Assembly (NCBI GenBank): GCA_023954415.1
Contig: JAMLIB010000008.1
Location: forward strand, 62,001 to 126,000
Length of the DNA stretch: 64,000 bases
Direction of reading: 5' to 3'
Source: Trueperaceae bacterium
Lineage (GTDB): Bacteria > Deinococcota > Deinococci > Deinococcales > Trueperaceae
Notes under the pieces: model-generated
Databases searched by the model: none
The model's input: the letters and a program-made list of their open reading frames with translations, nothing else
Told to the model about the DNA's origin: nothing
Position numbers and translations under genes: made by a program
Shown here: piece by piece, positions 1 to 64,000 of the stretch
Numbering within the stretch: position 1 is the stretch's first letter
Layout: every line of letters begins with the position of its first letter

Positions 1-368
1 CATGCCGGCACTGTACCAACCGCTCGCCGGTGCCGCCCGGGCGTCGCGCCATGACCGGCCGAACGGCCGCCGGTCCGTTGTAACGCACCGCCGTGTGCCC
101 GTGCGCTCGGGGGCCCTCCCGCTGCCAGAATCCAGTCATGAACAAGACTTGCGGGGTGGGGAACCACGGGAAGCGCGGCAGTCGACTCATACCGAACGCG
201 ACGGGGACGGCGGTGCGAAGGCCGGTCAGGGTGCCAACCTTCCCGCTCGGGGCCGACGAGGACGCGGAGGCGCTGTTCACCTTCACCTTCGGATCACAGG
301 ACCGCCAAGCGACCACGTACGATGGGACTCTGAGCGGCACGCCAGGGGACGAAGGGGTCGGAGGCGAC

Positions 369-407
369 ATGCACTATACGATCGAGTTGCGAGCGGCGGA
401 CCGGTGA
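369..407 (+). CDS. possible 12-codon leader peptide ahead of nagA
   Basis: A GGAGG at 360-364 stands 4 nt before an ATG at 369. The ORF reads MHYTIELRAADR and stops with a TGA whose first two bases are the last two of the GTG start of nagA (GTGA overlap). nagA itself has only a weak ribosome binding site, so translational coupling is possible. The reading frame stays open back to an ATG at 138, so this could instead be the tail of an unrecognised protein of about 89 residues with GC-rich third positions. A TATACGAT stretch inside it also resembles a -10 box, which would argue against translation. Nothing else is recognised in bases 1-368. Confidence 0.3.
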   Translation: MHYTIELRAADR

Positions 408-1711
408 CGGACGGCGCGGTTCCGCGCCCCGGGGCCGGCTTCGTGGTGCGAGGCGGCACCCTAGTCCTCCCCGACGGACTGGCGCCTGGCGCGGCGCTGG
501 TCGTGGTCGACGGGACGATCGCGGCCGTCGTGCCCGAGTCGGAGCTGACGGCGGACCAACTGGCCGCACCCACGCTCGACGCCGGCGGCGCCTACGTGCT
601 GCCTGGCCTCGTCGACATCCATACCCACGGCGCCAGCGGCCGGCTGTTCAACGAAGCCGACGACGAGGCGTGGTCGAGCATCCTCGCGACGCAGCTCGCG
701 CACGGCGTCACGAGCGTGCTGCCTACGACGCTGACGGCGAGCATCCCGGAGCTCACGGCCGCGCTGGCACAAGGGCGGCGGTGGCTGCGCTCGCCGGCCG
801 CCCGGTCGGCGCGCGACGGAACGCCACGCGACCGTACGCCGTACGAGCCGGACCCCGGCGACGGGGCGCCGGCGCACGCCCAGGTTCTCGGGATGCACGT
901 GGAAGGCCCGTACTTCGCCCTCGCGCAGTCGGGTGCCCAGGACCCTGCACACATCCGGAACCCGGACGACGGCACCGTGGACGAACTCCTCGCCTACGCC
1001 GACGCCATCAGGCTGATGAGCTTCGCGCCCGAGCTGCCCGGCGCGCTGGAACTGACGTCCAGGCTGAGCGCGCTCGGCATCGTGCCGGCCGCCGGCCACT
1101 CGAGCGCCAGGGACGAGCACCTGGCGGCGGCCATGGCGCGCGGGCTCACGCACGTCATCCACCTGTTCAGCGCCCAGTCCACCACCGTGCGCGAGGGCCC
1201 GTGGCGCAAGCCCGGGCTGCTGGAGGCCTCGCTCGCGTTCGACGGCCTCACCGTCGAGGTGATCGCCGACCACCGCCACCTCCCGACGACGCTCCTGCGC
1301 CTCGCGTACAAGGCCATCGGTCCGGACCGCCTCTGCATCGTCAGCGACGCGACGCACGGCGCCGGCATGCCCGAGGGGACGGAGCTGAAGCTCGGCGGCC
1401 TCGACATCGTCGTAGGGCCCGGCGTGGCCATGCTGAAGGACCTCACCGCGTTCGCGGGCAGCACGACGCTCCTCGACCGCATGCTCCAGGTGATGCACTT
1501 CGAGGTCGGCCTGCCGCTGGCGGAGGTCGTGCGCATGGCCTCGCTCAACCCGGCCAGGGCCGTCGGCGCGGCCGGGCGCAAGGGGAGCCTCGAGCCCGGC
1601 AAGGACGCCGACTTCGCGCTCTTCTCGCCCGCCCTCGAACCGCTGGCCGCGTACATAGGCGGCGCCCGCGCCGTTCCCAAGAGTGTGAGCGTCACAGGAG
1701 CGGACGGTTGA
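404..1711 (+). CDS. nagA: N-acetylglucosamine-6-phosphate deacetylase
   Basis: Hydrolyses GlcNAc-6-phosphate to glucosamine-6-phosphate and acetate in the cytoplasm, the entry step for amino-sugar and recycled cell-wall sugar use. The 435-residue protein has the amidohydrolase layout: an N-terminal beta-sandwich strand set, HTHG near residue 70, the metal-binding Glu in VEGPYF, His in AGHSSA and HLFSA, and the catalytic Asp in SDATHGAG, ending with the typical LNPARAVG...KGSLEPGKDADF segment. The frame is open far upstream, but homology begins at FVVRGGTLV, so GTG 404 is chosen; it overlaps a small upstream ORF by 4 nt. A stretch rich in Ala, Arg and Pro around residues 125-165 looks like a lineage-specific loop. 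No other nag gene is nearby. Confidence 0.9.
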   Translation: MTDGAVPRPGAGFVVRGGTLVLPDGLAPGAALVVVDGTIAAVVPESELTADQLAAPTLDAGGAYVLPGLVDIHTHGASGRLFNEADDEAWSSILATQLAHGVTSVLPTTLTASIPELTAALAQGRRWLRSPAARSARDGTPRDRTPYEPDPGDGAPAHAQVLGMHVEGPYFALAQSGAQDPAHIRNPDDGTVDELLAYADAIRLMSFAPELPGALELTSRLSALGIVPAAGHSSARDEHLAAAMARGLTHVIHLFSAQSTTVREGPWRKPGLLEASLAFDGLTVEVIADHRHLPTTLLRLAYKAIGPDRLCIVSDATHGAGMPEGTELKLGGLDIVVGPGVAMLKDLTAFAGSTTLLDRMLQVMHFEVGLPLAEVVRMASLNPARAVGAAGRKGSLEPGKDADFALFSPALEPLAAYIGGARAVPKSVSVTGADG

Positions 1712-1745
1712 CGGAATCTCAACCGAAACGGGCCCTGGCTTGCGC

Positions 1746-1751
1746 TAGCAT
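1746..1751 (+). promoter_or_regulatory. -10 box (TAGCAT) for a leaderless mRNA
   Basis: TAGCAT ends exactly 6 nt before the ATG at 1758. No Shine-Dalgarno is present. This is the TANNNT spacing of leaderless genes in Deinococcus, placing the transcript start at or next to the A of the start codon. Confidence 0.5.
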
Positions 1752-1757
1752 CCGCCC

Positions 1758-3800
1758 ATGGTTACTCCGCACCCCGTTCGGACCCTTAGGCTCCTGTCGA
1801 CCCTGGCATTGGGGGTACTCATGACCGCTTTCGCGTTCGCGCAGGGGGCCGACCAGGCCGACCTGCCGGTCACCCGCGTCGTGCTCTTCACCAACGGCGT
1901 CGGCTACTTCGAGCATGAGGGGACCGTCACGGGCAACCAGGTCCTGAACCTGGAAGTGCCGCGTAGCGAGATGGACGACATGCTCCAGAGCCTCGTGCTG
2001 CAGGACTTCGGCGGTGGCGCCATCAGGCCCGTGCGCTACACGGCGCGCGACCCGCTCGAACGCGTGCTCGACGGCTACCGCGTGGACGTGTCCCAGAACC
2101 TCACCCTCGAGGACGTGCTCGCCCAGGCGCGCGGCGAGGTCGTCGAGCTCGTCGGCGGCCGGACCGTCAAGGGCACCGTCGTCGGTACCGAGCGCGTCCA
2201 GGCCCCGGAACAGGCGCCTAGGACGTTCGTGACGCTGGCGACGAGCTCCGGCGTGGCGCGCGTCGCGCTCGACGAGTTCGACGAGGTGCGCTTCGAGGAC
2301 GAGGCGCTCAAGGCGCAACTCGACGCCGCCCTCACGGCGCTCTCGACCTATGCAGGCGAGGAGACCGCCACGGTCAGCCTCGCGTTCGAGGGGGAGGGCG
2401 AGCGCCAGGTCCGCATCGCCTACCTGCGCGAGATGCCCGTCTGGAAGAGCACGTACCGCCTCGTCCTCGGCGACGCCGGCAAGGCGACCCTCCAGGGCTG
2501 GGCCATCGTCGACAACCCGACCAACACGCGGCTTGACGGCGTCCAGATGAGCTTCGTCGCCGGGCAGCCGATCTCCTTCATCACGGACCTCTACGAGCCC
2601 ATCTACCTTGAGCGTCCGCGCGTCAGGACCGAGCTCGCGGCCGGCATCGCCCCTGGCGCCGACTCCGAGGTTTTCATGGCCAACGAGATGGCGGACATGT
2701 CCGCCGCCCGCATGTACGCGATGCCCGCTCCCGCGGTGGCCGGGGCCGCCGCTCCTCAGCTGGGCGGCGCCGGCGTCGAGGCCATGGCGACCGGCACGCG
2801 TGGGGGCGCCACGTTCAGCTACGACGTCTCTCAGCCCGTCACCGTCGGCGCGTACGAGTCCGCCATGGTGCCCATCGTCCTCACGGACGTGAGCGCCGAG
2901 CAGCTCTCCATCTACTCCGAGGCGACCCTCGCCGGCAACCCGCTGCGCGCCGTGCGCCTCACGAACGACACGGGTCTGCACCTGGCCGCCGGCACCGTGA
3001 CGCTCTACGACGCCGGTGGCTTCGCCGGCACCGCGCAGATGTCCGACGTCATCCCCGGCGACGCGCGCATCCTCAGCTACGCCGTCGACCTCGAGCTGGC
3101 GCTCGACGTCGAGCGGGGCCAGGGGGAGGAGCAGGTAACGGCCATCCGCCTCGTGAACGGCATGTTCGAGAGCACCGTCCGCACGCGCAGCACGACCGAT
3201 GTCACCATCGCCACCCGCACGGACGACGCGCGCTTCCTCGTCGTCGAGCTGCCGCGCGTGCCCGGCTTCGACGTGGTCTCGCCGCGACCCGCCCCGCTCA
3301 TGACCGACACTAGCTACCGCTTCGGCGTCTCCATCGACGGCGGCACCAACGCCGACCTGCCGACGCAGCTGAGCTGCGACGACACCTCGGCCGCCTGCCG
3401 GTTGACAGTGGTGTTCGAGCGCACGGACCTGCGCAGGGTGGGCGTGAGCGGCACGTCACCCGACACGCTCCTCTACTACCTGCAGAACGCCGAGCTGAGC
3501 GATGCGGATCGCGCCAAGCTCGAGCAGCTCTCCGACCTCAAGGGTCAGTACGCCACGCTGCAGCGCGAAGGCGACTCCCTCGCCGCGCGCGCCGCCGAGA
3601 TCGACAGCGAGCAGTCGCGCATCCGCCAGAACATGGCCCAGCTCGACCGCAACTCCACCCTGTACCGCCGCTACGTAGACGACCTCACCGCGCAGGAGGA
3701 CGAGTTGGCAGCGTCGTCCGAACGCCGCGCCGAGGTGCGCGCCGAGCTCGCCGCCATGCAAGAGCGGATCGACGCCCTCATCGGCAGCTTGGGGCAGTGA
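1758..3800 (+). CDS. secreted DUF4139 domain-containing protein
   Basis: 680 residues with an N-terminal signal peptide (hydrophobic stretch near residues 12-28 ending AFAQ). The middle carries the DUF4139 signature: MPVWKSTYRL, LQGWAIVDNPTN, and the PISFITDLYEPIYLERP block near residues 265-290. A Gly/Ala/Met-rich linker at about 315-350 precedes a beta-rich region, and the last 110 residues (from about 570) are charged and coiled-coil-like. Family members are exported and of unknown function; some resemble the mucoidy inhibitor A group. No enzyme motif is visible. Translation probably starts on a leaderless mRNA. The stop overlaps the start of the Gre-like gene by 4 nt, so the two are co-transcribed, although one product is exported and the other cytoplasmic. 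Confidence 0.8.
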   Translation: MVTPHPVRTLRLLSTLALGVLMTAFAFAQGADQADLPVTRVVLFTNGVGYFEHEGTVTGNQVLNLEVPRSEMDDMLQSLVLQDFGGGAIRPVRYTARDPLERVLDGYRVDVSQNLTLEDVLAQARGEVVELVGGRTVKGTVVGTERVQAPEQAPRTFVTLATSSGVARVALDEFDEVRFEDEALKAQLDAALTALSTYAGEETATVSLAFEGEGERQVRIAYLREMPVWKSTYRLVLGDAGKATLQGWAIVDNPTNTRLDGVQMSFVAGQPISFITDLYEPIYLERPRVRTELAAGIAPGADSEVFMANEMADMSAARMYAMPAPAVAGAAAPQLGGAGVEAMATGTRGGATFSYDVSQPVTVGAYESAMVPIVLTDVSAEQLSIYSEATLAGNPLRAVRLTNDTGLHLAAGTVTLYDAGGFAGTAQMSDVIPGDARILSYAVDLELALDVERGQGEEQVTAIRLVNGMFESTVRTRSTTDVTIATRTDDARFLVVELPRVPGFDVVSPRPAPLMTDTSYRFGVSIDGGTNADLPTQLSCDDTSAACRLTVVFERTDLRRVGVSGTSPDTLLYYLQNAELSDADRAKLEQLSDLKGQYATLQREGDSLAARAAEIDSEQSRIRQNMAQLDRNSTLYRRYVDDLTAQEDELAASSERRAEVRAELAAMQERIDALIGSLGQ

Positions 3801-4306
3801 GCAGGGCGTTCGTCAAGGAGGACGCCTCCGGCGAGGACGTGGTGGTCACCCATCGCCCGCCTCTGCCGGACGGCGTGCCCAACCTCGTCACGCCCGCCGG
3901 GCTGGCGGCGCTCGAACGGGAGCGCGACGAACGCAGGCACGAGTTGGAGGCCATCGCGGCCTCCGAGCCTACGCCGGAGGGCCGGCGGAAGCTGGCCGCC
4001 GCCGAGGAGGAGTTGGAGCTCCTCCTCGGCCGCATCGCCACCGCCCAGGTGGTCGCGCCGCCCCGCGACCCCGACGTGGTCGACGTCGGGGCGACGGTGC
4101 TCGTCCGCTACCTGACGGGCCCGCAGGCCGGCCGTACCGCCGAGTTCACCCTCGTCGGGGTGGACGAGGCGGACCCGCTCGAGGGTCGCGTGGCGTTCAC
4201 GGCGCCCGTCGCGCAGGCGCTCCTCGGCAAGCGCGTCGGCGCGGAGGGTGCGTTCAAGGCCGGCAACGCCGAGCTGGTCGTGCAGCTCGAGTCGGTGAGC
4301 TACTGA
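3797..4306 (+). CDS. GreA/GreB-family transcription factor with shortened coiled coil
   Basis: 169 residues. The C-terminal part (about 95-169) matches the FKBP-like Gre domain that binds the RNA polymerase secondary channel: GATVLVRYL, FTLVGVDEADP, APVAQALLGKRVG. The N-terminal helical hairpin (about 31-86) starts VTPAGLAALE and ends AQVV as in GreA, but is about 14 residues shorter than the GreA hairpin. The tip reads EPTPEG instead of the GreA tip GDLxEN with its two catalytic acidic residues. It may therefore bind polymerase without stimulating RNA cleavage, like Rnk or Gfh1-type relatives (inference). About 28 extra residues precede the hairpin. GTG 3797 overlaps the upstream stop by 4 nt. 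Confidence 0.75.
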   Translation: MSRAFVKEDASGEDVVVTHRPPLPDGVPNLVTPAGLAALERERDERRHELEAIAASEPTPEGRRKLAAAEEELELLLGRIATAQVVAPPRDPDVVDVGATVLVRYLTGPQAGRTAEFTLVGVDEADPLEGRVAFTAPVAQALLGKRVGAEGAFKAGNAELVVQLESVSY

Positions 4307-4315
4307 GGCGCCCGG

Positions 4316-4386
4316 CCGCGGCCCGCCCCGGTCGTGCGGCGCCGGACGGCCGGCCGTTCGGCCGAGGAACCGTAGCGGGGCCGCGG
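4316..4386. terminator. inverted repeats between convergent genes
   Basis: Arms CCGCGGCCC (4316-4324) and GGGCCGCGG (4378-4386) enclose a second hairpin, CGGCCG-TT-CGGCCG (4351-4364). It lies between the convergent gre-like and kinase genes, which suggests a bidirectional terminator, but there is no T-run. Confidence 0.35.
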
Positions 4387-4387
4387 G

Positions 4388-5362
4388 TCAGAACCGGACG
4401 ACGCCGCTCCCCTCGGTGGTGAACGCGAGCGGCACCTCCCGCAACCCCGCCAGGACCGAACGCACCTCCTCCTGCTGGCCGTCCGGGCAACAGACGAGCA
4501 GGTAGCCGCCGATCTTGCCGCCCGGCACCTGGGCGCTCGCGCCGGTCGCCGCGACGCGCGCCGTGAGCGCGAGCACGTCCGCGTCGACGAAGTCGCCCGG
4601 CAGGCGCTGCTTGAGGCGCTGTTGCTCGCCTACGCACCAGGCCACCGTGCCGAGGTCGCCGGCCGCCAAGGCGCCGGCGAGCCGCATGGCCACCGCCTTG
4701 ATGTCATGCAGCACGGGCAAGGCGTGGTCGATGCGCGAGACGAGCGTCGCGAGCGACGGTCCGGTGAGGCCGGTGCGCCCCGTCGCGAAGAGCATGAGGG
4801 AGCCGACCACGGCCGCGCGCGCGGCGTCGGTCATGCCCAGCGGCACGTCCGTTACGCTCGCGCCGGCGTAGCGCAGCTGCCGCAACCCGCCTCTGGCGGA
4901 GATGTTGGCGTCGTGGTAGCCCGACGCGCCCCCGAGCTCCTCCACTTCCAGCCGCGCGGCCGCCGCCCCGACCGCCGCGGGCTCCGCCGCAGCGCCGCGC
5001 GCCGCGAGCATGGCGTGGACGAGCGCCGTGCAGATCGCCCCCGAGGCGCCGAGCCCGCTGTTGCCTGCCACGTCGAGCCACACACCGACGCGCGCCGGCT
5101 CCAGCCCTTCGCCGAAGGTCGTGAGCGCGGCGCGCACGAGGTCGTTGCGGACGCCGGCGGCGGAGGCCGCCGACTCGGCCCGGCCCTCGGCCACGACCTC
5201 GAAGCGTCCGTCGAGGCTGGGCAGCCACGTGACCCGCGCGGCCAACGAGATGGTGGCGCTGAGCGTGACGCCGCCGAACCGCTCGGCGTACGGCTTCACG
5301 TCCGTCAGGCCGCCGGCGAGGGGCACGCGCAGCGGCGCCCTGGCGATGAGCATCCCGCTCAC
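4388..5362 (-). CDS. GHMP family sugar kinase
   Basis: 324 residues. It opens RAPLRVPLAGGLTD and carries the GHMP ATP-binding loop GNSGLGASGAICTA near residue 105, with the C-terminal GHMP motif around VPGGKIGGYLLVCC. The pattern is closest to heptose-7-phosphate or fucose-type kinases, which phosphorylate a sugar at the anomeric carbon. GTG 5362 overlaps the stop of the upstream nucleotidyltransferase by 4 nt, so kinase and nucleotidyltransferase probably form a two-step sugar activation route (sugar to sugar-1-phosphate to NDP-sugar). An ATG three codons inside (5353) is an alternative start. The substrate cannot be told from sequence alone. Confidence 0.8.
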   Translation of the reverse strand: MSGMLIARAPLRVPLAGGLTDVKPYAERFGGVTLSATISLAARVTWLPSLDGRFEVVAEGRAESAASAAGVRNDLVRAALTTFGEGLEPARVGVWLDVAGNSGLGASGAICTALVHAMLAARGAAAEPAAVGAAAARLEVEELGGASGYHDANISARGGLRQLRYAGASVTDVPLGMTDAARAAVVGSLMLFATGRTGLTGPSLATLVSRIDHALPVLHDIKAVAMRLAGALAAGDLGTVAWCVGEQQRLKQRLPGDFVDADVLALTARVAATGASAQVPGGKIGGYLLVCCPDGQQEEVRSVLAGLREVPLAFTTEGSGVVRF

Positions 5363-6135
5363 CGCCCGTGCCCCTCCGCGAGGAGGCGCCGCACGACGCC
5401 GGCCACGTTGGCCTCGGGCGTCGGGTGGGTGCCGCCGAGGTGCAGGCGCGTGCCGACCACGACGGCGCCGACCTCGGCCTCGCCCGCGTCGATCAGCCGT
5501 TGGAGGTTCGCGAGGGCCCTGACCTCGGCGTTCGCGGCACGAGACGGCGCGCGGGAGCCGCCCGGGACACCGGCGGTGAGCGGACCGGAGGGCGCGCCAC
5601 GGCCGCCCAGCGCGGCGAGCAGCCGCGCCTCGAGCTTCCAGACGCCGCCGTCGCTCAAGGGTCCGGCGCCGCCCCACACGCGCCGGACCCGGTCGCCCTC
5701 GACGGTGGCGAGGAGCTCGGGCCCGGCCTCCGGCTCGGAGACGAGCGTCACGGCGTTGGGCGACCCGTGCGCGTCCAGGGCGGCGAACACCGCGCTCGGC
5801 ACGTACACGTCGCCCTGCCACACGAGCACGCGCGCCGCCCCGGCGAGGCGCTCGGCGAGCAGGCCGAGGGCGTGGCCCGTGCCGAGCGGCTCGTCTTGCC
5901 GCACGTACTCGACGCGCATGCCGCCGAACTCGCTCCCGAAGTACGCGGCGACCTGCTCGGCGTGGTGGCCGACGACGACGTGCACGCGCGCGCCGCCGGC
6001 GCCGGCGGCCTGCGCCATGGTGAGCTCGAGGAACGGGCGGAGCCCCACGGGGTACATGCACTTCTGCAGGTAGGCGCCGAGGCGGCCCATGCGCGTGCCG
6101 CGGCCGGCGGCCAGGCAGACGAACTCCAGGCTCAT
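5359..6135 (-). CDS. sugar-1-phosphate nucleotidyltransferase family protein
   Basis: 258 residues with the NTP-transferase fold: the N-terminal nucleotide loop LAAGRGTRMG, then QKCMYPVGLRPFLE, DEPLGTGHAL near residue 85, and the WQGDVYV segment that replaces the usual NGD metal site. It should join a nucleoside monophosphate to a sugar phosphate. The C-terminal half holds an Ala/Gly/Pro-rich stretch (about 175-200) and lacks an acyltransferase-type left-handed helix. It is followed at a 4-nt overlap by the GHMP kinase and preceded 49 nt upstream by the WYL regulator gene, all on the same strand. Confidence 0.75.
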   Translation of the reverse strand: MSLEFVCLAAGRGTRMGRLGAYLQKCMYPVGLRPFLELTMAQAAGAGGARVHVVVGHHAEQVAAYFGSEFGGMRVEYVRQDEPLGTGHALGLLAERLAGAARVLVWQGDVYVPSAVFAALDAHGSPNAVTLVSEPEAGPELLATVEGDRVRRVWGGAGPLSDGGVWKLEARLLAALGGRGAPSGPLTAGVPGGSRAPSRAANAEVRALANLQRLIDAGEAEVGAVVVGTRLHLGGTHPTPEANVAGVVRRLLAEGHGR

Positions 6136-6184
6136 GCGAACCCCGCCCTAGCGCGCCTCGGCCACGGGCGGCCCGAGCCCCCGC

Positions 6185-7135
6185 TCACTCCGGGTAGGCG
6201 GCGAGGGCTTTCGCCAGCTCGGCGCGCAGGGCGCTGCGCACGAAGTCGGGGGCGACGACCTCGATGGCAGAGCCCCAACCCAGCAGCCACGGAAGGATCT
6301 CCAACGGCCTGCCCTGGGAGTCGCGCGTGGCGGTGACGTGCACGAAGCGCCTGCCTTCGCCCGCGTCGGCACCCAGGCGCAGGCTGCGGTCGCCGTTCTC
6401 CGTCATGCGCTTGGCGACGGTGTCGCCCGCGCGCAGCGTCACCTCGAACTCCTCCCCCACCACGATGCCGAAGGCCGGGTCCAGCCTCGCCTTGGGGTCG
6501 AAGTCGCTCGGGATCTCGTAGTTCTCGTCCCTGAGCATGACGTTCCTCATCCGGGCGAGCTTGAGCACGACGACCTTCTTGTTCTTCGTGCGGTCGAAGG
6601 CGAGGACGTACGGCTCGAGGTTGCGGCGGTTGAGCTCGAAGAAGTAGATCTCCAGCTCGCGCGGGCTGGTCGTCCCGGAGTTGGCCGAGTCGTACTCGCA
6701 GCGCAGGACGCGGCGCTGGAACCAGGCCTGCGCCACGAGGTCGAGCGTCCGGTCCTCCGGGCCCTGCCTGAGGTCGTCGACGCTGCGGAGCAGCGACGTG
6801 CGCGCCGGCTCCGGCACCTGGTTGGCGAGCTTCTCGAGGGCCGTGCGGTAGTGTCGCTCGCCCACCCCCGTATGCGTGAGCAGCCGGGTCGCGCTGTACA
6901 CGGCCAGCGCCTCGACCTCGTTCAGGGCGGAGGCCTTGCGCGGCACGAAGTACCGGCCGTCGCCGTCCTTGCGCAGTTCGACGCCGAGCTGCTCGACGAG
7001 CGTGACGAGGTCGCGCTCGATCGTGCGCCGCGTGCAGCCGTGCTCGCCCGCGAGCTCGACCACGCGGCGGGGCCGCCGAGCGAGCTCCTCCTTCAGCAGC
7101 GCGAGGCGCTGCGCCTTGCCCACGGTGCGGCTCAT
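6185..7135 (-). CDS. WYL domain transcriptional regulator
   Basis: 316 residues. Residues about 1-60 are a winged helix-turn-helix (KAQRLALLKEEL...CTRRTIERDLVTLVEQLG), followed by a helical linker and a WYL-type ligand-sensing region near 130-200 (LRCEYDSANSG, LEPYVLAFDR), then the usual C-terminal extension (ILPWLLGWGSAIEVVAP). WYL proteins are DNA-binding regulators that sense nucleotides or other ligands. The frame is open further upstream, but ATG 7135 matches the start of the HTH and has TACGCT 7 nt before it with no Shine-Dalgarno, so it is taken as a leaderless start. The two genes downstream (sugar activation) may be its targets or simply co-transcribed. Confidence 0.85.
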   Translation of the reverse strand: MSRTVGKAQRLALLKEELARRPRRVVELAGEHGCTRRTIERDLVTLVEQLGVELRKDGDGRYFVPRKASALNEVEALAVYSATRLLTHTGVGERHYRTALEKLANQVPEPARTSLLRSVDDLRQGPEDRTLDLVAQAWFQRRVLRCEYDSANSGTTSPRELEIYFFELNRRNLEPYVLAFDRTKNKKVVVLKLARMRNVMLRDENYEIPSDFDPKARLDPAFGIVVGEEFEVTLRAGDTVAKRMTENGDRSLRLGADAGEGRRFVHVTATRDSQGRPLEILPWLLGWGSAIEVVAPDFVRSALRAELAKALAAYPE

Positions 7136-7142
7136 GCGAGGA

Positions 7143-7148
7143 AGCGTA
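7143..7148 (-). promoter_or_regulatory. -10 box (TACGCT) for leaderless WYL gene
   Basis: On the minus strand TACGCT lies 7 nt before the ATG at 7135, and there is no ribosome binding site. The spacing matches the other leaderless genes in the window. Confidence 0.4.
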
Positions 7149-7309
7149 CCAGCGCGGGGGCCGAGGCGCGGCGCCTCTCGTGCCGCAGGGGGCACCACGA
7201 CCAGGGCGGGGCCGCCCTCGCCGCGCCCATTGCCCGTCGCCCGCTGCCACGTCGAGGGGGCGACGCAGCGCACGTCGCCCCCTCGCGACCTAGCGGTCGC
7301 TCAACGCGC

Positions 7310-8077
7310 TCAAGCCGCGCGCCAACCCCCGTCGGCCGCGACGAGCGCGCCGTTGACCATCTTGGCCTCGTCGGACACGAGGAAGAGGGCGAGGTTCGCG
7401 ATGTCGTCCGGCTGGAGCTGAGCGGGGATCAGGCCGTAGTAGCGCTGCGAGCGGCTCATGCCGTACTGATCGAGCTTGGTCGGGTCGATGCTCGACATGA
7501 TGTTCGTGGCCACGGCGCCCACCACGATCGCGTTGCACGTGATCCCCTTGGGGCCGTACATGAACGCCGTGTTGCGGGTCAGGCCTATCACGGCGTGCTT
7601 GGACATGGTGTACGCCGCGCCGGCCGCGCCGCCGCCAACACCGGCGACGCTCGCGATGTTGAGGATGCTTCCGCCGTTCTCGCCCATCGCCTTGATGGCG
7701 GCCCGGCTGGCGAACGTCGGCCCGTCGACGTTGACGCCCATCACGCGCCGGTAGAGGTCGTCGTCGAGCTCCGCCACCCCTTGGTTGAGGTCCATGACGC
7801 CCGCGTTGTTGACGAGGACGTCGAGCTTACCGAACGCGTCGACGGCGGCCTGGACCATCGCCTCGACCTGGGCGCGGTCCGCCACGTTAGTCTTCACGCC
7901 CTTGATGGTCCCGCCGACCGCGGTCACCTCGTCGATGACCGCCTTCAGGGCCTCCTCGTTCCAGTCGGCTCCGAGCACGCTCGCGCCCTCTGCGGCGAAC
8001 CGTACCGCCATGGCCCGCCCCATGCCCGAACCGGCGCCCGTAACTACCGCGACCTTGCCTGCCAACCTCGAGCTCAC
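7310..8077 (-). CDS. short-chain dehydrogenase/reductase
   Basis: 255 residues, a classical SDR: NAD(P)-binding TGAGSGMG near residue 14, D at the end of the second strand (GADWN, suggesting NAD preference), NNAG near 91, catalytic Ser in NIASVAG, and YTMSK (Tyr/Lys) near 157. The C-terminal PDDIANLALFLVSDEAKMVNGALVAADGG is standard for the 3-oxoacyl reductase/glucose dehydrogenase group. The substrate is not predictable. GTG 8077 is preceded by a strong AAGGAGG. It is a single gene, 174 nt upstream of the WYL regulator, and that gap holds nothing recognisable. Confidence 0.85.
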   Translation of the reverse strand: MSSRLAGKVAVVTGAGSGMGRAMAVRFAAEGASVLGADWNEEALKAVIDEVTAVGGTIKGVKTNVADRAQVEAMVQAAVDAFGKLDVLVNNAGVMDLNQGVAELDDDLYRRVMGVNVDGPTFASRAAIKAMGENGGSILNIASVAGVGGGAAGAAYTMSKHAVIGLTRNTAFMYGPKGITCNAIVVGAVATNIMSSIDPTKLDQYGMSRSQRYYGLIPAQLQPDDIANLALFLVSDEAKMVNGALVAADGGWRAA

Positions 8078-8391
8078 GTCGCCTCCTTAGCGCATGCGGC
8101 CCTGAGCGCGGCCGCCGCGAGGCTCGCTGCGGTCCGGCCCGTGCCGCGACTCTCCTGAACGTTACGCGCCCGCTACGCGCTCGCGCCGTGGCGCTCCGCC
8201 TACGCCCATGTCGGATTAAGTCCTACGCGGGGAGCCCGCGGGCGCAGTAGGCCGCCCGGGCGGGGCGTGGCGCGAGCGGGTGACGGCTAGCGGCGGCCTC
8301 TCCGCCTTTGACGGCCTTATGACGCCCTCCTTCCGCCTCGACGCTACAGTGAGGGTCGACTTCCGAACCGACCATGGAGGTGAAGGCGCCA
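8078..8391. other. divergent intergenic region
   Basis: 314 nt between the SDR gene (minus) and the exported transglutaminase-like gene (plus). It holds the SDR Shine-Dalgarno (complement of CCTCCTT, about 8087-8093), a possible plus-strand -10 box TACAGT (8345-8350) and a GGAGG at 8376-8380 serving GTG 8392. No RNA gene or repeat is seen. Confidence 0.5.
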
Positions 8392-10899
8392 GTGAGAACC
8401 GATCCCCAGCATCCGCTACCCGCCGGAGCCCGGCATGCGCTTACCCAGCAACGCCCGTTCGCGAGAAGCCTCGCGGCCACCACCTCACCGCGGTCCTGGC
8501 GCCGCGCCGCGCTCGCCCTGCTGGCCGCCTTCGGCATGGCAGGCCCGGCCGCCGCGCAGACGCCGCCCGAGCCGGACACGCTCTTCGCCCAGCTGGAGCA
8601 GGCCGCCGCCGAGGTGCCCGCGGCCGGCTTCGACGTCGACGCCGCTCTAGCGGCGCTCGGCACGCCCGGCGAGGTGCCGCTCGAGACGATCTTCGCCTTC
8701 GTTCGGGACGACATCGGGTTCGTGCCGTACCGCGGCGCGCTCAAGGGCCCTACTGGCGTGCTCGTCGACCGCACGGGCAACGCCCTCGACCGGGCCCTGC
8801 TCCTCAAGGCCCTCCTGGCGGCGAACGGTACCCAGGCCATCGTGGCGCACGCGGTGCTCGACGCGCAGACAGCCGCAGCGGCCGTCGCCGCCCAGCGCCC
8901 GGGCAAGCTCGCCGCTGCCCAGGCGGAGCCGGCGGCCGACGGCGCCGAGCGCCTTGCCGATCTCTACGGCCTCGACGCCCGGGAAGTCGGCGCGCGCTTA
9001 GGCGAGCTCGCGGCCTCCAAGGCCGCCTTGGACCGCAGCATCGAGGAGCGCACCGCCTACCAGAGCGCAGCGCTGAGCGCGGCCCTCGCCGCGGCCGGGG
9101 CCCCGGCCCCGACGGCACGCATGGACGCGGCGGCGAACGCGGCCGATCATTGGTGGCTCCAGGTGCAACGGGACGGCGCGTGGGTCGACCTCGACCCAAC
9201 GTTGCCGGCGAGCACCGTCGGCGACGTGCTGGCGCCGGCGCAGCTGCGCTTCGACCTGACGGACCTGCGCCTGCTCGCGGCCGTGGACGGCTCGTGCCGC
9301 GACCTCTCGTGCGGCGACCGCTTGCACCGCGTGCGCGTCGCCGTGGTCGTCGAGACGTGGGACGGCGAGTCGCTCACCGAGACGGAGGTAGCCTCGACCG
9401 ACCTCCTGGCGGCCGAGGGGTTCGGGCGCACCGTGGCGTTCGCCGCCATCCCGAGCGACTTCCCGGAAGACCTGGACCTGTACACCACCGAGCGCCCGTC
9501 GGACGCCTACCGGCAAGCGCTCATGGAAGTGAAGACGTGGCAGCCGGCCCTGTTCGTTGACGACCAGACCGTCGGCACGACGACCGTGGGCGCGGACGGC
9601 ACCTTGAGCGAAGGGGGGCGTAGCGGCGGGGGCGCGGCGGGCAACGCCGGCATGCTCGGCGGGGGGATCGGCGGCATGTTCGGGGGCTTCGGCGGCGCGG
9701 CGGCAGGGGCCGAGGACGAGGGCGCGGGGGCGTTCACGGCCATGTGGCTGGAGTACACGGTCACGGCGGCAGGCGCTTTCGAGAGCGTCGAGCGCAGGGA
9801 AGTATTCGACCTCATCGGCCCCGCCGCGCGCGCCGCCGGCGTAACGGCCGTCGAGCTGACGGAGGCGCAGGAACTGGCGCGCGCCGTCGCCCTCTCGGGC
9901 CAGACGGAGATCGTCGTCACGGGTGCGGGCCTGCCCGGCGCGGCGATCGAGCTCGCGTCGGCCGCCAGGCTGCTCGACAAGCGCGCCGAGTGGACGGAGT
10001 TCTACTTCCAGGGCGGCACGCTGGGCCCGCGCGTCGTGGCCGACCGCCTCGCCGACGTGGCCGCCCTCGTCACGCCGCTCGAGCGCTTCCAGCAGTTCAG
10101 GACCGACCACCTGACGGGGAGCCCGACCGGTCCTCTGGTCGTCGCCTACCACCAGAGCCTCGAGCCCGACCTCAGCCGCAGCGCGGCGTTCGACATCGTG
10201 TCCGGCACCGTGACGGCCGGCCAAGGCGACGACGAGCCCGCGCTCGTCCAGGGCGTCAGGGACACGGTCACGGAGTCCGTCCTCCAGGAGCGGTACGCCG
10301 ACCTCGCCGTTCCGGCCGCGGGGCAGGCGGCCGTCGCGGTCGCCTACTCCGCCGACCTGGCCGCGGGGCGCCCGTGGACGGTCGTCAGGACGGTCGAGGA
10401 GCTCGACGCCACCGCGCCGGACCTGAGCCCCGACCTGCGCGCGCGGATCGCGGGCGACCTGGGCGCCGGCAGGCTGGTCGTCGTGCCGCCGGGCGGAGCA
10501 GACGCCGTCGGCTGGTGGCGCCTCGACCCCTCGACGGGGGCGGTGCTCGGCATCGGGGACCGCGGTTGGGGGCAGGCGTTCTCCGAGTACACGGAAGGCG
10601 TGAACATCGTCTTGCAGCTCCGCACGGTGCTCAACCAGTACGCCTCGATCGGGCGCTGCCTCGGCATCATGCTCTCCATGCCGCTGCAGGGCCAGACGCA
10701 GGGGGTCAACGATGAGTTCGCGGAGTGCGTGTTCACCACCGTCTGCTCGGGCGTCAACACCGCGCTCTCCTTCGGTCCGGACACGAACTGGACTAACATC
10801 ATCATCCTGAGCACGATCGACGCCCTCTGGGGCGGCGTGCCCGAGACGGGCTACGGCGGGCTCTGCGGCGGGCTGTTCAAGAAGTTGCAGGGGGGCTGA
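8392..10899 (+). CDS. exported transglutaminase-like superfamily protein
   Basis: 835 residues from GTG 8392, chosen because GGAGGTGA (8376-8383) sits 8 nt upstream; ATG 8374 is possible but lacks a ribosome binding site. A basic N-terminus and hydrophobic stretch end in PAAAQ, a signal peptide cut near residue 56. Residues about 100-290 resemble the transglutaminase core of exported proteins: IFAFVRDDIGFVPYRGALKGPTG, GNALDRALLLKALLAANG, then DHWWLQV and WVDLDPT, which align with the His and Asp strands. The Cys expected in the GNAxD segment is absent, so catalysis is doubtful. A Gly-rich linker (about 400-430) leads to a large unrecognised C-terminal region with four Cys in its last 65 residues. 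Function unknown. Confidence 0.65.
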   Translation: MRTDPQHPLPAGARHALTQQRPFARSLAATTSPRSWRRAALALLAAFGMAGPAAAQTPPEPDTLFAQLEQAAAEVPAAGFDVDAALAALGTPGEVPLETIFAFVRDDIGFVPYRGALKGPTGVLVDRTGNALDRALLLKALLAANGTQAIVAHAVLDAQTAAAAVAAQRPGKLAAAQAEPAADGAERLADLYGLDAREVGARLGELAASKAALDRSIEERTAYQSAALSAALAAAGAPAPTARMDAAANAADHWWLQVQRDGAWVDLDPTLPASTVGDVLAPAQLRFDLTDLRLLAAVDGSCRDLSCGDRLHRVRVAVVVETWDGESLTETEVASTDLLAAEGFGRTVAFAAIPSDFPEDLDLYTTERPSDAYRQALMEVKTWQPALFVDDQTVGTTTVGADGTLSEGGRSGGGAAGNAGMLGGGIGGMFGGFGGAAAGAEDEGAGAFTAMWLEYTVTAAGAFESVERREVFDLIGPAARAAGVTAVELTEAQELARAVALSGQTEIVVTGAGLPGAAIELASAARLLDKRAEWTEFYFQGGTLGPRVVADRLADVAALVTPLERFQQFRTDHLTGSPTGPLVVAYHQSLEPDLSRSAAFDIVSGTVTAGQGDDEPALVQGVRDTVTESVLQERYADLAVPAAGQAAVAVAYSADLAAGRPWTVVRTVEELDATAPDLSPDLRARIAGDLGAGRLVVVPPGGADAVGWWRLDPSTGAVLGIGDRGWGQAFSEYTEGVNIVLQLRTVLNQYASIGRCLGIMLSMPLQGQTQGVNDEFAECVFTTVCSGVNTALSFGPDTNWTNIIILSTIDALWGGVPETGYGGLCGGLFKKLQGG

Positions 10900-10908
10900 G
10901 CCTACCGC

Positions 10909-11559
10909 TCACACGAGCCCCCGCTCCACCGCCCACCTGACGAGCTCGGCGCGTGAGCGCGCGCCGAGCTTCTCGCTGGCGCGTTCGCGGTACGTCGCGA
11001 CGGTCTTCTCACTGAGGCCGAGGGTCCGGGCGATCTCGCGGTAGGTGGAGCCGGACGCGATGCCGCGCACGACGTCCGTCTCGCGCTCCGTGAGCTGCGC
11101 CGCGCGGCGCGGGTCGGGGTGGGCGAGCTCGCGGGTCAGGGCGGCGAGGAGCCTGGCGGGCACGTAGTACTCGCCGCGGTCGACTGCCAGGACGGCGTCG
11201 ACGAGCTCGGTCTCCAGCGACGTCTTCGGCACGTAACCCGAGCCGCCCGCCGCGAGGAAGCTCTGGACGTACTCGGCGTCCTCGTGCATCGAGAGGGCGA
11301 TGAAGCGCGTGGCCGGAGCGGCGGCCGTCAGCTCGGGGAGGGCGGCGATGCCGCTGCGACCAGGCAGCGAGAGGTCGAGGAGCACGACGTCGGGGCCTAG
11401 CGCGCCGACGAGCTGCAGCGCCTGTTCGGCCGTGGCGGCCTCACCGACGACGGCGAGCGTCGTGGCCGGCGACTCGTGCGCCTCGAGCAGCGCCCTGACA
11501 CCCGACCGGACCAGTGCGTGGTCGTCCACCAGCAGGAGTCGAACCGTGCGGTGCGTCAT
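10909..11559 (-). CDS. NarL/FixJ-family response regulator
   Basis: 216 residues. A receiver domain (7-125) has acidic VDD at 11-13, phosphoacceptor Asp62 in LLDLSLPG, and Lys in VPKTS. A C-terminal LuxR-type helix-turn-helix (about 155-215) carries LTERETDVVRGIASGSTYREIARTLGLSEKTVATY. It activates or represses promoters when phosphorylated by its partner kinase, encoded 8 nt upstream. The start at 11559 begins at the receiver domain; a longer in-frame extension to 11667 has no homology. TAGCGT and GGAGC lie just before the ATG. Targets are unknown, but stress proteins follow the kinase locus. Confidence 0.9.
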   Translation of the reverse strand: MTHRTVRLLLVDDHALVRSGVRALLEAHESPATTLAVVGEAATAEQALQLVGALGPDVVLLDLSLPGRSGIAALPELTAAAPATRFIALSMHEDAEYVQSFLAAGGSGYVPKTSLETELVDAVLAVDRGEYYVPARLLAALTRELAHPDPRRAAQLTERETDVVRGIASGSTYREIARTLGLSEKTVATYRERASEKLGARSRAELVRWAVERGLV

Positions 11560-11567
11560 GCTCCACG

Positions 11568-12266
11568 CTAGGGCGTACCGAGCCTGCCGTAAACGGACGT
11601 TCCTCCCCCCGGCGCGCTCTCGACGTCCAGGCTGCCGCCGAGCGCCACGAGGCGGGCGCGCATGCACGCCAGGCCGAGCCCCGCCTCAGGCGCGAGGGCC
11701 GCCACGTCGAACCCCACGCCGTCGTCCTCGACCACGATGGACCACCTGTCCGGCGTGCCGGACACGACCACGGACGCCGACGCGGCCCGCGCGTGCTGCA
11801 CGACGTTGGCGAGTGCCTCCTTGGCGACGCGGTAGAGGGCGACCTCGACCTCGCTCGCCTTGCCCGACCGCGTCCGGCGCGGGCCGAGCGCGCCCGCCGC
11901 CCCTTCCCGCGTCGGCGCGATCGTGACGAGCACGCCGACGGGCGGTCCGCCGCGCCCCTCGGCCTCACGGGCGAGCGTGCGGATGGCAGCCGCGAGGCCG
12001 AGCTCGTCCAAGGTGGGTGGGCGGCTGTCGAGCGCGATGCGCCTGACGGCCTCCAGGCTCCGCACCGCCGCCGTGCGCAGGCGCTGGCGTTCGGCCTTGG
12101 CGGCGGCGTCGTCCGCCCGGCCAAGCCGATCGAGCCGATCGAGCCCGAGGATGACGGCCTTCAGCGCCTGCCCGACGTCCTCGTGGAGCTCCGAGGCGAT
12201 GCGCGCCCGCTCCTGGTCCTGGGCGGCCAGGGTGGCCCTGAGGAGCGCGGCGTCGGCGGTGGACAC
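11568..12266 (-). CDS. sensor histidine kinase, HisKA_3 type, no sensory domain
   Basis: 232 residues. The dimerisation helix carries the phosphoacceptor His28 in SELHEDVGQALKAV. An HATPase_c domain follows, with N-box KEALANVVQHARA near 150 and G-box DDGVGFD and GLGLACMRARLVALGG near 178-205. There is no transmembrane segment, PAS or GAF domain, so it must be a cytosolic kinase that receives its signal through a partner or directly in the short N-terminus. GTG 12266 is the start. It sits 21 nt downstream of a universal stress protein gene and 8 nt upstream of its response regulator; the three may be one transcript. Confidence 0.88.
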   Translation of the reverse strand: MSTADAALLRATLAAQDQERARIASELHEDVGQALKAVILGLDRLDRLGRADDAAAKAERQRLRTAAVRSLEAVRRIALDSRPPTLDELGLAAAIRTLAREAEGRGGPPVGVLVTIAPTREGAAGALGPRRTRSGKASEVEVALYRVAKEALANVVQHARAASASVVVSGTPDRWSIVVEDDGVGFDVAALAPEAGLGLACMRARLVALGGSLDVESAPGGGTSVYGRLGTP

Positions 12267-12287
12267 GCGATCCGGCCCTTCAGCCCC

Positions 12288-12872
12288 TCACGTGATGACG
12301 TCGGTCGTCGCCCTCACCGGTGCGCGGTCGACGGCCCCGAGCCCCTCCCCGGCGCCTTCTGGCAGCGGCCTGACCATCATGACGGGGACGTGCACGCGCT
12401 TGAGGACGGCCCCCGCGACGCTCCCCATGAGGACGCGGCCGAGGCCGGAACGCCCATGGGTGGCCATCACGACCAGGTCGTAGCCCTCCTCCGCGATGAG
12501 CGAGACGATCTCGTCGGCCGGGTCGCCGAAGCGCACCTCCGGCGTCACCTCGAAGCCGGCGGCGACGAGCCGCCTGGCGTCGGCGAACACTTCCTCCTCG
12601 AGGTTGGCGACCGCACTATCGTAGACCTGGCTGTAGTAGACGGGCGGCTCGCCACCCGTCCAGCCGTCGCGGGCCGACCAGCCTTCCAGCGTCAGGGGCC
12701 GCGCGGCCACGGGGCTATACCCTTCCGGCACCGGAGCGACCTTGAGCAGCGTGAGCGCGTGCGTCTCCGGCCGCAGGACCCGGATGGCGTACGGGATCAC
12801 CTGACGAGCGAACTCGGAGCCGTCGAGCGGGACGAGCACCCGCACACGCTCACTCCTCACGGTTGAGCTCAT
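12288..12872 (-). CDS. universal stress protein (UspA family)
   Basis: 194 residues, one Usp domain. The N-terminal strand RVRVLVPLDGSEFA and the nucleotide-binding loop ATHGRSGLGRVLMGSVA (G-2x-G-9x-G-S/T) near residues 138-155 indicate an ATP-binding Usp. An insertion after residue 45 (PVPEGYSPVAARP...YYSQVYD) and a C-terminal tail of about 25 residues exceed the usual 140-150. Usp proteins accumulate under starvation, oxidative or osmotic stress. TGGAGG precedes ATG 12872. It lies 27 nt downstream of another usp gene on the same strand and upstream of the kinase/regulator pair. Confidence 0.9.
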   Translation of the reverse strand: MSSTVRSERVRVLVPLDGSEFARQVIPYAIRVLRPETHALTLLKVAPVPEGYSPVAARPLTLEGWSARDGWTGGEPPVYYSQVYDSAVANLEEEVFADARRLVAAGFEVTPEVRFGDPADEIVSLIAEEGYDLVVMATHGRSGLGRVLMGSVAGAVLKRVHVPVMMVRPLPEGAGEGLGAVDRAPVRATTDVIT

Positions 12873-12899
12873 GCATGACCTCCAGAGGCCTACCGAGCC

Positions 12900-13349
12900 T
12901 CACTCGCTAGCGTCTTGCGCCCTCACGACCAGGTACGGCTTGGTCGAACGGCGCAACGCGCCCTCCGCGACCGAGCCGAACATCCAGCGGTTGAAGCCCC
13001 TGCGGCCGTGCGTGCCCATGACGACGAGGTCGTGATCGGCCTCGGCATCGTGGACGGCCTCGACGGGGTCGTGGTGCTCGACGAGGACGGTGTTCGCCGT
13101 GACGCCGACCGCCGCGGCCTTCGCCTTGGCCCGCTCGAGGAGCTGTGCGCCCGCCTCGCGCAGGTCCTGGTACAGCTCGGCGGCGTAAGGCAGCGTCTCC
13201 GGCGTCGCGTAACCGGCGGTGAGCGGGTTCTCGAGAATATGGAGGAAAGTGACCTCCGCGCCGAGCTGCTTGGCGAGTTCCAGCCCTTGCGTGACGGCGA
13301 GGTCGGAACTCGCGCTACCGTCCGTCGGCATCAGGATCCTCTTGTACAT
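12900..13349 (-). CDS. universal stress protein (UspA family)
   Basis: 149 residues, a compact single-domain Usp: YKRILMPTDGSASSDLA at the start and MGTHGRRGFNRWMFGSVAEGALRRSTKPYLVV near residues 109-140, matching the ATP-binding loop. ATG 13349 is fixed by a strong AGGAGG just upstream; the open frame beyond it to 13706 is not coding. It is the first gene of a minus-strand set: usp-usp-kinase-regulator. Divergent from the tandem usp at 13531 across a 181-nt promoter region. Confidence 0.92.
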   Translation of the reverse strand: MYKRILMPTDGSASSDLAVTQGLELAKQLGAEVTFLHILENPLTAGYATPETLPYAAELYQDLREAGAQLLERAKAKAAAVGVTANTVLVEHHDPVEAVHDAEADHDLVVMGTHGRRGFNRWMFGSVAEGALRRSTKPYLVVRAQDASE

Positions 13350-13497
13350 GCCCAGCCTCCTAACGGGCCTTGGCCCAACCCCAGGGTAATCCCGACGGAT
13401 GTGAACCCGCGTGGTCATCAGACCCAGGCCCGCGTAGGAGTTCGGCGGACACGGGCGTGAGTGGAGCGCCCGAGGCGGGCACCGCCGGTCCCGACCG

Positions 13498-13503
13498 TAT
13501 GAT
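13498..13503 (+). promoter_or_regulatory. -10 box (TATGAT) upstream of tandem usp
   Basis: TATGAT lies 27 nt before ATG 13531, with GGAGGT (13521-13526) in the leader. No good -35 hexamer is visible. Confidence 0.4.
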
Positions 13504-13530
13504 GGGGCGATAAACGCGATGGAGGTACGC

Positions 13531-14364
13531 ATGCGGATCCTGCACCCGACGGATTTCTCCCAGCCGGCGCAGATGGCGCTCGCGTTGGCGCGCGACCTGC
13601 GCCGTCGCACCAACGGCACGCTGCACGTCGTACACGTGCAGCAGCGTTTCGAGACGGAGGGCGCCCGGCTGCGGCCGCAGCTGGACAGCCTCAACCTCGA
13701 GCTCAACCGGCGCGTCGAGGAGGGCCGGGGTCAGGAGGTCGAGCGCCTGCGCGGCATGCTGTCGCACCTCGCCAGCCCCGACGCGACGAGCGAGCTCGTC
13801 TGGGGCAACCCCGTAGTGGAGCTGCTCGCCATGCAGGACCGCTTCGACCTCGTGGTCATGGGGGCGCATGGCGCCAACCGCTTCGACAACGTCTTCCTCG
13901 GCGGGGTGGCCGGCCGCTTCGTGCGCCGCAGCTACCTCCCGGTCATCACGGTGCGCGAGGAGGCCGACGTCGGCAGGGTGCGGCGGGTGCTCGTCGCGAC
14001 CGACTTCGGCGCGGCTTCCTGGGCCGCCTGGCGGTTCGTACGCGACCTGACGGGCGAGGGCACTGAGCTCGTACTGGCGCATGTCGTCGACGACGAACGC
14101 GTCAGGGACGACGCCGCTCACATCCAGTCCGTCACCGACAAGCTGAGCGAGCTCTCCGGCGGCGAGGCTTCCCGGATCGTGGTGCGGGCCGGCAACCCCG
14201 TCACCGCCTTGCCGGAGCTCGCCGTTGAGGCCGGCGCGGACCTCATCGCCATCGGGATCAGGCAGCACCGCGCCGCCGCGGGCCTCCTGCTCGGCAGCCG
14301 CGCGGACGCCCTCATCCGGTCGAGCAAGGTCCCCGTGCTGAGCGTGCCCCTGGCGGACGAGTAG
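13531..14364 (+). CDS. tandem-domain universal stress protein
   Basis: 277 residues with two Usp domains. Domain 1 (1-148) starts MRILHPTDFSQPAQ and has LVVMGAHGANRFDNVFLGGVAGRF, an imperfect nucleotide loop. Domain 2 (about 153-277) starts RRVLVATDFGAASWAA and ends LIAIGIRQHRAAAGLLLGSRADALIRSSKVPVLSV, also without a canonical G-2x-G loop. This suggests neither half binds ATP tightly. ATG 13531 is preferred over ATG 13519 because GGAGGT overlaps the earlier codon and sits 4 nt before the later one. It converges on pgm, with a hairpin between. Confidence 0.9.
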   Translation: MRILHPTDFSQPAQMALALARDLRRRTNGTLHVVHVQQRFETEGARLRPQLDSLNLELNRRVEEGRGQEVERLRGMLSHLASPDATSELVWGNPVVELLAMQDRFDLVVMGAHGANRFDNVFLGGVAGRFVRRSYLPVITVREEADVGRVRRVLVATDFGAASWAAWRFVRDLTGEGTELVLAHVVDDERVRDDAAHIQSVTDKLSELSGGEASRIVVRAGNPVTALPELAVEAGADLIAIGIRQHRAAAGLLLGSRADALIRSSKVPVLSVPLADE

Positions 14365-14415
14365 GCGTTCGTCGGGGCCCCGCCCGGGCTGGACCCGGTT
14401 TGGGCCCGGACCCGG

Positions 14416-14446
14416 GCGCGGCGGCGGCTCGGAACCGCCGCCGCGC
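14416..14446. terminator. 12-bp perfect hairpin between convergent usp and pgm
   Basis: GCGCGGCGGCGG (14416-14427) pairs with 14435-14446 around a 7-nt loop. It lies 52 nt after the usp stop and 9 nt after the pgm stop, so it could terminate both, though there is no U-tract on either strand. Confidence 0.5.
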
Positions 14447-14454
14447 TCAGTGGC

Positions 14455-16200
14455 TCACACGCCGGCCAGCTCGAACTGTTCCTGGATGAGCGCCCTCGCC
14501 TCCGCCTGCAGTTTTGCCACCTGCTCCGGTCCGGCGAAGCTCTCGGCGTAGATCTTGTAGATGTCCTCGGTGCCGGACGGGCGCGCGGCGAACCAGCCGC
14601 TCTCCGTCACGACCTTGATGCCGCCGATGGGCTCGCCGCCCCACGGCGACCGGCTGAGGACCTGCACTATCCTCTCCCCCGCCAGCTCCTTCCGGCCCGC
14701 GCCGAGCACGGCCTCCGGGCTGAGGTTGCCGAGGACCCGCTTGCGCTCCTTGCCGGCCGGCACGTCGCTGCGGGCGTAGGTAGGCGCACCGTACTTGCGC
14801 GTGAGGCCGGCGTAGCGCTCGCCGGGGTCCTCCCCCGTCACCGCGCGGATCTCGGCCGCGAGCAGGCCAAGGATGAGTCCGTCCTTGTCCGTGGTCCACG
14901 GCGCTCCGTCCGTGCGGAGGAACGTCGCGCCCGCGCTCTCCTCGCCGCCGAAGGCGAGGTCGCCCCCGAGGAGCCCCGGCACGAACCATTTGAAGCCGAC
15001 GGGCACCTCGGCGACCTCGCGACCGAGCCCGGCGGCCACGCGGTCGATCAACGAGCTGGAGACGAGCGTCTTGCCTACCTTCGCGCCGGCCGGCCACCCG
15101 GGACGGTGCGTGAAGAGGTAGTCGATGGCGACCGCGAGGTAGTGGTTCGGGCTCACGAGCCCGCTACTCGGCGTGACGATGCCGTGCCGGTCGGCGTCCG
15201 GGTCGTTGCCGAAGGCCACGTCGAAGCGGTGCTGCAACTCGATCAGGTTGGCCATCGCGTACGGCGACGAGCAGTCCATACGGATCTTGCCGTCGTGATC
15301 TACGGGCATGAACGCGAACGTCGGGTCGACGACGTCGTTGACGACGGTGATGTCGAGCCCCCAGCGCTCGGCGATGGGTCCCCAGTACGCGAGGGACGCG
15401 CCGCCCAACGGGTCCACGCCCATGCGCACACCGGCCGCCGCGATGGCCCCGACGTCCACTACGGAACCGAGGTCGTCGACGTACGGGGTCATGAGGTCGC
15501 GCTCCTCGAAGGCGCCGGCCGCTCGGGCCCGGGCCAACGTCTGGCGCCGCACGCCGCGCAGGCCGGCCTCGAGGTAGGCGTTGGCGGCGCGTTGGATCTC
15601 GGAGGTGTCGTCCGTGCCGGCCGGACCGCCGTGGGGCGGGTTGTACTTGAACCCGCCGTCAGCGGGAGGGTTGTGCGAGGGCGTGATGACCACCCCGTCG
15701 GCCGCGAGCACTGCGCCGGGCGCCCTACCGTGCGCGCCTGGCCCCAGGTTGTGCGTGAGCACGGCGTGCGAGACGACCGGGGTCGGCACGGCGGCGAAGC
15801 CGCGCGCGACCACGACGTTCACCCCGTTGGCCGTCAGGACCTCGACGGCCGAGACGAGCGCCGGGGTCGAGAGGGCGTGGGTGTCGGCCCCGAGGAAGAG
15901 GGGCCCCGAGATGCCCTGCGACGCCCGCCTGTCGGCGATGGCTTGACAGACGGCGAGGATGTGGTCCTCGTTGAAGCCGGCGGCCCCGCTCGTGCCGCGG
16001 TGGCCGGACGTGCCGAACGCCACGCGCTCCTCCGCCCTGCCGGCGTCCGGCTTGACGGAGTAGTAGTCGGTGACGAGGCGCGGCACGTCGATGAGTAGCG
16101 CGCGTGGGGCCGGCTTACCGGCGAGCGGGCTCGCCCCGGGACCTGCCTGGGGCCCCTCTCGCGCTGGCTCTCCGGGGTTGGCGGACGGTTCGCTCACCAT
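14455..16200 (-). CDS. pgm: phosphoglucomutase (alpha-D-glucose-phosphate specific)
   Basis: 581 residues. Interconverts glucose-6-phosphate and glucose-1-phosphate, the precursor of UDP/ADP-glucose. Visible sites: FGTSGHRG near 68, phosphoserine loop [21 protein letters not shown] near 175-195, metal loop DPDADRHG near 340, sugar-binding [13 protein letters not shown] near 425, and phosphate-binding [12 protein letters not shown] near the C-terminus. About 30 extra Pro/Gly/Ala-rich residues precede the conserved part. ATG 16200 is preferred over GTG 16215 because GAGAGGTGAAGG lies directly upstream of it. The gene could feed the nucleotide-sugar pool used by the large glucan synthase encoded nearby. 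Confidence 0.92.
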
Positions 16201-16532
16201 GCCTTCACCTCTCACGGTCCTTGACGGCGCTGCTTGGCACTTTCACCGCCCAAGGTTACCGCGCGACCGGTCCGGACCGCGCGCCGGAAGCGCCGCCGCC
16301 GGACGCGACCGCCGCCCCCGCGCCGGGGCGCCAACGCGCTCGCTAGTGGTAAGCTTGCCGCCGCTCATCGGGCGAACCGCCGCCCAGGCGAGCAGTGGCC
16401 CGGAAGCACGGCCAAGGGTGCGACCCCGACCGGCGGGGCCCGACTCGAGGGCGGTGGGAACGTGGACGCAAGTACCCGGCTGGGGACCTGCGCGCTTGAA
16501 GACTGCGCGCCGGTAAGTCTGTTGGAGGAAGA
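16201..16532. other. divergent pgm/hppA intergenic region
   Basis: 332 nt. A TAAGCT (16350-16355) may be a -10 box for hppA, giving a leader of about 170 nt. GCGCGC repeats about 8 nt apart near 16487-16507 could pair close to the hppA ribosome binding site. On the minus strand only the pgm Shine-Dalgarno is recognisable. No known riboswitch or RNA was recognised. Confidence 0.4.
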
Positions 16533-18644
<2,112 letters not shown>

Positions 18645-18655
18645 GGCAAGCGCGG

Positions 18656-18695
18656 GCGCTGCCAGCGCGCTAGCGCCGTTGGCGCAGTTTGCGCC
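18656..18695 (+). terminator. clustered hairpins after hppA
   Basis: Three short stems lie just past the stop: GCGCTG-C-CAGCGC (18656-18668), GCGCC-GTT-GGCGC (18673-18685) and GGCGCA-GTT-TGCGCC (18681-18695). The last two share an arm and are mutually exclusive. There is no clear U-run. Confidence 0.45.
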
Positions 18696-19169
18696 CGTTG
18701 GCGGAGCTCGTGCCTGCCGGCGCTGCCTGCGGCCAGCGCCCATCAGGCGCCGCCCGCGGGCGGCCCCAAACAACCAGCTTACGCAAAGGGCCACGCGTTT
18801 TCCATGACGTGTGGCCCTGTTCATGGGCCGGCGCCGGCAGTACCCTGGAAGTGGAAGGAGGTCTGGCACCATAGAGATCACGGACCACTTCTCGAAAGAG
18901 CGGCCCCTGCGCCACTAGAGGCTCGACCGAGTAACCCGGCTCCACCCGAAAGGCACCGCGGCAAGGCGCGAGACCAGGCAGTACGGGAGACGGGCACCGA
19001 CGGAGCGAAGAAAAGGCAGCCGGGGCCGTTCTCATGCCTGCTGCCCGCTAGGTACGAAAGTTCTTGCCACCATGGGCCCGCACCTGCTAGAACTGCCTCT
19101 AGCGAGGTCGCCTCCGCGTCGCAGTCGGGACCCGTAAGCGACTCGCGTCAGGCGACAAGGAAGGCGACA
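18696..19169. other. long non-coding region before ferredoxin gene
   Basis: 474 nt with no plausible gene. It contains a 10-bp hairpin with one G-U pair (18788-18797 with 18808-18817) and a purine-rich stretch near 18845-19025 that looks less like coding or random GC-rich DNA. I compared it by eye with tmRNA, RNase P RNA, SRP RNA and common riboswitch cores and found no match. It may hold an unrecognised small RNA or a long leader. Confidence 0.4.
19064..19093 (+). promoter_or_regulatory. candidate promoter of ferredoxin gene
   Basis: TTGCCA (19064-19069) and TAGAAC (19088-19093) are separated by 18 nt and lie about 80 nt upstream of the ferredoxin ATG. Confidence 0.35.
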
Positions 19170-19406
19170 ATGGCTTACGTCATCACCGAACCCTGCATCG
19201 GCGTCAAGGACGCCTCGTGCGTGGACGTCTGCCCTGTGGAGTGCATCTACGAGGCCGACGACCAGTTCTACATCAACCCGGAAGAGTGCATAGACTGCGG
19301 TGCCTGCGTCCCGGCCTGCCCGGTGGACGCCATCTACCCCGAGATGGACGTGCCGGAGGACTGGGCCTCGTACATCGAGAAGAACACGCGTCTATCGGGC
19401 CTATGA
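19170..19406 (+). CDS. 7Fe ferredoxin ([3Fe-4S][4Fe-4S])
   Basis: 78 residues, a soluble low-potential electron carrier. The first cluster motif is C9-x7-C17-x3-C21-P, the seven-residue spacing of a 3Fe-4S site; C21-P-VEC then continues into the second site, whose CIDCGACVPACP near 40-51 has the 4Fe-4S spacing. The layout is that of the Thermus and mycobacterial FdxA type. ATG 19170 is supported by AAGGAAGG 4 nt before it; the frame is open further upstream without homology. Single gene, ending in a strong hairpin shared with the convergent glucan synthase gene. Confidence 0.95.
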   Translation: MAYVITEPCIGVKDASCVDVCPVECIYEADDQFYINPEECIDCGACVPACPVDAIYPEMDVPEDWASYIEKNTRLSGL

Positions 19407-19416
19407 GCCGCTCCGC

Positions 19417-19447
19417 GGGCGGGTTCCGGCGCGCCCGGAACGCGCCC
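19417..19447. terminator. hairpin between convergent ferredoxin and glucan synthase genes
   Basis: Arms 19417-19429 and 19435-19447 pair over 13 positions with one mismatch and a 5-nt loop (core GTTCCGG/CCGGAAC). It starts 10 nt after the ferredoxin stop and lies 8 nt past the other gene's stop, a likely bidirectional terminator. Confidence 0.55.
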
Positions 19448-19455
19448 GAACCGGC

Positions 19456-22400
19456 CTATGCGGCGTAGACCACGTCCACCACGTGCTCTACGCCGTCATC
19501 GACCAGCCGCGTGACGAGGTTGGCCGGCGCGGTTCCCGGTCTCGCCCGCAAGACGTAGGTGCTCGCCCCATGGCGGTACCGCACCTCGAACCCCGGCCAT
19601 TCGGCCGGGACGTGAGGGTCGAGGCGCAGTTCGTCGCCCACGCGCTCCAGCCCTAGCAACCCCTCCAGCCCGAAGCGGTAGAACCAGGCGGCCGAGCCCG
19701 TGTACCAACTCCAGCCGCCACGCCCGACGTGCGGGGGCTGCCCGTAGACATCGGCCGCCAGCACGTACGGCTCGACCACGTAACGTTCGGCGCCCTCGCG
19801 GTCGGCAGCGTGCAGCACGGGGTCGAGGAGCCGGTGCAGGGCGTGGGCCTTGCCGCGCTCGCCCAGCCGGGCGAACGCCCACGCGCTCCAGATGGCACCG
19901 TGGGTGTACTGCCCGCCGTTCTCGCGCACGCCGGGGAGGTAGCCCTTGATGTACCCCGGGTCCTTCTGCGAGCGGTCGAACGGCGGGGTGGCGAGCCTGA
20001 TCAGGCCCTCCTCCCACCGCACGCAGAGCTCCTCCACGGAGCGCATGGCGACGGTCGCGCGCTCAGCGGGCGCGGCGCCCGCCAGGACGGCCCACGACTG
20101 GGCTATGGAGTCTATGCGCCACTCCGACGCGGCGCCAGTGCCGAGGGGCGTGCCGTCGTCGTAGAAGGCGCGCAGGTACCAGCGGCCGTCCCAGGCGACC
20201 CCGTCGCACGCCCGCGCGTAGGCGTCGGCCCGCGCGGTCCAGCGCTCCGCTTCCCCGTCGCTCCCGCCGACGCGGTCGAGGAGCCCGACGAAGCGCCGGA
20301 TGACGTCGACCAGGAACCACGCCAACCACACGGACTCGCCCTTCCCCGCCGCCCCGACGCGGTTCATGCCGTCGTTCCAGTCGCCCGTGCCCATCAGCGG
20401 CAGCCCATGCTTGCCGACCGTCGCGCCCTTCTCCATCGCTCTGCGACAATGCTCGAGCAACGTGCCGGACCCCTGCCCGGGCGCGTAGGCGTCGTAACGG
20501 TCCTCGGCGCCCGGCGCGAGCGGTCGGCCGTGGAGGAACGGCACGACCTCGTCCAGGACCCCGCTCTCGCCCGTAGTCGTGACGTAGCGCTCGGCGGCGT
20601 AGACGAGCCACAGCAGGTCGTCGCTGATGCGGGTGCGCACACCGCGGCCGGAGGGCGGGTGCCACCAGTGCAGGACGTCGCCCTCCTCGAACTGGTGTGC
20701 GGCCGCGCGTAAGAGCTGCGCGCGCGCCAGCTCCGGCGCGGCGTGCAGGAGCGCGACGACGTCCTGCAGCTGGTCCCTGAAGCCGTACGCGCCGCCGGGC
20801 TGGTAGAACGCCGTCCGCCCGAAGTAACGGCTCGAGAGCGTCTGGTAGACGAGCCAGCGGTTCGTCAGGAGGTCTAGGGCCGGGTCGGGCGTGCTCACCC
20901 GCACCTTGTCGAGCCGGGCGTCCCACGCCGCCTCAGCCGCCGCCCGCGCTTCCGCGTACGCCCCCAGGTCGCGGTAGCGGTCGGCGAGCTCGAGGGCGGA
21001 AGCGCGGCCCTCGGTCTCACCGAGCACGAAGAGGACGTCCTCCGAGCCGTCGGCACCCAGGTCGAGGTGCAGCTGCATGGCCCCGCACGGGTCGCCTCCG
21101 GGGGCGACGGCGCCGCTGAGGCCCACGCGCCGCAGCGCGTCGGGCATGGCAGGCGAGCCCCACCGGCCGAGGAACTCGCGCCGGTCCGTCGTGACGCCGT
21201 GTGGGGTCTTGTTGCCCGCGAGGAACGCGACGCGCTCCCCGAAGTCGGTGGAGTAGGGGTTGCGGACGAGGAGCGCGCACCGTTCGGGCACGTAGTCGGG
21301 CAGCAGGTGGAGGCTCGTGCTCTGGCGATCGACGCCGAGGACCCATTCGGCGTAGTAGGTGACGGTCACGCGCCGCGGGCGGTCCGACAGGTTCCTCACG
21401 CTCAAGCGCACGAGCTTGACGGGGTCCTGGGCGGCCACGGACACCTCGAGCACCTGCTCGAGGCCGTGGCTCACGTGCCGGTAGGTCGTGCGACCCGCGG
21501 AATGGCGCGCCTCGAACGCCGCATCGCCCCCGGCCGGGTGCGGCGTCGCGGACCAGACCTCCGTCGTCTCCTCGTCGCGCAGGTAGACGGCCTCGGCGCT
21601 GGGGTCGGTCACCGGGTCGTTGCTCCACGGCGTGAGGCGGTTCTCGCCGCTGTTCACGGCCCACGTGGCGCCCAGGCCGGCCTCGGTCGTCAGGCAGCCG
21701 AGCACCTCGTTGGCCATCACGTTCGACCAGGGCGCCGGCGGCAACGCACCCCTGCTCGCGCGGATCACGTACTCGCGCCCGTCCGCGGTGAACCCGCCCC
21801 AACCGTTGTCGTACCGCAGGTCCGTCGTCTCCATGCCCTCCGACGCGCCCTGCTGGCGTTCCATGACGGGGGCCAGCAGCGGGAGGCCGGGGCGGGGCGG
21901 CAGACCGAGCGGCCGGAGCTGTTCGGCCAACGAGCCGTGCTCCCCGTCCAGGACGACCCGCGCGGCGCTCTCGAGCGCCACGAGGTCCGCCTGGGCGAGC
22001 TGGTCGCGCCGCAGGAGGTAGATGCCGCCGCGCGCGCCGAGCCACTCGTCGCTGCCGAGCCGGACGAGTTGGGCGCGCAGGCGGGCGTGGAGCGTCTGGT
22101 CGTAAGCCGTGTCCTGCGTGTTCAGCACGACGACGTCCACCTTCACCCCGCGCCGGCGCCAGTAGGCGTGGGCCCGGAGCGTCTCCACCACGAGCGGCAA
22201 CCGTTCCGTGGAGTCGAGCCGGACGAGGACGATGGGCATGTCGCCCGAGATGCCCTGTCCCCACAACGCGGGCTGGCCGAGCGTGTTGGACGCCAACGTC
22301 GCAGCGGGGGCCCTGAGCTCCGGCAGCGGGTAGGCGACGGCGGAGTAGAGCCGCTGATAGGTCTCCACCGTCGCGGGCGTCAGGTCGTGTTCCTGCAGCT

Positions 22401-25400
22401 CGACGCGGCTACGCAAGCGCGCGAGGTCGAACTCCCGCGCCACCATGCCCGGCTTGCGCAACTCGTCGAGGAGGTCGGTCAGCTCGCGGGCGCTGGCGCC
22501 GCTCCCCGTGACGAACGTGACCTCTTCCTGCGAGTGCGGCTCGAGCTCGAGCCGCACGGCCAACGCCATGGCCGGGTCGAGCGTGGCGTCCGGCTCCGCC
22601 GGCGCCCCCGTCCCTCCGTCGCCGTCGGCCCGCCGCAGCGGTCCGCGCGTCCCCACGGCCGTCGTGACGTCGTTGCCGCGGCCGAGGAACACCGCCCTGT
22701 CCGTCTCGTACTCGCACGGCCCCGGGTCGTCACGGCTGACGACGGCGTGGGCGGCGAAGAGCTCCGCTTCGTCCGCCGAGCGCGGCCGGCGGTGGAACAG
22801 GATGGCCGACCGACCGGCCAGGAAGCTGCTCTCCACGAAGAGCTTGCTGAAGGCCGGGTGGCGGGCGTCGGCCGCGGCGGAGCCGAGCACGACCTCGGCG
22901 TAGGAGGTCACGCGCAGGACGCGACTCGTCTCGCCACGGTTGACGACGGTGAGGCGCCGCAGCTCGGCCGCGCCCCTCGCCACCACGACCTCCAGGCGCG
23001 TCAGGATGCCGTCGAACTCGCGCTGGTACTCGACCTTGTAAGGGTAGAACACGACCCGTTCGTCCTGGACGCGCGAGGGCAGCGGGCCTGGCGTCGCAGA
23101 CCACACGGAGCCGCCCGGCTCGTCTCGGACGAAGATCCAGGTGCCGTCGGCGTCGCGGGTCCCGTCCGGGCGCCACCGCGTGATGGCGACGTCCCCCGCC
23201 GCCGACCAGCCGCCCCCTGCCTCGCTGAGCAGCACCGTGTAACTGCCGTTGGAGAGCAGGTGCGTGAGGGGCGTGGCGGTGTCGACGGGCACCGGCCATG
23301 GCTCGTCGAGCGTGGCGACGTCGACGGGCACGCTCGGGCTCTCCTCCGGGCGGAGGTCGTCGATCACGGGCACGTCGAGCGGGATGCGCTCCTGCAGCAG
23401 GTACTCGACCGTGGCCACCCGCGGGTCGGCATGGAAGCGTTCGACCATGGCGTCGTCCGTCAACGCGTTCGCCACCGCGAGCAGGATCATGCCCTGGTGG
23501 TGCGCCATGTGCGAGCGCACGAGCGCGCGGTCCGCCCCGAGCGGTCGGCGTTCGGGCGTGAAGTCGAGGGCCTCGAAGAAGCCGTGCGGCCCAAGCGCGC
23601 CGGCCTCGGCGAGGCGCGCCGCGTTCTCGAGCACCGCCTCGGGCCGGTGCCTGAGCGCCAGCATGCTCGCGTACGGGGCGATCACGAGGTCGCTCGAGTA
23701 GGAGCGGTTCAGCGCCAGCTCCGGCACTCCGAACGCGTGGTACTGGTAGTTGCCCGCGGCGTCGACGCGCGCGTAACCCGACTCGCTCACGCCCCACGGC
23801 ACGCCGTTACGCTTCGCGAACGCCATCTGCACGTCTACCGCCGCCGCGCAGCTCTGGTCGAGCAGCGTCGCTCCGTAGCGCCGCGTGAGCAGCTCGGGCA
23901 TGAGGTACTCGAACATGGTCCCGCTCCACGAGAGGAGCGCGGCGCGCCCGCCGAGGTCGCTCAAGGGGCGGTTCAAGTGGACCCAGTGGCTGATCGGAAC
24001 GTCGCTCTTCGCCACGGCCACCAGGCTGGCGAGGCGCGACTCCGAGGCCAGCAGGTCGTAGTGGTTCGTATCGAGCTGCTCCGTATCGACGTTGTAGCCG
24101 ATATGCAGGAGCTGGCGGTCGGGGTCGTAGAGGAAGGTGAAGTCCGTGGCCTCCACCTCAGCCTCGCTGCGCGCCGCCAGCTCCTCGAAGGCTCGCACCA
24201 ACCCGGCCGCGGCGTTACGAGCCGAGGCCAGACGCGGCGCGAGGTCGTCGCACCAGGCGCGGCCGGCGGAGGCGGCAGCCGACTCGTCGCCCAGCGCGGC
24301 GCGGAACGCGCGCAACGCGGCGAGCGCCTCCCCCACCCACGCGCCCACCTCCCGCAGCGGCGGCTCCGACGCCAAAGCGCCGGCCACCGCCCGCCAGGCG
24401 ACGCGCGCCGGTGAACCTTCGGGGAGGGAGCCCGTCCATGCCTGCGCCGCCCCCAGGGCGCGCACCCACGGCGCCAGGGAGCCGACCTCGCCGAGCGTGA
24501 CCCTGATCCCGTGCCGCACGCGCTCCGCCCAGAGCCGCACGGCGTCGAGGTCGCGGCCCGTCAGGTCGCCATCGTGCATGGCGGTGACGATCGCCTGTTC
24601 GACGGACGGCCAGGCGTCACCCTCGAGGAGGGCGATGGTGCTCGGCCATAGCTCGCGCGCGAGCGCGGCGGACTCCACGCGCTCGCGCAAGGCCGCGACG
24701 GCCGCGGCGGCGGGCCGCTCCGGCATGGCGGTGAAGAGGGCGTCTTCGAGGACGGCCAGCGCGTCCGTCAGGCCGCCGAAGAAGGCGGCGACGTCCATGG
24801 GACGCTCGAGCAACTGCAAGCACCCTTGCCGCAACGCCACCAGCGCGGCCGCGAAGTTGCCCGAGTCGACGCTCGACACGTAGCGCGGGTGCAGCGGCTC
24901 GAGGCTCCGCGTGTCGTACCAGTTCAGGAGGTGACCACGGTAGCGCTCGACGCGTCCCAGGACGTCGAGCGTCTGGCGCAACCGCAATGAGAGGTCGACG
25001 ACGCCGAGGTAACCGAGGTCGTGGGCCGCGAGCGTCGAGAGGAGCATGAGACCGACGTTGGTCGGGGAGGTGCGGTGGGCAGTGACCGGATCGTGGCCGA
25101 GTTGCACGTTGTCGGGTGGGAGCCAGTTGTCCTCGGGGCCGACGAAGCGCTCGAAGTAGAGCCAGGTGCGCCGCGCCAGGCCGTGGAGCTCGCGTCGCTC
25201 GGCGTCCGTGAGCTCGCGCGGCGCGCCGTCGCTCGCGAGCGAGAGCAGGTGCGCGGTGACCGGGGCGAGGAGCCAGACGACCAGGGGGACGGCGGCGACC
25301 AGGAGAGCCGCGGGCCTGAGGTACGCGACGGCCAGCGCCGCGGCCACGCTCAGCGCGAGCGCCCACCCCATGCGACGGACATCGCCACCGAGCGTGGGCG

Positions 25401-28014
25401 GGGGCTCGCGGTTCGTGAGCGCGGCCGTGCGCCACTCCAGCAGGTTCCTATGGGTGACGAAGAGGCGGTAGAGGGTGAGGCTGACGCTCCGCGCCACCAT
25501 GCCGGCCTCGTAAGGGACGAACGAGAGCGTGATCGCGAAGCGTCCGAACGCCTGGCTCAACGGCTGCCACGGCATCAGCCTCCGGCGCCCCGGCACCGTG
25601 TAGTTCTCGATCAGGCCGTCGAGGTAGGCGATGACCGCGCCGGCGAGCAGCGGAGCGGCCAGGGTGGAGAGCGCTATCAGGGTCCAGACGCCGGGCGACC
25701 CCGGGAGGACGAGCCAACCGGCCACGAAGAGGGCGAAGAGGGCGGGCGCGACGAGGCTGCGCCGCAGGTTGTCCGCGATCTTCCACGCACCGGCCGGCCC
25801 GAGACGCTCCCCCCTGCCGCGCGCGCCGACCAGCGTCGCGAGCAGCCAGGGGAGGAGTTGCCAGTCGCCGCGGACCCAGCGTTGGGCGCGCTTGACCTGC
25901 GCGAGGTAGGTGGGTGGGTACTCCTCGAAGAGGACGACGTCGCTCACGAGAGCCACGCCGCCGTAGATGCCCTCGAGCAAGTCGTGGCTCAGGAGGCTGT
26001 TCTCCGGCACGCGGCCGGCGAGCGCGCGCTGGAAGTCGTCGACACGGTAGAGGCCCTTGCCGACGAAGATCGCGGCGCCGAACAGGTCCTGGTAGACGTC
26101 CGAGACGGCGTGGGTGTAGAGGTCCAGACCGTTCTCCCCGACGAACAGGCGGCTGAACCGCGAGGCGTTGGCGCTCTCGGGCAGCACGTCGGTCCGCGGT
26201 TGCAGGAGGCTGTAACCGGCGACGACTCGGCCGTCGGCGTCGAACTCGGCGCGGTTGAGCGGGTGCGCGAGCGTGCCGATGAGGCTCGGCGCCGCGCCCG
26301 GCGGCAGGCGCGTGTCCGCGTCGAGGGTCAGGACGTACTCCGTGCCTGAGAGCTCGGCTACGTCCCCGACGATCAGCTCGAACGTCGTGTCGTCCGCGCC
26401 GCGCAGGAGCCGGTTGAGCTCCATGAGCTTGCCGCGCTTACGCTCCCACCCCATCCATACGCCCTCGCTCGCGTTCCAGCGCCGGCCGCGGTGCAGGAGG
26501 TAGAAGCGCCCTCCCGCGCCCGCGACCCCCGCGCCTCCGCCGGCGGCTCGGCCGTACGCGCCGTTCAGGCGCGCCACCCGCCGCCGCGCTTGCGCGAGCA
26601 GGTCGGCCTCGCCCGGGAGGGTGGCGGCGGCGGCGTCAGGGAAGTCGGTCAGCAGCGCGAACGCGAGGCGCGGGTCCGGGTTGCCGAGGTAGTGGCGTTC
26701 CAGCTGCCCGAGGAGGGCATCCAGCTCCTCCAGGCTCGCCACGAGCACGGGCATCACGACGAGGGCGGCGTACCGCGGGGTCAGGGGGTCGTCGTCCCCG
26801 GCCGGGCGCGGCAGGCCGCCGCCGAAGTCCAGGCGCGGCAGGAGCGCCGGGGCGATGAGGCGGTTGAGGGCGTAGTTGACGACCGCGACGGCCACGGTGA
26901 ACGCGGGCACGAGGAGCAGCGCGATCGCGAGGGCGACCAGCCAAGCCGCCGCGCCGGACGCCGCGGCGTAGGCGCCGCCCCAAGCGAGTAGCACGGCCGC
27001 CACGAGCCCGACGCTCCCCAGGTAGACGAGGGTCGGGTGGGCCTTGACGAACGCGCGCGACCGCTCGCCCACGCCGCGCCGGTAGCCGAAGGCGTCCTCG
27101 AGCGCTCGCGCGCCGTGGTCGATCAGGTAGTAGCCCACGTGCCTGGTCCGCCGGAGCGCCGCGGGGTCCTCCCCGGCAGCGCGAGAGAGGCGTACGGCCT
27201 CCCCGGCCACGGCGACCTCGTCCGCCCCGGTGCGGCGCGCCACCCTCTCGACCGCCTTCCTGTAGCGGTCGCGCGTCGCGAACGTCATGCCCGCGTAGTC
27301 GCCGCTCGCGTCCCGCCGCAGTTCTCGTTCGCAGTGGCTGGCCGCCTCGAAGAAGACGCGCCAGTCGGTGCTCTTGACGGTCCGCAGGCCGACGATGCAG
27401 TCGGCCACGCGCTGGTTGTGACTCTCGCGCTCGGCGTCGTCGGTCTCGCGGTCGGGCGGCGCCGTGAGCAGCTCGGCGCTCTTCGTCAACCAGTCGAGGA
27501 GGACCAGGCGCAGGAGGCTCGGGAGGGCCCACAGCTCGCCCATCGATAGCGGCGCGACCGTCTGGTAGGCCTCGAGCAGCTCGCCCGCCCTAGCGACGTC
27601 CAGGCGACCGGCGCTCTCGTCGAGGAGCAGGACGGCCAGGGCCTCCGCCCGCGCCGCGCCGCCACCCACCGCGCCGTCGGCGAGGCACGGGAGACGGCGA
27701 TAGAAATCGGTCGGGAGGTCCTGGGTCGCCTGCCTCACGGACTCCCTGATGAGGTAGTAGTTGTCGAGGAACCATTCGGCCGCGTACGAGCCCGACTCCT
27801 TGGCGGCGGTGGCGACGCCGAAGGCCCGGTGCGCGCGCGCCAGCTTGCGCGTCAGCTCGGCGAGGCGTGCGGCCGGGGCCTGCCGGGCGCGCGCGCTCGG
27901 CCGGAGCCCGGCGCCGACGTGCTCCTCCGCCCAGGCGCGCGCCTGGGCGGCAGGGTCGCGCCCCTCGTCGGTCGGCGCTACCGGTCCGTCCGGGGCGGCG
28001 CCCGCGCCCGTCAT
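19456..28014 (-). CDS. cyclic beta-glucan synthase-like multidomain membrane enzyme (GT84 + GH94)
   Basis: 2852 residues, the usual size and order of NdvB/ChvB cyclic beta-1,2-glucan synthases. An N-terminal region precedes hydrophobic helices at about 328-385. The GT84 glycosyltransferase domain follows: DADT at 565-568, FVGKGLY, ENSLLSHDLLEG and QRWVRGDW at 711-718, then more membrane helices. A glycoamylase-like domain lies at about 1295-1510 (DPDRQLLHIGYNVD, HLNRPLSDLGG, MAHHQGMILL), which in this family takes part in ring closure. Carbohydrate-binding modules and a GH94 domain with GTGDWNDGMN near 2547 end the protein. Expected role: polymerise glucose from UDP-glucose, trim and cyclise it as a periplasmic osmoprotectant. 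ATG 28014 overlaps the stop of an upstream usp gene by 4 nt. An in-frame extension to 28782 lies antiparallel to no homology and is rejected. Confidence 0.88.
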   Translation of the reverse strand: MTGAGAAPDGPVAPTDEGRDPAAQARAWAEEHVGAGLRPSARARQAPAARLAELTRKLARAHRAFGVATAAKESGSYAAEWFLDNYYLIRESVRQATQDLPTDFYRRLPCLADGAVGGGAARAEALAVLLLDESAGRLDVARAGELLEAYQTVAPLSMGELWALPSLLRLVLLDWLTKSAELLTAPPDRETDDAERESHNQRVADCIVGLRTVKSTDWRVFFEAASHCERELRRDASGDYAGMTFATRDRYRKAVERVARRTGADEVAVAGEAVRLSRAAGEDPAALRRTRHVGYYLIDHGARALEDAFGYRRGVGERSRAFVKAHPTLVYLGSVGLVAAVLLAWGGAYAAASGAAAWLVALAIALLLVPAFTVAVAVVNYALNRLIAPALLPRLDFGGGLPRPAGDDDPLTPRYAALVVMPVLVASLEELDALLGQLERHYLGNPDPRLAFALLTDFPDAAAATLPGEADLLAQARRRVARLNGAYGRAAGGGAGVAGAGGRFYLLHRGRRWNASEGVWMGWERKRGKLMELNRLLRGADDTTFELIVGDVAELSGTEYVLTLDADTRLPPGAAPSLIGTLAHPLNRAEFDADGRVVAGYSLLQPRTDVLPESANASRFSRLFVGENGLDLYTHAVSDVYQDLFGAAIFVGKGLYRVDDFQRALAGRVPENSLLSHDLLEGIYGGVALVSDVVLFEEYPPTYLAQVKRAQRWVRGDWQLLPWLLATLVGARGRGERLGPAGAWKIADNLRRSLVAPALFALFVAGWLVLPGSPGVWTLIALSTLAAPLLAGAVIAYLDGLIENYTVPGRRRLMPWQPLSQAFGRFAITLSFVPYEAGMVARSVSLTLYRLFVTHRNLLEWRTAALTNREPPPTLGGDVRRMGWALALSVAAALAVAYLRPAALLVAAVPLVVWLLAPVTAHLLSLASDGAPRELTDAERRELHGLARRTWLYFERFVGPEDNWLPPDNVQLGHDPVTAHRTSPTNVGLMLLSTLAAHDLGYLGVVDLSLRLRQTLDVLGRVERYRGHLLNWYDTRSLEPLHPRYVSSVDSGNFAAALVALRQGCLQLLERPMDVAAFFGGLTDALAVLEDALFTAMPERPAAAAVAALRERVESAALARELWPSTIALLEGDAWPSVEQAIVTAMHDGDLTGRDLDAVRLWAERVRHGIRVTLGEVGSLAPWVRALGAAQAWTGSLPEGSPARVAWRAVAGALASEPPLREVGAWVGEALAALRAFRAALGDESAAASAGRAWCDDLAPRLASARNAAAGLVRAFEELAARSEAEVEATDFTFLYDPDRQLLHIGYNVDTEQLDTNHYDLLASESRLASLVAVAKSDVPISHWVHLNRPLSDLGGRAALLSWSGTMFEYLMPELLTRRYGATLLDQSCAAAVDVQMAFAKRNGVPWGVSESGYARVDAAGNYQYHAFGVPELALNRSYSSDLVIAPYASMLALRHRPEAVLENAARLAEAGALGPHGFFEALDFTPERRPLGADRALVRSHMAHHQGMILLAVANALTDDAMVERFHADPRVATVEYLLQERIPLDVPVIDDLRPEESPSVPVDVATLDEPWPVPVDTATPLTHLLSNGSYTVLLSEAGGGWSAAGDVAITRWRPDGTRDADGTWIFVRDEPGGSVWSATPGPLPSRVQDERVVFYPYKVEYQREFDGILTRLEVVVARGAAELRRLTVVNRGETSRVLRVTSYAEVVLGSAAADARHPAFSKLFVESSFLAGRSAILFHRRPRSADEAELFAAHAVVSRDDPGPCEYETDRAVFLGRGNDVTTAVGTRGPLRRADGDGGTGAPAEPDATLDPAMALAVRLELEPHSQEEVTFVTGSGASARELTDLLDELRKPGMVAREFDLARLRSRVELQEHDLTPATVETYQRLYSAVAYPLPELRAPAATLASNTLGQPALWGQGISGDMPIVLVRLDSTERLPLVVETLRAHAYWRRRGVKVDVVVLNTQDTAYDQTLHARLRAQLVRLGSDEWLGARGGIYLLRRDQLAQADLVALESAARVVLDGEHGSLAEQLRPLGLPPRPGLPLLAPVMERQQGASEGMETTDLRYDNGWGGFTADGREYVIRASRGALPPAPWSNVMANEVLGCLTTEAGLGATWAVNSGENRLTPWSNDPVTDPSAEAVYLRDEETTEVWSATPHPAGGDAAFEARHSAGRTTYRHVSHGLEQVLEVSVAAQDPVKLVRLSVRNLSDRPRRVTVTYYAEWVLGVDRQSTSLHLLPDYVPERCALLVRNPYSTDFGERVAFLAGNKTPHGVTTDRREFLGRWGSPAMPDALRRVGLSGAVAPGGDPCGAMQLHLDLGADGSEDVLFVLGETEGRASALELADRYRDLGAYAEARAAAEAAWDARLDKVRVSTPDPALDLLTNRWLVYQTLSSRYFGRTAFYQPGGAYGFRDQLQDVVALLHAAPELARAQLLRAAAHQFEEGDVLHWWHPPSGRGVRTRISDDLLWLVYAAERYVTTTGESGVLDEVVPFLHGRPLAPGAEDRYDAYAPGQGSGTLLEHCRRAMEKGATVGKHGLPLMGTGDWNDGMNRVGAAGKGESVWLAWFLVDVIRRFVGLLDRVGGSDGEAERWTARADAYARACDGVAWDGRWYLRAFYDDGTPLGTGAASEWRIDSIAQSWAVLAGAAPAERATVAMRSVEELCVRWEEGLIRLATPPFDRSQKDPGYIKGYLPGVRENGGQYTHGAIWSAWAFARLGERGKAHALHRLLDPVLHAADREGAERYVVEPYVLAADVYGQPPHVGRGGWSWYTGSAAWFYRFGLEGLLGLERVGDELRLDPHVPAEWPGFEVRYRHGASTYVLRARPGTAPANLVTRLVDDGVEHVVDVVYAA

Positions 28015-28940
28015 CCGCCCCACTCTTCTTCCGTAGCGTCGCTCTGGCGGGCGGCGCGCTCCTGCCAGGGCAGGTCGTGGATCACGAGGAGCGGCGTGGG
28101 CCCGTAACCTATGAGGTTGGTAGTCACCTCCCCGAACGGCCACGTATGGTCGCCGCCGTAGCCGTGGGCGCTCATGACGACGAGGTCGGGCTCGCACTCG
28201 CGCACGAGCTCGTGAAGCACGGGCGCCGCCCGACGGCCGGCCACCAGGCGCGTCTCCGCGCCGTTGCCGAGGCCGGTGGCCAGGTCGCCCAAGTACTGCG
28301 TGGCGGCGGCGGTGTTGAGCTCGACCAGCCGCGCGGCGAGCTGCCGCTCCTCGGCGACGGGCGGGAGCGGCCGAGGCACGGACGGCTCCTCCACCACGTG
28401 CGCCAGGATCACGTGCGCCCCGAAGCGCTCGGCCAGGAAGCGCACGGCCGGCAGCACGCACTCGGCGCGTTGGGAGCCGTCGAGCGCCACCAGGACCGTC
28501 CCGTAAAGGCTGCCGCCATGTCGCGCCGGCGCGTCGCCCCTGACGAGCAGCGTGGAGACGAACGACCGCCAGAGGACCTGTCCCTCGACGGCCCCGACGT
28601 GGCCATGGCCCGACGCGCCCGTCGGCAGGACCAGGAGGTCGGCGCCCTGATGGGCGCGGTGCACGATGTGCTCGGTCACCCTGCCCTCGGGCAGGCAGTG
28701 GCTGACGGTGAGCCCGGCGTCCGCGAGCTGCGCGGTCACCTGCTCGAGGTAGGCCTGACCGGCCAGGCGCCGCGCATGCCATTCGACGGCGTCCACCGCC
28801 TGCGGGCCCCCGGCCGGCCCTTCCAGGACGTACATCAACTCGACGGTTCCGCCGGACTCGAGCGCCAGGTCCCGGGCGTGCGCGATGGCGGGTCGGTCGA
28901 GATCGGTACCGGTCAACGGCAACAAGAGGTGGCTGAACAT
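28011..28940 (-). CDS. tandem-domain universal stress protein coupled to glucan synthase
   Basis: 309 residues, two Usp domains. Domain 1 (about 1-148) opens MFSHLLLPLTGTDLDRPA and has a degenerate loop (LPTGASGHGHVGAVEG). Domain 2 (about 155-290) opens YGTVLVALDGSQRAECVL and has LVVMSAHGYGGDHTWPFGEVTTNLIGYG, also lacking the usual G-2x-G-9x-G spacing. ATG 28940 is set by AAGGAGGGG upstream. The TGA overlaps the ATG of the glucan synthase gene, so translation of the huge enzyme should depend on this reading frame. A regulatory or chaperone-like role for the synthase is inference. Confidence 0.9.
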   Translation of the reverse strand: MFSHLLLPLTGTDLDRPAIAHARDLALESGGTVELMYVLEGPAGGPQAVDAVEWHARRLAGQAYLEQVTAQLADAGLTVSHCLPEGRVTEHIVHRAHQGADLLVLPTGASGHGHVGAVEGQVLWRSFVSTLLVRGDAPARHGGSLYGTVLVALDGSQRAECVLPAVRFLAERFGAHVILAHVVEEPSVPRPLPPVAEERQLAARLVELNTAAATQYLGDLATGLGNGAETRLVAGRRAAPVLHELVRECEPDLVVMSAHGYGGDHTWPFGEVTTNLIGYGPTPLLVIHDLPWQERAARQSDATEEEWGG

Positions 28941-29092
28941 GCGCGAACCCCTCCTTCCGTGAGGCAGCAGCCCCATGGCGGGGCGACGAGCGCGGTGGCG
29001 GACGGTGGGGCGAGCCGCGTGACGACAGTGTAGGCCCGCCCCCGCGTCAGACGGGGGTCAGTGCTCACCCCGCGCTCCGCGGCTCGGCGCAC

Positions 29093-29160
29093 GCGGTCCG
29101 TCGGGGGCGTTCGACGACGGCGGCCGCCGAGCGCCCGTCAGGAGCGCGGCGACGGACCGC
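29093..29160. terminator. long imperfect inverted repeat after copD-like gene
   Basis: Arms of 11 bp (29093-29103 and 29150-29160) are perfect complements and enclose further GC-rich complementary pieces. It lies 30 nt past the stop of the CopD-like gene (minus strand) and upstream of the usp gene, consistent with a terminator but with no U-run. Confidence 0.4.
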
Positions 29161-29189
29161 TCACCCCAACGGACCGCGTAAGGGGCGCC

Positions 29190-30200
29190 TCAACGACGCA
29201 GTAGCTCGATCAGATGAAGCAGGTTCGCGAGCGCGCCGCTCGCACCGGCGCCGGCATGCGGCACCGGCGAGGTCGTGAGCGCGCCTGTGACGACGAGGAG
29301 CGCCGCGAGCAAGGCGGCCTCGAGGCGCAGCGCGCGGCGCAGCGGCGCCACCGGGCCGCCGGCCAGGAAGCGCGGCAGGTAGCGGAAGCGGTTGAGGGCG
29401 GCAGCCGCCACCACGAGCGCGAAGAGACCGAGCTTGATCCAGAGCGCCGTGCCGTAAGCCGAGGCGGCGAAGGCCGCCGGCTCCTCCATGTGGCCGAGGG
29501 CGCTGTAGGCGCCGGTGACCGCGAGGACAACCACCGCCAGGGCGCCGACGGCCGACAGCCGCTTGACGGCCGCGGCCAACGCCGAGCGCCCGTCCTCGCC
29601 CGGGGCCAACAGCGCCAAGTAGCCTAGCGGGCCGGCCCAGACACCCGCGGCCAGCAGGTGCATGAAGTCTGCACCGAGCGGCACGCTCCCGCCCATGGCC
29701 GCGGCGTGGCTCAGCCGCGCGAAACCGTACATGAGCGCCAGCGAGGCGCAGGCCGCGACCGCGCTCAGGGCCGCACGAGCGAGCGCCGGCACGCGTCCCG
29801 GTCGCCCCGGGCGGTCGGGCCAACGGGCGAGCGCCAGGGCGGAAGCCGCCACGAGGACGGCCTGCCACCAGCGCTCGCGCACGACCCGACCGTGCAACGT
29901 CGAGGCGAGGTAGCTGCGCATGAGGTCGGCGTCTACCCGGCCCAGGACCTCGCGGAGCGTGTTGGCGACCTCGAGGAGCGAAGCCGCCACGAGGACGACG
30001 GCGCCGAGCAGGACGAGAGCGCCGAAGGCCAGGCGCGCCCGCCTCCTCGCGGCGGTGACGCCACCGGGAACGCTGGGCGGAGCACCGCCCTCGCCTCGCA
30101 CCAGGGCCGGTGCGAGCCACGCGGCGCAGACCGCGCCGCCGACGAGCAGCATCGTGCCAAGGTAGGCCGAGGCCTTGAGCGCGGCGGCGGTCGCCATCAT
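29190..30200 (-). CDS. CopD family copper resistance/import membrane protein
   Basis: 336 residues with about eight predicted membrane helices. The CopD core is at about 170-300: FMHLLAAGVWAGPLGYLALL (His in the membrane), and YGTALWIKLGLFALVVAAAALNRFRYLPRF. CopD proteins sit in the inner membrane and move or bind copper, usually with periplasmic CopC; no CopC is encoded next to it. Two ATG codons (30200, 30197) are possible starts and no clear Shine-Dalgarno is seen. The C-terminus is short and basic. A blue copper protein is encoded 2.5 kb away on the same strand, beyond tdh-kbl. Confidence 0.75.
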   Translation of the reverse strand: MMATAAALKASAYLGTMLLVGGAVCAAWLAPALVRGEGGAPPSVPGGVTAARRRARLAFGALVLLGAVVLVAASLLEVANTLREVLGRVDADLMRSYLASTLHGRVVRERWWQAVLVAASALALARWPDRPGRPGRVPALARAALSAVAACASLALMYGFARLSHAAAMGGSVPLGADFMHLLAAGVWAGPLGYLALLAPGEDGRSALAAAVKRLSAVGALAVVVLAVTGAYSALGHMEEPAAFAASAYGTALWIKLGLFALVVAAAALNRFRYLPRFLAGGPVAPLRRALRLEAALLAALLVVTGALTTSPVPHAGAGASGALANLLHLIELLRR

Positions 30201-30259
30201 CGTCGGGAGCGCCCCCGGGCCCCACCTCGCGCCGCTTTCCGCGCTCCGCCCCGCACCGC

Positions 30260-31291
30260 TCAGCTCCAGTCGAGGATGACTTTGCCCGCTTCGCCGGAGC
30301 GCATGACGTCGAACGCCTGCCGGTACTCCTCCGCGGCGAAGCGGTGGGTGATCACGGGCGTCACGTCGAGCCCGGCCTGCAACAGGTTGCTCATCTTGTA
30401 CCAGGTCTCGAACATCTGCCGGCCGTAGATCCCCTGCAGGTTGAGGCCCTTGAAGATGACCTTGTTCCAGTCGATGGCGATGTCCCGCGAGGGGATGCCG
30501 AGGAGCGCGACCTTGCCGCCGTGAATGATCGTGTCAAGGATCTCGCCGTAGGCGGGCGCCGCGCCCGACATCTCCAGGGCGACGTCGAAGCCCTCCTTCA
30601 TGCCCAGGGCGGCCATGACGTCGCGCAGGTCGGTGGCCGGGTCGGACACGTCGACGCCGACGGTCGCCCCCATCCTCCGCGCCATGGCGAGGCGACCGGG
30701 CTTGACGTCGGTGACGACGATGTTACGCGCGCCCACGAAACGGGCGACCGCGGCCGCCATGAGACCGATCGGCCCCGCGCCCGTGATGAGCACGTCCTCG
30801 CCGACGAGGTCGTAGGTGAGGGCGGTGTGGACGGCGTTGCCCAAGGGGTCGAGGATGGCGCCGATGTCGTCCGGGATGGCGCCTGGCAGCCTGAAGGCGT
30901 TGAACGCCGGCAGGACGAGGTAGTCGGCGAAGGCCCCTTGGCGCTGCACGCCGACGCCGACGGCGTTGCGGCACAGGTGCCTGCGGCCGGCCCGACAGTT
31001 GCGGCAGTGGCCGCACGTGATGTGCCCCTCGCCGCTGACGCGGTCGCCGACGGCGAAGCCGCTCACCTCGGACCCCATGCCGGCGACGACACCGACCCAC
31101 TCGTGGCCGGTGACGAGCGGAACGGGCACGGTCCGCTGGGACCAGGCGTCCCAGTTGTAGATGTGGACGTCCGTGCCGCAGAGGCTCGTCTTGGTAACGC
31201 GGATCAGCAGGTCGTTCGGCCCTGGCACGGGCTCGGGGGCATCCACCCGCCAGATGCCCTCGCGCGGCTCCAGCTTGGAGAGCGCCCTCAC
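30260..31291 (-). CDS. tdh: L-threonine 3-dehydrogenase
   Basis: 343 residues, a zinc-dependent medium-chain dehydrogenase. Oxidises threonine with NAD+ to 2-amino-3-ketobutyrate, which the co-encoded Kbl cleaves. Catalytic zinc ligands: Cys38 in [13 protein letters not shown] and the His-Glu of TGHEWVG; structural zinc from [15 protein letters not shown] near 97-111; NAD loop [12 protein letters not shown] near 173; C-terminal [20 protein letters not shown] is diagnostic for Tdh. It starts inside the last codons of kbl (4-nt overlap), so the order is kbl-tdh as in many bacteria. Confidence 0.95.
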
Positions 31292-32511
31292 GCGATCACG
31301 CCCAGCTCGCGGCCGACCGTGGTGAAAGCCGCCACGGCCATGTCCAGCTGCCGGGTGGTGTGCGCGGCCGACATCTGCGTCCTGATGCGCGCCTGGCCGT
31401 GAGGTACCACTGGGAACGAGAAGCCCACTACGTACACGCCTTCCTCCAGTAGCCGATCGGCCATGCGTCCGGCCAACGCGGCGTCGTAGACCATCACCGG
31501 GATTATCGGATGTCCGTCGCCCGCCAGGTCGAAGCCGGCCGCGGTCATCGCGCCGCGGAAGTGGTCGCTGTTGGCGCGCAACCTGGCGCGCAGCTCGGCG
31601 CCACCGCCGGCCGGCGAGTCGTCCTCCAGCAGGTCGAGGACCCGCAACGAGGTGGCCGCGACCACGGGAGGGATGGAGTTCGAGAACAGGTACGGCCTGC
31701 TGCGTTGCCGCAGCCAGTCGACGATCTCGCGCCTGCCGCTCGTGTAACCGCCAGACGCGCCACCGAGGGCCTTCCCCAGCGTGCCCGTGAGGATGTCGAC
31801 CCTGTCCATGACGCCGCGAGCCTCGTGGCTGCCGCGCCCGCCCTCGCCCACGAAGCCGACGGCGTGGCTGTCGTCGACCATCACCAGCGCGTCGTAGCGG
31901 TCGGCCAGGTCACAGATGGCCTGCAGGTCGGCGATGATGCCGTCCATCGAGAAGACGCCGTCGGTGGCTATGAGCCGGAACCGCGCGCCGGCCGCCGCCT
32001 GCAGCTGCCGCTCGAGGTCGGCCATGTCGTTGTTGGCGTAGCGGAACCTGGCGGCCTTGCTGAGCCTGACCCCGTCGATGATGCTGGCGTGGTTGAGGGC
32101 GTCGGAGATGATGGCGTCCGCCTCCCCCAACAGCGTCTCGAACAGGCCGCCGTTGGCATCGAAGCACGACGAGTAGAGGATGGTGTCGTCGGTCCCCAGG
32201 AAGGCGCTGAGCCTGTCCTCCAGCTCTTCGTGCAGGTCCTGGGTGCCGCAGATGAAGCGCACGGAGGCCATGCCGAAGCCGCGCCGGGCGAGCGCTTCGC
32301 GGCCGGCCTCCACGAGGGCCGGATGGTTCGCGAGGCCCAGGTAGTTGTTCGCGCAGAGGTTGAGAGCCGTGACGGTGCCGCGCGCGGTCGCCACCTCGAC
32401 CAGCGGCCCCTGCGGCGACACGATCCGGCGCTCGACCTTCTCGAGTCCGGCGCCACGCAACTCGCTCAGCGAGGCTGATAGGTGATCGGTGAATCGCTGC
32501 CAACGGTTCAT
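31288..32511 (-). CDS. kbl: 2-amino-3-ketobutyrate CoA ligase (glycine C-acetyltransferase)
   Basis: 407 residues, PLP-dependent alpha-oxoamine synthase family. Converts 2-amino-3-ketobutyrate and CoA to glycine and acetyl-CoA. Conserved: [10 protein letters not shown] near 55, [35 protein letters not shown], and the PLP lysine in [18 protein letters not shown] near 245. ATG 32511 has no good Shine-Dalgarno; TAACCT lies 9 nt upstream on the coding strand, close to the leaderless spacing. Translationally coupled to tdh. Confidence 0.95.
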
Positions 32512-32568
32512 AGTCGGCTCAGGTTACCAGCACCCGCCGGGTGCGCAGGCCCACTTCAATAGTGGCTA

Positions 32569-32605
32569 GTGGACCGCGCGCGAGCAGGCCGCGCGCGCGG
32601 TCCAC
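32569..32605. terminator. 14-bp perfect hairpin between blue copper gene and kbl
   Basis: GTGGACCGCGCGCG (32569-32582) pairs perfectly with 32592-32605 around a 9-nt loop. A smaller hairpin (CCACT/AGTGG, 32551-32565) adjoins it. It lies 85 nt past the blue copper gene stop, insulating it from kbl. No U-tract. Confidence 0.5.
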
Positions 32606-32689
32606 GGTGTCGCTTGACGCCGCTGCCGCCCCACCCCGGACGACCGGCGCCCGCGAGGCGAGGCGGCAGGGGCTACCGCAAGCTCGTTC

Positions 32690-33109
32690 TTACTCGGCCG
32701 CGGCGACGATGAAGTTACCGAACATGCCGATGCCGGATTCCGGCAGCGCATGGCCGGGCGTGCTGCAGTAGTAGATGTAGGTGCCGGCCTCGGTGACGGT
32801 GAACACGACGCTGACGCTCTCGCCTTCACCCATGACCGACTCGGACTTGATGTCGAGGGCGTCGATGGTGAAGTCGTGTTCCATGGCGTCGGCGATGATG
32901 GTCACCTTGACGACGTCGCCGACCTTGACGTTCAGGTCAGGGTTGACCACACCGTCGATGTCGCCCCCGACACCCAGGAACTGGAAGCCCGTCGTGCCGA
33001 TCCCGCCGTGCAGGGTGAACTCGACCGTCGGCTCCTGATCCTGGGCGAACGCCGCCCCGAACGCGAACGCTACGACTGCGGCCAACAACAGCTTGGCGAA
33101 CTTGGACAT
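32690..33109 (-). CDS. exported blue copper protein (cupredoxin)
   Basis: 139 residues with a clear signal peptide (hydrophobic 6-20, cut after AFAQ near 22). The mature part is a plastocyanin/azurin-like fold: the first Cu ligand His is in AMEHDFTIDA near 80, and the second group is YYCSTPGH near 113-120 (Cys and His), with a likely axial Met in GIGMFGNF. It is a periplasmic or surface-bound electron carrier for a respiratory chain component not encoded here. GAGAGGTAG precedes the ATG. A GC-rich hairpin follows it; the upstream region holds ACGCAT-G-ATGCGT (33174-33186), a possible operator. Confidence 0.88.
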   Translation of the reverse strand: MSKFAKLLLAAVVAFAFGAAFAQDQEPTVEFTLHGGIGTTGFQFLGVGGDIDGVVNPDLNVKVGDVVKVTIIADAMEHDFTIDALDIKSESVMGEGESVSVVFTVTEAGTYIYYCSTPGHALPESGIGMFGNFIVAAAE

Positions 33110-33330
33110 CTGGTACTACCTCTCCGGCTCCCGGCGGGTCATGGGCACGCGACCGGCCCAGCGACCTGAAGCCACGCATGATGCGTCACCGTCGACGCGG
33201 TCGCTGTGGCGGCCGGCGTGCGGCAAACGCCACGATGTTAACCAGCGTCGCGCTCACGCAACTAGGACGGGGTTACGCAGGTCCTTAACCGAACCCGCAC
33301 GTTTCTCCTGATCCGCTTACCCGGGCAGGC

Positions 33331-35748
33331 TCACTCGCCGTAAGGGACCCAGATGTTCTTGACGCGCACCGCTCGGCGCAGGAGCTCGGGGCCGGCGGCC
33401 TGAGCGTCGTCGTACCAGTCGCGCGCCTTGCCGAAGTTCACCCACGTCGCCTTCAGGTTGCCTGCGCTCTCGCGCTCGACCATGGCGCTCCCCTCGGCCG
33501 AACCCACGTACCACATGGCCTCGACGGCGTCGTGCTGAGCGAGGACCTTGGCGAGCTCGTCGCGCACGCCCGTCACGATGTTGATGGCGCCGCCCGGCAC
33601 GTCGGACGTGTCGAACACCTGGTAGAGGTCGGTGGCGAGCAGCGGCCAGCGCGCGCTCGGCACGGCGACCACGCGGTTGCCCATGGCGAGCGCCGGCGCG
33701 ACGAGCGACACGAAGGCGAGGAGCGGCGCCTCGTCAGGGCACACGACGGCGAGGACGTCGTAAGCCTCGTTCATGGCGAGCGTGACGTTGCGCATGGGGG
33801 TCGGGTGCACGCGCCCGTCGTACTTGTCGGCGTACGCGGCGGCCGAGAACAGGCGGTCGACGCTCTTCTCGACCTCGCGGCCGGCCGCCTTGCGCGTGCC
33901 CCCCACCAGACCGCGCAGGCGCTCCTCGAACTCGGGCGCGCGCACGGCCAGGTTCTCCGCCACGTAGTACAGGACCTGGGCGCGAGCGTGCGCGGTCGCC
34001 TGGGTCCAGGCGACGGACTTCGCGGCGGCCTCGACGGCGTCGCGCACGTCCTTGCGGTTGCCGAGGGGGGCGTCCCCCACTCGCGCTCCCGCCGCGCTGA
34101 GCACCGGGTAGGAGTAGTTGCCGTCGGGGCGCTTCTGTTTGCCCCCGATGTAGAGCTTCGGCGTGCGGTCGATGGAGGCGAACGCCGCGCCCGCCCCCTG
34201 AGCGCCTTCGAGGCCCGCGTCGAGGTCGGAGGCGGGCGCGGGCGTAGCGAGGTCAGTGCCCGCGTAACGGGCCAGCCGCGCCTCGTACCGGGGCTTCAGG
34301 TACTCGAACATCCCTTCCCTGCCGCCTTCGCGCCCGAAGCCGCTCTCGCGGTAGCCGCCGAAGCCGGCCGCCGCGTCGAACTGGTTCGTGCAGTTCACCC
34401 ACACGACGCCCGCCTTGAGCTTGGGCGCGATGTCGAGCGCCAGGTTGACGTTCTCCGTCCATACGCTCGCGGCGAGGCCGTAGCGCGTGTCGTTCGCCAG
34501 CTCGACCGCCTCGGCCGGGGTGCGGAACGTGAGGCTCACGATGACGGGCCCGAAGATCTCCTCCTGGGCGATGGCGGCGGCCGGGGAGACCTCCGTGAAG
34601 AGGGTGGGTGGGTAGTACCAACCGTCCTTGGGCGCGCTCCAGCTCGGCTGGTAGCAGCGCGCGCCCTCGGCCCTCCCCTGCTCGACGAGGCGCTCGATCT
34701 TGGCGAGCTGGACGGGCGCGATGATCGCGCCGATGTCTATCCCCTTGTCGAGCGACGGGCCTTCGCGCAGCGTCTCCATGCGCGCGATGAGCTTGGCCTC
34801 CACGCGCTTCGCGACGCTCTCCTGCACGAGGAGACGGCTGCCGGCGCAGCAGACCTGGCCCTGGTTGAACCAGATGGCGTCCACGACACCCTCGACGGCG
34901 CTGTCGAGATCGGCGTCGTCGAAGACGACGAACGGCGACTTGCCGCCCAGCTCGAGCGAGAGCTTCACGCCGCGCCCGGCGGTGGCGCGGCGGATGATGC
35001 GCCCCACCTCCGTGGAGCCCGTGAACGCCACCTTGTCGATGCCGTCGGCCTCGACGAGCGCGGCGCCCGTGCGCCCGTCGCCCGTCACGACGTTGAAGAC
35101 GCCCGCGGGCAGGCCGACCTCGTTGGCGAGCTCGGCGAAGAGCAGGGCCGTGAGGGGCGTGAACTCGGCCGGCTTGAGGACGACCGTGTTACCGGCCGCC
35201 AGGGCGGGGGCCACCTTCCACGCGAGCATGAGCAGGGGGAAGTTCCAGGGGATGATCTGGGCGCAGACGCCGACCCCCTCGTGGTCGGGGAACTCCTTGT
35301 CGAGCAGTTGCGCCCACCCGGCGTGGTGGTAGAAGTGGCGCGCCACCAAGGGCACGTCCAGGTCGCGGGTCTCGCGGATGGGCTTGCCGTTGTCGAGCGC
35401 CTCGAGGACGGCAAGGAGCCGGGCGTGCTTCTGCACGTGGCGGGCGAGGGCGTACAGGTAGCGGGCCCGGCCGGGGCCGCCGAGGTCGCGCCAGGCGGGG
35501 AGCGCGGCGCGCGCCGCCTTGACGGCCTTCGCCACGTCGCGCTCGTCGCCCTGCGCCGCCTGGGCCAGCTCCTTGCCGTCGCCAGGGTGGTGGGTGGCGA
35601 AGGTCTCGCCGGCAACCGGCTTGACGAAGCGCCCGCCGATGAAGTGCCCGAAGCGCCTGCCGTGGCGCTCCAGCCACGCCCACGCGACGTCGGCCGCCTC
35701 GGGGGCGGGACCGTACTCCAGCGTCTCGAAGATCTCCTTCACGCTCAT
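33331..35748 (-). CDS. ALDH16-like tandem aldehyde dehydrogenase
   Basis: 805 residues, two aldehyde dehydrogenase units in one chain. The first (about 30-490) is complete: IIPWNFPLLMLAWKVAPALAAGNTVVLKPAE, FTGSTEVG, general base Glu in LELGGKSP near 260, nucleophile Cys in NQGQVCCAGSR near 295, and EEIFGPV. The second (about 525-805) keeps parts of the coenzyme-binding fold (APALAMGNRVVAVPS, VGSAEGS) but has neither the ELGGK Glu nor the Cys loop, so it is probably structural, as in ALDH16 proteins. AAGGAG precedes the ATG. It follows deoC by 73 nt on the same strand and probably oxidises the acetaldehyde that DeoC releases. Confidence 0.9.
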   Translation of the reverse strand: MSVKEIFETLEYGPAPEAADVAWAWLERHGRRFGHFIGGRFVKPVAGETFATHHPGDGKELAQAAQGDERDVAKAVKAARAALPAWRDLGGPGRARYLYALARHVQKHARLLAVLEALDNGKPIRETRDLDVPLVARHFYHHAGWAQLLDKEFPDHEGVGVCAQIIPWNFPLLMLAWKVAPALAAGNTVVLKPAEFTPLTALLFAELANEVGLPAGVFNVVTGDGRTGAALVEADGIDKVAFTGSTEVGRIIRRATAGRGVKLSLELGGKSPFVVFDDADLDSAVEGVVDAIWFNQGQVCCAGSRLLVQESVAKRVEAKLIARMETLREGPSLDKGIDIGAIIAPVQLAKIERLVEQGRAEGARCYQPSWSAPKDGWYYPPTLFTEVSPAAAIAQEEIFGPVIVSLTFRTPAEAVELANDTRYGLAASVWTENVNLALDIAPKLKAGVVWVNCTNQFDAAAGFGGYRESGFGREGGREGMFEYLKPRYEARLARYAGTDLATPAPASDLDAGLEGAQGAGAAFASIDRTPKLYIGGKQKRPDGNYSYPVLSAAGARVGDAPLGNRKDVRDAVEAAAKSVAWTQATAHARAQVLYYVAENLAVRAPEFEERLRGLVGGTRKAAGREVEKSVDRLFSAAAYADKYDGRVHPTPMRNVTLAMNEAYDVLAVVCPDEAPLLAFVSLVAPALAMGNRVVAVPSARWPLLATDLYQVFDTSDVPGGAINIVTGVRDELAKVLAQHDAVEAMWYVGSAEGSAMVERESAGNLKATWVNFGKARDWYDDAQAAGPELLRRAVRVKNIWVPYGE

Positions 35749-35821
35749 CTCTCAAAGACTCCTTAAGCCGGCGGGCGAGCCGGCCGACCAGCCGGGCTCG
35801 CGCGCCGAGAAGCTCCGGCCA

Positions 35822-36829
35822 TCAGCCGAGCGGGTGGCGGTAGGTGGCGGAGTAGCGGCCCGTGACGTGGTGTTCCAGCTGCCGCTCGATGTCGGCCAGC
35901 AGGGAGCTGGCGCCGATCCTGAAGAGGTCGGGCTCGAGCCAGCGGCGCCCGAGCTCCTCCTTCATGAGCACGAGCCAGGCGAGGGCGTCCTTGGCGGTGC
36001 GCAGCCCGCCCGCCGGCTTGAAGCCGACCGCGACGCCCGTGCGCTCGAAGTACTCGCGTATGGCGCGCGCCATGACGAGGCTGACAGGCAGCGTGGCGTT
36101 GACGGGCTCCTTGCCCGTCGACGTCTTGATGAAGTCGGAGCCGGCCATCATGGCCACCAGGCTCGCCCTGTAGACGTTGCGCAACGTGCCGAGCTCGCCG
36201 GTAGCGAGGATGGCCTTCATGTGCGCAGCTCCACAAGCCTGCCTGAACAGCCTGAGCTCCTCGTACAGCGCCGCCCAATCGTGTGTGAGGGCATGGCGCC
36301 GCGAGATGACGATGTCGATCTCGGCGGCGCCGGCGGCGACGGACCTGCGGATCTCCTCGATGCGGGTCTCGAGCGGCGAGAGGCCGGCGGGGAAGCCGGT
36401 CGAGACGGCCGCGACCGGCACGCCCGAGCCGCGCAGGGCGGCGACGGCCGCCGGCACCATGTCGTGGTAGACGCACACGGCGCCGGTGGTGATGCGCAAG
36501 TCGCCGACGCCGAGGGCGTCGAGCAGGTCCTGGCGCACGGGGTGCATGGCCTTGGCGCAGAGGCGCCGCACGCGGCCGGGGGTGTCGTCGCCGGCCAGCG
36601 TGGTCAGGTCGATGAGCGTGACGGCCTTGAGGAGCCACGCGGCCTGCCACTCCTTCTTGACGCTGCGGCGCGTGGTGAGGGTGGCCGCGCGGCGCTCGAC
36701 GGCGCTGAGGTTGACGCGCACCCCCTCCACCCAGTCGAGCTCGAGGGCCATGCCCTCGTTGCGCTGGAGGGGCGAGGCGTGGGCGACGGCCTGCTCCAGC
36801 CCGGCTTCTACTTCACGCGAGATGGTCAT
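35822..36829 (-). CDS. deoC: deoxyribose-phosphate aldolase
   Basis: 335 residues. Splits 2-deoxyribose-5-phosphate into glyceraldehyde-3-phosphate and acetaldehyde in deoxynucleoside catabolism. Schiff-base Lys lies in GSDFIKTSTGKE near 212, and the second Lys in VGFKPAGGLRT near 246; IDIVISRRHAL replaces the more usual DMVIN. This is the longer class (about 320-340 residues) with an N-terminal helical extension. ATG 36829 has AGGAGAGAAGG upstream; the longer frame to 36928 runs through the divergent promoter and is rejected. It pairs with the aldehyde dehydrogenase gene downstream. Confidence 0.92.
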   Translation of the reverse strand: MTISREVEAGLEQAVAHASPLQRNEGMALELDWVEGVRVNLSAVERRAATLTTRRSVKKEWQAAWLLKAVTLIDLTTLAGDDTPGRVRRLCAKAMHPVRQDLLDALGVGDLRITTGAVCVYHDMVPAAVAALRGSGVPVAAVSTGFPAGLSPLETRIEEIRRSVAAGAAEIDIVISRRHALTHDWAALYEELRLFRQACGAAHMKAILATGELGTLRNVYRASLVAMMAGSDFIKTSTGKEPVNATLPVSLVMARAIREYFERTGVAVGFKPAGGLRTAKDALAWLVLMKEELGRRWLEPDLFRIGASSLLADIERQLEHHVTGRYSATYRHPLG

Positions 36830-36849
36830 GCCTTCTCTCCTATGAACGG

Positions 36850-36859
36850 AGCATACACT
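36850..36859. promoter_or_regulatory. back-to-back -10 boxes of deoC and D-cysteine desulfhydrase genes
   Basis: On the minus strand TATGCT (36855-36850) precedes deoC. On the plus strand TACACT (36854-36859) precedes the desulfhydrase gene. The two boxes overlap by 2 nt, so the two genes may compete for polymerase. No -35 boxes stand out. Confidence 0.35.
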
Positions 36860-36917
36860 GGCGTCTGGGTCGGATCTTTCGCCACTGCCAACTTCAAGCG
36901 GCCCATGGAGGCAAACG

Positions 36918-37916
36918 ATGAGACTCACCGAGTTCCCGCGCCGCCGCTACACGGCGGCCGCTACTCCCCTAGAGCCACTCCCGCGGTTGAGCGCCCACTT
37001 GGGTGGACCGAACCTCTGGATCAAACGCGACGACCTGCTGGGCCTCGCCGCCGGTGGCAACAAGACGCGCAAGCTCGAGTTCCTCGTCGCCGACGCGATC
37101 GAGAGGGGCGCCGACACGCTCGTCACGACGGGCGCCGTGCAGTCGAACCACTGCCGCCTCACGCTCGCGGCGGCCGTGCGCGAAGGGCTCGCGTGCCGCC
37201 TCGTGCTGGAAGAGCGCGTCGCGAACAGCTACTCGCCCGGCGCGAGCGGCAACAACTTCCTCTTCGGCCTCCTGGGCGTCGAGGCGGTCACCGTGGTGCC
37301 GGCCGGCACCGACCTCATGGCCGAGATGAACAAGGTCGCCGCGGAGCTGGCCGCGCAAGGGCGATCGGCCTACATCATCCCGGGCGGCGGCTCCAACACC
37401 CTCGGCGCGCTCGGTTACGTGAGTTGCGCCCAGGAGCTGATGCAGCAGGCGTTCGAGACGGGGCTGCGTATCGACCACCTCGTGACGGCCAGCGGCAGCG
37501 GCGGCACCCATGCCGGCGTCGTCGCGGGCCTGACGGGCACGGGCGCCGGCGTGCCGATCACGGGCATCAGCGTGCGCGCGCCCAAGGCGCCCCAGGAAGA
37601 GAAGATCCTCGGGTTGGCGCGAGCGACGGCCGAGCTGGCCGGCGCGCGTTCGCTGCCGACGGCGGACGACGTGGTCGTGCTCGACGACTACGTCGGCGCG
37701 GGCTACTCGCTGCCGACGGACGGCATGATCGAGGCCGTCAAGCTGTTCGCCAGGCACGAGGGCGTGCTCCTCGACCCCGTGTACACGGGCAAGGCCGCGG
37801 CCGGCCTGATCGACATGGTGCGGCGCGGGGCGTTCGGGCGCCATGAGAACGTCGTCTTCCTCCACACGGGGGGCAGCCCGGCGCTGTACGCCTACCAGGA
37901 CGTCCTGACCGACTGA
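36918..37916 (+). CDS. dcyD: D-cysteine desulfhydrase / ACC deaminase-family PLP enzyme
   Basis: 332 residues, fold type II PLP enzyme. Breaks D-cysteine to pyruvate, ammonia and sulfide. Conserved blocks: LWIKRDDLLGLAAGGNKTRKLEFL, with the PLP lysine in GGNKTRK near 51, TTGAVQSNHCR near 75, phosphate-binding SGSGGTHAG near 195, and LDPVYTGKAAAGL. GGAGGC stands 5 nt before the ATG. The stop overlaps the racemase ATG (TGATG). Both genes act on D-amino acids, so a role in detoxifying or using them is likely. Confidence 0.88.
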   Translation: MRLTEFPRRRYTAAATPLEPLPRLSAHLGGPNLWIKRDDLLGLAAGGNKTRKLEFLVADAIERGADTLVTTGAVQSNHCRLTLAAAVREGLACRLVLEERVANSYSPGASGNNFLFGLLGVEAVTVVPAGTDLMAEMNKVAAELAAQGRSAYIIPGGGSNTLGALGYVSCAQELMQQAFETGLRIDHLVTASGSGGTHAGVVAGLTGTGAGVPITGISVRAPKAPQEEKILGLARATAELAGARSLPTADDVVVLDDYVGAGYSLPTDGMIEAVKLFARHEGVLLDPVYTGKAAAGLIDMVRRGAFGRHENVVFLHTGGSPALYAYQDVLTD

Positions 37917-38641
37917 TGGGCGAGCGGCGGGTCATCGGCGTCCTCGGCGGGCTGGGGCCGGCCGCCACGGTGGACTTCTACGCCAAGCTCGTGGCGGCCA
38001 CCCCGGCGCTGCGCGACCAGGATCACATCCACGTGATCATCGACGCCGACCCGAGCACGCCGAACCGCAACGAGGCCGTGGCGGGCGTCGGTCCGAGCCC
38101 GGAGCCCCAGCTCGTCGGCATGGCGACGCGCCTCGCGGCGGCCGGCGCCGAGGCGCTGTTCATGGTGTGCAACACCGCCCACGCCTACGCGCCGGCCATA
38201 CGCGCCGCGGTCGCCGTGCCGCTGGTGAGCATCATCGAGGAGACCGCGGCGGCGACGCTGGCGGCCGCGCCGAACGCGCGGCGCGTCGGCGTCCTGGCCG
38301 CGGCCGGCGCCCAGGACGCCCGGCTCTACCAGACGGAGTTCGCCCGGCACGGCGTGAACGTGGTCGAGCCGCACGGCGAGCTCCGCGAGCGGTTCATGGC
38401 GCTCCTCTACCGCGTCAAGGCGGGCGACACGGGGCAGGGCGCGCGCTCGGACATGCGCGCCATCGCGCTCGAGCTCGTGGGGCTCGGAGCCGAGGCCGTT
38501 GTCGCCGGCTGCACCGAGGTCCCGCTCGTCCTGGCCCAGGCCGACGTCGGATCGGTCCCGCTCGTCTCGTCGACGGACGCACTGGTGAGCGCGGCCGTGG
38601 CCATCGGGACGGGCGCCCGTCCGCCCGTCGACGAGAGATGA
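37916..38641 (+). CDS. aspartate/glutamate racemase family protein
   Basis: 241 residues. The two catalytic Cys of cofactor-independent racemases are present: MVCNTAHAY near 83 and AGCTEVPL near 200, with the N-terminal GVLGGLGPAATVDFYAKL signature of aspartate racemases. Interconverts L- and D-aspartate or a related substrate. It is coupled to the D-cysteine desulfhydrase gene by a 1-nt overlap. Confidence 0.88.
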   Translation: MGERRVIGVLGGLGPAATVDFYAKLVAATPALRDQDHIHVIIDADPSTPNRNEAVAGVGPSPEPQLVGMATRLAAAGAEALFMVCNTAHAYAPAIRAAVAVPLVSIIEETAAATLAAAPNARRVGVLAAAGAQDARLYQTEFARHGVNVVEPHGELRERFMALLYRVKAGDTGQGARSDMRAIALELVGLGAEAVVAGCTEVPLVLAQADVGSVPLVSSTDALVSAAVAIGTGARPPVDER

Positions 38642-38757
38642 ACCTCGGCGCTCGAACCACCGTGCTAAGCTTCCCCCGCGAAGGCGCCAACGAGAGACCG
38701 CTACGGGCACGCCCGCGGGTCGAGTTGGGCCTCGAACACCACCTTCGGAGGCGATAA

Positions 38758-39639
38758 GTGAAGCGACTCATCTCCACCTCGATCGCGCTCGTCCTGGCCG
38801 TCACGCTCTTCTCGGGCATGGCCGCCGCGCAGGGCGACATCCCGAGCAAGCTCGTGCTCGGCATGGTCCCGAGCCGCGAGGCCGACGCCATCGTCGACAG
38901 CCTCGACCCCATCGCCGCCATGCTGTCCGAGCGCCTCGTCATCCCCGTCGAGACCTTCGTGTCGACGAACTTCGTCGGCCTCGTGGAAGCCGTCGGCACG
39001 GGCCGCGTCGACATCGGCCTCTTCGGACCCGCCGCGCTCGTCCAGGCCGTCGACAACTACGGTGCCGAGGTCATCCTCGCCTCCGTGCGCCAGGGCGCCA
39101 CGTCCTACCGCGCGCAGTTCAACGTGCGGTGCGACAGCGGCATCACGACCTTCGAGCAGCTCCGCGGCAAGACGATCGCCTTCGTCGACCCCGGCTCCGC
39201 CTCCGGCTACCAGTTCCCGTTCGTGACCCTCAAGACCACGTACGGCATCGACCCGAACACGGAGATGACCTCCATCTTCGCCGGCTCGCACGACGCGTCC
39301 GCCCTCGCCGTCTACAACGGTGACGTCGACGTGTCCGTCACGTTCGGCGGCTCCCCCGGCTCCGACGGCCGCGAGACCATCGAGGGCGATTACCCCGACG
39401 TCAAGGACGTCGTGTGCATCCTCGGCTACTCCGACTACATCCCGAACGACGGCGCCGTCGTCCGCAAGGGCCTCGACCCGCAGCTCGTCGAGCAGATCAC
39501 CCAGGCCCTCATCGACATCGCGAACACCCCCGAGGGCAAGGCGCTGACCAGCACCCTCTTCAACGTCACCGAGTTCGCCCGCGTCGACGCGTCCGCGTAC
39601 GACATCGTGCGCGAGGTCTCCAAGACTTTCCAGCGCTGA
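38758..39639 (+). CDS. phnD: phosphonate/phosphate-type ABC transporter substrate-binding protein
   Basis: 293 residues, periplasmic binding protein of the PhnD family. Signal peptide in residues 1-24 (hydrophobic core, cut near MAAAQ). Conserved: VLGMVPSREAD, FVGLVEAVGTGRVDIGLFGPAAL near 75-95, and GKTIAFVDPGSASGYQFP near 140. Binds phosphonate, phosphite or phosphate esters outside the membrane. GTG start with GGAGG at 38747-38751. A possible -10 box TAAGCT lies at 38666-38671. A strong hairpin 43 nt after the stop separates it from the ATPase gene, which fits a binding protein made in excess. Confidence 0.92.
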   Translation: MKRLISTSIALVLAVTLFSGMAAAQGDIPSKLVLGMVPSREADAIVDSLDPIAAMLSERLVIPVETFVSTNFVGLVEAVGTGRVDIGLFGPAALVQAVDNYGAEVILASVRQGATSYRAQFNVRCDSGITTFEQLRGKTIAFVDPGSASGYQFPFVTLKTTYGIDPNTEMTSIFAGSHDASALAVYNGDVDVSVTFGGSPGSDGRETIEGDYPDVKDVVCILGYSDYIPNDGAVVRKGLDPQLVEQITQALIDIANTPEGKALTSTLFNVTEFARVDASAYDIVREVSKTFQR

Positions 39640-39682
39640 GTCGGGCAGGCTCCACCCGGGTCTAGCCGACCGGGTGAGCGCG

Positions 39683-39717
39683 AACGGGCGGCCGGGATAT
39701 AGACCCGGCCGCCCGTT
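39683..39717 (+). terminator. 14-bp perfect hairpin between phnD and phnC
   Basis: Arms AACGGGCGGCCGGG (39683-39696) and 39704-39717 pair perfectly around a 7-nt loop, followed by TCC. The right arm ends in TTT. It is a good intrinsic terminator or attenuator, and it rules out a phnC start upstream of it. Confidence 0.65.
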
Positions 39718-39739
39718 TCCGTGTAGCGTTGTTGCCGTC

Positions 39740-40534
39740 GTGACAGAAACCGTTGGACCTGCCGTTGGACATATCGCGTTCGATGACGTCGAGGTCGTCT
39801 ACAAGACCGGGCTGAAGGCCTTGAAAGGCGTGACGCTCAGCATCCCCAGAGGCCAATTCGTCGTCGTGGTCGGCCTCTCCGGTGCGGGCAAGTCCACCTT
39901 GATCCGTACGGTCAACAACCTGGTCACCCCGTCGTCCGGGCGCGTCGTCGTCGAGGGCGTGGACGTCACCCACGCGCGCGGGCAGGCGCTGAGGGCCGCC
40001 AGGTCCGACATCGGGATGATCTTCCAGACCTTCAACCTAGTGAAGCGCTCGAGCGTCATCCGCAACGTCCTGTCCGGCCGGCTTGGCGACCTGCCGGCCT
40101 GGCGCGGCGTGCTGAGCGCGTTCCCCAAGGCCGATCAGGCCTACGCGCACGACTGCCTCGCCCGCGTCGGCATCCCGGAGAAGGCCTACGTGCGCGCCGA
40201 CGCACTCTCGGGCGGTCAACAGCAGCGCGTCGGCATCGCCAGGGCCCTCGCCCAGCGCCCCAGCGTGATGCTGGCCGACGAGCCGGTCGCGAGCCTGGAC
40301 CCGCCCACGTCCCATGCCGTCATGTCCGACCTCAAGCGCATCGCGCGGGAGGACGGCATCACCACGATCGTCAACCTCCACTTCATCGACATGGCGCGCG
40401 ACTACGCTGATCGCATCATCGGCATGCGCGACGGCGTCGTCGTCTTCGACGGCACGCCAAAGGAGGCGACGGACGCCGCCTTCGAGGAGATCTACGGCCG
40501 CCCGATCGACGACAAGGACCTGCGCGGTGCCTGA
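39740..40534 (+). CDS. phnC: phosphonate-type ABC transporter ATPase
   Basis: 264 residues. Walker A GLSGAGKST near 47, signature LSGGQQQR near 155, Walker B VMLADEP near 176, and the H-loop VNLHFID. Energises the PhnE permeases. GTG 39740 is used: upstream in-frame starts lie inside the terminator hairpin. There is no Shine-Dalgarno; TAGCGT (39724-39729) lies 10 nt before the GTG, so a separate near-leaderless promoter right after the hairpin is possible. The stop lies inside the start of the first permease gene. Confidence 0.92.
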   Translation: MTETVGPAVGHIAFDDVEVVYKTGLKALKGVTLSIPRGQFVVVVGLSGAGKSTLIRTVNNLVTPSSGRVVVEGVDVTHARGQALRAARSDIGMIFQTFNLVKRSSVIRNVLSGRLGDLPAWRGVLSAFPKADQAYAHDCLARVGIPEKAYVRADALSGGQQQRVGIARALAQRPSVMLADEPVASLDPPTSHAVMSDLKRIAREDGITTIVNLHFIDMARDYADRIIGMRDGVVVFDGTPKEATDAAFEEIYGRPIDDKDLRGA

Positions 40535-41312
40535 CGGCGCGTCCGCGCCTCCGCGCGCCACGGGTCGCGTCAAGTCCTTCGTGACGCTCGCCCTGGTGGC
40601 GGCCCTGTTCGTCGTGGCCTTCGGCCAGACGAAGTTCAACTTGGGAGCGCTCTTCACGGGGGCCTCGGACTTCTTCCGCTTCTTCGGCCGCCTCGCCCCC
40701 GACCTGACGGCGTTGCCGCAGATCTGGCCGCCGCTCCTGCAGACCATCCAGATCGCTTACGTCGCCACGATCATCGGGGCCGTCATCGCCATCCCGCTCG
40801 TGTTCCTCGCTTCTGCCAACACGGCCGTAGACCCCGTGTCGATGTGGCTGGCGCGCACGCTCCTGACCGTGCTGCGCAGCATCCCCGACCTGTTGTGGGC
40901 CGCCCTCTTCGTAGCCGTGCTCGGCCTCGGGGCCCTCCCCGGCGTCGTCGCGCTCACGCTCTTCTCCGTCGGCGTGCTCGCCAAGCTCGGCTCGGAGACC
41001 GTCGAGTCCATCGACCCCGGCCCGCTCGAGGCGCTCAAGGCCGTCGGCGCCGGCCGCAACCGCACCATCGTCTTCGCCGTCGTGCCGCAGATCGCGGCGA
41101 CCATGGTCTCCTACATGCTCTACGTGTTCGAGATCAACGTGCGCGCCAGCGTCGTGATCGGCTTCGTCGGCGCGGGCGGCATCGGGGTGCTCCTGCAGAC
41201 CTACATGAACTTCTTCGACTACCCCGGCCTCGGCGCCCTCATCCTCGTCATCTTCATCGTCGTCCTCGCCATCGACGGGCTCAGCGTCTGGGCTCGCTCG
41301 CGGCTCATCTGA
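40527..41312 (+). CDS. phnE: phosphonate-type ABC transporter permease
   Basis: 261 residues, about six membrane helices. The permease EAA loop is VESIDPGPLEALKAVGAGRNRTIVFAVVPQIA near 170-200, which contacts PhnC. GTG 40527 overlaps the phnC end by 8 nt (GTGCCTGA). First of two paralogous permeases; together they should form a heterodimeric channel. Confidence 0.9.
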   Translation: MPDGASAPPRATGRVKSFVTLALVAALFVVAFGQTKFNLGALFTGASDFFRFFGRLAPDLTALPQIWPPLLQTIQIAYVATIIGAVIAIPLVFLASANTAVDPVSMWLARTLLTVLRSIPDLLWAALFVAVLGLGALPGVVALTLFSVGVLAKLGSETVESIDPGPLEALKAVGAGRNRTIVFAVVPQIAATMVSYMLYVFEINVRASVVIGFVGAGGIGVLLQTYMNFFDYPGLGALILVIFIVVLAIDGLSVWARSRLI

Positions 41313-41320
41313 GGCGCCGG

Positions 41321-42139
41321 ATGAGTGCCGCTCGCCCCGTCTCGACCGTGATACCGCCCGCTCCTGCCCACGTGCGCAGGAACCGCGCCATGCTCATCGC
41401 CGGCATCGCGGTCCTCGTCGCGCTCTTCGTCCTCGCCATCGCCACGATGAGCCTGCCGACCTGGTCGCGCGTCGCCAGCGGCCTGCAGCGCAACGCGCTC
41501 CCGCTCCTGCGCGGGCTCGTGCGGCCCGAGACCAAGGTCTTCGAGCTGGCGTGGAACTCGATGGTCGTCACCTTCTTCATGGCCATCCTCGGCACGGCGC
41601 TCGGCGCCCTGCTCGCCTTCCCCCTCTCGTTCATCGCGGCAGGCAACCTCCTCGGCGGCACACGCTGGGCGCTACCGGGCAAGGCGCTGCTCGTGGCCGT
41701 CAGGACGTTCCCGGAGATCGTCCTCGCGGTCATCTTCGTTGCCGCCGCCGGCCCCGGCCCGACGGCCGGGATCATGGCGATGGGCATCCACTCGATCGGC
41801 TACCTCGGCAAGGTCTTCTCGGACGTAATCGAGGGGATAGACCAGGGGCCCATGGAGGCCATCCGCGCGGCCGGGGGCAACCAGCTCCACACGTTCCTCT
41901 TCGCCGTCGTGCCGCAGGTCCTGCCGGAGTTCGCCTCCAACGTGCTCTACCGCTTCGAGATCAACCTGCGCTCGGCCGCCGTCCTCGGCATGGTCGGCGC
42001 GGGCGGCATCGGCCTGCCGCTCATCCAGCGCCTGCAGTTCCGCCGCTGGGCGGAGGTGTCGATGTTCCTCATCGTCATCGTCGTGTTCATCATCGTGGTC
42101 GACGCGCTGAGCTCCCGGGTCCGGCGCCGGCTCGTCTAG
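41321..42139 (+). CDS. phnE: phosphonate-type ABC transporter permease (second)
   Basis: 272 residues. A basic N-terminal tail precedes about six membrane helices. EAA loop: IEGIDQGPMEAIRAAGGNQLHTFLFAVVPQVLPEF near 168-202, and GMVGAGGIGLPLIQRLQF near 220. ATG 41321 lies 8 nt after the first permease gene. No phn catabolic genes follow, so the substrate (phosphonate, phosphite or other) is open. Confidence 0.9.
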   Translation: MSAARPVSTVIPPAPAHVRRNRAMLIAGIAVLVALFVLAIATMSLPTWSRVASGLQRNALPLLRGLVRPETKVFELAWNSMVVTFFMAILGTALGALLAFPLSFIAAGNLLGGTRWALPGKALLVAVRTFPEIVLAVIFVAAAGPGPTAGIMAMGIHSIGYLGKVFSDVIEGIDQGPMEAIRAAGGNQLHTFLFAVVPQVLPEFASNVLYRFEINLRSAAVLGMVGAGGIGLPLIQRLQFRRWAEVSMFLIVIVVFIIVVDALSSRVRRRLV

Positions 42140-42181
42140 CGCGAGCCCCGCCGCTCGTCCCGGCGTGCCATGATCGCCAGG

Positions 42182-42616
42182 ATGAGCGACTACCCACCAG
42201 CCACGCGCGCCCGCCTGCTCGACGCAGCGGCGGAAGTGCTACTAGCGACCGTCGCGGCCGACCGCACGGGCGTGATCGCCTACTACCGCGAGGTGCTGGC
42301 CGCCGGCCGCTACCTCTACGACGCCCAGCGCAAGTACGCCCACAACGCGCTCATCACCGCCCTCTTCGAGCACACCTCGTCGAACGAGGAGCGCGCTAGC
42401 GACGACGAGCCGCTCACGAGGGAGCGCCTGCTCGAGCGCCTGGCCGAGGTCGGCGAGGCCCTCAACGACGACGAGGAGGGCGCCGAGTTCAAGACGTTCC
42501 TCTTCGAGCTGGCCGAGCGCGTCGCCAAGGCGTCAGGCGGGTTCTGGGGCGGCATCAGCGCCGACGAGGCGGCGTTCCTGAGCGAGCTTAAGCGCCTCCT
42601 GAAGATGCCAGGCTGA
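42182..42616 (+). CDS. hypothetical protein
   Basis: 144 residues, probably a small soluble helical protein, acidic in the middle (SSNEERASDDEPLTRERLLERLAEVGEALNDDEEGAEF). No family recognised. ATG 42182 (AGG immediately upstream) or ATG 42170 are equally possible; neither has a strong ribosome binding site. It sits between the phn transporter and a membrane protein gene (5-nt gap), so it could be part of either unit. Confidence 0.6.
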   Translation: MSDYPPATRARLLDAAAEVLLATVAADRTGVIAYYREVLAAGRYLYDAQRKYAHNALITALFEHTSSNEERASDDEPLTRERLLERLAEVGEALNDDEEGAEFKTFLFELAERVAKASGGFWGGISADEAAFLSELKRLLKMPG

Positions 42617-42621
42617 GCACC

Positions 42622-43866
42622 GTGAAGGCTCGCTGGGTCTGGGGCCTGGCGCTCGGCTGTTTCGTGCTGGCGGCCGGCACCGGCGCCTACTACCGTCTCA
42701 AGCTCGTCTACCCGCTGCCCGGCGTGCTCGAGTACGTCAGGCACGCCCATTCGCACCTGATGTTCTTCTCGTGGGTGACGCCCGTCCTGGTGCTGCTCGT
42801 CGGGGCGTACCTGGCGCGCGCGGGGCTGAGGCCCCGCCTCTTCGGCTTCACGGCCGCGCTCGCCGCCTTCAGCGGGCTCGCGACCTACCTCCCGTTCCTG
42901 AAGAGCGGCTACCACCTGATGGTCGTCGGCTCGAAAGCCTTGCCGATATCGATGATGATCTCGGGCGCCAACGGCGTGGCGTGGTACCTCTTCGTCGCCG
43001 CCTACCTCGTAGCCACGTGGCGCGTGAGGCGCGGGCCCGTGCTCCGGCTGCTCGACGGGGCCGTGGCGATGATAGTGATCAGCACGGTCGCGATAGCCGG
43101 GCTCGCCTACCTCGGCATGAGCGGCCAGGTGGCGCGGCCGCTCATGCTCGCGCTCGTCGACTGGTTCCTCACGTGCTTCGCGGACGGTTGGTTCGGCCTC
43201 GCCGTGCTGGCGCTCGCGGCCAGGCACTCGCCTCCCGCCGGGTTGAGCCGGACCCCCGTCGGGCTACTGACGTGGGCGCTCGTCGCGGCCATCGGCGTGC
43301 GCAGCGCCGCCCGCTTCGCCACGGACGGGCTCGGTTGGCAGTGGCCCGCCGGGTTCGACGCCGTCGCCAGCGCGGTCGCCGCCCTCGCCTGCCTGCTGCT
43401 CGTGCGGGCCGTCTGGCCGGTCGCCACCAAGGCGGAGCTGCGTGGCAGCACCTTGTGGCTCCGGCAGCTCGCACTGGCGCTCATCGCGCTCAAGGGGACG
43501 GTCGAGCTCACCGGCGCGCTGCCGGCCGTGCGCGCGGAGCTCATGGCCGCACCCTTCCACGTCTTCTTCCTCCACGCCTTCCTGCTCGGCGCCGTAAGCT
43601 TCTCGCTCCTGTACGGCGTCCGCACGACCATCGGTCCAACGGCCTTCAAGGGGGCGACCGCCTTCATCGTCGCGGTGGGGGTGATGGTCGGCGCGCTCGT
43701 GACCCTGACGCCTGTCTGGCCTAGCGCCCTGTCCGGCCCCTGGGTGCTCTACGCGACGGCCGTCACGAGCCTCGGGCCCCTGCTCGTGGCCCTGCAGGCG
43801 CTGCTCAGGCTCGACCTCTGGTCCGGCTCCAGAGCCATACGACCGCGAGCAACAGCGCGAAGGTGA
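42622..43866 (+). CDS. polytopic membrane protein with HAHSH motif
   Basis: 414 residues, about 11-12 hydrophobic helices. The second helix begins YVRHAHSHLMFFSW near residue 40, and further membrane-embedded His residues occur (SGYHLMVV near 98; PFHVFFLHAFL near 318). Such clustered His pairs resemble haem or metal ligands in haem-copper oxidase and NnrS-like proteins; similar HAHSH proteins of unknown function occur in other bacteria (from memory, not searched). GTG start. The last 62 nt overlap the convergent MFS gene. Function not assigned. Confidence 0.6.
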   Translation: MKARWVWGLALGCFVLAAGTGAYYRLKLVYPLPGVLEYVRHAHSHLMFFSWVTPVLVLLVGAYLARAGLRPRLFGFTAALAAFSGLATYLPFLKSGYHLMVVGSKALPISMMISGANGVAWYLFVAAYLVATWRVRRGPVLRLLDGAVAMIVISTVAIAGLAYLGMSGQVARPLMLALVDWFLTCFADGWFGLAVLALAARHSPPAGLSRTPVGLLTWALVAAIGVRSAARFATDGLGWQWPAGFDAVASAVAALACLLLVRAVWPVATKAELRGSTLWLRQLALALIALKGTVELTGALPAVRAELMAAPFHVFFLHAFLLGAVSFSLLYGVRTTIGPTAFKGATAFIVAVGVMVGALVTLTPVWPSALSGPWVLYATAVTSLGPLLVALQALLRLDLWSGSRAIRPRATARR

Positions 43867-44962
43867 GGGCGGACAGGGCGCTGGGTACCACCTGCACCCC
43901 CCACGCGTTCACCACGGTGCCGATGATCGGCGCGCTCAGGGCGGGGCCGAAGTTGGCGGCCGCCACGACGACGGGCGTGACCTGCTCGGCGCGCTGCGGG
44001 AAGACCTCCGTCAGCCAGGCCAGGGCGGTCGGGAAGATGGGCGCGAGGCTGAGGCCGACGAGCACGAACGCGATGGGCGCGCTCTCCACGCGGTGCGCGG
44101 CCACCATGAAGACGAGCGTGGCGGCGGTGGCGACCAGGACGAGGTGGTGCGTCCGGATCCTGGCGGAGAGCGGCGCGGCCAGTAGCCGCCCGGCCGTGAT
44201 GGCGAGCCAGTAGAGCGAGGTGAACGCCCCGGCCCTCGCGCCGAAGCTGGGCGTGAGGTACTCCGTCTCCCACGACGTGACGCCGACCTCGGCCGAGACG
44301 TAGAACACGTAGAGGAGCACGAACGCGACCAGGCTGCCCCAGGCGACGGGAGCGGCGCCCCGTTCGGGTGGCGCCGTGTCCGGCACGCCCAGCCGGCCGA
44401 ACCACGGGAGTAGCAGGACGGCCACCGCGGCCGCGGCCGCGAACGCCCAGCCGTAGTGCGGCGCCATGAACGTGACGAGGAGCGGGCCGGCGACGGCTCC
44501 GACGCCGAAGGCGGCGTTGATGTAGTTGAGCGCAGGCGCCGCCTTCGGGCGGAACACGACCGCGATCATCAGGTTGCCGCTGACGTTCAGGAGCCCGGTC
44601 CCGGCTCCGGCGAGCACGGCCCCCGCCAGGACGGCCAACCAGACGGGGGCAACGGCGACGACGCCTACGCCGATGGCGAGGGTCACGCACGCGGCGAGGA
44701 GCACTCGACGGTAGCCGAGAGCCCTCAGCAGCAGCCCGGACAGGATGATGCCGAGGAAGGCCCCGAGGAACTGGGCGCTCACGACCATACTCACTCGCTC
44801 GAGGCCGATGCCGAAGCGCTCCCTGAGGAGGGGGAAGGCCGGGCCGTACAGGGCCTGGACCGCCCCGATGAGGAAGAAGGCCGCGATGGCGGCCCAGAGG
44901 ACGGCCCTGCGGGTGACGGGCCGGGAGGTGACGGGCTTTAGCGCCGCGAGCTGGCTCGACAT
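43805..44962 (-). CDS. MFS transporter
   Basis: 385 residues, 12 predicted helices. Typical MFS features: LLLRALGYRRVLL between helices 2 and 3, a long central loop with PPERGAAP, and SARIRTHHLVL between helices 8 and 9. The general pattern resembles fucose/sugar permease-like members; substrate unknown. TAGATT lies 8 nt before the ATG with no Shine-Dalgarno, so it may be leaderless. Its 3' end overlaps the convergent HAHSH gene by 62 nt. Confidence 0.85.
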   Translation of the reverse strand: MSSQLAALKPVTSRPVTRRAVLWAAIAAFFLIGAVQALYGPAFPLLRERFGIGLERVSMVVSAQFLGAFLGIILSGLLLRALGYRRVLLAACVTLAIGVGVVAVAPVWLAVLAGAVLAGAGTGLLNVSGNLMIAVVFRPKAAPALNYINAAFGVGAVAGPLLVTFMAPHYGWAFAAAAAVAVLLLPWFGRLGVPDTAPPERGAAPVAWGSLVAFVLLYVFYVSAEVGVTSWETEYLTPSFGARAGAFTSLYWLAITAGRLLAAPLSARIRTHHLVLVATAATLVFMVAAHRVESAPIAFVLVGLSLAPIFPTALAWLTEVFPQRAEQVTPVVVAAANFGPALSAPIIGTVVNAWGVQVVPSALSALTFALLLAVVWLWSRTRGRA

Positions 44963-45026
44963 GTCCAGCGAATCTACCGCGCCGGAGAGCGCCGGCGCGC
45001 CACCCGATGATGCCGGGGCAGGCGGG

Positions 45027-45032
45027 TATACT
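45027..45032 (+). promoter_or_regulatory. -10 box (TATACT) of alaS
   Basis: TATACT lies 29 nt before the alaS GTG, with GGAGG (45051-45055) in the leader. It is one of the closest matches to the consensus in the window. Confidence 0.5.
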
Positions 45033-45061
45033 TACGCCTCGGCTACTCTCGGAGGCACCTC

Positions 45062-47803
45062 GTGGTGAACGGCATCCAACAGATCAACGAACTGCGTGAG
45101 AAGTACCTGCGCTTCTTCCAGGACCGCGGGCACCTCATCCACCCGTCCGCGTCGCTGAAGAGCGACGACCCGACCCTCATGTTCACGAGCGCCGGCATGG
45201 TGCAGTTCAAGCCGTACTTCCTCGGCGCCACCCCCAAGTTCGCGGGCGTGAGCGGCACGTGGCACCGCGTGACGACCGCGCAGAAGTGCCTGCGCATCAA
45301 CGACATCGAGAACGTCGGGCGCACCCTGCGCCACCACTCGTTCTTCGAGATGCTCGGCAACTTCTCGTTCGGCGACTACTTCAAGCCCGAGGCGGCCGCC
45401 TGGGCTTGGGAGTTCGCGACCTCCAGCGAGTACCTCGGGCTCGACCCGGAGCGGCTGTACGTCACCGTCTACCAGGACGACGACGAGGCGTTCCGCATCT
45501 GGAGCGAGCAGGTCGGCGTGCCCGAGGCGCGCATCTCCCGCTGGGGCGAGGACGACAACTTCTGGCCGGCCAACGCCGTCAGCAAGGGCCCCAACGGCCC
45601 GTGCGGGCCGTGCTCCGAGATCTTCTACGATCGCGGCCCCGACTTCGGCTCGGCGGACGAGTCCGGCCCGAACACGGGCTCGGGCGACCGCTACATCGAG
45701 TTCTGGAACCTCGTCTTCACGCAGTTCGACCGCCGCGACGGCGGGCACCTCGAGCCCCTGCCCCAGAAGAACATCGACACGGGCCTCGGCTTCGAGCGCC
45801 TCGTCGCCGTCATGACGGGCCTGGAGGACGCGTACGCGACCGAGCTCTTCCAGCCGACGATCCGGCGCGTCTCCGCGCTCTCCGGCGTGCCGTACGCCGG
45901 CAAGGCCTCCGTCTCGCACCGCGTGATCGCCGATCACCTGCGCGCCGTGACGTTCGCCATCACCGACGGCGTGCTACCCGCCAACGACGGCGCCGGCTAC
46001 GTCGTGAAGATGCTCGTGCGCAGGGCGTCGCGCCACGCCTGGCTGCTAGGCCTGCGCGAGCCGGTGCTGCACACGCTCGTCGACCAGGTCGTCGAGGCGA
46101 TGGGAGAGCCGTACCCGGAGCTGAAGGACGGCGCACGGCGCGTCAAGGGCATCATCCAGGCCGAGGAGGAGCAGTTCCTTCGCACCCTCGAGGCCGGGAT
46201 CCAGCGGGTCGGCGTGCTCCTCGACGACCTGCGGGGCGCCGTGCTGCCCGGCGACGTGGCCTTCGACCTGTGGCAGACCTACGGCTTCCCGCTCGACCTG
46301 ACGAGCGAGATGGCGGCCGAGCGGGGCGTCGAGGTCGACGCCGACGGCTACGAGGCCGCCCGGGAACGCGCGCGCGAGCTGTCGCGCGGCGGCACCGCGG
46401 GGCGCGAGCTCTTCGCCGCGACCTCGGACGCGCTCGGCAAGGTGGCCGAGCGCGTCGGCGAGACGGAGTTCCTCGGCTACCGGCAGACGGAGGGGGAGGC
46501 CGCGGTCGTGGCGCTCGTTACGCCCGGCGACGCCGCCGAGGAGACGGACGCGCTTGGCGAAGGCGCGACCGGCACGGTGATCCTCGGTCGCACGCCCTTC
46601 TACCCCGAGGGCGGCGGTCAGGTCGGCGACGCCGGCGTGCTCGAGTGGGAGGGCGGGAAGGCCATCGTGAGCGGCACGAGCAAGTCCCGCCATGGGCTGA
46701 CCCTCCACCACGCCCGCGTCGTGCGCGGCACCCTCACGCGCGGCCAGAGCGTCGTCGCACGCGTCGACCCGGCGCGGCGCGAGACGGAGAAGCACCACTC
46801 GGCCACCCACCTCCTGCACGCGGCGCTACGCGACGTGCTCGGCGCCCACGTGGCGCAGGCCGGCTCCCTCGTGGCCCCCGACAGGCTCCGCTTCGACTTC
46901 TCGCACCCGCACGCCGTCTCGCCCGCCGAGCAACGGCGCGTCGAGGAGCTGGTGAACCGGTGGGTGCAGGACGACCTGCCCGTCGACTGGCGCGTGGTAC
47001 CGATCGCGGAGGCGCGCGGCGCGGGCGCCATGATGCTCTTCGGGGAGAAGTACGGCGAGAGGGTGCGCATGGTGAGCATGGGCGAGCTGCCCCACGCCGT
47101 GTCGCGCGAGCTGTGCGGCGGCACCCACGTCGCCCGGACGGGCCAGATCGGACCGTTCGTCATCGTCGCCGAGGAGGCCGTGTCCTCCGGCGTGAGGCGT
47201 GTCGAGGCGCGCGTCGGCGCGTCCGCGCTGCGCTACCTCCAAGAGCTCCGCGACACCCAGGGGCGCCTCGCCGCGCACCTTGGCGGGCGCCCCTCCGAGC
47301 TGGAAGAGCGCCTGACCAAGCTCCAGGCGGATCACAAGGAGGCGTTGAAGGAGGCCGCGCGCCTGCGCGACCGGCTGGCCGCGGCGCAGACGAACGCGGG
47401 TGGGGCCGGCAGCGAGACGCGCGAGGCGGGCGGGTACAAGTACCTTACGGCGCTGCTCGACGGCCTGGACGCGAACGCGTTGCGCAACGCCGCCGACGCG
47501 CTGCTCACGAAGAGCGGGGCCGACGTGGTCGCGGTGGCTTCCGGCAACGCGCTCGTCGTGAAGGTCTCCCCCGCCGCGCAGGGGCGGGGCGCCGACGCGG
47601 GCCGCATCGCGCGGGCCGCCGCGACCAGCGTAGGGGGCAGCGGCGGCGGCCGCGCCGACATGGCGCAGGCAGGCGTGAAGGACGCCGGTCGGTTGAGCGA
47701 GGCGCTGGCCGCGGTCGGTCCTGCTCTCGCCGCGGGCGCCGCCACGTCCGCCGCTCCGGGAACGACCCCGGTCGCGGCCACGGGCAAGGCCCGGGGCGCC
47801 TGA
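45062..47803 (+). CDS. alaS: alanyl-tRNA synthetase
   Basis: 913 residues. Charges tRNA-Ala. Class II catalytic core (1-250): FTSAGMVQFKPYFLG, RTLRHHSFFEMLGNFSFGDYF, NIDTGLGFERL. The editing domain carries HSATHLLHAAL near 580 and the Cys-containing ELCGGTHV near 685, which clear mischarged Ser/Gly. A C-terminal coiled coil and DHHA1 domain (about 740-890) complete it, with a short Ala/Thr-rich tail. Two GTG codons in a row (45062, 45065) can start; GGAGG favours either. It heads a likely operon with the HAD, ruvX and mltG genes. Confidence 0.97.
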   Translation: MVNGIQQINELREKYLRFFQDRGHLIHPSASLKSDDPTLMFTSAGMVQFKPYFLGATPKFAGVSGTWHRVTTAQKCLRINDIENVGRTLRHHSFFEMLGNFSFGDYFKPEAAAWAWEFATSSEYLGLDPERLYVTVYQDDDEAFRIWSEQVGVPEARISRWGEDDNFWPANAVSKGPNGPCGPCSEIFYDRGPDFGSADESGPNTGSGDRYIEFWNLVFTQFDRRDGGHLEPLPQKNIDTGLGFERLVAVMTGLEDAYATELFQPTIRRVSALSGVPYAGKASVSHRVIADHLRAVTFAITDGVLPANDGAGYVVKMLVRRASRHAWLLGLREPVLHTLVDQVVEAMGEPYPELKDGARRVKGIIQAEEEQFLRTLEAGIQRVGVLLDDLRGAVLPGDVAFDLWQTYGFPLDLTSEMAAERGVEVDADGYEAARERARELSRGGTAGRELFAATSDALGKVAERVGETEFLGYRQTEGEAAVVALVTPGDAAEETDALGEGATGTVILGRTPFYPEGGGQVGDAGVLEWEGGKAIVSGTSKSRHGLTLHHARVVRGTLTRGQSVVARVDPARRETEKHHSATHLLHAALRDVLGAHVAQAGSLVAPDRLRFDFSHPHAVSPAEQRRVEELVNRWVQDDLPVDWRVVPIAEARGAGAMMLFGEKYGERVRMVSMGELPHAVSRELCGGTHVARTGQIGPFVIVAEEAVSSGVRRVEARVGASALRYLQELRDTQGRLAAHLGGRPSELEERLTKLQADHKEALKEAARLRDRLAAAQTNAGGAGSETREAGGYKYLTALLDGLDANALRNAADALLTKSGADVVAVASGNALVVKVSPAAQGRGADAGRIARAAATSVGGSGGGRADMAQAGVKDAGRLSEALAAVGPALAAGAATSAAPGTTPVAATGKARGA

Positions 47804-47818
47804 GCAGCCGGCGGCAGC

Positions 47819-48679
47819 ATGCGCACCCCCGCGCCGTTCACCGGCTCACCACCCCCGCTACCGTCAGGCGCGCCGCTCCCGCGCCTGATCGCGTGCGACA
47901 TGGATGGCACCCTGCTCACCCCTGACGGCGCCGTGAGCGGGCGTACCGCGGCCGCGCTGAGGGCGGCGCAGGCGCGCGGCGCACACGTCGTGCTCGCCAC
48001 GGGCCGCCCCCTGCGCACGTCCGTGCCCATCGCCTCCGAGCTCGGCATCGGCGAAACGGTCGTGGCCTACAACGGGGCCGCCATGCTTTGGCGCGGCGAG
48101 TTCAAGCTCGTCCGCGAGCTGGGCGCCCTCGCGGCCGCCGACGCCCTGACCAGGCTGCGCGCGTTCGCGCCGGACGCCAGCCTGGCACTCGAGACGGCCG
48201 AGGGCTGGTTCCTGGAACCGGCGGCCGGGGTCGACGCCGCGCTGCCGGCGGGCAAGCTCGCCCACCTCTACCGCGGCGGCCCGCCCCTGGCTGTCGGGCC
48301 TCTCGAGGGGTTCTTCGGCGGGGGGCTCATCAAGCTGAACGTGGTGCACGATGAGCTCCACCCCTCGCGCCTCGCAGCCGAGCTGGCCGGCCTCGACCTG
48401 GTCGGGATGTGGAGCCTCCCGTTCCTCCTGGAGGTGCACGACGCGCAAGTGGACAAGAGCCTGGCGTTGGCGTGGCTCTGCGCCGAGCTCGGCGTCGCGC
48501 CCGGCGAGGTCGCGGCGTTCGGCGACCAGCAGAACGACAGCGGCATGCTCGCCTGGGCGGGCGTGGGGGTGGCGATGGGCAACGCGGAGCGGGAGGCGCT
48601 AGAGGCGGCCGACGTGCTCGGTCCGCCCAACTCCGAGGACGGGCTGGCGCAGGTCGTCGAGAGCTGGCTGCGTGCCTGA
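47819..48679 (+). CDS. Cof-type HAD-superfamily hydrolase
   Basis: 286 residues. Nucleophile Asp in IACDMDGTLLT near 27, motif II YNGA, Lys in VDKSLALAWL near 215, and GDQQNDSGMLAWAG near 240, the class IIB cap arrangement of sugar-phosphate and pyridoxal-phosphate phosphatases. Substrate unknown. About 20 Pro-rich residues precede the fold. The ruvX GTG overlaps its stop by 8 nt. Confidence 0.9.
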   Translation: MRTPAPFTGSPPPLPSGAPLPRLIACDMDGTLLTPDGAVSGRTAAALRAAQARGAHVVLATGRPLRTSVPIASELGIGETVVAYNGAAMLWRGEFKLVRELGALAAADALTRLRAFAPDASLALETAEGWFLEPAAGVDAALPAGKLAHLYRGGPPLAVGPLEGFFGGGLIKLNVVHDELHPSRLAAELAGLDLVGMWSLPFLLEVHDAQVDKSLALAWLCAELGVAPGEVAAFGDQQNDSGMLAWAGVGVAMGNAEREALEAADVLGPPNSEDGLAQVVESWLRA

Positions 48680-49172
48680 CGCGCTGGACCGACCGCTCGG
48701 GTCTCGAAGCCCGGCAGGCCGGCTTCCTGTCGGCGCCAAGGTCATCGCCCTCGACGTCGGCGACGCGCGCATCGGCGTGGCCGTAGGCACGGTCGGCTCG
48801 CTCCTCGCCTTCGGCAGGGGCGCCATCACGCGTCAGGGCACGCGTAAGGACGTGCCCGCCGTGCTCGCCAAGGTGGCGGCGGAGGGGGCGGCGGCCGTGG
48901 TCGTCGGCATCCCGATCCGGTTGGACGGCAGCGAGTCGCCGCAGACGGAGCGGGTGCGCCGGTTCGCCACTGCGCTCGGCGAGGCCGGGGCGACCGTGCT
49001 CTTCGAGGACGAGCGCCTCACCACGCGTATCGCGCAGAGTCAGCTGAGCGGCTCGGACCTGCCCCGGTCGCGCAGGCAGGAGAAGGCGCTCCTCGACGAG
49101 GCGGCGGCCGTGCTCATCCTGGAGTCGTACCTGCGCCGGGTGAACGAGCCGGCCGGGAGCGGGGCCGCATGA
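48672..49172 (+). CDS. ruvX: putative Holliday junction resolvase / pre-16S rRNA nuclease (YqgF)
   Basis: 166 residues, RNase H-like fold: Asp in IALDVGDARIGVAVG near 27, Glu in FEDERLTT near 115, and Asp in LLDEAAAVLILESYL near 143. Family roles are 16S rRNA 5'-end maturation and possible junction resolution. GTG 48672 overlaps the HAD gene end (GTGCCTGA). The first 22 residues are not conserved. Followed by mltG with a 4-nt overlap, a common arrangement with alaS upstream. Confidence 0.92.
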   Translation: MPDALDRPLGSRSPAGRLPVGAKVIALDVGDARIGVAVGTVGSLLAFGRGAITRQGTRKDVPAVLAKVAAEGAAAVVVGIPIRLDGSESPQTERVRRFATALGEAGATVLFEDERLTTRIAQSQLSGSDLPRSRRQEKALLDEAAAVLILESYLRRVNEPAGSGAA

Positions 49173-50248
49173 GTGGCGCCGCCACCACCCCACCCGCCCG
49201 CCCGCCGAAGCGCAGGGGTCGCGGCCTGGCGCTGGCGCTCCTCGTGCTCGTCGTGCTGGCCGCGCTAGGGGCGAGCGCAGTGCGCTTCGTCCTCTCGCCC
49301 GTGAGCGCAACCGCGACGCCCGTAGAGTTCGAGGTCCTGCCCGGCTGGGGCGGCTCGCGGATCGCGGACGCCCTGGAGGCGGCCGGGCTCGTGCGCTCCG
49401 CGCTGGCGTTCGAGCTCCTCCTGCGCCTCACCGACCTGGACCGCAAGATGGGCGAGGGGCTCTACGACCTGACGCCGGCCATGAGCAGCCGCGAGATCGC
49501 GGCGGCGCTCGCCGCGGGCGGGCGGCCACGCACGGTTCGCATAGTCATCCCCGAGGGCTGGCGCGCGGAGGCGGTCATCGCCCGCCTGGCGGCCAACGAC
49601 CTGGGTGAGGAGCTGGAGCTCGCCGCGCTCGTGCGCTCGCCCGGCGAGCTGGCCCCGCCGGGGCTGCCCGAGGGCGCCTCGCTGGAGGGGTACCTCTTCC
49701 CCGCCAGCTACGACCTGCCCGTGCGCACGAGCGCCGCGCAGGCGCTCGGCGCGCTGGTAGCGCGCTTCGAGGACGAGCTGACGGGCGCCGTCGTGGCCGA
49801 CCTCGCGGCCAGCGGGTTGCGGGTGCACGAGTGGGTGACGCTCGCGAGCATGGTCCAGGCCGAGGCCGCGTCGGCCGAGGAGATGCCGATCATCGCCGGG
49901 GTGTTCCGTAACCGCCTCGACGACGGGATGCCACTCCAGTCCGACCCGACGGTGGCGTACGGCCTCGGCAAGGCGCTCCCCGAGCTGGACGCCGTGGCCG
50001 GCGACCTGCGCAAGGACACGCCGTGGAACACCTACACGCGCCCGGGCCTGCCCGAGGGGCCCATCGGCAACCCGGGGCGCGAGGCGCTGCTGGCCGTGCT
50101 GCAGCCGCAGCGCCTCGACCCTGAGGGGGTGCCGTACCTCTACTTCCTCCACGGGACGGAGGGCGGCCAGCCCATCTTCCGCCCGAACACGAACCTGCAG
50201 GCGCATAACCGCGACGTCGACCGCTACCTGCGCAACCCGTCGCGCTGA
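49169..50248 (+). CDS. mltG: endolytic murein transglycosylase
   Basis: 359 residues. One membrane helix at about 18-40, then the YceG-like domain: catalytic Glu in LASMVQAEAASAEEMP near 230, then LQSDPTVAYGLG and NTYTRPGLPEGPIGNPG near 290-305. Cuts nascent peptidoglycan strands at the membrane and sets glycan chain length. ATG 49169 overlaps ruvX by 4 nt. Last gene of the alaS unit; it converges on the Arc-like gene. Confidence 0.95.
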   Translation: MSGAATTPPARPPKRRGRGLALALLVLVVLAALGASAVRFVLSPVSATATPVEFEVLPGWGGSRIADALEAAGLVRSALAFELLLRLTDLDRKMGEGLYDLTPAMSSREIAAALAAGGRPRTVRIVIPEGWRAEAVIARLAANDLGEELELAALVRSPGELAPPGLPEGASLEGYLFPASYDLPVRTSAAQALGALVARFEDELTGAVVADLAASGLRVHEWVTLASMVQAEAASAEEMPIIAGVFRNRLDDGMPLQSDPTVAYGLGKALPELDAVAGDLRKDTPWNTYTRPGLPEGPIGNPGREALLAVLQPQRLDPEGVPYLYFLHGTEGGQPIFRPNTNLQAHNRDVDRYLRNPSR

Positions 50249-50335
50249 TACCGACGAGCGGAGAGGATGGCGCCGGCGGTAGCCGCCTTCGCGGCACGGG
50301 GCGCTTCGCCGCAGGCGGGGCGGTCGGCGCCGGCG

Positions 50336-50539
50336 CTAGCGGTCGCCCCCCTGCGGACGCGGGGCGCCCGCTGCCTCGCGTGCCGGGTCCTCCTTGTAAC
50401 GACCGGCCCGCTTCAACGCCTCGGTCAGCAGGTACTCGATCTGGGCGTTGAGGCTGCGCATGTCGTCCGCCGCCCACTTCTCCACGGCAGCGTGCACCTT
50501 CTGGTCGAGCCGCAGCAGGAAGCGGTGCTTCTCGGGCAT
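50336..50539 (-). CDS. Arc-like ribbon-helix-helix protein
   Basis: 67 residues. The N-terminal strand HRFLLRLDQKVHAAVEKWAADDMRSLNAQIEYLLTEALKRAGR is a ribbon-helix-helix DNA-binding unit like Arc repressor; the tail is polar and disordered. It lies 11 nt after the exported hydrolase gene, third in the SPFH unit. It could repress its own promoter, where an inverted repeat is present, but this is inference. Antitoxins share the fold, yet no toxin gene is adjacent. Confidence 0.75.
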   Translation of the reverse strand: MPEKHRFLLRLDQKVHAAVEKWAADDMRSLNAQIEYLLTEALKRAGRYKEDPAREAAGAPRPQGGDR

Positions 50540-50550
50540 CTAGGCCCGCC

Positions 50551-52353
50551 TCACCTGCCGGGGCGCAGGTTGCCGGCCAAGTAGGTGGCGATGACCTGGA
50601 CGAGCGTCGGCGAGACCTGCGCTCCGGCGCCCGGCAACGGCAGCGACAGGGCGGGGCCGCGCGTATCGACGAGGTTATGCGTGAGGTCCGGGAACAGTAA
50701 GAGCGTGGACCCGGACGCGGCCCCCGCGATGGCCTCGGCGTCGTTCACGCCGATCTGGATGTCCTTCTCCCCTTGCAGGACGGCGACGGGCACGCTCACG
50801 CGCGCCGCCAGCTCGGCCGGGTCCTGGGCGAACTCGCTGCGCAGCAGCCCGGCGGCGTTGGCGAAGAGCGGCGTGAGCGGGTTGGCCTGCAGCTCGGGCG
50901 TGACCTCCAGCGCAGTGCCGGTCGAGGCGCGAACAGCCGCCACGAGGTCGTCGATCTGGCCGGCCAGCTCGGCGAGCTGCTCCTGACCGGCGCCCGCCTC
51001 GGCGCTGCGGGCGAGGAGCTGCTCCCTGAGGACCACGTCGAGCGGTCGGCCCGGGCTGGCGAGGAGCACGACGGCCGCCGGCGCGACGTACCCCTCGGCC
51101 ACGGCGTACAGGGCCACGAGCCCGCCTTCGGAGTGGCCCATCACGCCTAGGCGGGTCGCGTCGACGCCCGGCTGGTCGGCCAGGAACGCGAACCAGTCGG
51201 CGAGGTTCCGGGCGTAGGTCGCGATGGTGACGGCGTTCGCGTCGCCCGTCGAGGGCGGGATGCCGAGCTTGGAGGCGCGCAGGACCCCGTAGCCGTGGCA
51301 GGCGAGGGCGTAGGCGAGCTGCTTGTAGCCCGCGTTGACGAGCACGGGGGGCGTGTTGCCGTCGAGGTCGACGGGGCCGGAGCCCGGCAGCAGGACGAGC
51401 GTCGGTGCGGGGCGTCCGCCGTCCGCGGCGGAGCGCGGCAGGGTGAGCTTGCCCACCAGCTGGGCGCCGGCGCTCACGACGGCGGCGTCGCGTTCGACCA
51501 GGCACGCGGACTGCTCGGCGAGGCGCGCGTCGAGCGCCGCCTGCTGCGCTGCGAGCGTCGCGGCGGCGCCCGTGGCCCGCGCGGCGCCCTGGGCGCCCGC
51601 GTCCTCCGCGCCTTGCGCTCGCCGCTCGAAGCGGGCCGCGCCGGGGTCGGACGTAAGCACGAGGATGGTGCCGGCGTCGTCGAGGTAGGCGACGAGCTTG
51701 GCCGTCTGCGCGCCGACGCTCATCGAGGCCTCGACGCGCCTGGCCGCCACCTCGGCGCCCGCGTACCGGACGGTGGCGGCGACGGGCGCCTGCAGCTCCA
51801 TGCGGCCGAGGACGACGGCCTGGGGCACGATCACGTCGACCTCGAGGTCACCGCCTGCCGCCACCGCGCGGTCGACGATGAACTGCATGCCGTCGAGGAA
51901 GTTGTTGTCCATGACGTAGACGTCGCCCGGAAGGGGCAGGCTCAGCTGCTGCTTCTGGCCGCCCTGCTCGATGGTGAAGGCGGCGGCGTCCGGCGCGAAG
52001 CCGACCGCTATCGAGATCGCCACGCCCTGGAACGTGCCCGTGAGCGCGTAGGCGCGCGCGGCGCCGTTCTCGGCGGTGACGAGGTGATCCGTGAGGTCGA
52101 AGGCGCCCGGCACCTCGAGGTGCGAGCGCGACTCGCCGCCGGCGGCCCCGGCCCTCGTGAGCGCGACCCCGACCTCGCCGATCGCGGCGCCGCCGACCGA
52201 CAGGTCGTAGACGACAGCGGGGGCGGGCTCGCCGGTCCCCGCCGCGCCTTGAGCCGCGGCGAGAGGGGCCAGGAAGGCCGAGAGGCCGGTAAGGCCGACC
52301 AGGAGCTTCGTGCGCGGTGCCGGCCGGCGGTGTGCGAACGTCGTGCGGTTCAT
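50551..52353 (-). CDS. exported alpha/beta hydrolase
   Basis: 600 residues. Signal peptide in the first 35 residues (LLVGLTGLSAFLAPLAAAQ). The first half (about 40-290) is beta-rich and unrecognised. An alpha/beta-hydrolase domain follows from about 310: oxyanion region LVLLPGSGPVDLDGN, nucleophile Ser in VMGHSEGGLVALY near 410, acid region VPVAVLQGEKDIQI near 545 and catalytic His in FPDLTHNL near 570. Probably an esterase or peptidase of the dienelactone hydrolase/acyl-CoA thioesterase-like group. ATG 52353 is taken because GGAGGGG lies 5-7 nt upstream. Between the SPFH and Arc-like genes, 11 nt from each. Confidence 0.8.
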   Translation of the reverse strand: MNRTTFAHRRPAPRTKLLVGLTGLSAFLAPLAAAQGAAGTGEPAPAVVYDLSVGGAAIGEVGVALTRAGAAGGESRSHLEVPGAFDLTDHLVTAENGAARAYALTGTFQGVAISIAVGFAPDAAAFTIEQGGQKQQLSLPLPGDVYVMDNNFLDGMQFIVDRAVAAGGDLEVDVIVPQAVVLGRMELQAPVAATVRYAGAEVAARRVEASMSVGAQTAKLVAYLDDAGTILVLTSDPGAARFERRAQGAEDAGAQGAARATGAAATLAAQQAALDARLAEQSACLVERDAAVVSAGAQLVGKLTLPRSAADGGRPAPTLVLLPGSGPVDLDGNTPPVLVNAGYKQLAYALACHGYGVLRASKLGIPPSTGDANAVTIATYARNLADWFAFLADQPGVDATRLGVMGHSEGGLVALYAVAEGYVAPAAVVLLASPGRPLDVVLREQLLARSAEAGAGQEQLAELAGQIDDLVAAVRASTGTALEVTPELQANPLTPLFANAAGLLRSEFAQDPAELAARVSVPVAVLQGEKDIQIGVNDAEAIAGAASGSTLLLFPDLTHNLVDTRGPALSLPLPGAGAQVSPTLVQVIATYLAGNLRPGR

Positions 52354-52364
52354 CGCCACCCCTC

Positions 52365-53243
52365 CTAGCCGCCGTACAGCGTGCCGGCGTTGACCACGGG
52401 CGAGACGGACTGCTCGCTCGTCAGCGCGACCATGAGGTTGTTGGCCATGGCTGCGCGCTTGTCGTCGTCCAGGTCGACCACGCCGCGCTCGGAGAGGCCC
52501 CTGAGCGCGTCCTCGACCATGCCGACCGCCGCCTCGACGATGAGGCGCCTGGCGGAGACGACGGCCTGCGCCTGCTGCCTGCGCAACATGGCCTGGGCGA
52601 TCTCCGGCGCGTAGGCCAGGTGGGTGAGCCGCGCCTCGATGACGTCCACCCCGGCGACCTGGAGGCGCTCCTCCAGCTCGAGCCGCAGCGCGTTGGCGAG
52701 CTCCTCGGGGTTCTCACGCAGCGACGGGCGCTCCTCGCCGGCCGAGTCGTACGGGTAGCGCGTGGCGAGGCCGCGCAGCGCCGTCTCGGACTGGATGCCG
52801 ACGAACTGCTCGTAGTCGTCGACGTCGAAGACTGCCTTGGCGGACTCCGCCACGCGCCATACGACCACGGCGGCTATCTCGACGGGGTTGCCGTCGGCAT
52901 CGTTGACCTTGATGCGCTCGCTCGTGAAGTTGCGGACGCGCAGGCTCACCCTCTTCTTGGCGGTGAACGGGTTCACGTACCAGAAGCCCGAGCGGCGGAC
53001 GGACCCGGCGTACGAGCCGAAGAACGTGAGGACGCGGGCCTGGTTGGGCTGGACGGCCACGAGGCCGTTGGCCCCCAACACGCCTACGAGGACGAGCAGC
53101 AAGCCGGCCGCGAAGATGGGCCACACCTCGTAGTAGATGCCGAGGACGAACATGGCGCCGCCGCCCAGGATGGCGAGCACCATGCTGACAAGCCCGACGA
53201 ACCCGTTGACGACCCTGGCTTCCTTCTCTACTACCTGGTTCAC
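52365..53243 (-). CDS. SPFH/band 7 membrane scaffold protein
   Basis: 292 residues. Two membrane helices near 15-62 are followed by the SPFH domain: NGLVAVQPNQARVLTFFGSYAGSVRRSGFWYVNPF, then VEIAAVVVWRVAESAKAVFDVDDYEQFV, and a helical C-terminus ending with VVSARRLIVEAAVGMVEDAL. Such proteins oligomerise on the membrane and often hold protease or stress-response partners. GTG 53243 is preceded by TGGAGGCGAA. It is first in an operon with the exported hydrolase and Arc-like genes; divergent from dcd over an AT-rich operator-like site. Confidence 0.9.
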   Translation of the reverse strand: MNQVVEKEARVVNGFVGLVSMVLAILGGGAMFVLGIYYEVWPIFAAGLLLVLVGVLGANGLVAVQPNQARVLTFFGSYAGSVRRSGFWYVNPFTAKKRVSLRVRNFTSERIKVNDADGNPVEIAAVVVWRVAESAKAVFDVDDYEQFVGIQSETALRGLATRYPYDSAGEERPSLRENPEELANALRLELEERLQVAGVDVIEARLTHLAYAPEIAQAMLRRQQAQAVVSARRLIVEAAVGMVEDALRGLSERGVVDLDDDKRAAMANNLMVALTSEQSVSPVVNAGTLYGG

Positions 53244-53280
53244 TTCGCCTCCACCTGAGGGCTTCGGTCGCGCCCTCTCA

Positions 53281-53306
53281 GTATCATGATGATATCACTT
53301 TGATAC
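53281..53306. promoter_or_regulatory. AT-rich operator-like inverted repeat between SPFH operon and dcd
   Basis: GTATCA (53281-53286) and TGATAC (53301-53306) are inverted repeats 14 nt apart, with a central palindrome TGATATCA (53290-53297). In this GC-rich DNA the site stands out. It lies 38 nt upstream of the SPFH GTG and 51 nt upstream of the dcd GTG, where a repressor could cover either promoter. Confidence 0.5.
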
Positions 53307-53344
53307 CGACGGCGCGCAAGCCCCCCCGGGGCGCGCCGCGTTGG

Positions 53345-53350
53345 TAGAGT
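53345..53350 (+). promoter_or_regulatory. -10 box (TAGAGT) for leaderless dcd
   Basis: TAGAGT ends 7 nt before GTG 53358 and no Shine-Dalgarno is present, as expected of a leaderless transcript. Confidence 0.45.
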
Positions 53351-53357
53351 GCCGAAC

Positions 53358-53906
53358 GTGAGCATCCGGCCGGACAGATGGATAAGGGAACGCGCCCGCG
53401 CGGGCATGATCACGCCGTTCGAGGAGCGCCTCGTGCGCGAGGGCGTCATCAGCTACGGCCTGTCGAGCTTCGGCTACGACCTGCGCGCGGCGCCGGAGTG
53501 GCGCATCTTCGTCAACGCTTTCAACACGGTAGTGGACCCGAAGGAGTTCGACACGCGCAGCCTGGTGGAGTGGGGCGGCGATACCTGCATCATCCCACCG
53601 AACTCATTCGTGCTAACCAGATCGGTTGAGTATCTTAAGATACCCGATGATACTATGGTCGTAGCACTAGGAAAATCCTCGTACGCTCGGTGTGGCATAG
53701 TCGCAAACGTAACGCCTCTAGAGCCGGGTTGGGAAGGCCATGTCACGCTGGAGCTCAGCAACACCACGCCGCTACCGGCCAAGGTGTACGCCAACGAGGG
53801 CATAGTGCAGCTACTGTTCTTCCAGGGAGACAGGCCGGAGACCACCTACGCCGACCGCCACGGGAAGTACCAGGGGCAGACGGGCGTCACCCTGCCGAAG
53901 CTCTAG
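53358..53906 (+). CDS. dcd: dCTP deaminase
   Basis: 182 residues. Deaminates dCTP to dUTP for dTMP synthesis. Family blocks: [21 protein letters not shown] at the start, [10 protein letters not shown] near 37, [45 protein letters not shown] near 107-150 (catalytic Glu in LEL, Arg in YARCG), and the C-terminal Tyr/Gln lid KYQGQTG. GTG 53358 fits the family start (MSI) better than GTG 53349 and has a leaderless -10 box. A central stretch (53601-53720) is far poorer in GC than its flanks and uses uncommon codons, although the protein there is normal. Confidence 0.92.
53630..53643. repeat. 14-bp perfect palindrome inside dcd
   Basis: GTATCTTAAGATAC lies in the low-GC island of dcd; another GATGATAC follows at 53646-53653. 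Both contain the GTATC/GATAC half-site seen in the operator at 53281-53306, about 340 bp away. Confidence 0.55.
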
Positions 53907-53971
53907 CAGGGCCAAGCGGCTCGGCGGTCGACCTCGCAGCCGGCTACCAGGCAGCGCGGCCTACCGCGCCC

Positions 53972-55324
53972 TCACTCGTCCTCCCCGGCGTCCGCCAACG
54001 GCAGGCGCACGCGGAAGACGGTCGTGCCCGGCCGACTCTCGACCGCTATGGAGCCGGCGTGGTGCTCGGCGACCTGCCGAGCGATGGCGAGGCCGAGGCC
54101 GGAGCCGCCGCCCGCGCCCTTGTAGAACTTCTCGAAGATCTTCTGCAGCAGCTCCGGCGCTATGCCCGGGCCGTCGTCGGAGACGCTCACCGTGGCGTAG
54201 CCGTCCTCCGCGTCGAGCCCTAGGGTGACGGCGCCGGGCTCGGACGCCGCGCGCACCGCGTTGGCCGTCAGGTTGCGCACCATCTGCGTGAGCCGCAGCG
54301 GGTCGCCGAGCACGAGGGCCGGCTGCCCGGAGGCCACCCTGACGCCGGGGAACTCGCCGGCCACGAGCCCGAGCACGTCGGAGCGGAGCTCGACGAGGTG
54401 CGGGTTGGGGTCGACGACGAGCTGGCCGCGGGAGAGTTGGAGGAGGTCCTCCACCAGGCGCGTCATGCTGCCGGCCACGCGCTGGGCGTCCGCCAGGTCG
54501 TCGCGCACCTCGGGCTTGGCGCGCCTCACGGCGCGGTCGAGGAAGCCGCGCAGGCTCGTGAGCGGTGTCCGCAGCTCGTGGCTCGTCTCGGCGAGGAACA
54601 CCCTCTGCGCGTCGAGCGCCTGGCGCAGCCGCTCGACCAGCCCGTTGAGCGCGGCCGTCAGGCGCCCGATCTCGTCGCGCGGGCCGTCGTACTCGATGGC
54701 CTCGAGGTGCTCGGGGCCGAGCGTGCCGGCCAGGCGCGCGAGCCGGACGAGGGGCCTGAGCGATGCCGCGGCCACGACGTAGCCGACGAGCAGGCTGACG
54801 ACGACGAGGAGCACGGCCGCGATCAGGAGGTTCCGCGACAGGTCGGCGAGCACGGCCCCGATGTACGCGGGATCGGTCAACACGACCACCACGCCGAGCT
54901 CGAAAGGCGCCAGCGCGGCCTCCATGCGCCGGCCGTCGACCGAGCCGCTCCAGGTCGTTGGGACCCCGTGGCCGGCCACGACGTCGGCGGGCGGCAGCGC
55001 GGCGGCGGCGAGCTCGAACTCGGGCCGGCTGGCGACGAGGAGGTTGCCGGCCGGGTCGTACACCTGCAGCACGACCCCGCCCGTCGCGCCCGTCAGGCTC
55101 GTGCGCGCGCTGCCCTCGCCGGAGTTGTACAGCGCGGCGACGACGCTCGCGTCCTCCTTGAGGGTGCGCCGCAACTCCTGGTAGAGCCCGGCGCGCACGA
55201 CCTGGTACGTGACCACCATGGTCAGGCCGGCGAGCAGTGCGATGGCGGTGCCGGCGAGGAGCGCCACGCGCCACGTGAGGGCGAGGCGTGGCGTGGTGAG
55301 GCGCAACGCGGGCAGGCGCTTCAC
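53972..55324 (-). CDS. membrane sensor histidine kinase
   Basis: 450 residues. Helices at about 17-39 and 165-188 enclose an extracytoplasmic domain of about 125 residues; HAMP linker at about 188-240; phosphoacceptor His249 in FLAETSHELRTPLTSL; N-box MVRNLTANAVRAA near 350; G-boxes DDGPGIAPE and GGGSGLGLAIARQV near 385-415. It phosphorylates the OmpR-type regulator encoded 19 nt upstream on the same strand. The signal is unknown; the sensor loop is rich in Ala and Gly with no Cys or metal motif. Confidence 0.93.
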   Translation of the reverse strand: MKRLPALRLTTPRLALTWRVALLAGTAIALLAGLTMVVTYQVVRAGLYQELRRTLKEDASVVAALYNSGEGSARTSLTGATGGVVLQVYDPAGNLLVASRPEFELAAAALPPADVVAGHGVPTTWSGSVDGRRMEAALAPFELGVVVVLTDPAYIGAVLADLSRNLLIAAVLLVVVSLLVGYVVAAASLRPLVRLARLAGTLGPEHLEAIEYDGPRDEIGRLTAALNGLVERLRQALDAQRVFLAETSHELRTPLTSLRGFLDRAVRRAKPEVRDDLADAQRVAGSMTRLVEDLLQLSRGQLVVDPNPHLVELRSDVLGLVAGEFPGVRVASGQPALVLGDPLRLTQMVRNLTANAVRAASEPGAVTLGLDAEDGYATVSVSDDGPGIAPELLQKIFEKFYKGAGGGSGLGLAIARQVAEHHAGSIAVESRPGTTVFRVRLPLADAGEDE

Positions 55325-55343
55325 CGTGGTGCCGCTCCGACCG

Positions 55344-56012
55344 TCAGGACTTCAGGGCGTAGCCGACGCCGCGCACGGTGCGGATCACTCCGAAGCCGCC
55401 CGCGTCGCGGAGCTTGCCTCGGATGTTGGCGATGTGCACGTCGACGACGTTCGACGACGGCGGCAGCTCCTCCCCCCAGACGTTGTGCTCGATCTCCTTG
55501 CGACTGTAGACCCGGCCCGGCTGGCCGGCGAGGTAGTGCAGGAGCTCGTACTCGCGGGGGCTGAAGCGCACTTCCTCCGAGGCCCAGAAGACCTGCCTGC
55601 GCGCCGGATCGATCGTCAGCTCGCCGATCTTCTGCGTCACGCCGAGGGTGCGCTTGCGCAGTTGCACGTTGACCCGGGCGAGCAGCTCCTCGACGTGGAA
55701 CGGCTTCGCCAGGTAGTCGTCCGCGCCCGCGTTGAGCATCTCGACCTTCGTGCCGACCTCGTCGGCGGCCGTGAGGATGATGATCGGGATGTTTCCCGTG
55801 TGGCGCAGCCGCCTGGCGATCTCCTGACCGCTGATGTCGGGCAGGCCAAGGTCGAGGATGACCAGGTCCGGGCTGGACTCCCGCACCGCGGACAGGCCGC
55901 GCATGCCGCTGTCGAACGCCATGACCTCGAAGCCGGCGTCCTCGAGCTCGCGGCTGAGCAGCCGCAGGATGTCGACGTCGTCTTCGACTATGAGGATCCG
56001 TTTGGCAGACAT
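55344..56012 (-). CDS. OmpR/PhoB-family response regulator
   Basis: 222 residues. Receiver domain (1-120) with VEDD at 9-12, phosphoacceptor Asp54 in LVILDLGLPD, Thr in LTAAD and Lys in AKPF. A winged-helix DNA-binding domain (about 128-222): FSPREYELLHYLAGQPGRVYSRKEI, VVDVHIANIRGKL, IRTVRGVGYAL. ATG 56012 has GGAAGGAG upstream, inside the end of the small gene before it. Partner of the kinase gene downstream. Confidence 0.93.
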   Translation of the reverse strand: MSAKRILIVEDDVDILRLLSRELEDAGFEVMAFDSGMRGLSAVRESSPDLVILDLGLPDISGQEIARRLRHTGNIPIIILTAADEVGTKVEMLNAGADDYLAKPFHVEELLARVNVQLRKRTLGVTQKIGELTIDPARRQVFWASEEVRFSPREYELLHYLAGQPGRVYSRKEIEHNVWGEELPPSSNVVDVHIANIRGKLRDAGGFGVIRTVRGVGYALKS

Positions 56013-56014
56013 GC

Positions 56015-56395
56015 TTAGAGGCTCCTTCCTATCGGTAGGTCGAGCCAGATCTCGCGCTCCTCCAGGAGGATCTCGCGTAAGGACAAGGGTCGGGACCGCC
56101 CTTCGACGGCCAGTTGCACGTCGGCGCCGCCTGGCGTGACCGTGCCTTTGTAGGCGGTCGCGCCCGCGAGCTGCGCCGCCTTGGAGCGTACGTCGTCGTC
56201 GGGTGGGAAGATGAGCACTCGTACCTCGGTGCCTGAGGGCGGGAACTCGCCGAACACGAGGTGTCCGTCGACGACCTTGGCCGAAGCGTAAACGGTCAGG
56301 AGGTCGACGGAGACGATGCGGACCTCCGTCCCCTCGGGCATGGCAGGAAGCTGGAAGACCGCCTGGCCGAGCATCAGCAAGAACGCGATGCTCAT
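56015..56395 (-). CDS. small hypothetical protein heading two-component operon
   Basis: 126 residues. The N-terminus (SIAFLLMLGQAVFQLPA) is hydrophobic and could be a signal peptide or anchor; the rest is beta-rich with PPSGTEVRVLIFPPDDDVR and an acidic end LREILLEEREIWLDLP. No family recognised. It ends 2 nt before the regulator ATG and contains that gene's Shine-Dalgarno, which supports it being real. It has no Shine-Dalgarno of its own but starts on the stop codon of a 15-codon micro-ORF. If exported it could be a sensor partner of the kinase. Confidence 0.6.
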   Translation of the reverse strand: MSIAFLLMLGQAVFQLPAMPEGTEVRIVSVDLLTVYASAKVVDGHLVFGEFPPSGTEVRVLIFPPDDDVRSKAAQLAGATAYKGTVTPGGADVQLAVEGRSRPLSLREILLEEREIWLDLPIGRSL

Positions 56396-56439
56396 CCTCG
56401 TACCAGGCCACTGCAGCGCCCATGCTCAGCGCACGTCAT
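56392..56439 (-). CDS. possible leaderless 15-residue leader peptide
   Basis: ATG 56439 lies 6 nt after TAGCAT (minus strand 56451-56446), the leaderless spacing. It encodes MTCAEHGRCSGLVRG and stops with TGA overlapping the ATG of the 126-residue gene (ATGA). The downstream gene lacks a ribosome binding site, so coupling is plausible. Confidence 0.4.
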   Translation of the reverse strand: MTCAEHGRCSGLVRG

Positions 56440-56445
56440 GCAAGG

Positions 56446-56451
56446 ATGCTA
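56446..56451 (-). promoter_or_regulatory. -10 box (TAGCAT) of the two-component operon
   Basis: On the minus strand TAGCAT is followed by 6 nt and an ATG. It is the same hexamer and spacing as before the DUF4139 gene. Confidence 0.45.
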
Positions 56452-56599
56452 TCAGTGGCGCGTGAACCGCCCGCCGGAGCCGGCTTCAGGGAACCTTAAC
56501 CGCATCTACGCCGCGCGAGTGAACGAAGTAACCTCTTCGAGGCGGCCGGCCGCTGCATGATGAGGTCGGGCTAGACATCGACTAGCGGGAAGGGAACGC

Positions 56600-58240
56600 A
56601 TGTCAGGCAACCGGGGAGCCGCACTCGTGAGTATGCGGTCGCGCCCCTTGGCGCTACTCGTCGTCGTCCTGGTGTTGGCCGCGGGCGCGGCGCACGCACA
56701 GGGGTTCGACGAGAACCGTTACTACCAGCAATGCCTTCGCTTCGAGGCCGGTGGCGACCTCGAGACGGGCCGGCAGGCCTGTCTCAACGCCCTCCAGATC
56801 CGCCCGGACTTCGCCGCTGCCGAGCTGGCCCTCGCCCGCATCGAGCTGGGCCTCGGCGAGGTGGCGAGCGCCGAGAACCGCCTGCGCCGCGTGCGCAACC
56901 GGATCGACACGGCCGAGCCCATAGTGCTCCTGGCCGAGGCCGCCCTCGCCAACCACCGGCCGGGCGACGCGGAAGCGTTACTGCAAGAGGCGAAGGGCCG
57001 CCTGGCGACGCAGGGGAACGTCGAGCTGCAGGGGCGGGTCGCGTTCCTGCAAGGCCGCATCATGCAGAGCCAGGGCCGGTTCGGCGAGGCGCTCGACGCC
57101 TACGCCGACGCGATCCTCGGCAACCCCCTCGACGTCGGCTACCGGCTGGCCGACGCCAGGCTCAGGCTGCGCCTCGGCGAGCCGGCCTCGGCGGAGCAGC
57201 AGCTGCAGAGCTACATCAACCTCACGGGCGACGACCGGAACCCCGACGTGCGCTCGCTGATGGGCCGCGCGCAGTGGGCGAACGGGGAGCTCGACGCCGC
57301 CAACGGCAACATCGCCACGGCGCACCAGCTCCGCGGGGTACGCAACGTCTCGGCCCAGGCCGACGATCTGCGCGCCCTGGCCCTGATCGCCTACGCCCAG
57401 GGTGACGTCGACGCGGGCGGGCTCGCCATGCGCGAGTCGTTGAAGCGCGAGAACCTGACGTCCTTCCTGCGCGGCAACTCGCTCATCTGGCTCCTCCTGC
57501 TCGTGCTCCTCGTCGGCGCGCACCTCATCGGCGAGAGCCGCATCGCGTCGTCCTCCACCCTCGAGGTGGTCGACGGCCCGCGGAACTGGAGCGTCGGCCA
57601 GGTCTACTCGACCCTGTTCGCCGCGCTGCTGCTCGCGCTCCTCGTGACGGTCGTCTACGGCCTCGTGCGGTACGACAACTCGTTGGCCATCGTCACGCCG
57701 CCGCTGCGGAGCGAGACGCACGCGCTCTTCGTGACGGTGTTCGCCGTGCTGCTGGCGCTGCTGGCCTGGCGCCGGGTGCAGAGCAACGGCTTCGACGCCA
57801 TGGAGACGCTCCTCGGCGGCTCGCGCTTCACCTCTTACGGGATCGGGTGGGGTGCGCTGTTCCTCGCCGCCACCCTCGCCTACCTGCACTACTTCGACGG
57901 GGGGCTCGGCCGGTTCTACCTGGACTTCGTGCGCGTCTCGCCCTTCGTAGTGGCCGCGGCCTTCCTCGTGCCCCTCGCCGAGATCTACTTCCGGCCGTTC
58001 GTGATGACGCCGCTCACGCGCAGGTACGACGGGGCCATCGCGGCCGTCGCCTCGGCCTCCCTGTCGGCCATCGCCTTCGGCACGCCCACCCTGCTGCTCG
58101 TCGTAATGGGGCTGCTCCTGGCCGACGCCTACCGGCGCCGGAGGAGCGGCTGGGAAGTGCTGGTGGCGCAGCTCACCATGCACCTGGGGCTGCTGGCCGC
58201 TGCGCTCCTCAGCCCCTGGGTCAGAGCGCTCTTCTACTAG
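56600..58240 (+). CDS. TPR protein with C-terminal CPBP-like membrane domain
   Basis: 546 residues. Signal peptide or anchor in residues 12-34, ending AHAQ. Tetratricopeptide-like helical repeats fill about 40-275 (ACLNALQIRPDFAAAELALARIELGLGE and successive units). From about 290 come seven or eight membrane helices. The last part resembles CPBP intramembrane proteases but with degraded motifs: AEIYFR instead of EExxxR, no His in the second motif, and MHLGLL without the Asn of the third. It may have lost protease activity and serve as a membrane scaffold. GGGAAGGGA lies before the ATG. Upstream of truB by 31 nt. Confidence 0.65.
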   Translation: MSGNRGAALVSMRSRPLALLVVVLVLAAGAAHAQGFDENRYYQQCLRFEAGGDLETGRQACLNALQIRPDFAAAELALARIELGLGEVASAENRLRRVRNRIDTAEPIVLLAEAALANHRPGDAEALLQEAKGRLATQGNVELQGRVAFLQGRIMQSQGRFGEALDAYADAILGNPLDVGYRLADARLRLRLGEPASAEQQLQSYINLTGDDRNPDVRSLMGRAQWANGELDAANGNIATAHQLRGVRNVSAQADDLRALALIAYAQGDVDAGGLAMRESLKRENLTSFLRGNSLIWLLLLVLLVGAHLIGESRIASSSTLEVVDGPRNWSVGQVYSTLFAALLLALLVTVVYGLVRYDNSLAIVTPPLRSETHALFVTVFAVLLALLAWRRVQSNGFDAMETLLGGSRFTSYGIGWGALFLAATLAYLHYFDGGLGRFYLDFVRVSPFVVAAAFLVPLAEIYFRPFVMTPLTRRYDGAIAAVASASLSAIAFGTPTLLLVVMGLLLADAYRRRRSGWEVLVAQLTMHLGLLAAALLSPWVRALFY

Positions 58241-58271
58241 GCGAGTGCACGGCCTCCGCCGCGGCTAGCCC

Positions 58272-59321
58272 ATGCCCGTCCACCCCGTCGACAAACCGCT
58301 CGGCTCGAGCTCCCACGACGTCGTCGCCCGCGCCCGCCGCCTGCTCGGCACGCGGCGGGTCGGCCACGCCGGCACGCTCGACCCGCTGGCAACCGGCGTG
58401 CTCGTGCTCCTCTCCGAGGAGGCCACAAAGCTGTCGCCGTTCCTCACCGCGAGCGACAAGGAGTACCTGGCGTGGGTGGCCTTCGGGCTCGGCACGCCCA
58501 CGCTCGACGCCGAGCCGCCCGAGGACGAGGGCGCGTTGACCCGCGCGGCGCCCGACGCGCTGGCGGCGCTGACGCGAGCGGGCGTCGCGACCGCCGCACG
58601 CACCTTCCTCGGCCTCACCGAGCAGCGCCCGCCCGCCTTCTCCGCCATCAAGCAAGGCGGCACGCGGAGCTACGCCGCCGCGCGCCGCGGCGAGGCGACC
58701 GAGCCGCCGGCCCGGCCGGTCGCTTACCGCAGCGTGGAGGTCCTGGCCTTCGCGCCGCGGCGCGGGGACCTACCTCACGGCTTCGCACCGCGGCGCTGGG
58801 ACCCGCCTGCCGGCTCCGCGCCCGGACCAGCCGACCCTACCCAGGGCGCCAAGGGTGCCGGCCGCTCCGCCTGGCGACCGTCCGACGCGCCCGGCGGCCG
58901 CGGCTTCGACCTGCCGCCCGAGCTCGCCGAGCTGCCGTGCGCGCTAGTGTCCGTCACCGTCGCGGCCGGCACCTACGTGCGCTCGTTCGCGCGCGACCTC
59001 GGCGCACGCCTCGGCGTGCCCGCCCACCTCGCCGGCCTCGTCAGGGTGAGGGCCGGCAAGGTCGACCTGGCGGACTGCTCGCCGCTCGACGCGGTCTCTT
59101 CGGCAACGCCCCTCGACCCGGTCGCGCTCCTGCCCTACCCGTGCGCGCATCTCGACGACCGCGCGGCGACCGCCGTCCGGCAGGGCAAGCAGGTCGAGTT
59201 GGGCCTGACGGGCACCACCGCGCTCGTCGACGGGGAGGGGAACCTCGCCGCCATCGTCGAGCCCGGCCCGGACGGGCGCGTGCGCTATGCGCGCGTGTGG
59301 CAGCGCGGCATGACGCCCTGA
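58272..59321 (+). CDS. truB: tRNA pseudouridine-55 synthase
   Basis: 349 residues. Makes pseudouridine 55 in the T loop of tRNAs. VDKPLGSSSHDVV at the start, catalytic Asp37 in GHAGTLDPLATGVL, QRPPAFSAIKQGGTRSYAAAR near 115-135, and VSVTVAAGTYVRSFARDLGARLG near 235. About 60 residues of Pro/Gly/Arg-rich sequence (about 158-217) are inserted between the conserved halves and include an 11-residue direct repeat. No good ribosome binding site is seen, so it may be translated from the upstream transcript. Confidence 0.93.
   Translation: MPVHPVDKPLGSSSHDVVARARRLLGTRRVGHAGTLDPLATGVLVLLSEEATKLSPFLTASDKEYLAWVAFGLGTPTLDAEPPEDEGALTRAAPDALAALTRAGVATAARTFLGLTEQRPPAFSAIKQGGTRSYAAARRGEATEPPARPVAYRSVEVLAFAPRRGDLPHGFAPRRWDPPAGSAPGPADPTQGAKGAGRSAWRPSDAPGGRGFDLPPELAELPCALVSVTVAAGTYVRSFARDLGARLGVPAHLAGLVRVRAGKVDLADCSPLDAVSSATPLDPVALLPYPCAHLDDRAATAVRQGKQVELGLTGTTALVDGEGNLAAIVEPGPDGRVRYARVWQRGMTP
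58749..58808 (+). repeat. direct repeat inside truB insertion
   Basis: Two 27-nt copies (58749-58775 and 58782-58808) are identical at 23 positions and encode FAPRRGDLPHG and FAPRRWDPPAG, a 33-nt unit. It looks like a recent in-frame duplication. Confidence 0.7.
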
Positions 59322-59487
59322 CGCCGCCGAGACGGCACGCGTGGTCCGCGCCTCACGCCCGTTCCCGTGTCACGACCTGCGCTACTTGCCACTCCGGAGG
59401 GGGCGTCCGGCTGGGTAGACTCGTGAGGTTGTCTCTCAAGAACCACGCGGGGGCCGCTTCAGCGTCGCCCCCACAGGGAGCTGGAAG

Positions 59488-60612
59488 ATGAACATCGGGA
59501 TCCCCAAAGAGATCAAGCCGCAGGAGTACCGGGTGGCCGCCACGCCCGGCGCCGTCCACGCCCTCACCAGCGCCGGCCACCGCGTCGTCGTCGAGACGGG
59601 CGCGGGGCTGGGCTCCAGCTTCCCGGACGAGGAGTACCTGGCCGCCGGTGCCGAACTGGGCAGCGTGTCGGACGCCTGGGGCCAGCAGCTCGTCCTGAAG
59701 GTCAAGGAGCCCATCGAGCGCGAGTACGGCTACTTGCGCCCCGACCTGCTGCTCTTCACCTACTTGCACCTCGCGGCCGACCGGCCCCTCACGGACGCCC
59801 TCGTGACCAGCCGGACCACCGCGGTGGCGTACGAGACCGTCCAGCTCCCCAACGGCACCCTGCCCCTCCTCACCCCCATGAGCGAGGTGGCGGGCAGGAT
59901 GGCGCCCCAGGTCGGTGCGCACTTCCTCGAGCGTGCGCACGGCGGCAAGGGCGTGCTTCTCGCCGGTGTCCCCGGCGTGCAGACGGGCGTCGTCACCATC
60001 ATCGGCGCGGGCGTGGTGGGCACGAACGCCGCCAAGATCTCGCTCGGGCTCGGAGCGCGGGTCAACCTCCTCGACGTCAGCCACGCTCGCCTGCAGTACC
60101 TGGACGACGTCTTCGGCGGCCGCGTCCAGACGATGGCGAGCAACCTCGGCAACCTGCGCGAGCTCCTGCCCGTGACCGACCTGCTCATCGGCGCCGTGCT
60201 CATCCCCGGCGCCCGCGCACCGCGGCTCGTCACGCGCGACATGCTCGCCCTGATGAAGCCCGGCAGCGTGATCGTCGACGTGGCCGTCGACCAGGGCGGC
60301 TGCATCGAGACGATCCACGCCACCACGCACGAGAGCCCGACGTACGTCGTCGACGGCGTCGTGCACTACGGGGTCGCCAACATGCCGGGCGCCGTGCCGA
60401 ACACGAGCACCCGCGCCCTCTCGAACCAGACGCTGCCGTACGCCCTGCGCCTCGCCGCCAAGGGCTTGACCGCCCTGCAGGAGGACCCGGCGTTCCTCAA
60501 GGGCCTCAACACCCACGCCGGCGCCATCACGTACGGGGCCGTCGGCCAGACGTTCGGCCTCGAGGTCGTCGACCCCGCGACCGCGCTGCGCTCGGGCGGC
60601 GTGCCGGCCTGA
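59488..60612 (+). CDS. ald: alanine dehydrogenase
   Basis: 374 residues. Reversible NAD-dependent conversion of L-alanine to pyruvate and ammonia. IGIPKEIKPQEYRVAATPGAV at the start, LVLKVKEP near 72, FTYLHLAAD (catalytic His near 95), NAD loop IGAGVVGTNAAKIS near 175, VDVAVDQGGCIETIHATTH near 267, and PNTSTRALSNQTLPY. GGGAG/GGAAG precede the ATG; TAGACT (59416-59421) may be the -10 box. Convergent with ruvA, only 9 nt between stops. Confidence 0.96.
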   Translation: MNIGIPKEIKPQEYRVAATPGAVHALTSAGHRVVVETGAGLGSSFPDEEYLAAGAELGSVSDAWGQQLVLKVKEPIEREYGYLRPDLLLFTYLHLAADRPLTDALVTSRTTAVAYETVQLPNGTLPLLTPMSEVAGRMAPQVGAHFLERAHGGKGVLLAGVPGVQTGVVTIIGAGVVGTNAAKISLGLGARVNLLDVSHARLQYLDDVFGGRVQTMASNLGNLRELLPVTDLLIGAVLIPGARAPRLVTRDMLALMKPGSVIVDVAVDQGGCIETIHATTHESPTYVVDGVVHYGVANMPGAVPNTSTRALSNQTLPYALRLAAKGLTALQEDPAFLKGLNTHAGAITYGAVGQTFGLEVVDPATALRSGGVPA

Positions 60613-60621
60613 GGTAGCGCC

Positions 60622-61227
60622 TCAGCGCAGTTGAGCCAGCGCCTTGCGGATGAGCGCCTCGGCGGCGTCGGCAGGCGCCTTGGCCACCAGCTCCGCGACG
60701 GCGGCCCTCACCTGGCCCTCGCGGTACCCGAGGGCGAGCAGGGCGGCCACCGCGTCCTCCGCCGCAGGGCTCGCGCCGGCCTTGCCGCCCGGCACCGCCC
60801 CGCCGCCGGTCGCGAGCGCCACCAGCTCGTCCGGGAGCCGCCCCTTGAGCTCCAGGACGATGCGCTCGGCCGTGCGCTTGCCCACCCCCGGCGCGCTCGT
60901 CAGCAGGCCCGGGTCGCCGTTCAGGACGGCGGTCACGATCAAGTTGGCGTTCAGGCTCGAGAGGATGCCGAGCGCGAGCTTGGGGCCGATGCCGCCCACC
61001 TCGAGCAGGCGCTTGAACAAGGCGAGCTGCTCGGCCTGATGGAAGCCGTAGAGGCTGGGCTGTTCCTCCCTGACGACCAGGTGGGTGCGCAGGCGCGCTT
61101 CGCGCCCTACGACGCACTTGGCCAGGGTGGAGCTGGGGGCCATGACCTCGAGGCCGATGCCCCCGACGGAAACGACGACGCTGGCCTCGCCGACCGCGGC
61201 CACGATGCCCTCGACGAAGGCGATCAC
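60622..61227 (-). CDS. ruvA: Holliday junction branch migration protein RuvA
   Basis: 201 residues. Domain I OB fold (MIAFVEGIVAAVGEASVVVSVGGIGLEV), two helix-hairpin-helix motifs (LLEVGGIGPKLALGILSS; LTSAPGVGKRTAERIVLELK) near 70-125, and the mobile domain III (about 150-201) that contacts RuvB. Binds four-way junctions as a tetramer. GTG 61227 overlaps the upstream flavoprotein-fold gene by 4 nt (GTGA). No ribosome binding site of its own is evident, which fits coupling. Confidence 0.95.
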   Translation of the reverse strand: MIAFVEGIVAAVGEASVVVSVGGIGLEVMAPSSTLAKCVVGREARLRTHLVVREEQPSLYGFHQAEQLALFKRLLEVGGIGPKLALGILSSLNANLIVTAVLNGDPGLLTSAPGVGKRTAERIVLELKGRLPDELVALATGGGAVPGGKAGASPAAEDAVAALLALGYREGQVRAAVAELVAKAPADAAEALIRKALAQLR

Positions 61228-62003
61228 GGCTCCTCGAAGGCGGGCGCGAAGAGGAGGTCGTAACCGATGTCGCCCAGGTTGGCGCAGGCCGTGAGCCGCA
61301 TCGCGTACGCGAGCTCGGCCGCGATGTCGATGGGGTCGCGGTCGCCCTCGACCACGACGACCTCGGCCCCGACGGCGAGGTAACGCATGACGTCGATCCC
61401 GTCGCGAACGGGGCCGCCAGCCGCGATGGTGAGCATGCCGCCGGCGGCGTCGACCACCTCGGGGAGCAGCTCGATCACGGGCGGGGCCGCCAAGTGAGCG
61501 CCGAGCGCGCCGCTCACGACCACGGCGTCGACGCCGGCCTCCGCGGCCACCTCGGCGTCGGCCGCGGAGGCCACGCCGAAGAGCCACAAGGGGCAGCCGG
61601 CGGCGGCCCGGAGCTCCGCGAGGTCCTCGCGGCCGCGCGGGCGCCACTCCTCGACGCCGAACGGAGCGGTGTCGGCGAGGGGCGCCAGGTCGAGGCCGAT
61701 GGCGGCCACCCCGAGACCGGCCAGGCGCTTCACCTGGCTCACGAGCTCCGACATCGCGCGGGGCGGCAGGACGGCCACCGTGTGTACGGCCGGGTGCCGT
61801 TCCGCCGCGCCGAGCACGGCCTCGGCCGGCAACGCGGTCAGCTGGCCGCTAGCCACGGCGTCGCCACGGCGTCGTCTCGGCACGATGGGAGCCGCGAGCG
61901 TGAGCCCGAGGACGGCGGCCGTTGTGTCGGTGTTGGCGACGTCGTGCAGCGCCCGCGGCAGGAGCTGGTACGCGTCCAACGCGGCTAACTCGCGCTGTGT
62001 CAC
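61224..62003 (-). CDS. FMN-dependent alpha-hydroxyacid oxidase-like protein, probably inactive
   Basis: 259 residues, about 100 shorter than active family members. It keeps the framework: LLPRALHDVANTDTTAAVLGLTLAAPIV at the start, PLWLFGVASAADAEVAAEAGVDAVVVSG near 165-190, LLPEVVDAAGGMLTIAAGGPVRDGIDVMRYLAVGAEVVVV near 205-245. But the active enzymes have LKG and SNHGGRQLD where this has LFG and SGALGAHLA, so the FMN Lys and catalytic His appear to be missing. The segment with the substrate Tyr is also cut out. GTG 62003 has TATCAT 6 nt upstream (leaderless) and the stop overlaps the ruvA start, so the two are expressed together. Confidence 0.7.
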   Translation of the reverse strand: MTQRELAALDAYQLLPRALHDVANTDTTAAVLGLTLAAPIVPRRRRGDAVASGQLTALPAEAVLGAAERHPAVHTVAVLPPRAMSELVSQVKRLAGLGVAAIGLDLAPLADTAPFGVEEWRPRGREDLAELRAAAGCPLWLFGVASAADAEVAAEAGVDAVVVSGALGAHLAAPPVIELLPEVVDAAGGMLTIAAGGPVRDGIDVMRYLAVGAEVVVVEGDRDPIDIAAELAYAMRLTACANLGDIGYDLLFAPAFEEP

Positions 62004-62009
62004 ACCTGG

Positions 62010-62015
62010 ATGATA
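62010..62015 (-). promoter_or_regulatory. -10 box (TATCAT) for leaderless operon with ruvA
   Basis: On the minus strand TATCAT is followed by 6 nt and GTG 62003, with no Shine-Dalgarno. Confidence 0.5.
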
Positions 62016-62147
62016 GCAAGCGCCGGCGGGCGCCGGTCGACCGCCTCTGCCGCCGCCGGGCGCCCGGCGGCGGCCCCCGCGGCGCACGGGCGCCCGGCCG
62101 CGACGCGGGCCATCCGGCCGCCGTCCGGCCCTCACGGAACCGTCTGC

Positions 62148-62153
62148 TAACAT
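62148..62153 (+). promoter_or_regulatory. -10 box (TAACAT) for leaderless ABC transporter operon
   Basis: TAACAT is followed by 7 nt and GTG 62161, with no Shine-Dalgarno; divergent from the box at 62010. Confidence 0.5.
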
Positions 62154-62160
62154 CGCGGAT

Positions 62161-62913
62161 GTGAACGAACTCGTCTCCGCCACCGGCCTCAGCAAGGCCT
62201 TCGGCTCCGTCAAGGCAGTCGACGACCTGAGCTTCGCCGTGAAGGCATCGGAAGTGTTCGGCGTGCTCGGGCCCAACGGGGCCGGCAAGACCACCACGCT
62301 GCGGATCCTCGCCACCCTGCTCCAGCCCGACGCGGGCACGGCCACGGTCGCCGGTCACGACATCGTCAAGGACGCCGAGCTGGTGCGCGCGGCCATCGGC
62401 GTGGTCAACGGCGGCATGGGCCTCTACGACCGCCTCACGGGCCGCGAGATCCTCCACTACTTCGGCGGCCTCTACGGCATGCGCAGCGCGGCCATCGAGG
62501 CGCGGATCGCGGAGCTGGACCAGCTCCTCCAGCTCGGCGACACCCTGTCGCGCCGGGCCGGCGGCTTCTCGACCGGCATGAAGCAGAAGGTGGTCATCGC
62601 GCGCGCCGTTCTGCACGACCCGCAGGTCATCTTCTTCGACGAGGCGACCAGCGGCCTCGACGTCGTGGCGCGTCGCGCCGTCATCGACTTCGTCAAGGCG
62701 TACCCGAGCGCCGGGCGCGCCGTCGTCTACTCGACGCACGTGATGAGCGAGGTCGAGGAGCTCTGCGACCGCGCGTGCATCATCTACCGGGGCCGCAAGA
62801 TCGCCGAGGGGACCGTCGCCGAGCTCGCCGCGCAGGGCGACGGCAAGGGCTTGGAGGAGGCGTTCTTCCGCCTGGTCAACCGCTACGACACGTCGCGGGG
62901 GGTGGCCGCGTGA
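62161..62913 (+). CDS. NatA-like ABC transporter ATPase
   Basis: 250 residues. Walker A GPNGAGKTTT near 40, Q-loop region VNGGMGLYDRLTGRE, signature FSTGMKQKV near 138 (a variant of LSGGQ), Walker B VIFFDEATSGLD near 159, H-loop YSTHVMSEVEELCDR. It resembles the NatA sodium-export ATPase and related ABC-2 exporters. Leaderless GTG start. The stop overlaps the start of the permease gene (GTGA). Confidence 0.9.
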   Translation: MNELVSATGLSKAFGSVKAVDDLSFAVKASEVFGVLGPNGAGKTTTLRILATLLQPDAGTATVAGHDIVKDAELVRAAIGVVNGGMGLYDRLTGREILHYFGGLYGMRSAAIEARIAELDQLLQLGDTLSRRAGGFSTGMKQKVVIARAVLHDPQVIFFDEATSGLDVVARRAVIDFVKAYPSAGRAVVYSTHVMSEVEELCDRACIIYRGRKIAEGTVAELAAQGDGKGLEEAFFRLVNRYDTSRGVAA

Positions 62914-64000
62914 GACCGGCCGTCATCCTGCGCCTCGCCCGCAAGGAGATCGTCTCCACCCTGCGCGACACGCGGGCCATCGTCTCCAACCTCGTCATCC
63001 CGCTCGTGCTCGTGCCCGTGATGATGATCGGCATGCCGCTCCTGCTCGGCAGCCTGTTCGAGCGCGAACAGGTCACGGTGACGAGCGTCGGCGTGGTCGG
63101 CGAGGCGAACGTCCCGGCGGAGCTGCGCGCCGCCTTCACGGCCGCCAACCTCGCGCTCGAGCCCGTGGCGGACGCCGATGAGGCCGTGCGGGGCGGCACG
63201 GTGGACGTGGCCGTCGTCATCCCGACCGGCTTCGAGGACGCGCTCGCGGACGGCGGCAGCGCCATCGTGCAGGTGCATAGCAAGGTCGGGAACATGAAGA
63301 GCGAGCTGAACGCGTCGAAGGTGCAGCAGGCCTTCGCCGACTACCAGGCCGGGGTCGTCGCCGCGCGCCTGAGCGCCGCCGGGCTAGACGCGAGCGTCCT
63401 GCAGCCCGTTACGGTGCAGACCGTCGACGCCAGCAGCCAGGCCGAGCGCAGCAGCGGGCAGCTCTCGTGGCTCATCCCGTTCTTCATCGCCATCTGGACC
63501 CTAACGGGCGGCCAGATGACGGCGATCGACGCGACGGCGGGTGAGAAGGAGCGCGGCACCCTCGAAGTGCTGCTCGTGGCGCCCGTGCGCCGCGCCGAGG
63601 TCGTGGCGGGCAAGTTCATCGCGACCATGACCTTCGGGCTCAGCGCCGCGCTGATGGCCATCCTCGGCATCATCATCGGCGGCACGGTCATGGCGAAGCT
63701 CATCGTGCCCCGCCTGGGCGAGGGCGCGAGCGGGATGGTGAACATCATGGGCGGCAGCATCACCCTCACGCCCGCCACGGTGCTCACCCTCGTCGTGAGC
63801 GCGCTGCTCCTCTCCGCCTTCGTCTCGGCGCTGCTCCTAGGGATCGCCATGTTCGCGCGCTCGTTCAAGGAAGCGCAGAGCTACGTGGCGCCGCTCTCGT
63901 TCCTGTTCGTCATCCCCGCCGTCGCCCTGCAGTTCAAGGACCTGATCGGCCTCTCCGACTCCGTGTACTACGTGCCCGTCCTCAACGTCCTCGTCCTGAT
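62910..64000 (+). CDS. NatB-like ABC-2 permease, truncated by window end
   Basis: At least 363 residues, open at the end of the window. A first helix near 25-45 (IVSNLVIPLVLVPVMMIGMPLLLGSLF) is followed by an extracytoplasmic domain of about 145 residues and then a group of helices (LSWLIPFFIAIWTLTGGQMTAIDATAGEKERGTLEVLLVAPVRRAEVVAGKF), the ABC-2 type layout of NatB. Probably exports Na+ or a drug with the ATPase encoded upstream. GTG 62910 overlaps that gene's stop by 4 nt. Confidence 0.88.
   Translation, partial: MRPAVILRLARKEIVSTLRDTRAIVSNLVIPLVLVPVMMIGMPLLLGSLFEREQVTVTSVGVVGEANVPAELRAAFTAANLALEPVADADEAVRGGTVDVAVVIPTGFEDALADGGSAIVQVHSKVGNMKSELNASKVQQAFADYQAGVVAARLSAAGLDASVLQPVTVQTVDASSQAERSSGQLSWLIPFFIAIWTLTGGQMTAIDATAGEKERGTLEVLLVAPVRRAEVVAGKFIATMTFGLSAALMAILGIIIGGTVMAKLIVPRLGEGASGMVNIMGGSITLTPATVLTLVVSALLLSAFVSALLLGIAMFARSFKEAQSYVAPLSFLFVIPAVALQFKDLIGLSDSVYYVPVLNVLVL

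Follow-up and report, generated by a model that had tools for sequence, protein, structure and literature searches.

A conserved leaderless micro-ORF probably relays ribosomes into a two-component operon of the Trueperaceae

A leaderless micro-ORF of 15 codons lies at the head of a two-component operon in the window (the whole 64,000-nucleotide stretch of Trueperaceae DNA analyzed here), and its stop codon overlaps the start codon of the first gene of the operon (called gene A here). Comparison of homologous loci establishes, at the level of sequence, the geometry of this arrangement, its conservation, and the phasing of its promoter to an upstream box. The locus is real and conserved, and it is probably a functional leaderless relay. 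We consider it likely that the micro-ORF loads ribosomes in this way and so feeds the two-component operon.

The micro-ORF occupies positions 56392–56439 on the minus strand and would encode the peptide MTCAEHGRCSGLVRG. Its ATG is at 56439–56437, and its TGA stop is at 56394–56392. Gene A (56015–56395, minus strand) starts with the ATG at 56395–56393, and the tetramer common to the micro-ORF stop and the gene A start is ATGA (56392–56395, minus strand), the proposed site of re-initiation. The coordinates and the peptide given by the first-pass annotation were exact. As in coupled leaderless small ORFs, the start codon is placed directly behind a −10 element. This is the extended −10 promoter element TGATAGCAT (56446–56454, minus strand), made of a TG at 56454–56453 and the hexamer TAGCAT at 56451–56446, of which only four of six positions match TATAAT. 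The spacer between the hexamer and the ATG is ccttgc (56445–56440, 6 nt). The locus thus carries the TANNNT motif 6–7 nt upstream of a start codon that marks leaderless promoters in the Deinococcota, and a transcription start at or near 56439 is predicted. The order of −10 box, 6 nt, ATG, and a stop overlapping the next start had been read correctly in the first pass, and the same geometry recurs at 14 of the 30 homologous loci compared, each from a different genome. Gene A of the window has no usable Shine–Dalgarno (SD) sequence, in agreement with the original claim that it lacks a ribosome binding site. The anti-SD duplex in front of it has an energy of −3.8 kcal mol−1, compared to a window background median of −3.0 kcal mol−1, and a GAGG adjoins the ATG with zero spacing.

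Gene A encodes a conserved protein of 126 residues with an N-terminal hydrophobic stretch, is predicted to be mostly β, and is present in 93 of 111 genomes of the class. No Pfam or NCBIfam family was found for it at an E-value of 0.001, and a PDB sequence search was likewise without result. The structure model is mostly β and of moderate confidence (pLDDT 75.8); no PDB fold matched this model at an E-value of 0.001. Gene A is followed by an OmpR/PhoB-type response regulator (55344–56012, minus strand; PhoB model 1.7e-56, below its cut-off) and by a HAMP/HisKA/HATPase sensor histidine kinase (53972–55324, minus strand; Pfam matches), which bears out the OmpR-type two-component genes proposed at first. 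The regulator comes after gene A at all 30 family loci and at 54 of 60 further loci. Gene A, which precedes this regulator almost without exception across the class, possibly acts as a partner of the two-component system in an accessory or sensory role. The best solved relative of the window response regulator is PDB entry 3q9s (E-value 4.6e-72, 55% identity), which we take to be DrRRA of Deinococcus radiodurans. Identity to 3q9s is 48–64% for other operon-type or best copies and 44–46% for most second copies, one of which (L191) reaches 56%. PMC10778927 describes DrRRA (DR_2418) as essential for radioresistance.

Gene A is present in 31 of the 39 genomes of the family, and 30 of these were classified with one locus each (L002–L031). 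Three arrangements could be identified. In the relay arrangement, a leaderless micro-ORF has a stop that overlaps the gene A start; this is seen at 14 of the 30 loci (L002–L005, L007, L009, L010, L020, L022, L023, L026, and L029–L031). In the direct arrangement, gene A is itself leaderless and starts 5–7 nt after the −10; another 14 loci are of this type (L006, L011–L019, L021, L025, L027, and L028). The other two, L008 and L024, lack a leaderless relay and have a short leader instead. The extended −10 TGNTANNNT is found 5–7 nt before an ATG or GTG at 26 of the 30 loci, and for the remaining loci the arrangement was set by anchoring on the upstream box. The relays of L023 and L026 start with GTG. 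At L006, which belongs to the window's own genus, gene A begins where the others begin the micro-ORF. Conservation of the micro-ORF and of its ATGA overlap in related genomes had been proposed as a check in the first pass, and absence of the frame from relatives as grounds for rejection; the frame is kept at 14 of the 30 loci, with an RTGA overlap at 12 of these 14.

At L008, the −10 TATCAT lies 33 nt from the box and is followed by GTG AGA AGA TGA. This three-codon frame overlaps the gene A ATG, is 11 nt from the −10, and is possibly a degenerate relay. Left unclassified were G001, which has two divergent copies (L086 and L102), and the second copy in G036 (L076). These three gene A homologs have no regulator behind them in the stretch examined and are possibly paralogs with another role.

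The micro-ORF stop overlaps the gene A start codon at all 14 relay loci, with frames of 11–19 codons. The two loci without RTGA have ATGTTAA (L030) and ATGATTGA (L023). With the spacer shuffled and the frame randomized, the chance of such an overlap is 0.14–0.37 per locus. The product over 11 lineages (L002–L004 counted once and L023/L026 once) is 1.6e-7, an indicative figure, as the lineages are partly dependent. The relay peptides, for example MTCAEHGRCSGLVRG, MTRKWPGPGFAREGR, MSRTTRALTFARLS, MERASLPEGTP, MNVVTCPPRVAR, and MSCTSLSHFFSGAR, have nothing obvious in common except the start. They cannot be aligned between lineages and show no similarity between genera, while the start, the frame, and the overlap persist. 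Judged from these comparisons, the arrangement is beyond chance, and it is the overlap that is selected and not the peptide sequence.

The overlap also bears on a plain short 5′ UTR, in which 30S subunits would start gene A independently and the micro-ORF would be incidental. Such an explanation fits the short leaders of L008 and L024 and the SD-like tracts that precede gene A inside the micro-ORF of L005 (−10.8 kcal mol−1), L020 (−10.6 kcal mol−1), and L010 (−7.5 kcal mol−1). However, no SD sequence precedes gene A in the window, L004, or L007, and an incidental frame would not be expected to end on the gene A start 14 times out of 14. We therefore regard the short 5′ UTR as unlikely. The first-pass claim that translation of gene A depends on the micro-ORF is supported at the level of sequence by the persistence of frame and overlap, but the strong SD-like tracts of L005, L020, and L010 speak against exclusive dependence. 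Where the SD sequence is strong, as at these three loci, coupling need not be the sole route to gene A.

Upstream of the −10 in the window is TTAAGGTTCCCTGAA (56485–56499, minus strand), a direct repeat with an 11-bp period and the putative binding box for the response regulator that the operon itself encodes. The −10 hexamer begins 33 nt after this repeat. The sequence TTAAGGTTNNCTGAA has a single occurrence in the whole 3.2-Mb genome at ≤1 mismatch. At the 25 loci that have enough upstream DNA and a −10 selected independently of the box, a TNAA-N7-TNAA repeat is always found either 32–33 nt (13 loci) or 42–43 nt (12 loci) before the −10, two spacings that are one helical turn apart. L020, where a spacing of 44 ties with 33, enters the box counts with 33. 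The best repeat matches six of six positions at 19 of these loci and five of six at the other 6, and shuffled sequences reach six of six in 0–1.3% of cases, except for L030 (9%). The box class is present at 29 of the 29 loci with enough upstream DNA (L009 has too little), at four of which the −10 had been selected for its distance from the box. Since 11-bp direct repeats suit OmpR/PhoB-type regulators, autoregulation is the natural reading, and the operon's own response regulator probably binds the box. The spacing classes differ between clades.

A GGTTACTTCGTTCACT-like element (window 56516–56540, minus strand) is also present at L003 and L005–L007. It sits between the operon and a divergent TPR-protein gene at 56600 and could be a promoter or a second site for that gene.

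The strongest argument for use of this −10, and for a transcript that starts at the micro-ORF, is the phasing of the −10 to the box. Starts adjacent to a −10 also peak sharply in a congener. Of the 318 called genes in a 400-kb stretch sampled from it, 31 have TANNNT placed 6 nt ahead of a possible start and 18 have it 7 nt ahead, compared to about three genes at each of the other spacings, a pattern that PMC12340547 reports for the phylum. Together with the phased −10 and the frame and overlap kept in relatives, this peak supports, at the level of sequence, the leaderless start proposed in the first pass. Transcription might instead start elsewhere, or the hexamer might not be a promoter, and a simple sigma-70 scan did find no promoter at the locus. 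That scan requires a −35, whereas the element here is an extended −10. With the −10 kept 5–7 nt from a start at 26 of 30 loci and phased to the box at 25 of 25, we consider a different start to be very unlikely.

Relays are rare genome-wide. Among the 46 called genes of the window and the 318 of the congener, the only other relay at a spacing of 5–7 nt is one frame of five codons. Four relays at this spacing were found in the G012 sample (220 genes) and five in the G036 sample (306 genes), little above their own backgrounds at other spacings and with no clear excess. Gene A lies outside the congener, G012, and G036 samples.

The peptide of the window contains two cysteines and one histidine in 15 codons, all kept in the two closest relatives, which had suggested a metal- or redox-sensitive attenuator. 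Cysteine-responsive leaderless ORFs exist in mycobacteria: Canestrari reportedly described polycysteine leaderless attenuators there in 2020, and these too are short leaderless ORFs heading an operon. Unlike them, the operon of the window has no cysteine cluster and no cysteine-metabolism genes, and the cysteines are not conserved. Cysteine is present in 7 of the 14 micro-ORFs, three of them near-copies, and is missing from the other seven. Without collapsing, the 14 loci contain 11 cysteines versus 5.8 in shuffles (P = 0.03); with near-copies collapsed to 11 lineages, 7 are observed versus 5.0 expected (P = 0.23). No conserved cluster of cysteine codons was found among the 14 micro-ORFs. No terminator was found between the micro-ORF and gene A either; the stop/start overlap leaves no room for one, and the micro-ORF leads straight into gene A. 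There is no conserved occlusion of the gene A start by RNA structure, as the unpaired probabilities at the 14 relay loci scatter around those of shuffles; the first 100 nt of the window leader fold with a z-score of −1.43. Because the cysteine excess is not significant after collapsing and no terminator was found, we dropped the attenuator. A peptide-sensing device responding to metal, redox state, or cysteine is highly improbable. A functional small protein as the product of the micro-ORF is scarcely credible: the frame is open at 14 loci and MITL..NDS is common to two loci of one genus (L023 and L026), but similarity between genera is absent and most changes among L002–L004 alter the residue (counted by eye).

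In the proposed relay, RNA polymerase would start on the A of the micro-ORF ATG or on a neighboring base, as the −10 and its phasing suggest. A 70S ribosome would begin on the 5′-terminal AUG without an SD sequence, a mode known from the Deinococcota. It would translate the 15 codons, stop at the TGA, and re-initiate one base back on the gene A ATG. The peptide would be a by-product, and selection would keep an open frame of 11–19 codons that ends on the gene A start. Such a relay would let the promoter hold a fixed helical phase with the upstream box, although gene A starts 38–63 nt further down.

A tree was built from gene A and the regulator with 36 rows, six of them outgroup rows entered as direct. 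Relay loci are found in most branches of the family; the direct arrangement is seen in the outgroup rows, in L021 with its long branch, and in one clade of 12 loci. If the leadered loci are omitted, the tree needs no more than three changes, a count in which gain and loss are indistinguishable and the position of L021 is unsure. One example of such a history is a single gain followed by two losses, in the 12-locus clade and in L006. An anchored scan of 60 further loci (57 from other families and 3 from the family itself) gave 26 direct loci, no relay, and 34 loci without assignment. These 34 comprise 30 without an anchored box/−10 pair and 4 without a start codon at 4–12 nt, and several of them look direct by eye and were not counted. 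Six of the 62 genomes of the order with gene A fall outside the set (G083, G084, G086, G096, G097, and G105).

Shell et al. (2015; PMC4633059) report that leaderless small ORFs coupled through RTGA are over-represented in mycobacteria, and in an example given there, the leaderless start and the coupling are conserved and the peptide is not. The Trueperaceae micro-ORFs have the same leaderless RTG start, short frame, and RTGA overlap with the downstream gene, and here too the coupling outlasts the peptide. They differ from the mycobacterial ORFs in belonging to another phylum, in that start and coupling are read from DNA sequence, and in that one orthologous promoter is followed across a family, where the relay alternates with direct leaderless initiation. 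For Deinococcus–Thermus, PMC12340547 describes a −10 motif adjacent to ORFs, TANNNT 6–7 nt before the start codon with no 5′ UTR, as is found at our loci. That paper covers direct leaderless genes, and uORFs, small peptides, and Truepera are absent from its text. According to the review PMC12548453, a short frame upstream of a gene may supply that gene with ribosomes. Overlapping stop and start codons are also the basis of ATGA termination–reinitiation between ordinary genes, as described in PMC12548453 (see also PMC6728339), whereas the upstream frame here is a leaderless one of 15 codons and not a gene. Our literature search gave no title on such leaderless relays in Deinococcus–Thermus or Truepera, and an earlier mention in Deinococcus is possible. 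Coupled leaderless small ORFs are already known in mycobacteria; those described here belong to the Deinococcota and are unusually deeply conserved.

These results would extend coupled leaderless micro-ORFs, so far measured in mycobacteria, to the Deinococcota. Gene finders miss such frames, and in this group the start region of gene A is not a sufficient basis for judging how the gene is translated. If the regulator is orthologous to DrRRA, which is suggestive only, the relay would head the operon of a notable stress regulator. More speculatively, and improbably in our estimate, the relay could be a regulatory device, in which the whole operon is read for the most part by ribosomes able to initiate on leaderless messages (as 70S) and to re-initiate. 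Stress changes in the ribosome pool would then set the level of the master regulator, and lineages would have turned this layer of control on or off while the phased promoter stayed fixed. The family offers a natural experiment: one orthologous, box-phased promoter serves gene A in three ways, directly leaderless, by relay, and from a short leader. Comparing the three arrangements would reveal what the relay buys.
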